Virus record (IMG/VR): IMGVR_UViG_3300010938_000111
Span: 1 to 28,321 of that record
Source of the DNA: a virus
DNA length: 28,321 nucleotides
Reading direction: 5' to 3' (one strand)
The translations under genes and the position numbers were made by a program. Positions 1 to 28,321 of the stretch are shown here, piece by piece. The notes beneath the pieces are model-generated. The model saw only the letters and a program-made list of their open reading frames with translations, did not search any database and had not been told where the DNA came from. The number at the start of each line of letters is the position of its first letter. The stretch's first letter is position 1.

Positions 1-1
1 T

Positions 2-88
2 GTTAGCAAACAAAACGAAGAAGTTCTTGACATCGCTATGGCTTCAAAAGAGTCTGGTGACGCTCTTGAAGCTGAGATCGAGTCGTAA
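2..88 (+). CDS. C-terminal end of an upstream structural gene (partial)
   Basis: An open frame enters from the left edge and stops at TAA 86-88, giving 28 residues ending in the acidic segment ALEAEIES. It lies 12 bp upstream of the tail tube gene. In contractile phages the gene before the tube is usually the tail sheath, so sheath is a reasonable guess from position, but the visible residues carry no diagnostic motif and the acidic tail is not a sheath signature I recognise. Partial because the 5' part is outside the window. Confidence 0.6.
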   Translation, partial: VSKQNEEVLDIAMASKESGDALEAEIES

Positions 89-100
89 TAGGAGAATAAG

Positions 101-514
101 ATGAGTTTAACTTCAACAGGCGCAAGAGTCGTATTTCGAGTCGACGGAAAAAAGGTCGCTTTTGCCAACGCATTAAGCTACACAGTAGCTCACCAACATC
201 AGCCCGTCGATGTTTTAGATCAATTGGACCCGGTAGAATACGCAGAAACTGGTTACACTGTTAACTTCTCTGTGAACCAGTTTCGAGTATCCAACCAATC
301 TGCAATTGCCATCGGACTTCGTCCTAGATTTCAAGACATTCTTACTCAACCTGAACTCACTGCTGAACTGGTTGACCGAATTACTGGAACTACTTTGGCA
401 CTTCTTCAGCGAGTTAAGTGTACAGAAGAAAGTTTAAATATCGCAGCTAGAGACTTAGGTCAAGTTACATTAAATTTCGTGGCGATTCGCATGGATGATG
501 AGGGTAGCCTCTAA
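101..514 (+). CDS. Tail tube protein
   Basis: 137 aa, the usual size of a myovirus tail tube (inner tail) subunit, which stacks in hexameric rings inside the sheath. The sequence is beta-rich, starts MSLTSTGARVVFRVDGKKVA with a short linker, and has no signal peptide or membrane segment. The start is supported by an AGGAG Shine-Dalgarno about 8 bp upstream of ATG 101. It is followed by a strong terminator and then, past an inserted endonuclease gene, the chaperone pair and tape measure, which is the canonical position of the tube gene. Assignment rests on size, fold-like pattern and gene order; no search was done. Confidence 0.75.
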   Translation: MSLTSTGARVVFRVDGKKVAFANALSYTVAHQHQPVDVLDQLDPVEYAETGYTVNFSVNQFRVSNQSAIAIGLRPRFQDILTQPELTAELVDRITGTTLALLQRVKCTEESLNIAARDLGQVTLNFVAIRMDDEGSL

Positions 515-541
515 ATCCTTAATATAATTAAACTTTTCTAG

Positions 542-574
542 GGCCGTAGTTTTAGCTACGGCCTTTTCTTTTTT
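542..574 (+). terminator. Rho-independent terminator after the tail tube gene
   Basis: A perfect 8-bp inverted repeat (GGCCGTAG at 542-549, CTACGGCC at 556-563) encloses a 6-nt loop (TTTTAG) and is followed directly by a T-rich tract (564-574, interrupted by one C). It lies 27 bp after the tube stop codon and its T tract runs into the upstream candidate start codons of the following endonuclease gene. Confidence 0.9.
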
Positions 575-581
575 GTTGAAA

Positions 582-1985
582 ATGGATTATACTGTTCATG
601 TGAAAAAAACAGAACTTTCAACTATTAAAGAGGCATTAAAATTAAGAGGCATAGAACCTCTTTATGAGATTTTTACAAACAACAAAGACAAACTTTCTTA
701 CAGATGTAAAAACGACCACATCTTTTATGCATCATGGTCTAATTTAAAAAGAGGTCACGGCTGCGTATATTGCGCAGGTCAAAAAGTAGACTGGCAAAAG
801 CTAGAGGATGCCGCTGCTAAGAAAAAAGGAATACTGCTATCTAAAGTAGAAGATTATAAAAACAATAAGACTAAATTACTCTGGAAGTGCGCGGACGGCC
901 ATGAATTTAAAACTAATTGGGCAAACATCCAATCTGGAAAATGGTGCCCTACTTGTGCAGGTAACAAGCCTAAGACTGTAACTGAGTTACAAGAAGTCGC
1001 AATAGCTAAAAACGGCAAGTTTTTATCCCACACGTACACTACAGCTCATGACTATTACGAGTGGGAGTGTGCTAACGGACATAAGTTTAAATCTCGCTGG
1101 CATAACGTAAATTCTGGTAAATGGTGTCCAGATTGTCAAAATAAGACTAGCAAGCCTCAAAAAGAAATAGCAGCTTTTATAAATGAACTAGGGTTTACAA
1201 CACAGTTTAATTGCAAACTTGAAGGTAAACTTGAGGTTGACATTTTCATACCAGAGTTAAACATAGGCATCGAATACCACGGCCTTTTCTGGCATTCAGA
1301 CTATAATACTAATTTCGATAAGAAGCTACATCTTAAAAAATATCTACTAGCAAAAGAAAAGGGTGTAACCTTAATCCAGCTTTTTTCAGATGAATGGCTT
1401 ACTAAGCCTGACGTGGTAAAGAGTCTTATTAAAGCTAAGTTAGGCGTTTTTGATCAAGTTATAAAAGCTAAAAATTGTAAACTAAAAGAGTCAACTAACT
1501 ATTACACTTTTTTTGATAAAACTCACTTGGCTGGAGGAGTGAAATCTATAAAGGCTTTTAGCTTGTGGTATAACGGAGAAATAGTAGCGGCACTTTCTTT
1601 GCGACCGCCCTACACTAAAAAGCATAAGGGTTTAATAGAGATCGCTAGATTTGCGAGCAAGCTTAACACGAGAGTTGATTTCGCTTTTTCTAGACTTCTA
1701 AAGGCCGCAATGAGTTGGGCTAAGAGCCAAGGTTATAAAGGCGTTTTGAGCTACGCTGATTGTCGTATATCTACAGGAAAGGTATACCAAGCTAACGGGT
1801 TTGAACAACTGGAAAGGACCGCACCTAACTACTTTTATACTAATTTTAAAATTAGAGAGGGTAGATTTAAGCATAAAAAGAGTATACTATTAGAGGGTAG
1901 CACTGAGCTTGAGCAAAACCGTAACTTAGGATGGTTTCGAGTTTTTGACGCAGGCAGTGAGACTTTTATAAAATTAATAAAATAA
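582..1985 (+). CDS. Freestanding homing endonuclease: zinc ribbons + Vsr-like nuclease + GNAT-like domain
   Basis: 467 aa from ATG 582; TTG codons at 573 and 576 are in frame but lie in the terminator T tract, so ATG 582 is preferred, although no good Shine-Dalgarno is seen. Numbering from TTG 573: three tandem zinc-ribbon-like repeats at about 40-72, 103-131 and 163-191 share the pattern C-x3-H-x-F, then W, then CPxC (SGKWCPTC, SGKWCPDC). At about 197-275 is a nuclease core with E198, then D223 in EVDIFIPELNIGIEYHG, E234, H236 and W240-H241. This resembles the Vsr-like (EDxHD) homing endonuclease family. The C-terminal 310-435 has a GNAT-like pattern ending YADCRISTGKVYQANGF and PNYFY. Such genes are mobile and cut unoccupied alleles near their insertion site. 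It interrupts an otherwise contiguous tail operon between tube and chaperones. Confidence 0.85.
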   Translation: MDYTVHVKKTELSTIKEALKLRGIEPLYEIFTNNKDKLSYRCKNDHIFYASWSNLKRGHGCVYCAGQKVDWQKLEDAAAKKKGILLSKVEDYKNNKTKLLWKCADGHEFKTNWANIQSGKWCPTCAGNKPKTVTELQEVAIAKNGKFLSHTYTTAHDYYEWECANGHKFKSRWHNVNSGKWCPDCQNKTSKPQKEIAAFINELGFTTQFNCKLEGKLEVDIFIPELNIGIEYHGLFWHSDYNTNFDKKLHLKKYLLAKEKGVTLIQLFSDEWLTKPDVVKSLIKAKLGVFDQVIKAKNCKLKESTNYYTFFDKTHLAGGVKSIKAFSLWYNGEIVAALSLRPPYTKKHKGLIEIARFASKLNTRVDFAFSRLLKAAMSWAKSQGYKGVLSYADCRISTGKVYQANGFEQLERTAPNYFYTNFKIREGRFKHKKSILLEGSTELEQNRNLGWFRVFDAGSETFIKLIK

Positions 1986-1998
1986 AAAGGAGAAAAAC

Positions 1999-2436
1999 AT
2001 GATTAGCACACTTCCGTCGATGGAGACATCTTTTACTATTGATGTAAAAGGCTCTGATACTGGACAATCCTATCAGGGCACTTTCACCTATAAACGCCCG
2101 AATTTACGAGCAAAATCTAACGCTGCAAAGCTAGCCGCCCGACTAAACGAGGACCTGGCTAACCTAGATCCTGATATGAAGTTTACTCATCAGATTTTGG
2201 CAGAGCTTCGCTTTTCCTTGGTTCAAAGTCCTGAGTGGTGGCAGAAGTCTGATTTTGGTCTAGAGCTTTTTGATGAGAATGTAATCTTTGAGATTTACAA
2301 AAAATGCGTTTCTTTTGAGAAAGAATGGACTGATAAGGTCTGGGGAAAGCAGGACGAAAAGAAAGCTGAACTGAAAGAAGACCTTAAAAAGAAAGCTAAA
2401 GCAGAGAAGGCGCAGCAAGAACAAGACGAGGAGTAA
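1999..2436 (+). CDS. Tail assembly chaperone, first of pair
   Basis: 145 aa, preceded by an AAGGAG ribosome site about 8 bp before ATG 1999. It is soluble, begins with a beta-like stretch containing FTIDVKG and YKRPNLR, and ends in a Lys/Glu-rich helix (about residues 118-145). It sits directly before a second small helical protein and the tape measure gene, the position of the lambda G/GT-type chaperones that coat the tape measure protein before tube polymerisation. The stop TAA overlaps the next ATG (TAATG). The assignment is from position and size; I do not recognise a specific family motif. Confidence 0.65.
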   Translation: MISTLPSMETSFTIDVKGSDTGQSYQGTFTYKRPNLRAKSNAAKLAARLNEDLANLDPDMKFTHQILAELRFSLVQSPEWWQKSDFGLELFDENVIFEIYKKCVSFEKEWTDKVWGKQDEKKAELKEDLKKKAKAEKAQQEQDEE

Positions 2437-2891
2437 TGGCCAATCTAGGAGTCCTAGCCTTTATTAAGGCGGCTCACGCCATGCTTCACGCAGATACCAG
2501 CAGTATGGAAGGTTTCGAGCGCTTTCTGGTATCCTGGTACTGCTTTAAGTATAATGTGCCGCCAAACGATTCTAATCTTCTAGATATGACTTTAGAGGAG
2601 CTTGCTACTCTTTATTTTATGCATCGCATAAAAGAAGATCCTAACTTCGTCGCTGAAACCGTTTCTGGTAAAGATGATTACGAAGAGTGGCTAAAGCAGG
2701 AAATGGGCGAGGGCTACATTAGCGACGAAGAAATGGTTAAGCAAATGGTAGAATACGAACAGGGACAGATAGATAAAAGGACTAAGGATTTTAAACAATC
2801 TTCCGAGGACTTTAAAGCCGCAATAAAGCGCCTTAAAGATTTGCCAGATAGAATTACTACACAATTTAAGTCAAGTAATTCTGAGGATTAG
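2436..2891 (+). CDS. Tail assembly chaperone, second of pair
   Basis: 151 aa, starting at ATG 2436 that shares one base with the preceding stop codon, in the -1 frame relative to the first chaperone. It is predominantly helical and acidic, with a charged C-terminal coiled-coil-like region (about residues 100-145). In many tailed phages this second frame is expressed partly as a -1 frameshift fusion. Here the open -1 window upstream of the ATG is only 2400-2435 and contains no canonical X-XXY-YYZ heptamer, so stop-start coupled translation is more likely. It ends 3 bp before the tape measure ATG. Confidence 0.6.
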   Translation: MANLGVLAFIKAAHAMLHADTSSMEGFERFLVSWYCFKYNVPPNDSNLLDMTLEELATLYFMHRIKEDPNFVAETVSGKDDYEEWLKQEMGEGYISDEEMVKQMVEYEQGQIDKRTKDFKQSSEDFKAAIKRLKDLPDRITTQFKSSNSED

Positions 2892-2894
2892 TAA

Positions 2895-4931
2895 ATGGCC
2901 GATTTAAAAAAGCAGTTAATTTTAGAAGTAAGCCTTGATACTAAGAAGTTAAAAACTGAGATTGAAGCTCTCAAGAAAGACATTAAAGACGTTGGTGCAA
3001 CTGGTGCCGGTTTTAACACTACTGGTTTAAAAGGTTTAAACGAAGATTTAAAAAAAGTTAGAAAAGAGATTACTGCTCTCACAAAAGACATCAAAGGCAT
3101 TGGTTCAACTGGCGCTGGCTCTAACACTACTGGTTTAAAAGGTTTAAACGAAGAGTTAAAAAAAGTTAGAAAAGAGATTACCGCTCTCACGAAAGACATC
3201 AAAGGCATTGGTGCAACTGGCGCTGACACTACTGGTTTAAAAGATTTAAGAAAAGGTGGGCCACGTTCTATCTTAGATATTATTCCTGGAGGGGCTGGAA
3301 TATCTCAAGGTTTAGGTGGGGCAGGTAGATTACTAAGAGGGCCTTTAGGTATTGCTGGCGGAGCTGCAGCTATGTTAACTGGAGGAGCTATGTTAGGTTC
3401 TCAGCTACTTAGTAACTATGATGAAATGAGGGCTTTAAGAGCTTCACAAGCTAACACTATTTCCGGCTTAGCTAGGAGTGGGGACTTTGCTGGTGTAAGC
3501 ATCATGCAAAATGATGACCGTTTAAGAGGACTTCTCGGCGGATCTATGAACGCTGCTGCAGGAGCTGGAAAAGGAGCTTTATTTGGTAGTTTAGCCTTCG
3601 GTGGATTAGGTGCTGTGCTAGGAGGGTTGTTTGGAGGAGGAGTAGGAGCTATTCCTGGAGCAAAACTCGGAGCCGCGTTTGGTTCAGTTGTTGGGGGTTT
3701 AGCCGGCGGAGTTACCTCTTTTATGCCAGGTTACGAAAGGGCACAAAAGGAGGAGCGTGAAAGGTTAATGTTAGAGACCCAACCTATTCGCGATGCTATG
3801 GCTAGACAACGAGAGCTTTCTAATGTTCGTCGTCAAGTTGCTCGAAGAGCCGGTAGAAGTTTAGGCGGAGCAAACACAATGCAGCGCCTAACCTCCTTAC
3901 AATTCCTAGGAACTCGAGAGGGCTTCGGGCAAGAAGAGACATTAAATCAAATGATGCAGCTTGGCTCTTCAGTTGGAATGAACGAGGCAGCTATATCACT
4001 CCCAAGATCACAATACTTCATGAATCGAACTGGTGTTGATGTTGGAACGCAGGGCGCACTAAGAGAAGCAATTACTGGAGCAGAACGAGGCTCTTTTGCT
4101 GGCTCTCAAGAGAAGATGGAAGCTATTATTCGTCGCGGAATGGCTTTCGGTATTAAAGATGGAAAGCTTGATCAGTATGCTCGAATTACAGCAGAAGCCG
4201 TAGAACGAAATGCTTCTTTAGGTGGAGTTCAAGATGCCGATGCGATTGCTGCAGAGCTTGCATCTAGAGCTAGAGGTCTTGCAGGTGAAGGTGATATAAC
4301 GCAAGGAACTTTAGCAAGAGCCGCAGACATTCAATCCACTATTCGTGATTTATCTTCCCAAACTCAAGGTGTTGCAGGCGCTGGAAACTTCTTAGCGATT
4401 CAAAAAGCCGCAAGAGAATCTGGAATAAACTTAGATCCTGCCCAAATGCTTTTAATGGCTCAAGCTTCTAATAAAGGTGGCGGAGCTATGAAAGAGATTT
4501 TAGGTCGTTCAGGCCAATTCTCTGCAGAACAAATAGATAAGTTTGTTGGCGCAGCCACAGCGAACAAAAGCAATCTTACAGAGATGTTTCCTGGTCTTAG
4601 TCAGGATATGCGAGATATTTTGGGCAACATTATGTTTGGTACTACAGAGCGTACTTTAGATGTTGCTAAGTCTGGTCGTGGTGGCATGGGTGCTGCAGAC
4701 GCTATTGACTTAGAAGGTCGAGGCACAGATCAAACTGGAAAAGAAGGCGACCTAAACAGAATTCAACAACAAGTAGATTTTACAGCCTTTCAAGCCGGCA
4801 TGGATAATATTAATTTAAGCATGCGTGAGGCTGCTGTGACTATTAAAAAATACTCTGAAGTAATTGAAAGATCTGCCAAAGTGTTAGAGAATAGAATGAA
4901 TATAATCGATAATAATAATTTAGGAAGATAA
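2895..4931 (+). CDS. Tape measure protein with N-terminal tandem repeats
   Basis: 678 aa, starting 3 bp after the preceding stop. Tape measure proteins run through the tail tube and set its length; at about 1.5 angstrom per residue this predicts a tail of roughly 100 nm. Residues 17-120 are Lys-rich coiled-coil repeats of 36 aa (for example GLNEDLKKVRKEITALTKDI). Two strongly hydrophobic Gly/Ala-rich segments follow at about 145-172 and 220-275, which are glycine-zipper-like and typical of tape measure proteins that insert in the host membrane. The C-terminal half is helical. The stop overlaps the following ATG (ATAATGA). Neighbours on both sides (chaperones, hub) support the call. Confidence 0.85.
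   Translation: MADLKKQLILEVSLDTKKLKTEIEALKKDIKDVGATGAGFNTTGLKGLNEDLKKVRKEITALTKDIKGIGSTGAGSNTTGLKGLNEELKKVRKEITALTKDIKGIGATGADTTGLKDLRKGGPRSILDIIPGGAGISQGLGGAGRLLRGPLGIAGGAAAMLTGGAMLGSQLLSNYDEMRALRASQANTISGLARSGDFAGVSIMQNDDRLRGLLGGSMNAAAGAGKGALFGSLAFGGLGAVLGGLFGGGVGAIPGAKLGAAFGSVVGGLAGGVTSFMPGYERAQKEERERLMLETQPIRDAMARQRELSNVRRQVARRAGRSLGGANTMQRLTSLQFLGTREGFGQEETLNQMMQLGSSVGMNEAAISLPRSQYFMNRTGVDVGTQGALREAITGAERGSFAGSQEKMEAIIRRGMAFGIKDGKLDQYARITAEAVERNASLGGVQDADAIAAELASRARGLAGEGDITQGTLARAADIQSTIRDLSSQTQGVAGAGNFLAIQKAARESGINLDPAQMLLMAQASNKGGGAMKEILGRSGQFSAEQIDKFVGAATANKSNLTEMFPGLSQDMRDILGNIMFGTTERTLDVAKSGRGGMGAADAIDLEGRGTDQTGKEGDLNRIQQQVDFTAFQAGMDNINLSMREAAVTIKKYSEVIERSAKVLENRMNIIDNNNLGR
3015..3230 (+). 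repeat. 108-bp tandem repeats inside the tape measure gene
   Basis: Two units (3015-3122 and 3123-about 3230) encode 36-residue coiled-coil repeats that differ at only a handful of bases. A more diverged half unit precedes them (about 2943-3014) and another fragment follows (ACTACTGGTTTAAAAG, from about 3228). Near-identity at synonymous positions indicates recent duplication. Confidence 0.9.
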
Positions 4932-6673
4932 TGAGTGATTTTTTAAGAAAAAAAACTCCAGTTTTAGATTTGGATGTAGGAGGTAGATCTCAACTTAACA
5001 GTTGCAAGATTTGGATTTACCGCTATGCAAACCCTGCTGTAAAAGGTTTAATTCAATTAGACTCTGCCGATAAAAATGGAATTTTTGGTGGTACGGTAGA
5101 CGGCGCTGATTTTTCCACGCAATCCATAATTAAAATTGACAACGATGTAATTAGTTGTGATGTTTCAAAAAATAAGTCAGATCCAGCAGGGACCTTTACT
5201 TTCACTTTAAAACAAGGCAGATCTGAAAAAGGGGAATTACTGCCCTCAGGAAGTTCTTTAAATTACGCTAGCCTAATAAATGTAGGAGATTGGGTAACAA
5301 TCTGGATTAAAAAAGGGTTGCCAGCAGATATAGCAGGAAAGGGGAATAAGATAGCTGACACCTCCACAACCTCAGGTTTAAAGATGATCGGCTTCATAGA
5401 AGATGTGACAGTCGTAGAGAGGGACGATCCAGAAACAGGAATTCCTTACTTAGAGTATGTTATCTCAGGTTCAGATATTGGAAAAGTATTTTTGACCAAC
5501 CTCTACTTTAATCCAGTTCTTAAAAATGCTCAAATTTCATCGCTACTAGGTACTTATTTTATGGGGGACTCGCAAAAACTAACTGAGTATGCTAAAAAAA
5601 ACGGTAGAGGCGATAGCGGTTTATCTACTCCTGATAAAATGGTTAAAAGCATAGCTACTTTTATGCTGGGCGGAAATCTAGATAAACTATCTGCGAGTCA
5701 TCAGAACTGGTACATCCCAAAAGAATTATTAACTGTTGTAAAAGGAACTCCTCAAAAAAATCAACCAGCAGTAATTGATATTTTAGATGTTACTTCGCAA
5801 GTTGGAGTTCATAGCTACGACTCCAAAGGAGCTTTTACAGGGGCTTCTCCTTTATTAGGAGAAACTATATTTCCTACGTTACCTGCTCAAGGAACTATAT
5901 GGGAAGTATTGACTTTCGTACAAAATCCTGCTTTAAATGAAATGTATGTGGATTTAGTGCCGAAAGATGGAAAATTAGTTCCAAGTTTAATTTGTAGACA
6001 ACTTCCTTTTTCTAGCAAAGTCAATTCAGAAACTTATGCTTTTAGAGGCTCTAAAATCAAAGATGCCGCCGCCGAAGTTAAAAAAACTTTTTTTACTGAT
6101 TTACCCAGACAGCAGATAAAAAGTTTGAGTGTAAAAGAGAAAACTATAACAAAAACAAATAGAGACAGAGTAAATCAAATCGTAGTATCTCCAGAAGTTG
6201 TAAATCAAGAGGTTGGCGCTTTATATGTCTCATTACTAAATGTACCTTCTATTAAGAGGTATGGTTTAAAAAGTTTTGAGCTTAGAACTAATTACACGTT
6301 TAGTCAATCTTTTCAAGATACTAAAATTGTAAAAGTCACTGCCGCTCTTTTAGCTGATTGGTTGTTTAAAGGTCACATGCTGTATAAAGGTCGAATAAGA
6401 ATCGACGGGCCTAATAATTATTTTTCAGTAGGTACTAATTTAGAAATAGTAGATCAAAAACAATTATTTCATATAGAGGGCGTTGAATACTCTTTCAGAC
6501 AAATGCGAAACGGTATGAACTCTTATGAAGCAGTTATACAAGTTAGTCACGGAGTAACAAGTACTGGAGAGTTCTTAACTTTTAATGATTTAGGAGAAAC
6601 TGGTTCAACGATAGTCACTGCAGCATTAGAGAACACTAAAAATAGCAGAGGAAAAGGGGGCTACGGAAAATGA
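4931..6673 (+). CDS. Baseplate hub protein (gp27/gpD/XkdQ-like)
   Basis: 580 aa, with its ATG overlapping the tape measure stop codon. Beta-rich domains with phrases such as INVGDWVTIWIKKG and MIGFIEDVTVVERDDPETG are characteristic of hub proteins of the gpD/XkdQ/T4 gp27 group, which form the trimeric ring under the tube and hold the spike. The C-terminal region includes FSVGTNLEIVDQKQLFHIEG and VEYSFRQM, again typical of the hub's OB-like domains. It lies between the tape measure and the spike gene, as in P2-like and SPO1-like baseplates, and its stop overlaps the spike ATG by 4 bp (ATGA). No lysozyme domain is visible. Confidence 0.75.
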   Translation: MSDFLRKKTPVLDLDVGGRSQLNSCKIWIYRYANPAVKGLIQLDSADKNGIFGGTVDGADFSTQSIIKIDNDVISCDVSKNKSDPAGTFTFTLKQGRSEKGELLPSGSSLNYASLINVGDWVTIWIKKGLPADIAGKGNKIADTSTTSGLKMIGFIEDVTVVERDDPETGIPYLEYVISGSDIGKVFLTNLYFNPVLKNAQISSLLGTYFMGDSQKLTEYAKKNGRGDSGLSTPDKMVKSIATFMLGGNLDKLSASHQNWYIPKELLTVVKGTPQKNQPAVIDILDVTSQVGVHSYDSKGAFTGASPLLGETIFPTLPAQGTIWEVLTFVQNPALNEMYVDLVPKDGKLVPSLICRQLPFSSKVNSETYAFRGSKIKDAAAEVKKTFFTDLPRQQIKSLSVKEKTITKTNRDRVNQIVVSPEVVNQEVGALYVSLLNVPSIKRYGLKSFELRTNYTFSQSFQDTKIVKVTAALLADWLFKGHMLYKGRIRIDGPNNYFSVGTNLEIVDQKQLFHIEGVEYSFRQMRNGMNSYEAVIQVSHGVTSTGEFLTFNDLGETGSTIVTAALENTKNSRGKGGYGK

Positions 6674-7641
6674 TAAATAAAGTAGCTGCTCAACGTGGTG
6701 GGGGAGTTTTCTCAATAGGTAATCAACTTCTTCGAGGCCAAGTTCTTAGAATAATTCCAGTGGACGCCAAAGAAAACACTTCTGGCGGTTCTTATGTTCA
6801 ATACGAAGTGGCTTTAGAAAACGGGAGAGGCGGAGTGAGTAGTGTATTTGCTCGACGCATGTCTTCTGTGTACGGCGCTAACGACTACGAAGAGGAAATT
6901 TTAGAGCCGGCTGAATTTGCTTTTAAAGGTGCCAACGACAATACCAATAACTTTGGCAATAGAAATGGCGCAATCGTAGTCGTATCGTTTCTTAACGGAA
7001 ACATAAACGACCCAGTAATCCTAGGGTCAATTGCGCATCCTAAAAAACCTGGCGCTAAAAAAGACGACGGTGTTAGATATGTTAAATTATTTCGTGGCGT
7101 AAAAGTAGAGATTAATAAAGACGGTGAGTGGTCTGTCACATACCAATCCCCCTTTGGTCCGGATGGTAAACTAAAGGCAGAGGATACTGGGCCATCATTT
7201 ATTAAACTTGATAAGACTGGAAGCTTAGATATCAATTTAAAAAAGGGCACCATTAAGCAGAAGCATGATGTTGTTTCTGAAAAAACTGATTTTGAGTATA
7301 AGACTGGTTTAAAAGTTACTTACGACGGCAAAGGTGATAAAGTTACTTTTACTACCAAAGGCGGAACAAAGGTTGAAATCGACGGTACTAAAAAAGTTAC
7401 TGTTACCGCTGGCTCAAGTATTGTAACAATCAAGGATGGTAAGATCGAACTTAGTGGAGATCTAGTTGATGTTGGTACTGGCGCTTCTGCTTTGGCGGCT
7501 TTAGGGCCACAACTGATTTCGTGGCTCACCTCTCACACACACCTTTATAATCCTGGACCTGGAAGTCCTACACCAAGCCAGCCACCAACCACCCCTCCAC
7601 CAACTTCTTTGTTAAGCAAGTCTGTAAAGTTGAAGGATTAA
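6670..7641 (+). CDS. Central spike protein with N-terminal OB fold and HxH tip
   Basis: 323 aa, starting in the ATGA overlap with the hub gene. Residues about 20-125 fit the gp5/gpV OB-fold collar, including the closing GAIVVVSFLNGNINDPVILG motif common to spike and VgrG proteins. Residues about 170-265 are short repeated beta strands (KVTYDGKGDKVTFTTKG, KVEIDGTKKVTVTAG), as in an intertwined beta-helix. Near the C-terminus is SHTHLYNPGPGSPTPSQPP, whose HTH pair matches the metal-binding HxH at the tip of P2 gpV-type spikes. The protein pierces the outer membrane or cell surface during contraction. There is no lysozyme insert, unlike T4 gp5. A Pro/Thr-rich tail of about 25 residues after the HxH is a little longer than in the simplest spikes. 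Confidence 0.85.
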   Translation: MINKVAAQRGGGVFSIGNQLLRGQVLRIIPVDAKENTSGGSYVQYEVALENGRGGVSSVFARRMSSVYGANDYEEEILEPAEFAFKGANDNTNNFGNRNGAIVVVSFLNGNINDPVILGSIAHPKKPGAKKDDGVRYVKLFRGVKVEINKDGEWSVTYQSPFGPDGKLKAEDTGPSFIKLDKTGSLDINLKKGTIKQKHDVVSEKTDFEYKTGLKVTYDGKGDKVTFTTKGGTKVEIDGTKKVTVTAGSSIVTIKDGKIELSGDLVDVGTGASALAALGPQLISWLTSHTHLYNPGPGSPTPSQPPTTPPPTSLLSKSVKLKD

Positions 7642-7642
7642 T

Positions 7643-8860
7643 ATGCCAAAACCAACTCCAACCTTAGACCAACTAGAAGCATTAAACGCAGAGATAGCAG
7701 GAAATACTGCGCAGTCAAATGCCATTGCTGAATCGGTACCTTTGCAAGACCCGATCATAGAGCAAAAGCAGAAAGTTGACGATGCTTTCAAAGCGTTATT
7801 TAGTTATTACAACGACTCCATAATCAAAAAGTATGACGCTGAACGCAAGGCGTTGAACGGAAGCTTTATCGCTAACCCAATTGTTGAAGCAGACATAATA
7901 GCAGTAGGAAGTAACCCCATCAGTGGGAGGCTTGCTCCTACGCCGCCTGCTGTAGACATAGTTCGTATCCCTGAGTTTGATGGTACCGCCTACACTAGCA
8001 TTGATCCAATCAACGAGCAGCAGTTAATCCTTGATCAAGAAGATGTTGAGAATGTGTTGCAAAATGGGTACGGCCCCGGCACTTATCCTATAACTCTAAA
8101 AACTAAGACCGCCTTGACTCCGACCAGTACAACCTTGGAGTTAGAAGATCCTTCAAGTCCTATCTCTGGTATTGTTACAGGAACCGTGTTTTTGGTTATA
8201 GGTGGAGGATACTTGGCGGTTGTTAAGGTTTTAACGGCAACCCCCGTGGTAAGCCCACCCCCTCCTCCATACAGATTAAACTTAACTATTGAGCTTATCG
8301 TACCCCCTTCAGGTACCATTGCGGCTGGAGCGAATTTATACTCTTTCACAGGCTTCACTAACTCAGAACGAACTACTAAAGTGGCCTCAAACCCCGATTT
8401 TCAACCCCTAATGGATTATTTGATTAGTCTACTTGAGAGTAAAATAAATGACCGAATTAGTAAACTAAATGCTCAGTTATCTGCCGTAACTTCTAACGAT
8501 GACCCAGATGCCGTAGCTGAATTGGCTTCTGCAGCTAGCAATATAAACGCCAGTATTACATTCTTAACTAACTACCTTTTGACTACAGATATATCAAATA
8601 CAGGTCTGGCTTTTTTAGCGTCAGAAAGGGGTATTAGGTCTGGACAGGTGACGGCTCGGTTAGCCGAGATACTGGCGGCTTATACTGGGCAAACTGAAGA
8701 TTATTATGAGCAGCGCTATCAGATAGCAAATAACAGAGGTAATACCCAGCGAGGAACGCTGCGCTTGCTGGAAAATGCCAAAAGCGTAAAGACAACTTTA
8801 CAAGGCTTGAATGCCGGATTGCTGTCGGCCAACGCAGCTTTAAGTAGCATTATCCCTTAA
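7643..8860 (+). CDS. Baseplate-region structural protein of unknown family
   Basis: 405 aa, starting 1 bp after the spike stop, with an AAGGA site about 8 bp before ATG 7643. I do not recognise the family. Residues 5-75 and 250-405 are largely helical with coiled-coil-like heptads (for example LMDYLISLLESKINDRISKL). The middle (about 105-240) is beta-like with a proline run (SPPPPPY at about 204-210). There are no cysteines, signal peptide or convincing membrane helix. Its place between the spike and the LysM protein suggests a virion baseplate or needle-associated component, but that is inference from context only. Confidence 0.7.
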   Translation: MPKPTPTLDQLEALNAEIAGNTAQSNAIAESVPLQDPIIEQKQKVDDAFKALFSYYNDSIIKKYDAERKALNGSFIANPIVEADIIAVGSNPISGRLAPTPPAVDIVRIPEFDGTAYTSIDPINEQQLILDQEDVENVLQNGYGPGTYPITLKTKTALTPTSTTLELEDPSSPISGIVTGTVFLVIGGGYLAVVKVLTATPVVSPPPPPYRLNLTIELIVPPSGTIAAGANLYSFTGFTNSERTTKVASNPDFQPLMDYLISLLESKINDRISKLNAQLSAVTSNDDPDAVAELASAASNINASITFLTNYLLTTDISNTGLAFLASERGIRSGQVTARLAEILAAYTGQTEDYYEQRYQIANNRGNTQRGTLRLLENAKSVKTTLQGLNAGLLSANAALSSIIP

Positions 8861-8908
8861 TGATGTGGTATTCTTAAAGGATAAAAATAAAAATATAGGA
8901 AGAAAATA

Positions 8909-10702
8909 ATGGCGTTTCCACAGTTAGGTCCTTTTGGCAAGATAGTCGAGGACTTTAATAAATCACTAAAGAATATTTTCGGAGCTTCCGAAGGCTCCAA
9001 AGCTTCATCTAAGTTGACCGCAGCTAGAGACCTTTTGAAAAGTATTGGGCAACCTTTAGAATCCTCTAATTGGACTGGTAATACTAATAGACAAGATGGA
9101 AGAAAGCTTAGATACGGCTTTAGAGTCGTTGAGTTAAATGTGCTAGCTAATGGTAAGTTCGCTGTAGGTAGCGCAAACAGTAATTCTTTAAACTTATCTA
9201 AAGAGTACTATTTAGACATACCTCCGCAAGCGATAACTCAAAAAGAGAACTTTGCAACAAATATTCAAGCAACCCGAAGAGGAGTTATAGTTGAAACAGA
9301 GGGGGTAGTTTTTAAAGACATCGTAATCCAAGGAACTACAGGAGTTTACCCAGGTAAACGAGACTCTTATGGACAAGACAGAGCAAACTTTTCTGATTTA
9401 ACAAAAAAGCCTGAAAGAGCTTCTGGGGTATCTAAGAAAGACGGTGTTAGCGATGTCGGAGAAGTTATATCCGGTTATGCAGAGTTCTTAGCTTTAAGAG
9501 CGTTTTTTATTAATTACTCTGAAGAAAAAGTAAATAAAAGAGGATCTATCTTCTTAGTTTTTATTAACGAAAAAGATCAACAAGCTTTACTTGTTGAGCC
9601 TTTAGAGTTTGTGATGGAGCGTAATTCTAAAGCGCCCTTGCAATACCAGTACAGAATTGTTTTAAAGTGTATAGGTTCTTTAGATGCCGCCTTTAATAAA
9701 TTGAGTCAATCGGGAGATCAAAATCCGCCAGATTTAACCTTAGAAGATATTCTAAATGTAGCTGCAAATGCTTCAGCAGCTATTCAGCAATTTCGAGCTG
9801 CTGTTGGATCTACAAATCAATTAGTACAATCTATATCTCAGGAAATAGATAAAACCTTTATTAACCCTTTAAGACTTCTTGGAGCAGCTTTAAAAGATGT
9901 TTCAGAGGGCAGAAAGAATGTACTTACTAGCTCTGCAGCTTTAAAACGAAACTTAAATGAGTCTTTACTCTCGATTGAGGAAGCTAGGTTTGACAAAACT
10001 ATTGAAAACCTTATTAAAGATGTAACACTGATAAATATTGTTCAAGCCAATTTTAGTGGGTTTTCCGCCTCTTCAGGAGTTGTCGATCAAGGCGTAATCT
10101 CCCAACGAGGTGTTACCGATACGTTTACCTCTGCTCAATTATTGTCAGGCGCTCAAGCTGAGAATTTTATAAGAGCTTCCGTTTCAGCTTTAGAGCAAGC
10201 GGCTCAAGAACCTTTACCTAGAGCCTTCGTTGAAGATTTAAGAAAGCAAGCTGCAGAATTGTTAAACGATTTAGCCGACGCAGTAAATTTAGGGAATGCA
10301 GATTACAATTTAATTGCAAACCGCGTCCCTACTATTAAACCTAACCCCCTTAAAATTGCTACTACAAATGAATACCTGCTTTTGGGGGCTACGCAAAGGT
10401 TGATAACAGCTTTAGACCAAGTTCTTTCTACTAACTCGCTATTTCAGCAAAGTATTGAAGACGATTTTGAGAGTAGGCAAGAGCTAATGAAAAACATATT
10501 TAATGCGCAGGCACCTACAACTGTCAGAGAAATAATAATTCAGCAAGGGGATACTTTAGAAAGAATTTCCCTTCGAACTTACGGCACCGTATCCCGTTGG
10601 CCGGATTTAGTTATTTTGAACAATTTAAAGTTTCCTTATATTGCTGAAACTAGATCAGACGGCGTGAAGATTCCTGGCGACAAACTTTTGGTAGGTAATT
10701 AA
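8909..10702 (+). CDS. LysM-containing baseplate protein
   Basis: 597 aa, preceded by an AT-rich 48-bp gap and an AGGAAG ribosome site. The last ~55 residues form a LysM-like domain (IIIQQGDTLERISLRTYG, followed by WPDLVILNN and a closing IPGDKLLVGN), as found at the C-terminus of T4 gp53 and XkdP-type baseplate proteins. The N-terminal half includes a beta-rich region (about 70-255) with an LEFVMERN phrase, and the middle (about 275-480) is helical. LysM in phage baseplates usually bridges hub and wedge rather than binding peptidoglycan in free form. Directly followed by the gp25-like gene, which agrees with a baseplate inner-ring role. Family naming beyond LysM is uncertain. Confidence 0.75.
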   Translation: MAFPQLGPFGKIVEDFNKSLKNIFGASEGSKASSKLTAARDLLKSIGQPLESSNWTGNTNRQDGRKLRYGFRVVELNVLANGKFAVGSANSNSLNLSKEYYLDIPPQAITQKENFATNIQATRRGVIVETEGVVFKDIVIQGTTGVYPGKRDSYGQDRANFSDLTKKPERASGVSKKDGVSDVGEVISGYAEFLALRAFFINYSEEKVNKRGSIFLVFINEKDQQALLVEPLEFVMERNSKAPLQYQYRIVLKCIGSLDAAFNKLSQSGDQNPPDLTLEDILNVAANASAAIQQFRAAVGSTNQLVQSISQEIDKTFINPLRLLGAALKDVSEGRKNVLTSSAALKRNLNESLLSIEEARFDKTIENLIKDVTLINIVQANFSGFSASSGVVDQGVISQRGVTDTFTSAQLLSGAQAENFIRASVSALEQAAQEPLPRAFVEDLRKQAAELLNDLADAVNLGNADYNLIANRVPTIKPNPLKIATTNEYLLLGATQRLITALDQVLSTNSLFQQSIEDDFESRQELMKNIFNAQAPTTVREIIIQQGDTLERISLRTYGTVSRWPDLVILNNLKFPYIAETRSDGVKIPGDKLLVGN

Positions 10703-10703
10703 G

Positions 10704-11123
10704 ATGGGCGTTTTGAGAAATAAACAATACAATATAACTAAGGGATTTTCACAAACTGAAAAGGACTTAGGAGTTGACTTAAAGATAAATGCCGATGGCG
10801 ACTTAGAAATTAGCAATTTAAAGGATTTAAAGTTGACGGCAGGAGCTTCGAACGCAGCTCAGGCTCTACGTTTAAAGCTGGAAATTGAGCAAGGTTCGTT
10901 ACCGCTGCATCCAGGAATAGGTGCTAACTTACAAATTGGGGAAAAAACTAAAGACGCTTTCCTAATTAAAACTTCTGTGCTTAGTTCTATTTTAGTGGAC
11001 TCTAGGTTTGAAAATGCCAGGGTGAATGTTTCTGTTTTAGGTGGGATCTATGTTCTTGACATTTTTGTTAGAATAAGAGACACTGATAACGAGGTCCCTG
11101 TACAATTAGCGTTAGTGGAGTAA
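10704..11123 (+). CDS. gp25/gpW-like baseplate wedge protein
   Basis: 139 aa, beginning 1 bp after the previous stop. Size and pattern match the gp25/W family (the phage equivalent of T6SS TssE), which joins the tail sheath initiator to the baseplate wedge. Visible features include an internal helix AAQALRLKLEIEQGSLPLHP leading into a GIGANL motif, and a C-terminal beta segment GGIYVLDIFVRIRDTDNEVP. It is followed 1 bp later by baseplate J, the standard order in P2-, Mu- and SPO1-type baseplates. Confidence 0.85.
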   Translation: MGVLRNKQYNITKGFSQTEKDLGVDLKINADGDLEISNLKDLKLTAGASNAAQALRLKLEIEQGSLPLHPGIGANLQIGEKTKDAFLIKTSVLSSILVDSRFENARVNVSVLGGIYVLDIFVRIRDTDNEVPVQLALVE

Positions 11124-11124
11124 T

Positions 11125-14100
11125 ATGGCTTTCACACCAAAATCTTTAGCAGATATCATTGCGAACATGGCTGCCACGGTCTCAGCCAATACGCCCATCA
11201 ACGACTTCACACCTGGCTCCGTAATCTTAACTTTACTTGAAGCTGCAGCTCAAGAAGATTTTCAGCAGTACGTAGCGATGCTTGAGATTATACTAGGTTA
11301 CAACCTAGATACTACAACCGGCACTGATCTTGATAATCGAGCCAGAGAGTTTGGTCTAACACGACTGCAAGCTCAACCTCACAGCGGTTATATTGCCGTA
11401 ATTGATACTCGTTTTAATAAAGTATCAAGTAAGATCTACGCAGGTCTACCAGGGCCTACAGCAGGATCGAACACCGTAAATGTAGATGACGCATCTTCTT
11501 TTCCTGCAACTGGAGCAGTTTATGTAGGTCGAGGTTCTGCTAACGCAGAGTCGATCATCGCTTACTCTACCGCCCCTGTTAACAATGGCGCCTACTGGAC
11601 CATCACATTAGACACAACATTCACAAAGTACCACGGCACAGATGAAACGGTTATCCTTGCTCAATTTGGCGATAGAAGTATCCCTGCTGGAACAGAGGTC
11701 AGGATTCCTGCTAACGATTTTAGCGAAGCAATTCTTTTTGAGTTAAACCAAGAAGTAACTCTTTTGGATGGTGAGAACAGAATTGACAATGTGCTTGTTA
11801 CCGCTATTCAATCTGGAGCCTTTACTGTCCCTTCCGACTCTATTATCGAGTTTGTTAACGAGCCTTTTACAGGCGCAGTAGTTACAAACCCACTTCCGTT
11901 TGTAAACGGCAGAGATGTTGAGTCCGATCAAGAGCTTCGTGACCGAATTAGAAACACTATTCAGTCACTTTCTCGCGGAACTTCCGACTCTATTAGAACT
12001 CGAATCATCGGAATCGTAGATCCAAACTCCAACTCTCGAATCGTATCTGCCAACATTATTCCTCCAGTTATCTTGGCTGATGGCCCCACAAAGGTTTATA
12101 TCGATAACGGTAGGGGATTAGAGCCAGAACTAGCTCCCACTGGTCTTGAGACTTTGATCAGCAAAGCTACAGGCGGAGAGACCTTCTTTCAGCTACAGCA
12201 GTTCCCTCTTGTAAAGGCCAACCTTATCTCTCAACTTGCCGAGCCCTTTAACTTGGTTGGTGGAGAGACTCTTATCACTAAGGTCGGAAATGAAGAAGAG
12301 GTTTTTACTTTTGTTTCTTCAGACTTTAGAACTCCTGGTAAAGCAAAAGCAGTAGAAGTTTCTCAAGCTATCAATAAGCGTTCTAACCTCATCGAGGCTC
12401 GAACTATTACTGAAGGTTCTTTGAGAAAGATCTTCATCACTCCTATTGCTCGTATAAACGAAGAGTGCTCTATCTCAGAAGCCTCTACAGCACAGCCGGC
12501 TTTTAACTTTAATACCAAAACCGTATTTACAGCTAAACTGTACAAAAACGATAAACTATTATCTAAAGATGGAACTACGGCGTCGGTCATCAGTGATGCT
12601 CAGCCGTTTGATCTTTCTACTACCGTGACCACAACTACAGATGGTGATTTTACTTTGGCTTCAGGTCAGCGTATAGTTTCTAAGAGTGCCCCTGGCATCG
12701 GCGTTAACTCTATTCTTGAGAATATTCACCCAGGCGACTATGTAAAGCTTTCTACAGATCCAGACATTTTTTACACAAAGGTTCAGACCGTCGTAAATGC
12801 TCAAAAATTCATCTTGGCAACTAACTATCCTGTTGGTGGATCTGGATCAGGTGATCTTGTTATCTGGAACTCTCCGCAGCTTGAGGTTGCCTCAAACGGC
12901 GAAGATAATGATACAGAGTTGGTCAGTTTTGGGCCAAACGATTTTTCCAACCCAAACCAAGCTTTGGCGTCAGAGGTCGTAAGCCGTACAGACGCTGAGA
13001 TTCATCAATCTAAGGTTCAGCTCGCAGTGAATTCAACTCGCATGAGCTTGATCTCAGAGGTTGAAAACAGCGCAACCTCCTCTATGAGAATTATTGGCGG
13101 CGGAGCCGCTTTAGAACTAGGATTTTGTAACTCATCTCCAATTACTGGAACAGTCACCTTTACTGGTGGTTCTAAAGTTGTAACTGGAGTAGGAACTCAC
13201 TTCCTAAGTGATCTTGTTGAAGGTCAGTGGATTAAACTTAACCTTCATGGGAAAGGTTCTTGGACCAAAGTAGAGACTATCGAAAGTAATACTATTCTAT
13301 ACCTTAAAGAAGGTTACAGAGGTCCAAACGCTTCTGGTGCAGCAAGTCGAATTAATTTTGGCAATATCTCGCAAGGAACTAACCGAGACTACATCTTAAA
13401 TAGGTCTAACGGTCAGATTGAGCTTTTATCTCCGCTTCAAGAGAATGACACTTTGACAATCGGTTCTATTAACACTAGAGCTTTTGTAGACTCTTTACCA
13501 GAAACTTTTAATTTTGGGCCTGGCTCTTCTACGCTTATCGTAAGAGTGAATAAAGGATTTATTGGTTCTGTTGCTACAGGAGATCTAATTTCTCCTTACG
13601 ACAATTTAGTTTCTGAACAGCTTAAAAATTACCCCTCAGGTTTCTTCATCGGATTCCACTTAGAGTTTACTAGTGGCAGCAACATCGGCCAAACTGCAAC
13701 CGTATCTGGCTACAATCCAGTATCAGGGCAAATTAGTTTCGTAGGAACTCCTGTCACAAATCCTATCGTTAACGGTGATAAGTTTGTTCTTTCTCAAGTT
13801 ATTACTTTTAATCATGCGGTTGATTTTGCTGACCCTGCTAATGCTACGGCACAAGAAGTTGTTGATGCTATCAATAGTCAGCTTCTTGGTGGTATCGCAA
13901 AGCTAAAAGAAGTAAATAACTCTGTTCGACTTCAGACAACTTCTTTCTCGGCAGATGGTGCTATTCAAGTTATTGGCGGTTCAGCTAACTTGATCTTAAA
14001 CTTCTCAACAGATGAGCAAGTAAACCAAGAAGCTAACTTGGCTTTCTCACTTTCTAATAACTCAGATCGTGAGGGTTTAGATGGAGCTTTAGGTTACACA

Positions 14101-15480
14101 CTCGGACCAAATCAATCACTTGTAGTGATCGCCGATGGTGATGTAGTTAACAAGACCTTCGTAGTTCCTATGTCCATAAGCGGAAGCGTGACCACAGGTG
14201 GTAGCGGTACATTCACAGCTTTTGGACTTGTGTCTAGCTACCCAGACGACGACTATTTTAAAGATTTTTGGGTTTACTGGACTAGCGGATTACTTGAAGG
14301 TCGCTTGCAAAGAGTTACTGGATACAATGGCACTACTGGACAATTCATGGTAGCTGATGTATTTCCTCCTGTAGTAGGAGCTTCTTCGGTTGGCGATTCT
14401 TTTGCTTTAGTTCCAAGAACTGCTGAAAACGTCGCTAAGCATTTACAAGATTTAAACATCACTACAATCTCTACAGCTATCGAGCCGGAAGTGACTGGCA
14501 TCAGTGGCGACTTCGTACAGCTAGTTACTAAGACTCCAGGGTCACTTGGTAAAGTTTTTGTTTCTGGTGGAACAGCAAACTCAATTCATATTGCAATTCA
14601 AAGTATCGTTGCCGGAGCGCCTATCAACGATGTAACTGTAAACTCTATCGCTGGTTTGGCTAAAGGTCTGCCAGTTAACCTTAGAGCGGCAGGAAGTGTG
14701 ACTGTAGGAGATAACCTAGCTCCTTATGATACTTTTACTTCTGCAGCTTTCATTACAACTTTACCCTCTTACTTTGCTGGTCTTGAACTTGAGTTTACTT
14801 CTGGTTTGAATGTAGGACATAAGTCTGAAATTGCAAGTTATAACAATGTTACTGGTGAGTTTGTTCTAATAGATGCTGCTCCAAATGCGATTGCTGCAAA
14901 TGATAAGTTTGTTATCAATCGTTTAGCCTTTGTTGCAAACATTACAGGTTCAACTGCACCTTATACTATCAACTTGGTTGACAGTGCTAACGCAGCTATT
15001 GATGTTTCAGGGTATACTTCTGAACGGCTTGGAGCTATCGTAGATTTTAATGGTTTGAATTTTGAAAGGCTTCAAATTGAAGGCACAGACGGCTATAAGT
15101 ATTATACTGGATTGATTCAGTTGGCACAATGGACTATCGACGGCCTCGATAGAGATCCCTCAAACTTCCCAGGTATTGGAGCAGCAGGAACTCAGTTCGA
15201 AGTTATTCCTCCTGTTTTGATCAATATTCGTTTGGTCGTAGACATTACCACAGACGAGGGTGTCAGCTTGTCTTCAGTATTAAATCAAGTATCAAGCGCA
15301 ATTCTTGGGTACGTCAACTCTCGTAAAGTTGGTCAAGATGTTGTGTTGTCTGAGATCGTAGCTGCGGCTCAATCTGTAAACGGAATATTTGATGTCAAGA
15401 TCATTAACCACACCGAAAACATTGTTGTTGCAGACGGTGAGTTAGCTCGTCTTGCTGATGAAGATTTAATCATCGGGTAA
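11125..15480 (+). CDS. Baseplate J-like wedge protein, greatly enlarged by beta modules
   Basis: 1451 aa, three to four times the length of P2 gpJ. The N-terminus (residues 1-95) has the J signature: INDFTPGSVILTLLEAAAQE, then TTTGTDLDNRAREFGL. Around 265-300, NGRDVESDQELRDRIRNTIQ is also typical of J proteins, and the C-terminus (about 1375-1451) is the conserved J tail. Between them lie inserted repeats. A module with the pattern ATAxEVxxxIN ... IxVxGGSAN occurs at about 393-460, 599-672, 893-965 and 1093-1160. A roughly 72-aa beta repeat with SPYD ... EFTSGSNIGQ occurs at about 819-892, 1026-1098 and 1195-1270. A TGTVTF ... FL domain occurs at about 673-735. J forms the wedge that opens on contraction; the insertions probably decorate the baseplate exterior. 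Confidence 0.85.
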   Translation: MAFTPKSLADIIANMAATVSANTPINDFTPGSVILTLLEAAAQEDFQQYVAMLEIILGYNLDTTTGTDLDNRAREFGLTRLQAQPHSGYIAVIDTRFNKVSSKIYAGLPGPTAGSNTVNVDDASSFPATGAVYVGRGSANAESIIAYSTAPVNNGAYWTITLDTTFTKYHGTDETVILAQFGDRSIPAGTEVRIPANDFSEAILFELNQEVTLLDGENRIDNVLVTAIQSGAFTVPSDSIIEFVNEPFTGAVVTNPLPFVNGRDVESDQELRDRIRNTIQSLSRGTSDSIRTRIIGIVDPNSNSRIVSANIIPPVILADGPTKVYIDNGRGLEPELAPTGLETLISKATGGETFFQLQQFPLVKANLISQLAEPFNLVGGETLITKVGNEEEVFTFVSSDFRTPGKAKAVEVSQAINKRSNLIEARTITEGSLRKIFITPIARINEECSISEASTAQPAFNFNTKTVFTAKLYKNDKLLSKDGTTASVISDAQPFDLSTTVTTTTDGDFTLASGQRIVSKSAPGIGVNSILENIHPGDYVKLSTDPDIFYTKVQTVVNAQKFILATNYPVGGSGSGDLVIWNSPQLEVASNGEDNDTELVSFGPNDFSNPNQALASEVVSRTDAEIHQSKVQLAVNSTRMSLISEVENSATSSMRIIGGGAALELGFCNSSPITGTVTFTGGSKVVTGVGTHFLSDLVEGQWIKLNLHGKGSWTKVETIESNTILYLKEGYRGPNASGAASRINFGNISQGTNRDYILNRSNGQIELLSPLQENDTLTIGSINTRAFVDSLPETFNFGPGSSTLIVRVNKGFIGSVATGDLISPYDNLVSEQLKNYPSGFFIGFHLEFTSGSNIGQTATVSGYNPVSGQISFVGTPVTNPIVNGDKFVLSQVITFNHAVDFADPANATAQEVVDAINSQLLGGIAKLKEVNNSVRLQTTSFSADGAIQVIGGSANLILNFSTDEQVNQEANLAFSLSNNSDREGLDGALGYTLGPNQSLVVIADGDVVNKTFVVPMSISGSVTTGGSGTFTAFGLVSSYPDDDYFKDFWVYWTSGLLEGRLQRVTGYNGTTGQFMVADVFPPVVGASSVGDSFALVPRTAENVAKHLQDLNITTISTAIEPEVTGISGDFVQLVTKTPGSLGKVFVSGGTANSIHIAIQSIVAGAPINDVTVNSIAGLAKGLPVNLRAAGSVTVGDNLAPYDTFTSAAFITTLPSYFAGLELEFTSGLNVGHKSEIASYNNVTGEFVLIDAAPNAIAANDKFVINRLAFVANITGSTAPYTINLVDSANAAIDVSGYTSERLGAIVDFNGLNFERLQIEGTDGYKYYTGLIQLAQWTIDGLDRDPSNFPGIGAAGTQFEVIPPVLINIRLVVDITTDEGVSLSSVLNQVSSAILGYVNSRKVGQDVVLSEIVAAAQSVNGIFDVKIINHTENIVVADGELARLADEDLIIG

Positions 15481-15482
15481 TT

Positions 15483-17366
15483 ATGAGCGATAAGTTTAAA
15501 CGACTAGTAAAATCTATCCCTTCGCTATACCGTCCAGAGGTTAATATCATGATCGGCGGTCTTTTAAAGGCGTGGGGTATATCAGACGATGAGGTAGTCG
15601 TACAGCTTAAAGAGGCGAAAGATCAGATCTATGTTGCAAAAGCTTCTGATCGATACCTAGACTTTCTTGCAAACAATGTTGGCGTAAGCAGAACTGCAGA
15701 ACTTGGAATCGAGGACTCAGATTTTAGAAATCTAGTTCCGGTTCTTTCTTATTTTCCAAAGCAAGTTCGTCAAACTATTATTGCTCTTCTTGATGTTTTC
15801 TGGGGTGCAGGTTTTACTAGACCTAACATTAATAGTCAGAACAACGAACCTTACAACCTATCTGATATTTTACCTTTGACTGGAACTTTAACTTTTAATC
15901 GAGGATCAAATCGAGTCGTAGGTTCTGGCACTGCATTTCTTACTGAAGTTCAACCAGGTCAGTACATTAAACCTACGAGCGCCGCAGGAGATCAGTATGT
16001 TAAGGTTTCTGCGGTCATTGATAACAACAACTTGTTGATTAGCTCCGTTCCTGCAAACATGCCTACTTCTGTTGGCGTAGCTGCAGTTGTAGCGAATGTA
16101 CTTGAGTTGGAGTACGAGGTTGATAATGGTCGGGATCGACGGAAGATTAGATTTAAGCCAAACTTATTTAATAATCTAGCGGCGGCCACAGCACAAGAAA
16201 TCGCAAACGCCATCAACAACGACCCTGAGCACAACAAGAATATCACAGCGTCGGTGTTCATTGACCCTTTGACCGGCAATAAGCTTAACTTAAGAACAAA
16301 CACTCCTGGACTTCAAGGTAGTATTCAAGTTCTTGGAGGTTCAGCAAACGCATTATCCAGATTAAACTTTACTTTAGATAAACAAACAGAAGTCCGTGCT
16401 GCGGTGTACGAAGTTAATCCCAACGAGATCGTCGTAAGGATTCCTTCTTCTGTTCCAGTTCTTAGAAGAAAGCTACAAGGCTCCGCTCACCCTAAAGAAA
16501 CAAAAACTGAGATCTTCTCAAACTCTCAGACCTTTAACTTTACAGGGCCGTCTTCAACTTTATTGTTGACGGTAGACTCTATACCATATACTGTGACCTT
16601 CAACCATGCGACCGACTTCGTAGATCAAACCGCTGCCACTGCAGAGGAAGTGTCGCGAGTCATAAACGCTCAGGTGCCTTTCTTAGAAGCCTTTTATGAC
16701 GCACGGCAGCAACGAAACAAGGTAGGTCTTCGTACCCGAGACGGCGCCATGGAATACCAGATTACAGGCGGCACAGCAAACGCAGTTCTCGGGTTCTCAA
16801 CTGCTTTGCAAGAAGACCCAGACATTATTATTCCTACATACCCTTCTGCTTACATCTTTGATCCAACTGGTCAACTTTTCACCGTGACAGGTCGAGTAGC
16901 TACCACGACGGTACAAATTGACGAGGGTACTATTAGCCCTACCCTGGCCTTAAGCGATGCCTCTCAGTTCCCTAATCAACCTGGATTATTTCTGATAAAC
17001 TTTGGTAGAGCAGATCAAGAAGGTCCGATTCAGTATAATAGTAGACCAAATAACTCAAGTTTACTTATTGACGCCTCTTATATCTTTCAAAAGGCTCACC
17101 AGTCGGGATCTTTGATAAACTTCGTAGACAATACGCCTACGATACCTAGGGTGACTGGGGACGACTACCCAGTATATGTAACAGGTACTTCGGAAGCTCG
17201 ACAGGCTGCAGAAGCCTTAATTAGAAAGCTTATTGCCGCTGGAGTTGTGATTAGATTCATCATCGAGTTTCCAGAGCTACTTTTTGAATGTTGTGTGGCT
17301 TGTCCTACCTTCGATAATGCCGATTATGTTGGTAGTCGAAGTGGGTTGCCGCCGTTGGTGTTTTAG
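15483..17366 (+). CDS. Tail protein I-like baseplate protein with embedded beta modules
   Basis: 627 aa, starting 2 bp after J. The N-terminal ~115 residues (IPSLYRPEVNIMIGGLLKAW, DRYLDFLANNVGV, LLDVFWG) match tail protein I/gp6-wedge partners that follow J and link the wedge to the fibres. Inserted modules match those in J: the TGTLTF ... FL domain at about 133-190, and the ATAxE(V/I) ... GG(S/T)AN module at about 206-300 and 349-442. The C-terminus returns to a helix (ARQAAEALIRKLIAAGVVI) and an FECC cysteine pair at the end. P2 gpI is about 180 aa, so most of the length here is inserted domains. Confidence 0.75.
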   Translation: MSDKFKRLVKSIPSLYRPEVNIMIGGLLKAWGISDDEVVVQLKEAKDQIYVAKASDRYLDFLANNVGVSRTAELGIEDSDFRNLVPVLSYFPKQVRQTIIALLDVFWGAGFTRPNINSQNNEPYNLSDILPLTGTLTFNRGSNRVVGSGTAFLTEVQPGQYIKPTSAAGDQYVKVSAVIDNNNLLISSVPANMPTSVGVAAVVANVLELEYEVDNGRDRRKIRFKPNLFNNLAAATAQEIANAINNDPEHNKNITASVFIDPLTGNKLNLRTNTPGLQGSIQVLGGSANALSRLNFTLDKQTEVRAAVYEVNPNEIVVRIPSSVPVLRRKLQGSAHPKETKTEIFSNSQTFNFTGPSSTLLLTVDSIPYTVTFNHATDFVDQTAATAEEVSRVINAQVPFLEAFYDARQQRNKVGLRTRDGAMEYQITGGTANAVLGFSTALQEDPDIIIPTYPSAYIFDPTGQLFTVTGRVATTTVQIDEGTISPTLALSDASQFPNQPGLFLINFGRADQEGPIQYNSRPNNSSLLIDASYIFQKAHQSGSLINFVDNTPTIPRVTGDDYPVYVTGTSEARQAAEALIRKLIAAGVVIRFIIEFPELLFECCVACPTFDNADYVGSRSGLPPLVF

Positions 17367-17864
17367 ATGAAAACCTGCACTAAATGTAAAATTAATAAAC
17401 CTGAAACGGAGTTTTATAAAAGGTCTAACCGAGCTTCCGGTTTACAATCTTGCTGTAAAGTTTGCTCTCTTACGCAAGTAAGACGCTCAAAAGCTAAGTC
17501 AAAACATAAGTTTAATGCTTATAGAAAGCTTAAAAGGCAGAATGATATTAATTATAAACTTAGCGAACTTTTGCGTAACAGGCTTAGAATGGCTTTAAAA
17601 GGGAATCAAAAAAAAGGCTCGGCTATACGAGACTTAGGTTGTTCAATAAAGGATTTTAAAGCTTATTTGCAATCTAAGTTTCAACCTGGAATGACTTGGG
17701 AAAATCACGGAATCTCCGGCTGGCATATTGACTATATTAAACCTTTGGCGGAGTTTGATTTAACAGACCCTGTTGAATTTAAAAAAGCCTGCCACTACAC
17801 AAACTTGCAACCCTTGTGGGCTTATGATAACTTTACAAAAAGGTACAGGAGCGTGCTAAAATGA
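17367..17864 (+). CDS. HNH endonuclease, freestanding (homing-type)
   Basis: 165 aa, whose ATG directly abuts the stop codon of the tail protein I gene. An N-terminal zinc finger has CxxC at residues 4-7 and C29/C30 with C33. The HNH core is WHIDYIKPLAEFDL at 119-132 and HYTNLQPLWAYDN at 143-155. The usual motif in this family is HIDHI, so the expected catalytic histidine is Tyr123. H120, D122, H143 and N146 are kept. The gene is rich in Lys and AAA codons and sits between I and the fibre genes, where freestanding endonucleases are often found. It may be a mobile intruder that is active, altered or decaying. Confidence 0.85.
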   Translation: MKTCTKCKINKPETEFYKRSNRASGLQSCCKVCSLTQVRRSKAKSKHKFNAYRKLKRQNDINYKLSELLRNRLRMALKGNQKKGSAIRDLGCSIKDFKAYLQSKFQPGMTWENHGISGWHIDYIKPLAEFDLTDPVEFKKACHYTNLQPLWAYDNFTKRYRSVLK

Positions 17865-17898
17865 ACTGTAATAATAAAATAAAAGGTAGGAAATTCTA

Positions 17899-20010
17899 AT
17901 GGCCCTCCTCCAACAAACCCTCATACGAGCAAATCAAAGGCTTGATCTTCCTGATTATAGGAATATCGAGGACTTTGTATGTGCCGACTTTCGCGCCATT
18001 CATAAAAATGTTTGGGCTAATAATAACTTTGTTATCTCGGGTTTTAATCCAACTCCTGGTAGCTTAGGCTCTGATACTTTAGCTTTAGTGCTCGCCGGTT
18101 CTTCTTGTATGCTTGGACAAGACGATGGTGTTCTATACATCGGCGCTCCAAGTCTTGGAAATCTTTCTACAAATCAACTTACTCCTAACGCTACCAACTA
18201 TGTGGAACTCATTATCGAGAAGGACTCTGGTGGCGCTGACTCTCGCGCTTTCTGGGACCAGACTGCTAACGGCGGTCAAGGTGGAGAGTTCAGTCAAGTC
18301 GTCGATACTTACACCTTTTTAAAAGCAACCTTTGCAATCAACACTTCTAACTTTACAGGTGACGCTAACAAGATTCGAATCGCAGAAGTCGATGTAAACA
18401 CTTCTGGAATCATCACAGAGATTCGAGATGAGCGCAATAACTTTTTTAGGCTTGGTAAAGCCGGAAACCCTGGATATACATTCCCTTGGTCCTCTAGAAG
18501 TGAGCCGTTAGACACTGCATTTAACGGTGCAGATAAAGACATTAAGAACTTAAAGCAGTGGATGGACGCCATGATGGACGGCATCCGAGAGATCAAAGGT
18601 ACCACTTATTGGTACGAAGCGCCCGCAGTATCTTTTCCTGGAGCTTTTGCAAACCCAGCGCTTTCGGTTCTTTCAGGTGTCAACAACGATTCTAAGTTTG
18701 GATGGGATGGAGCTTTCTTATCGATCACCGATAATTCTCTTTCTCCTCTAGATTCTGATCCGATTGCTTACATTCGAATATTCTCTAGCTCCGCCAACCT
18801 AACCCTTACTCGACAAGCTGGCCCACAAGCCATCGCTATCGCAGATCAAGAAGTTCTTTGGGTTCAGTTGCCCAACCCTTACGCTGCTGTAAGCTACGAT
18901 GGTGTGGGATTAACCGCTTCTAATTACCGAGTCTCGGCTCGCGGTTCTGTTCCACTTAGCGAGGATACTTACTGGCTTGCGTACCGAGAAGGCAGCAGAC
19001 TTTATGTTCGAGGTCTTGGTGAGTTAGATCCAGGTGAAGAGATCGAGATAACAGACCAGGTACCCGAAGCTCTTGAACAATTCTTAGGATTTGACCCAGA
19101 GACGGCAACAAGTGTTCCTTACACAGCTACACCAAATCCAGTTCTTTTTGGAAACCTGTTTAATACATCTTCTTCGTTAGTTACGGCTATATCTGCAAAC
19201 ACAGCCAATATCAACGCACTTGGAACTCTTCTTGATACGAATGTTTACGAAGAGCCTTTGGTTGTTGTATCTGGCCCTCCAGTAGACGACAATGAGATCA
19301 CGGGTCCAGTTACCCCGAGCACGATCATCACTATTCCTTTGGACTCTCGTGACTCTAACCTTCCAGAAGAGTACATCGTAGGCGATGGACTTCTTTCAGT
19401 TTACTTAAACGGTCAGCTTTTAGAGCTTGGACAAGACTGGCTTGAAGTTGGAACGCCTGGAACTTTTAGTGATGAGATTGAGATTCTTCAAACTCTTGAA
19501 ATCGGCGACAGACTGATCTTCCGAATTGGAAGCCTTGGCGGATTTAATGTTGGAGCTTCTATCGGTGAAGCTAATACTGCTTCGAATGTTGGCAGCGGCG
19601 CTCAAGTATTTAAGCAGAAGACTGGTGTTGACCTTGAGATGCGAACTCTAGTTGCTGGCCCAAATGTCAGCTTGACGCAGACAGCAAACACAATCGTCAT
19701 CAGCGCTTCAAGTGGAGGCGGTGGAATTCTTGCTATTACGGAAGTCTCTGCGGCCTCTTACAATGTTCTTGGAACCGACGCAGTTATCAAGGTTGATGCA
19801 GGCTCAAATCCTGTAACACTAAATCTTCCAGATGCGACTGCAAACCAGGGCAAGGTCTTCTATATCAAGAAGATGGATAGCTCTGCAAACGCGGTTACGA
19901 TTGATCCGTTCGGTACTCAGACTATTGACGGCTTGGCAACTCTGGCTTTAACTATTCAATATGAAACTTTCACTATCGTAAGCGACGGGAATGATTGGCT
20001 GGTCCTATAG
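17899..20010 (+). CDS. Large tail fibre / receptor-binding type protein
   Basis: 703 aa, preceded by AAGGTAGG in an AT-rich 34-bp gap. It is beta-rich with a short helix (ADKDIKNLKQWMDAMMDGIR at about 212-231). Residues about 495-555 hold a NGQ domain (LSVYLNGQLLELGQDW ... LEIGDRLIFRIG) that recurs as an independent small gene at 22446. The C-terminal ~95 residues (NLPDATANQGKVFYIKKMD, then IQYETFTIVSDGNDWLVL) form a typical phage fibre end domain. Placed immediately after the baseplate genes, it is the likely first fibre or fibre connector. The exact receptor role is inferred. Confidence 0.7.
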   Translation: MALLQQTLIRANQRLDLPDYRNIEDFVCADFRAIHKNVWANNNFVISGFNPTPGSLGSDTLALVLAGSSCMLGQDDGVLYIGAPSLGNLSTNQLTPNATNYVELIIEKDSGGADSRAFWDQTANGGQGGEFSQVVDTYTFLKATFAINTSNFTGDANKIRIAEVDVNTSGIITEIRDERNNFFRLGKAGNPGYTFPWSSRSEPLDTAFNGADKDIKNLKQWMDAMMDGIREIKGTTYWYEAPAVSFPGAFANPALSVLSGVNNDSKFGWDGAFLSITDNSLSPLDSDPIAYIRIFSSSANLTLTRQAGPQAIAIADQEVLWVQLPNPYAAVSYDGVGLTASNYRVSARGSVPLSEDTYWLAYREGSRLYVRGLGELDPGEEIEITDQVPEALEQFLGFDPETATSVPYTATPNPVLFGNLFNTSSSLVTAISANTANINALGTLLDTNVYEEPLVVVSGPPVDDNEITGPVTPSTIITIPLDSRDSNLPEEYIVGDGLLSVYLNGQLLELGQDWLEVGTPGTFSDEIEILQTLEIGDRLIFRIGSLGGFNVGASIGEANTASNVGSGAQVFKQKTGVDLEMRTLVAGPNVSLTQTANTIVISASSGGGGILAITEVSAASYNVLGTDAVIKVDAGSNPVTLNLPDATANQGKVFYIKKMDSSANAVTIDPFGTQTIDGLATLALTIQYETFTIVSDGNDWLVL

Positions 20011-20011
20011 T

Positions 20012-20461
20012 ATGACTTACAACCCTCGTCTTCGTGGTCCTATTCTAGATGTGGCGGCTGTAAGGTCAGCCATACCCCCTAGACCTAACGGTTCTGGGGG
20101 TTCTTTAAATAAAGGTCAACCTGTAAGACTTGACTCTTCTGGTCAACTATTATCAATAGACCCAACGGTTGAGACTCAGGCTCGTGCCTGTTTAGGATTG
20201 GTTGCGCAGTCTATTAGCCCATCAGGATCTTCAGAAGTTATCACCCAAGGAAGATTGGTGGATGTAACGGTGCCTGGATCTGTAGGTGAGGTTCTTTATA
20301 TTTCTAAAACTGGGGCGTTGTCAAATGTACAGCCTAGTATTGGGGTTGGTGGATTCGTAGCAGGAGACTTTGTAGTTAGCGTTGGAGTAATAGTTTCAAA
20401 TCTGACTAACCCATTGTTAAAAGATGTTATGGTCGATGTTAAAGTCGTCGGTCAGTTATAA
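20012..20461 (+). CDS. Small beta-rich virion protein (DUF2190-like fold)
   Basis: 149 aa from ATG 20012, 1 bp after the fibre gene stop; an in-frame ATG at 19991 would overlap the fibre gene and is not preferred. The pattern LNKGQPVRLDSSGQL ... ACLGLVAQSI ... GRLVDV ... GEVLYISKTGALS ... VGVIVS resembles the DUF2190-like beta folds used as decoration or fibre-head domains. The last ~130 residues of the 20685 protein show the same pattern. Within this fibre cassette it may be an accessory attachment protein. Specific role unknown. Confidence 0.65.
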   Translation: MTYNPRLRGPILDVAAVRSAIPPRPNGSGGSLNKGQPVRLDSSGQLLSIDPTVETQARACLGLVAQSISPSGSSEVITQGRLVDVTVPGSVGEVLYISKTGALSNVQPSIGVGGFVAGDFVVSVGVIVSNLTNPLLKDVMVDVKVVGQL

Positions 20462-20490
20462 CAAAATTTCAAAGCGAGAAAGGGTATACT

Positions 20491-20685
20491 GTGCAAGAGA
20501 GAGTTCGTAAAGTAGATGTCAATAAGATGTCCCTTGAGCAAGCAGACCTTCTATCCCAGCAAATTGGCGAAAAGATTGGTCAAATTCAAAAGGACGCCTT
20601 AGAAAAGATGTTACGCATCTTAAACATCTATGGAATGACTTGCGAGCTTTTTGTAACCATTAAAAAGCTTGAGGAGAAAGATTAA
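20491..20685 (+). CDS. Small helical protein of unknown function
   Basis: 64 aa, starting at GTG 20491 behind a GAGAAAGG ribosome site. The product is almost entirely helical and charged (SLEQADLLSQQIGEKIGQIQ), consistent with a short coiled coil, with one cysteine near the C-terminus. Its stop overlaps the ATG of the fibre gene at 20685 (TAATG), implying coupled translation. Its position suggests a fibre assembly helper or small structural peptide, but nothing in the sequence proves that. Confidence 0.65.
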   Translation: MQERVRKVDVNKMSLEQADLLSQQIGEKIGQIQKDALEKMLRILNIYGMTCELFVTIKKLEEKD

Positions 20686-22406
20686 TGGCAGATATTAATG
20701 TTCTTAGTAGATTAGTCAACGGCGTACAGCGAAACATTGACCTACAACAAAACGCCCTAGTAGTAGGTAGCCTAAAGGTTGGGACTTCTTCTCCTACCGA
20801 GCTTACTAAAGCTATCTTAGATAACTTGTTGACGCTGCAAAACGGTAGTGATATTTCTGCGTCCTTGCACCACCACGATGGTCGATACTTTACTGAAACT
20901 GAGCTTCAGTCAACTGGAGGAACATCAGGTGCAGATCGAATCGGAGTAAATAATACTCCAGTCAATTACTCTGCTGCTTCTCAAACGGTTCAAGATCACC
21001 TTGAAGGTATTGATGCAGCCTTGACTGCTGCAGGAAACGAGCGAGCAGATAACCTATTCCGTATTGTTGATAACTTAGATAACACCAAGAAGATCGCTTT
21101 TGAAGCTGCTGCGATTGCAACTGGCACGGTTCGTACTATTACGATGCCAAACGCGAATGTTAACTTGGCAGATGTAAATCAAGCAGTACTTCAAGATGGC
21201 AGCCGCGCAATGTCGGCAAACCTGTCTCTTGGTAACTTTAAGATTACCAACTTGGCAAACGGAACTAATCCTGGTGACGCGGTTAATCTTTCGCAATTAG
21301 ATGCAGCTCTTGCTGGCCTTGATTTTCAAAAGGATATTAACGATCTAGTTTCTGATGCATCCACAACTGCCCCAGGAGCAGGACTTCCTGCTGCTGCTAC
21401 TGGTCAGCGTTATATTCTTGAATCTGGTACCGGCTCTTTGGCTGCCGGTTGGGGAACCATCTCTGGCGTTGGTGACAACGATATCGTTGAGTACAACGGT
21501 ACCGCTTGGGTTGTTTCTTATGATGTGTCCGTACAAGGCGAAGGTGCTCTTGTTTGGAACCGTGACGAAAATTACTTTATGCGTTGGGACGGCTCTAGCT
21601 GGAATGAGTTTGGCGGTCTTGCTGGAATTACAGCAGGCGCAGGACTTGATAAGTCAGGGAATGTTCTTTTAATTGATCTGGCAACTAATCCAGGACTTGA
21701 ATTTGATATTCCTGGTGATAGTGGTAAACTTCGCGTTCTCGCTGACAACTCTACTATTGAACGCTCTGCCGCCGGTATTCGAGTAAAAGATCTTGGTATT
21801 ACTCTTGGTAAACTTGCAGCGGACTCTGTTGACGCTACTAAACTTGTTGATAATGCTGTTACAACCAGTAAGATCAACAACTTAGCAGTTACAACTAGCA
21901 AGATTGCTGCTGATGCTGTAACTGAAGCTAAGATTGCAGCTTCGGCTCTTGATCAACAAACCCTTCTTGGTGGATCTGGAACGCAGCTTTCAGTTCGACA
22001 AGCCCCCTTAATTGCTAGAAACTTGATTGCAGGTGAATCGTTCGCAGCAAATACAAGCTTCCTAGTTCGTCGAGCACGAAACGGTGAAACTGCAGGTCGA
22101 GTTTATAAAGCAGATAACGATGCTTCTTCGGCTGATAATTTTTATGTAATTGGTATTGCTCTTGCAAGCGTAGCAGTTGCAGCAGGCGAATCAATTCGAG
22201 TCATTTCTTTAGGTTCTCATACCCTTGGATCAAACGACTCGGCTTTTTCAGCTTCTGATGTAGGCCGTCCGGTTTACTTGACTTCTGCTGGGGCTTTTTC
22301 GGTAACCGCCCCTACGGCTGTAAATACGGCTGTGGTACGAGTTGGCGTAGTGGAGAATACAAATATCCTAGATGTTATGCCTATGCAGCTTAACGGTATT
22401 AACTAA
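20685..22406 (+). CDS. Modular tail fibre protein
   Basis: 573 aa. The N-terminus contains LSRLVNGVQRNID, an element repeated at the start of the 22446 protein and possibly an attachment motif. Residues about 165-210 hold SANLSLGNFKITNLANGTNP and DAVNLSQLDAAL, a classic fibre phrase. Residues about 215-310 have a DUF2793-like domain (GQRYIL, NDIVEYNGTAWVV, MRWDGSSWNEFGG). Residues 371-420 are five 10-aa repeats (AVTTSKIAAD type) typical of trimeric fibre shafts. The C-terminal ~130 residues are a DUF2190-like beta domain. Beta and repeat content fit a trimeric side-fibre. Confidence 0.75.
   Translation: MADINVLSRLVNGVQRNIDLQQNALVVGSLKVGTSSPTELTKAILDNLLTLQNGSDISASLHHHDGRYFTETELQSTGGTSGADRIGVNNTPVNYSAASQTVQDHLEGIDAALTAAGNERADNLFRIVDNLDNTKKIAFEAAAIATGTVRTITMPNANVNLADVNQAVLQDGSRAMSANLSLGNFKITNLANGTNPGDAVNLSQLDAALAGLDFQKDINDLVSDASTTAPGAGLPAAATGQRYILESGTGSLAAGWGTISGVGDNDIVEYNGTAWVVSYDVSVQGEGALVWNRDENYFMRWDGSSWNEFGGLAGITAGAGLDKSGNVLLIDLATNPGLEFDIPGDSGKLRVLADNSTIERSAAGIRVKDLGITLGKLAADSVDATKLVDNAVTTSKINNLAVTTSKIAADAVTEAKIAASALDQQTLLGGSGTQLSVRQAPLIARNLIAGESFAANTSFLVRRARNGETAGRVYKADNDASSADNFYVIGIALASVAVAAGESIRVISLGSHTLGSNDSAFSASDVGRPVYLTSAGAFSVTAPTAVNTAVVRVGVVENTNILDVMPMQLNGIN
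21795..21944 (+). repeat. Five 30-bp coding repeats in the fibre shaft
   Basis: The decapeptides GITLGKLAAD, SVDATKLVDN, AVTTSKINNL, AVTTSKIAAD and AVTEAKIAAS follow each other without gaps. The Ala/Val-Thr and Lys-Ile/Leu positions are conserved, as in triple-stranded fibre shafts. Confidence 0.8.
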
Positions 22407-22445
22407 TTGTTGACGCCGTAAAGGTTTTAAGGTAGGTTATTTAAC

Positions 22446-22745
22446 ATGGGAAAGTTTCTGCGTCTTGTAAATGGAGTACCGAGAAGCGTCGATGAAGCAG
22501 CTTCTACTCCTATTTACGATGAGAGGCTGACCATAGCAAGTACGATAACCGCTGGGACGAATGTTACGCTACCACTCAGCGGTACTTATGAAGGGCAAGA
22601 ATTAGAAGTATACTTTAACGGTCAAGTATTAGACGATGTTATAGATTATACCTTCGTAGGTTCGCCCCCAAGAACTCAGGTTCAATTTACATTTAACTTA
22701 GAACCTGGTGATATAATAAGGTTTAGAAAGATTCGTGGTGCGTAA
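22446..22745 (+). CDS. Small fibre-associated protein carrying NGQ beta domain
   Basis: 99 aa from ATG 22446, with a possible GGTAGG site about 11 bp upstream. The N-terminus FLRLVNGVPRSVDEAAS matches the RLVNGVQRNID start of the preceding fibre. The C-terminal 60 residues (LEVYFNGQVLDDVIDYTFVG ... NLEPGDIIRFRKIRG) match a domain within the 17899 protein. It therefore looks like a minimal two-module unit: an attachment motif plus one beta domain. It may cap or link fibres. Confidence 0.7.
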   Translation: MGKFLRLVNGVPRSVDEAASTPIYDERLTIASTITAGTNVTLPLSGTYEGQELEVYFNGQVLDDVIDYTFVGSPPRTQVQFTFNLEPGDIIRFRKIRGA

Positions 22746-22779
22746 GCGATTATGAGAAGAATAAAAATAAGAGGCTAGA

Positions 22780-24675
22780 ATGTCACAGAAATTTGATGCA
22801 AGACAGAGTATTTATCGAGGAACGCTAAATCAACTTAGCACTTCTACGAACCCTGAACTTGATAATTTACTTAGCTCAGTAAACGCTGATCTTACCGCTC
22901 TTCTGCGTATCTCCGCCAATAGTCCTGCTGATCTGGTTGTTAATGTTGGTGGTGGTGATCTTTTAAACGCGGAGTCTAATCGTAGACGCGCAATCCCTCA
23001 TATCGGAGCTGCTTACGTTCAGTTCACTTCTGGTACCGTAACTTTCCCTGCTGCTTCTGGCGGCAACATCGTTTGTGCACCTGGCGGCTCTAGCGTGCTA
23101 AATGTCGCTAGCGGTAACTTCGCAGCGGTTCTCGTATACCTTGACGGTACAGGCAACCTAAACACCATCGTTGGCGCAGATTCTGCTACCGAACCGGCTG
23201 CCATTATCAATCTTCCTCCTGCGCCAGATGAGACCTTAGCGATTGGATTTATCGTTGCTCGAAACATAGGTGGAGTGATTCAGAACATCACTCAAAACAA
23301 TATTAGACAGTTTGGTACTGGCAGCGGTACTGGCGGTGGTTCTGGGGGATTATCTGAAAATAGTATTAGCCTAAGAAATACTTTAGATAGCAGCTATTTT
23401 AAATACCTGTCTCCTTCAATATTTAAAACTGAAAAATTAGATTTTATTGATGCTGGCTCTACTACGGCTACTTATAACTTGGTTAGTAGATTGTATGAGT
23501 TTACAGCTTCACAAGTGGTACGCTCTGTTAATCTTCTTGATGATAGTTTTTATGAAGAGTTATCAGATGTAGATGCTGCAATGTTTGTCGCGTTCTGGAA
23601 TAATTCTTTTGTAGACACTGCTGCGACCTACGAATTAAGTAGAGATAACGGAGTTACTTGGCAAACAGTTACGATGGGACGTAACGGTTTAACCGGACAG
23701 TATGCTGGAGTTAAACAGTTTGCAGAAGAAACTTTTAGTACCGCTGGAACGCTTACAGACTCTTCAAATATAACCCTTAATACTACCGCAGTACAACAAA
23801 CGTCCCAAAGGCTGATTCTTACTGATAATAGAGTAGTAAATGAGTTTACTTTCAAGCTAAATAAAATCGGCGCCCCTGCTGGAAATCTAACCGTTGAGCT
23901 GGTAAAAGACAACAGCGGAAACCCCTCTAGTTCCAGTGCGGACTTGATCAGCTTTGTAGAAAAGAGGATCATCGATATACCTTCTGGTATAAATAACCTA
24001 GTTGTCAATTTTGGTAAACAAGCGCTTAAAGCAGGGACTTACCACATCGTATTTAAAACAGATCAGGCGTATAAAGACTCTTTCTCTTCTGGGGTAACTG
24101 AGTTAGCCGTTAGGTCCGATTCAGCAGGCTCCGACCCCGTAGCAAAAAATTACAACGGTAGCGCATGGTCTGATGTTTCCGGTCAAAGTATTAAGTTTAC
24201 TTATAAGTATAAAGTTTTAAAACTATTAGCCAGGATAACCAGCTCAACAACTGCTAAGTTAGAAGGTTTTGGAGTCCTATATCAAACTGATGATAGGTTG
24301 GTTTCTCCAGTTTCTTACGAAAATATTATCGTAGGAACTTCAGCTCAAGTAGACGCAGGACTTGCCACTCATAGTTCGTTACAGGATGCTTTAAATGATG
24401 CGGGTACTGGCTCTAGCGTGGTAGCTCTTCGTTCTACTCTTACTGGTTCTGTTACCTGGAGTCAAAGTGAAGTTTTAGTAAAGGGCGAAGGTAGGCCTAC
24501 CATCATAGACGGAGACTTAACAATCAGTGGTAGTAATAACTTGTTGTATAACGTAAAGATTACTGGTAACTTAATTGTTAGCGGAAGCTACAATTCAATA
24601 AGGGATTGTTGGGTTGGCGGAGCGGTTACAGATAGCGGAACCTTAAACAGTTTTAGCGTAGTACTGGATGATTAA
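22780..24675 (+). CDS. Tail fibre/spike-like protein with C-terminal beta-helix
   Basis: 631 aa, with AAGAGGC close upstream of ATG 22780. The N-terminal ~185 residues are a beta-rich head, followed by a Gly/Ser linker (GTGSGTGGGSGGLSEN at about 183-198) and a central beta-sandwich-like region (about 230-490). The last ~110 residues (THSSLQDALNDAGTGSSVVA, then VLVKGEGRPTIIDGDLTISG and repeated short strands) follow the pattern of a right-handed beta-helix found in phage tailspikes that bind or cleave polysaccharide. The helix is short and catalytic residues cannot be named. A receptor-binding or surface-glycan role is likely. Confidence 0.7.
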   Translation: MSQKFDARQSIYRGTLNQLSTSTNPELDNLLSSVNADLTALLRISANSPADLVVNVGGGDLLNAESNRRRAIPHIGAAYVQFTSGTVTFPAASGGNIVCAPGGSSVLNVASGNFAAVLVYLDGTGNLNTIVGADSATEPAAIINLPPAPDETLAIGFIVARNIGGVIQNITQNNIRQFGTGSGTGGGSGGLSENSISLRNTLDSSYFKYLSPSIFKTEKLDFIDAGSTTATYNLVSRLYEFTASQVVRSVNLLDDSFYEELSDVDAAMFVAFWNNSFVDTAATYELSRDNGVTWQTVTMGRNGLTGQYAGVKQFAEETFSTAGTLTDSSNITLNTTAVQQTSQRLILTDNRVVNEFTFKLNKIGAPAGNLTVELVKDNSGNPSSSSADLISFVEKRIIDIPSGINNLVVNFGKQALKAGTYHIVFKTDQAYKDSFSSGVTELAVRSDSAGSDPVAKNYNGSAWSDVSGQSIKFTYKYKVLKLLARITSSTTAKLEGFGVLYQTDDRLVSPVSYENIIVGTSAQVDAGLATHSSLQDALNDAGTGSSVVALRSTLTGSVTWSQSEVLVKGEGRPTIIDGDLTISGSNNLLYNVKITGNLIVSGSYNSIRDCWVGGAVTDSGTLNSFSVVLDD

Positions 24676-24677
24676 TT

Positions 24678-25274
24678 ATGAAATTTAGAATAGACAATAA
24701 CATATTACAAGAAGGCTCTAGTTATAGCAGCGATTTAAAAGACTTTCCTAGAGCGATTAGTTTTGTTACTAAGAAAAACTATAACTTTCAAAACGGAAAT
24801 TTTAACGATCAGACAACCACTCCTTCAGGTACCTATCCTGGTAGCGCCTCATTCGAGGGCGGAGTTCTTCTTCCTGATGGTAGAGTGTTCTGTGTACCTC
24901 ACGGCTCCACCACAGCTAGGATCTACAATCCAGTAACCGATACCGTAACTACCCCTTCGCCTACTTTTCATAGTGGTAGCGCCGCATTTTTTGGAGGAGT
25001 ACTCCTTCCTGATGGTCGAGTTTTCTGTGTACCGCGTGACTCCACTACAGCTAGAATCTATAACCCAGTAACTGATACCGTAACTACTCCTTCAGGTACC
25101 TATCCTGGTAGCGCCGCATTTATTGGAGGAGTACTCCTACCTGATGGCAGAGTTTTCTGCGTACCATACAACTCCACCACAGCTAGAATCTTAGCTGGTA
25201 ATTTTAGTAAAAATATAAATGACTTCCAATTTCCAAAAGAAATAATGTTATCTCCATTTTTAAATAAACTTTAA
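24678..25274 (+). CDS. Kelch-like repeat protein, probable receptor-binding tip
   Basis: 198 aa, starting 2 bp after the previous stop. After a ~45-residue lead (MKFRIDNNILQEGSSYSSDL) come about 2.8 nearly identical 44/45-residue repeats with the core GGVLLPDGRVFCVP, STTARIYNP and VTDTVTTP. This is the kelch/galactose-oxidase-like beta-propeller blade pattern. A closed propeller needs six or seven blades, so this copy is short; it may oligomerise, or repeats may have been lost by recombination. A distinct tail (FPKEIMLSPFLNKL) closes the gene, so it is not obviously broken. Being last in the fibre cassette fits a variable tip protein. Confidence 0.7.
   Translation: MKFRIDNNILQEGSSYSSDLKDFPRAISFVTKKNYNFQNGNFNDQTTTPSGTYPGSASFEGGVLLPDGRVFCVPHGSTTARIYNPVTDTVTTPSPTFHSGSAAFFGGVLLPDGRVFCVPRDSTTARIYNPVTDTVTTPSGTYPGSAAFIGGVLLPDGRVFCVPYNSTTARILAGNFSKNINDFQFPKEIMLSPFLNKL
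24822..25190 (+). repeat. Near-identical 132/135-bp tandem repeats in the kelch-like gene
   Basis: Units begin at the Pro-Ser codons 24822, 24954 and 25089 (spacing 132 and 135 bp). Long stretches are identical at DNA level, including the segment encoding LLPDGRVFCVP and that encoding STTARIYNPV. The third unit breaks off after STTARIL. Confidence 0.9.
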
Positions 25275-25309
25275 ATGGGTAAAGGCCTAGTATTGGCTAG
25301 TTAATTATT

Positions 25310-25528
25310 ATGCAATCTAAATTCTGTCCTAAATGTATGTCTTACATGATGGACTCAACAAATCCAAATTTAAGAGGTTGGAAGTATTGTCCGACCTGTA
25401 GGTATTCCGAAGATGCTGAAGGATATAATCTCATTAATACAAAACCTGTTCAGACCTGCGAAATCAAACAGTTCGCCTATCAGTGCGACAACTGCAAGTG
25501 TGGAGACGAAGATGAGTCTAGTGACTAA
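25310..25528 (+). CDS. Small zinc-ribbon protein
   Basis: 72 aa from ATG 25310, with only a weak ribosome site. Residues C6-x2-C9 and C27-x2-C30 form a zinc ribbon (FCPKC ... KYCPTC) reminiscent of the RNA polymerase Rpb9/TFIIS-type N-terminal ribbon. A second cysteine group follows near the end (C50, then CDNCKC at 59-64) with an acidic tail (DEDESSD). It overlaps the peptidase gene by 17 bp. The ribbon is clear; whether it binds nucleic acid or polymerase is unknown. Confidence 0.75.
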   Translation: MQSKFCPKCMSYMMDSTNPNLRGWKYCPTCRYSEDAEGYNLINTKPVQTCEIKQFAYQCDNCKCGDEDESSD

Positions 25529-25985
25529 AGAAGAAGTCTTACTTGGCCGTGTTAAATATGAAGATTTAACTGACGAACAGAAAAAGAATATTGATATTTT
25601 GGTTGACAGAATTAATCGATTTTTTGCTGGGTATATCTGGCCATCTAAGCTACCTAAAAAAGTCAATGATGGATTGCGTAGGCCACAAGATGCACCTAAG
25701 AATGGCTCAGCCACAAGTTGGCATTATAGAGGTGCTGCTATTGATTTGGACGATGATGACTCAGGCGTTACCTGGCAGTATGTGTGGGCAAATCGCAAGA
25801 AGCTAAAGGAAATCGGCTTATGGGTTGAGCATCCTAATTGGACTCATGGTTCAGCAGGTACATGGATGCATTTTCAAATCTACCCACCTAAATCAGGCAA
25901 GAGGTTCTTTGTACCATCAACTCAGCCAGCTCCAGCTCCTAAGTTCTGGGATGGCAAATATGAAGCCGAATTAGATCAGGCTTAA
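25512..25985 (+). CDS. M15-family peptidoglycan peptidase (endolysin or tail-associated)
   Basis: 157 aa from ATG 25512, chosen because GGAGA lies about 7 bp upstream and because an in-frame upstream codon at 25413 would overlap nearly the whole zinc-ribbon gene. The zinc-peptidase motifs of the M15 family (VanY / L-alanyl-D-glutamate peptidase group) are visible: SWHYRGAAIDL gives S69, H71 and D78, and WMHFQ gives H120. E106 in LWVEHPNW is the probable catalytic acid/base region. It would cleave peptide cross-links or stems in peptidoglycan. There is no signal peptide and no recognisable holin nearby, so it could be the endolysin or a virion lytic protein. The Pro-rich stretch near the C-terminus (PSTQPAPAPKF) may be a linker. 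Confidence 0.85.
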   Translation: MSLVTKEEVLLGRVKYEDLTDEQKKNIDILVDRINRFFAGYIWPSKLPKKVNDGLRRPQDAPKNGSATSWHYRGAAIDLDDDDSGVTWQYVWANRKKLKEIGLWVEHPNWTHGSAGTWMHFQIYPPKSGKRFFVPSTQPAPAPKFWDGKYEAELDQA

Positions 25986-26188
25986 TACCATCCATTTATT
26001 TGTCTGGCTAGCCTAATATCCCCAGACGCAATAATCTCGTTTATAACTCTAACCAGCTCTAAATCTCGACCAGTTCGAGCTGAATCATATTCGTTTAGTA
26101 AATTTTGGGCTTTAGGGTCGTTAGAATTCTTTAAATAGTCTATAATTTTTACCATAACTCCATAATTAATAATACTTTTCTTACTCAC
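25982..26188 (-). CDS. Small protein of unknown function
   Basis: 68 aa from GTG 26188, reading VSKKSIINYG at the start and ending ARQINGWY. The frame is open upstream to an ATG at 26281, but that extension would encode only an acidic Thr-Glu-Ala-Asp repeat produced by a hexanucleotide array that reads as Gly-X in another frame. The GTG start has GGAG about 9 bp upstream and overlaps the Gly-X stop codon (GTGAGTAA), so it is preferred. The body is helical and charged. Its stop codon shares TTAA with the convergent peptidase gene. Function unknown. Confidence 0.6.
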   Translation of the reverse strand: MSKKSIINYGVMVKIIDYLKNSNDPKAQNLLNEYDSARTGRDLELVRVINEIIASGDIRLARQINGWY

Positions 26189-26312
26189 AATCTCCGTCTC
26201 CGTATCCGCCTCCGTATCCGCCTCCGTCTCCGCATCCGCCTCCGTATCCGCCTCCGTATCCGTTTCCATCTCCGTTTCCATTTCCGTATTCGGGGTCTTT
26301 TACGCTTTCCAT
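26181..26312 (-). CDS. Gly-X dipeptide repeat microprotein
   Basis: 43 aa from ATG 26312 to TAA 26181-26183, too short for most ORF callers. After a lead MESVKDPEYG, glycine occupies every second residue from 10 to 40, alternating with N, D, Y, G or C (GYGGGYGGGCGDG). It overlaps the end of the DUF6948-like gene by 13 bp and its own stop overlaps the next GTG. No strong ribosome site precedes it, so translation is probably coupled. I recall similar Gly/Tyr/Asp-rich microproteins encoded just behind DUF6948-like genes in other phages, which supports reality, but this is memory rather than a search. Function unknown; low-complexity chains of this kind can be flexible or phase-separating. Confidence 0.6.
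   Translation of the reverse strand: MESVKDPEYGNGNGDGNGYGGGYGGGCGDGGGYGGGYGDGDCE
26191..26288 (-). repeat. Hexanucleotide-based array (plus strand TCCGNN)
   Basis: On the plus strand TCC recurs every 6 bp from 26193 to 26285, mostly as TCCGTA, TCCGCC and TCCGTC, with a few TCCATC/TCCGTT units at one end. In one minus-strand frame this reads Gly-X, in another Thr-Glu-Ala-Asp, and in the third Arg-rich. Confidence 0.85.
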
Positions 26313-26578
26313 TCTGGCACCGCTTCGAGATTTGCAATTGCTTCAGGTGTGCAATCAAGAATTTCGATAACTTCAGTCAGTTCTATTCTTGGAACCGCAA
26401 CGGGGAATTTACATTCGTTCGGATACTTCACTCCGCGCACAGCCATTTCACTGAGCGAGGCTGCACCTTTCCAATACCACAAACGACGCGCATCCGTTAG
26501 TACAGCTTCTTTTCCGTTTCTTGATTCAACATTGGCAAAGAAAACCCCTGCTGAATATGTTCTAACTATTTTCTTCAT
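26300..26578 (-). CDS. DUF6948-like small protein
   Basis: 92 aa from ATG 26578, preceded by GGGAGA 4-9 bp upstream. The sequence RTYSAGVFFANVESRNGKEA, then ARRLWYWKGAASLSEMA and a C-terminal VPEWKA, matches what I remember of the DUF6948 family, widespread in phages and prophages. The product is small, soluble and beta-rich in the first half. Function of the family is not known to me. It ends inside the start of the Gly-X microprotein gene (13-bp overlap), implying co-expression. Confidence 0.7.
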   Translation of the reverse strand: MKKIVRTYSAGVFFANVESRNGKEAVLTDARRLWYWKGAASLSEMAVRGVKYPNECKFPVAVPRIELTEVIEILDCTPEAIANLEAVPEWKA

Positions 26579-26603
26579 CTCTTCTCCCTAAGCCTCTCGG
26601 CGG

Positions 26604-26732
26604 CTATTTAATTTCTTTCATAATCCTCAAAAACTCATCAGCGTAATGATCGAATGTTGCTGACTTTTCATTCAATTTCCCTATCACGGCTTGAATATCC
26701 GTATGAAAGCGATACGCATTTAGACCTCCCAA
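26604..26732 (-). other. Downstream +1-frame segment of the small membrane protein gene
   Basis: From the codon after the A6 run this frame encodes 42 residues beginning LGGLNAYRFHTDIQAV and ending LRIMKEIK, with a regular helical pattern, then TAG at 26604-26606. It has no good start codon of its own: an ATG behind GGGAGG at about 26720 is in the third frame and stops after 11 codons. It is best explained as the true C-terminal part of the 26895 gene. Confidence 0.5.
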
Positions 26733-26895
26733 TTTTTTGTGCGTTGATATAATACTTATCGGTATAATTCTGAAAAACTTTAGGTTGTTTCTTTCTTTTT
26801 TCTACCATCTCACTTCTTTTCATCATCCATACTAACACCCAAAGCAGTATGCTTAAAATTAAAATAATAGGGGCAGCTAGTTCATTCCCTGTCAT
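26668..26895 (-). CDS. Small membrane protein, probably frameshifted
   Basis: 75 aa from ATG 26895, which overlaps the upstream stop as ATGA. Residues 8-26 form one hydrophobic helix (PIILILSILLWVLVWMM) followed by a Lys/Arg-rich cytosolic stretch, giving a likely N-out, C-in single-span protein. After ...YINAQ the frame continues to TGA 26668 with a composition unlike a helix, while the +1 frame stays open with a convincing helical continuation to 26604. A single-base shift at the A6 run (26733-26738) would give a 96-aa product. No holin family is recognised, although size and topology do not exclude a lysis role. Confidence 0.55.
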   Translation of the reverse strand: MTGNELAAPIILILSILLWVLVWMMKRSEMVEKRKKQPKVFQNYTDKYYINAQKIGRSKCVSLSYGYSSRDREIE

Positions 26896-27227
26896 ATATT
26901 CATCCTTGGTCTGTCATTGAAATCTAATTCATCGCCTTCATTATTGTAACCTTGAACGATTTCATAATCTTCAAGTTTTCCAGAAGGTAGCACATACGAA
27001 TTTTCTACGCTTACTCCATTAACAACTTCCGTTCCTAAATGACACCCCATGAGTCGTGAATGTTTTTGCAAACCATTAATTGCGTCGTCGGTCGTCCAAG
27101 TATACTCCCAAGCCATTTTATACATATAATGTCGCTTCTTTCTAGCGCCGACAAAATGAAATACTTTCAGAATATCTCCTAGTCTAATCGGAATACCTTT
27201 CTTGTCGTAACAAGGATTCTTAATCAT
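26892..27227 (-). CDS. Small phage protein, YopX-like in pattern
   Basis: 111 aa from ATG 27227, with GGGAG 4-8 bp upstream, overlapping the upstream gene stop by 4 bp (ATGA). The N-terminal half has the pattern KGIPIRLGDILKVFHFVGAR and RHYMYKMAWEYTW, like YopX/DUF-type phage accessory proteins with a GD-I-x-V motif. It ends with an acidic segment GDELDFNDRPRMNI. No catalytic residues can be named. It is part of the co-directional small-gene operon. Confidence 0.65.
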   Translation of the reverse strand: MIKNPCYDKKGIPIRLGDILKVFHFVGARKKRHYMYKMAWEYTWTTDDAINGLQKHSRLMGCHLGTEVVNGVSVENSYVLPSGKLEDYEIVQGYNNEGDELDFNDRPRMNI

Positions 27228-27499
27228 ATAGCTCCCGATTCAACTAGTTCTTCTAACACCTTGATACTATATTCACTGCCTGATTCAGTAGTAATGATAT
27301 AAACTCCATCTACAACTTCAATCTTCTTAACAGGGGAAGTATTGACCATTCTGGTATTCATACCTTCGGTTAGGGATTGTCCAAACATAATAAACATCTT
27401 ATCTAGTTCCGGCAATGATTCTGTTGTGCCTTCCACTGTATCTGTGCGGAGTCTTGAATGATTGTTTTTAATTTTTGTAAAAAGCACCTTGTATCTCAT
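27224..27499 (-). CDS. Small hypothetical protein
   Basis: 91 aa from ATG 27499, preceded by AGAGGAG and overlapping an upstream stop (ATGA). The first 30 residues are basic (RYKVLFTKIKNNHSRLR). The C-terminal half is beta-like (KKIEVVDGVYIITTESGSEY) followed by a short helix. No family is recognised. Its last codons overlap the next ATG by 4 bp. Confidence 0.65.
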   Translation of the reverse strand: MRYKVLFTKIKNNHSRLRTDTVEGTTESLPELDKMFIMFGQSLTEGMNTRMVNTSPVKKIEVVDGVYIITTESGSEYSIKVLEELVESGAI

Positions 27500-27631
27500 C
27501 GTACCGCTCCTCTCATAACACCTAAGTGATAATAAATATTATCTACATAAACCTTTTGTTTCTCGTCTAACTGAATAGTCTCAAGTAATTCCTCTAAAGA
27601 GATTTGATTGGTCTTTCTTAACCTTAATCAC
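27496..27631 (-). pseudogene. Small gene split by a +1 shift
   Basis: A GTG at 27631 overlaps the preceding stop as GTGA and has AGAGGAT upstream. It opens VIKVKKDQ but stops after 16 codons. The +1 frame, entered at about the AAGAAAGACC sequence (near 27610), stays open to TGA 27496-27498 and encodes ISLEELLETIQLDEKQKV and a following helix ending GVMRGAVR. That stop overlaps the next ATG as ATGA. The combined length (136 nt = 45 codons + 1 nt) fits one extra base. Alternatives are sequence error, decay or programmed shift. Confidence 0.5.
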
Positions 27632-27822
27632 TTTTTATCCTCTGGCTCCCATTCATTAATCCAATAAACACCATAACCAAAATCTTTTTTCACTTCGGGA
27701 GGAAGCATACCTTTAGATTCAATAAACTCTAAAAGTTCTCTAGTTTCTTTCATACGAATTTTGCAATTTTCCCATTGCTTCAATTTTCTGTGCAGAGCTT
27801 TTAGCATTTGACTGCGTTTCAT
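27628..27822 (-). CDS. Small helical hypothetical protein
   Basis: 64 aa from ATG 27822, with a strong GGAGGTG ribosome site 6 bp upstream. The product is basic and helical at the N-terminus (KRSQMLKALHRKLKQWENCK) with an aromatic C-terminus (FGYGVYWINEWEPEDKK). It overlaps the 23-aa gene before it by 4 bp. No family recognised. The well-placed ribosome site makes the gene credible. Confidence 0.65.
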   Translation of the reverse strand: MKRSQMLKALHRKLKQWENCKIRMKETRELLEFIESKGMLPPEVKKDFGYGVYWINEWEPEDKK

Positions 27823-27890
27823 ACAGACACCTCCACGAGGTCCTCTTTGTAACCGATAATGGCGTGAACTTTATCGTATTTTTGTTTCAT
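27819..27890 (-). CDS. 23-aa microprotein
   Basis: ATG 27890 follows an AGGTG site about 5 bp upstream and runs to TGA 27819-27821, which overlaps the next ATG (ATGA). The product begins MKQKYDKVHAIIGYKEDL. It could be a leader peptide for coupled translation of the 27822 gene or a genuine small protein. Its 3' end also contains the ribosome site of the next gene. Confidence 0.5.
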   Translation of the reverse strand: MKQKYDKVHAIIGYKEDLVEVSV

Positions 27891-27891
27891 C

Positions 27892-28068
27892 TTACACCTC
27901 GCCGATTTTATTTCTTGCGACGAATTCCTCGACTTCTTTATCGCTTAAACTGTCGACGTATTCGCTCACCCATTCTTCAAAATGTATATAGTTAGAAGCT
28001 TGGCTGAACCTATACCAGGTATAGTAGACGCCGCCTTTCAACATGTGGGTCATGATTATTTGCTTCAT
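27892..28068 (-). CDS. 58-aa hypothetical protein, first complete gene of the operon
   Basis: ATG 28068 has CAGGAGA 7-13 bp upstream and is the first start codon after the promoter and structured leader. The product begins MKQIIMTHMLKGGVYYTWYR and continues with an acidic helical second half (HFEEWVSEYVDSLSDKEVEE). It ends 1 bp before the start of the spacer to the 23-aa gene. No family recognised. It does not contain a signal peptide or membrane helix. Confidence 0.65.
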   Translation of the reverse strand: MKQIIMTHMLKGGVYYTWYRFSQASNYIHFEEWVSEYVDSLSDKEVEEFVARNKIGEV

Positions 28069-28092
28069 AATTGTCTCCTGATAAACAGTAAT

Positions 28093-28188
28093 CCCTGGTT
28101 ACAACACTGGTTTCGGTCGATATCCGCCTTTCCCTTTCGGGGCGCATCGGGGTGTTTAGTTTTGGTTAAACCGACTAACTCACCAGGG
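28093..28188 (-). ncRNA. Structured 5' leader (possible regulatory RNA)
   Basis: Between the promoter and ATG 28068 lies about 120 nt with nested inverted repeats. Outer pair: ACCAGGG (28182-28188, plus strand) with CCCTGGT (28093-28099). Inside are TTAGT/ACTAA (28156-28160 with 28174-28178) with inner GGTT/AACC, and CGCC/GGCG (28125-28128 with 28141-28144) with an inner CCC/GGG. The arrangement is a closing stem around two hairpins, as in three-way-junction leaders. I match it to no named riboswitch class. Confidence 0.45.
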
Positions 28189-28199
28189 CTTACATATAC

Positions 28200-28228
28200 A
28201 GGATACTAAATAAGAACTACAAAGTCAA
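28200..28228 (-). promoter_or_regulatory. Sigma70-type promoter for the minus-strand operon
   Basis: On the minus strand TTGACT (plus 28223-28228) is followed after exactly 17 bp by TATCCT (plus 28200-28205): 5 of 6 and 4 of 6 consensus matches with optimal spacing. The start site would fall near 28193, about 125 nt before the first ATG. The -35 overlaps the stop codon of the preceding gene. Confidence 0.75.
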
Positions 28229-28320
28229 CAATCTCTTTTATTCTGTGCCTTTATGATCTCATCCAGAGGCAACTTAGGCAGGCCCAGGCTTTTAGATCTG
28301 ATATAAAGCTTTAGGTGTTC
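28225..28320 (-). CDS. C-terminal end of a minus-strand gene (partial)
   Basis: An open frame enters from the right edge of the window and stops at TGA 28225-28227. The 31 visible residues include EHLKLYIRSKSLGLPKLPLD and end AQNKRDC. They have a helical, basic composition consistent with coding sequence, but no family is recognised. The gene is co-directional with the operon, whose promoter lies in its final codons. Confidence 0.5.
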   Translation of the reverse strand, partial: EHLKLYIRSKSLGLPKLPLDEIIKAQNKRDC

Positions 28321-28321
28321 G

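Follow-up and report, generated by a model that had tools for sequence, protein, structure and literature searches.

The Hfq protein of Acinetobacter baumannii carries a disordered C-terminal tail of glycine repeats ('GGFGGQ') with an acidic tip (PMC11617691), and the Sm core of Escherichia coli Hfq is bound by the protein's acidic tail, which competes with RNA and autoregulates RNA binding (PMC5606850). Here we describe a phage gene pair that resembles these proteins in some respects and departs from them in others. As in A. baumannii Hfq, an Sm-type barrel, in this case predicted, is accompanied by a long disordered glycine-repeat segment bearing aromatic and acidic residues; the phage tail, however, is a separate, overlapping gene, and its repeat is a strict, hypervariable Gly-X alternation in which X is Ser, Tyr or Asp. 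As with the E. coli C-terminal domain, a disordered acidic peptide, a proposed nucleic-acid mimic, is found beside a putative Sm ring, but its acidic residues run along the whole chain instead of marking the tip, and it would act in trans. In sequence, the first gene, DUF6948, is not significantly similar to Hfq. Where Hfq joins core and tail in one chain, we find two genes in our window and at nearly all other loci, with one possible fusion (L219); a glycine-rich, acidic and, by prediction, disordered tail is nevertheless what the Gly-X protein offers. The pair occurs in hundreds of phage genomes, unrelated phages included, and has so far gone unnamed because its second member is of low complexity and annotation often overlooks it or assigns the wrong frame.

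The window, the whole 28,321-nt stretch analysed, comes from an IMG/VR virus fragment of 29.6 kb. Its plus strand holds tail/baseplate-like genes and an endolysin-like gene, followed by the DUF6948/Gly-X unit on the minus strand; a DNA-level search with this region against phages gave no match. The features of the locus are:

26300 to 26578, minus strand: DUF6948 gene, 92 aa, first cistron, predicted Sm/Lsm-like small beta-barrel (PF22253, AlphaFold2, PDB matches)
26181 to 26312, minus strand: Gly-X gene, 43 aa, second cistron (translation; same position in 174/184 homologous loci)
26190 to 26285, minus strand: (Gly-X)16 array, an imperfect 6/12/30-nt tandem repeat (sequence)
26300 to 26312, minus strand: overlap of the Gly-X start with the DUF6948 3' end, 13 nt (sequence; offset of -13 in 139/215 homologous pairs)
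25982 to 26188, minus strand: downstream GTG ORF, 68 aa (MSKKSIINYG...), overlapping the Gly-X 3' end by 8 nt; doubtful gene
25982 to 26281, minus strand: competing 99-aa ORF (METEMETDTEAD...), the 68-aa GTG ORF extended upstream through the array; artefact frame

An earlier note, made from this DNA alone, had pointed to a 43-codon frame with glycine at every second position from residue 10 to 40, overlapped on both sides. Translation of 26312..26181 bears this out: the ORF encodes MESVKDPEYGNGNGDGNGYGGGYGGGCGDGGGYGGGYGDGDCE*, ending in TAA, with glycine at all 16 even residues of that interval, every one of them coded by GGA, and it overlaps DUF6948 by 13 nt and the GTG start at 26188 by 8 nt. 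The alternation score of 16 compares with at most 4 in 40 first-order Markov copies of the window, and Tandem Repeats Finder reports a period of 30 at 26192-26279. The gene at 26578..26300 is a clear DUF6948 member (PF22253, E 1.7e-29, 102 bits, cut-off 27), a family that covers this partner only; the Gly-X protein matches no Pfam or PHROG family. The Gly-X ATG spans a conserved Trp codon of DUF6948 (A-TGG), and we see no clear Shine-Dalgarno sequence for it in the window; judged from sequence, the 13-nt overlap is likely to reflect translational coupling. The note's further statement that the longer ORF encodes nothing but a Thr-Glu-Ala-Asp artefact is right for its first 31 codons, but the rest is the frame of the downstream GTG ORF; the frame of the 99-aa ORF is not conserved across homologues. 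We found no relatives of the 68-aa ORF in IMG/VR or phages and accordingly rejected a three-gene unit; this ORF may not be a gene at all and lies outside the conserved unit. Tandem repeats also occur elsewhere in the window, with 135-nt units at 24815-25191, within a 198-aa ORF (GSAAFxGGVLLPDGRVFCVP), and 108-nt units at 2967-3225, within a 678-aa putative tape-measure ORF.

We translated the DNA downstream of DUF6948 homologues, as the note had proposed, drawing on phage records, IMG/VR (at least 557 relatives) and GTDB genomes (75 loci, mostly metagenome-assembled and spread over many phyla). Far from being absent, a Gly-X run scoring at least 6 within 450 nt behind DUF6948 was present at 174 of the 184 loci whose sequence extended far enough; among other 450-nt windows taken from these loci, 15 of 6,292 contained one. 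In 139 of 215 pairs Gly-X begins 13 nt ahead of the point where the DUF6948 stop codon ends; in most of the others the distance stays within 26 nt. Gly-X is a genuine protein-coding gene and stands second in a conserved pair of phage cistrons, the first being DUF6948 or a divergent relative; the suspected unit is real, and so are the Gly/Tyr/Asp repeats that the note mentioned for the same position in other phages. Standard annotation does miss the frame, as had been expected, in Chlorobiaceae phage CV-1-33 (L005) and phage ctRVW222 (L008), where the wrong one is annotated, and in phiPLPE (L003), where no gene is annotated at this position; 'hidden' describes these three but not the Pectobacterium phages, which carry the correct frame as a hypothetical protein.

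The exceptions to this arrangement are few. The ten loci that fail the pairing test include L008, where the order is reversed, and several whose arrays are short or truncated; two more, L046 and L083, hold DUF6948 truly without Gly-X, indicating that the tail is at least sometimes dispensable. Three of the 15 positive control windows are Gly-X arrays just upstream of DUF6948 (L008, L053 and L055); in L053 and L055 such an array directly precedes DUF6948 in addition to the one behind it. An apparent N-terminal fusion in L008 proved to be an annotation artefact, the Gly-X gene there lying upstream of DUF6948 in another frame. We also rejected a fixed programmed frameshift as the link between the genes, because their relative frame varies between clades. 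The single candidate for a same-frame DUF6948-Gly-X fusion (L219/L320) may be the product of a 1-nt indel; in L320 it occupies about 2001-2850, and some 400 nt downstream a second partial DUF6948 3' end with its own array marks a local duplication. L171 carries two tandem DUF6948 paralogues followed by a long protein without a Gly-X array.

What kind of protein might the first gene encode? An AlphaFold2 model built from 44 sequences gives a small barrel (pLDDT 97.6), and among its best 50 PDB matches essentially all are Sm/Lsm chains or are built on one (3BY7, Lsm, SmAP, SmD). Foldseek assigns these matches a probability of about 1.0, with E of 0.01-0.06 and TM of 0.44-0.60 by query length, although an E of about 0.01 with a TM of 0.5-0.6 would speak to fold class and not to function. 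The best match, PDB 3BY7, shares the small Sm-like barrel but only 12-15% identity with DUF6948; it is of putative cyanophage origin and is not known to have a Gly-X partner. A viral structure library yielded, among its matches, further DUF6948 proteins and one phage protein bearing the name Sm-like. By sequence, a profile search of the PDB with DUF6948 returned no Sm chain and reached no solved Sm protein, and one divergent relative matched Pfam Hfq weakly, at 14.8 bits, below the cut-off of 27. DUF6948 is predicted, on the strength of the model, to be a small Sm/Lsm-like barrel.

Searching in the opposite direction, we scanned IMG/VR for a DNA pattern of twelve GGN-KHY units, which returned at least 120 arrays. 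Among the 120 listed, 62 share their strand with a DUF6948 gene no more than 3 kb away, upstream in 61 of the 62; 16 are cut at a contig end and 42 lack DUF6948, about half of the latter being simple (Gly-Ala)n, (Gly-Val)n or (Gly-Ser)n tracts. The matches listed include 20 true arrays without DUF6948, 17 of which lie directly behind some other protein of 85-140 aa in the same layout. Four of seven such upstream proteins tested match DUF6948, three over the cut-off (69, 36 and 35 bits) and one below it (21.6). Profile comparison links group A6 to DUF6948 (E 1e-4, probability 57%) and group A5 to A6 (E 5e-7, probability 92%); A5 compared directly with DUF6948 gave nothing significant. Since its partners match DUF6948 or are connected to it by profile, Gly-X accompanies a DUF6948-like superfamily that extends beyond the Pfam family.

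The array's own composition bears on which frame is read. Phages of Bacteroidota and Bacillota have a long second protein, with a short conserved N-terminal helix, (Gly-X)n and a conserved C-terminal domain of about 140 aa carrying FAHG...WHHxLTGSC, all in one frame; the position of the array between conserved coding parts fixes Gly-X as the translated frame in those phages. Across 156 arrays, in which Gly makes up about 50% of residues, X is Ser (38%), Tyr (26%), Asp (22%), Phe (4%) or Asn (2.5%) at more than 90% of positions, and Ala at 0.7%; acidic residues average 23% of X. The aromatic fraction of X is 0.31 +/- 0.10, arrays of at least 15 X are never without an aromatic, and Phe stands in for Tyr in 8 arrays. 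Six of the 16 NNC codons (TCC, TAC, GAC, TTC, AAC and AGC) account for 95.5% of NNC X-codons, and Ser, written TCN in most arrays, is written AGY only, with zero TCN, in 8. This codon restriction, together with the AGY-only Ser, the constant aromatics and the Phe-for-Tyr swaps, favours selection at the amino-acid level. Two other tests were dropped: stop codons in alternative frames, because the +1 frame is also open in 151 of the 156 arrays, and wobble-base restriction, weak as evidence when even synonymous TCN rarely carries a purine, for which codon choice by amino acid was substituted. Disorder is predicted over the array of the long form (pLDDT about 30-44). Its C-terminal domain has no PDB fold match and no Pfam or PHROG name; relatives occur in L317 (Riemerella phage CRP6) and L318 (Tetrasphaera phage TJE1), in genes annotated one as 'ribonuclease inhibitor' and one as hypothetical protein, and, from these sequences, the domain may be common to different repeat proteins.

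The predicted fold, the longer Gly-X versions and the hypervariability of the arrays all go beyond the earlier note. Arrays range overall from 12 to 136 aa, and in eight Pectobacterium phages from 53 to 89 aa, where every length difference is a multiple of 6 nt and the flanks are 100% identical. Between the Pectobacterium phages Ymer and Amona, DUF6948 and the 100 nt after the array are identical, whereas the arrays, of 73 and 67 aa, differ in sequence. Within the 200 nt behind DUF6948 the contig ends at 12 of 75 loci in IMG/VR and at 17 of 75 in genomes, far above the 1 and 3 that end upstream; arrays thus break assemblies. In Pectobacterium phages the unit is bounded at its start by a promoter-like TTGACG-17-GATACT and directly after its stop by a hairpin, both weak signals, as one such promoter-like site is expected by chance and the hairpin scored as terminator-like for the opposite strand.

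This pairing of an Sm-like barrel with a disordered, acidic partner rich in Gly is reminiscent of Hfq, and we propose that DUF6948 supplies the core and Gly-X the tail in trans. As a tentative reading, to which we give somewhat less than an even chance, the pair would form an Sm/Hfq-like nucleic-acid binder with a separately encoded, translation-coupled, acidic Gly-rich disordered tail. DUF6948, if its modelled barrel assembles into a ring of the Sm/Lsm/Hfq kind, would bind RNA or single-stranded DNA early in infection; Gly-X, as an acidic and intrinsically disordered polymer with spaced aromatics, would be produced alongside it through translational coupling and would serve as the ring's flexible tail, competing with or releasing nucleic acid and tuning crowding much as the Hfq C-terminal tail does in cis. 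Both the contact between the two proteins and the tail function are put forward by analogy with Hfq. Array length would drift by whole dipeptides through slippage, since the polymer would depend on nothing but its bulk properties (Gly spacing, aromatic and Asp content). The same-frame L219/L320 fusion fits such a core-plus-tail model. If the Hfq-like reading is true, phages have split an Sm core and a disordered tail into two coupled genes, providing a natural system that separates the role of the core from that of the tail, with natural variation in tail length and composition, and a bacterial case for testing how the spacing of Gly, aromatic and acidic residues sets disordered-polymer behaviour. 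Put more broadly, and with a shade more reserve, the pair may be a widespread, so far undescribed phage two-protein system in many bacterial phyla, an Sm-like ring with a hypervariable, disordered (Gly-X)n polymer from its own gene forming a nucleic-acid body or chaperone at the replication site.

Neighbouring genes help to weigh this proposal against others. Among 139 proteins around the unit, the top Pfam families, as raw counts, are RecT (5), AAA_24 (4) and YqaJ (3), and DnaB, helicases, VRR-NUC, RusA and DNA polymerase also occur; the unit lies mostly within an early recombination/replication module, although in this window and in Pectobacterium it adjoins tail or lysis genes instead. Such early neighbours accord with the proposed binding of nucleic acid early in infection and would also suit a condensate scaffold, in which Gly-X, as a FUS-like sticker-and-spacer polymer, drives phase separation and DUF6948 recruits nucleic acid into a droplet at the phage replication site. 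Like the [G/S]Y[G/S] low-complexity domains of FUS type, the arrays combine Gly/Ser spacers with Tyr/Phe stickers, low hydrophobicity and predicted disorder, and the persistence of aromatics, with Phe replacing Tyr, is what stickers would lead one to expect. Strict Gly at every second position is no hallmark of FUS-like domains, however, and high Asp and a separate microprotein also set Gly-X apart; the window protein, at 43 aa, is short for a scaffold, and we consider this explanation unlikely though worth keeping in mind. Fibroin repeats read GAGAGS/GAGAGY, and the strict alternation of Gly with small or aromatic residues in long homogeneous arrays resembles them enough to raise a structural role for Gly-X, folding as it assembles into a silk-like beta stack or polyglycine-II bundle. 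Unlike Gly-Ala-rich silk, the arrays have Asp at roughly one X in five and almost no Ala, and their change in length between near-identical phages, their place mostly among early and not structural genes and the low model confidence over the array make an ordered fibre decidedly improbable.

The unit can stand as a self-contained cassette in the style of a phage moron, which would accord with DUF6948 blocking the transcription terminator Rho or another host machine, with Gly-X as a regulator or decoy tail; a precedent is Rof/YaeO, reported to be an Sm-like Hfq homologue inhibiting Rho (PMC11018626). We found no sequence link between DUF6948 and Rof, hosts over many phyla suit a general nucleic-acid role equally, and Gly-X is left unexplained, so we regard host-factor inhibition as improbable. 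That the repeat acts as DNA or RNA (for example as a GG-N4-GG tract), its frame incidental, would account for the recurrence of GG at 6-nt intervals, which alone is invariant in the DNA, and for the open +1 frame; it is largely refuted, and very improbable, given X codons confined to five residues among the 16 NNC codons, Ser reached through two unconnected codon families, the in-frame position within the long versions and a start codon at a fixed overlap. A neutral microsatellite, open by chance, would shift in whole 6-nt units, as these arrays do, and simple (GA)n and (GV)n arrays occur elsewhere, but an array behind one gene family in 95% of loci against 0.24% of other windows refutes it and leaves it a negligible chance. 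The Hfq-like core with its tail in trans is the reading we retain.

The word DUF6948 is absent from the literature searched, and nothing relevant came from keyword searches on Gly-rich dipeptide or condensate proteins in phages. Two bacterial records also hold the pair. In a Neisseria gonorrhoeae record (L325, NZ_CP119142.1 532023-535172), which has three DUF6948-like places, a DUF6948-like ORF is followed by an unannotated Gly-X ORF (MSYLDQPLKHGYGNGNGSGNGDGYGNG...). On 'plasmid 16' of Monoglobus pectinilyticus (335 kb; L326, NZ_OY725740.1 299504-303776), DUF6948 and a long Gly-X protein lie behind SSB and RusA genes.
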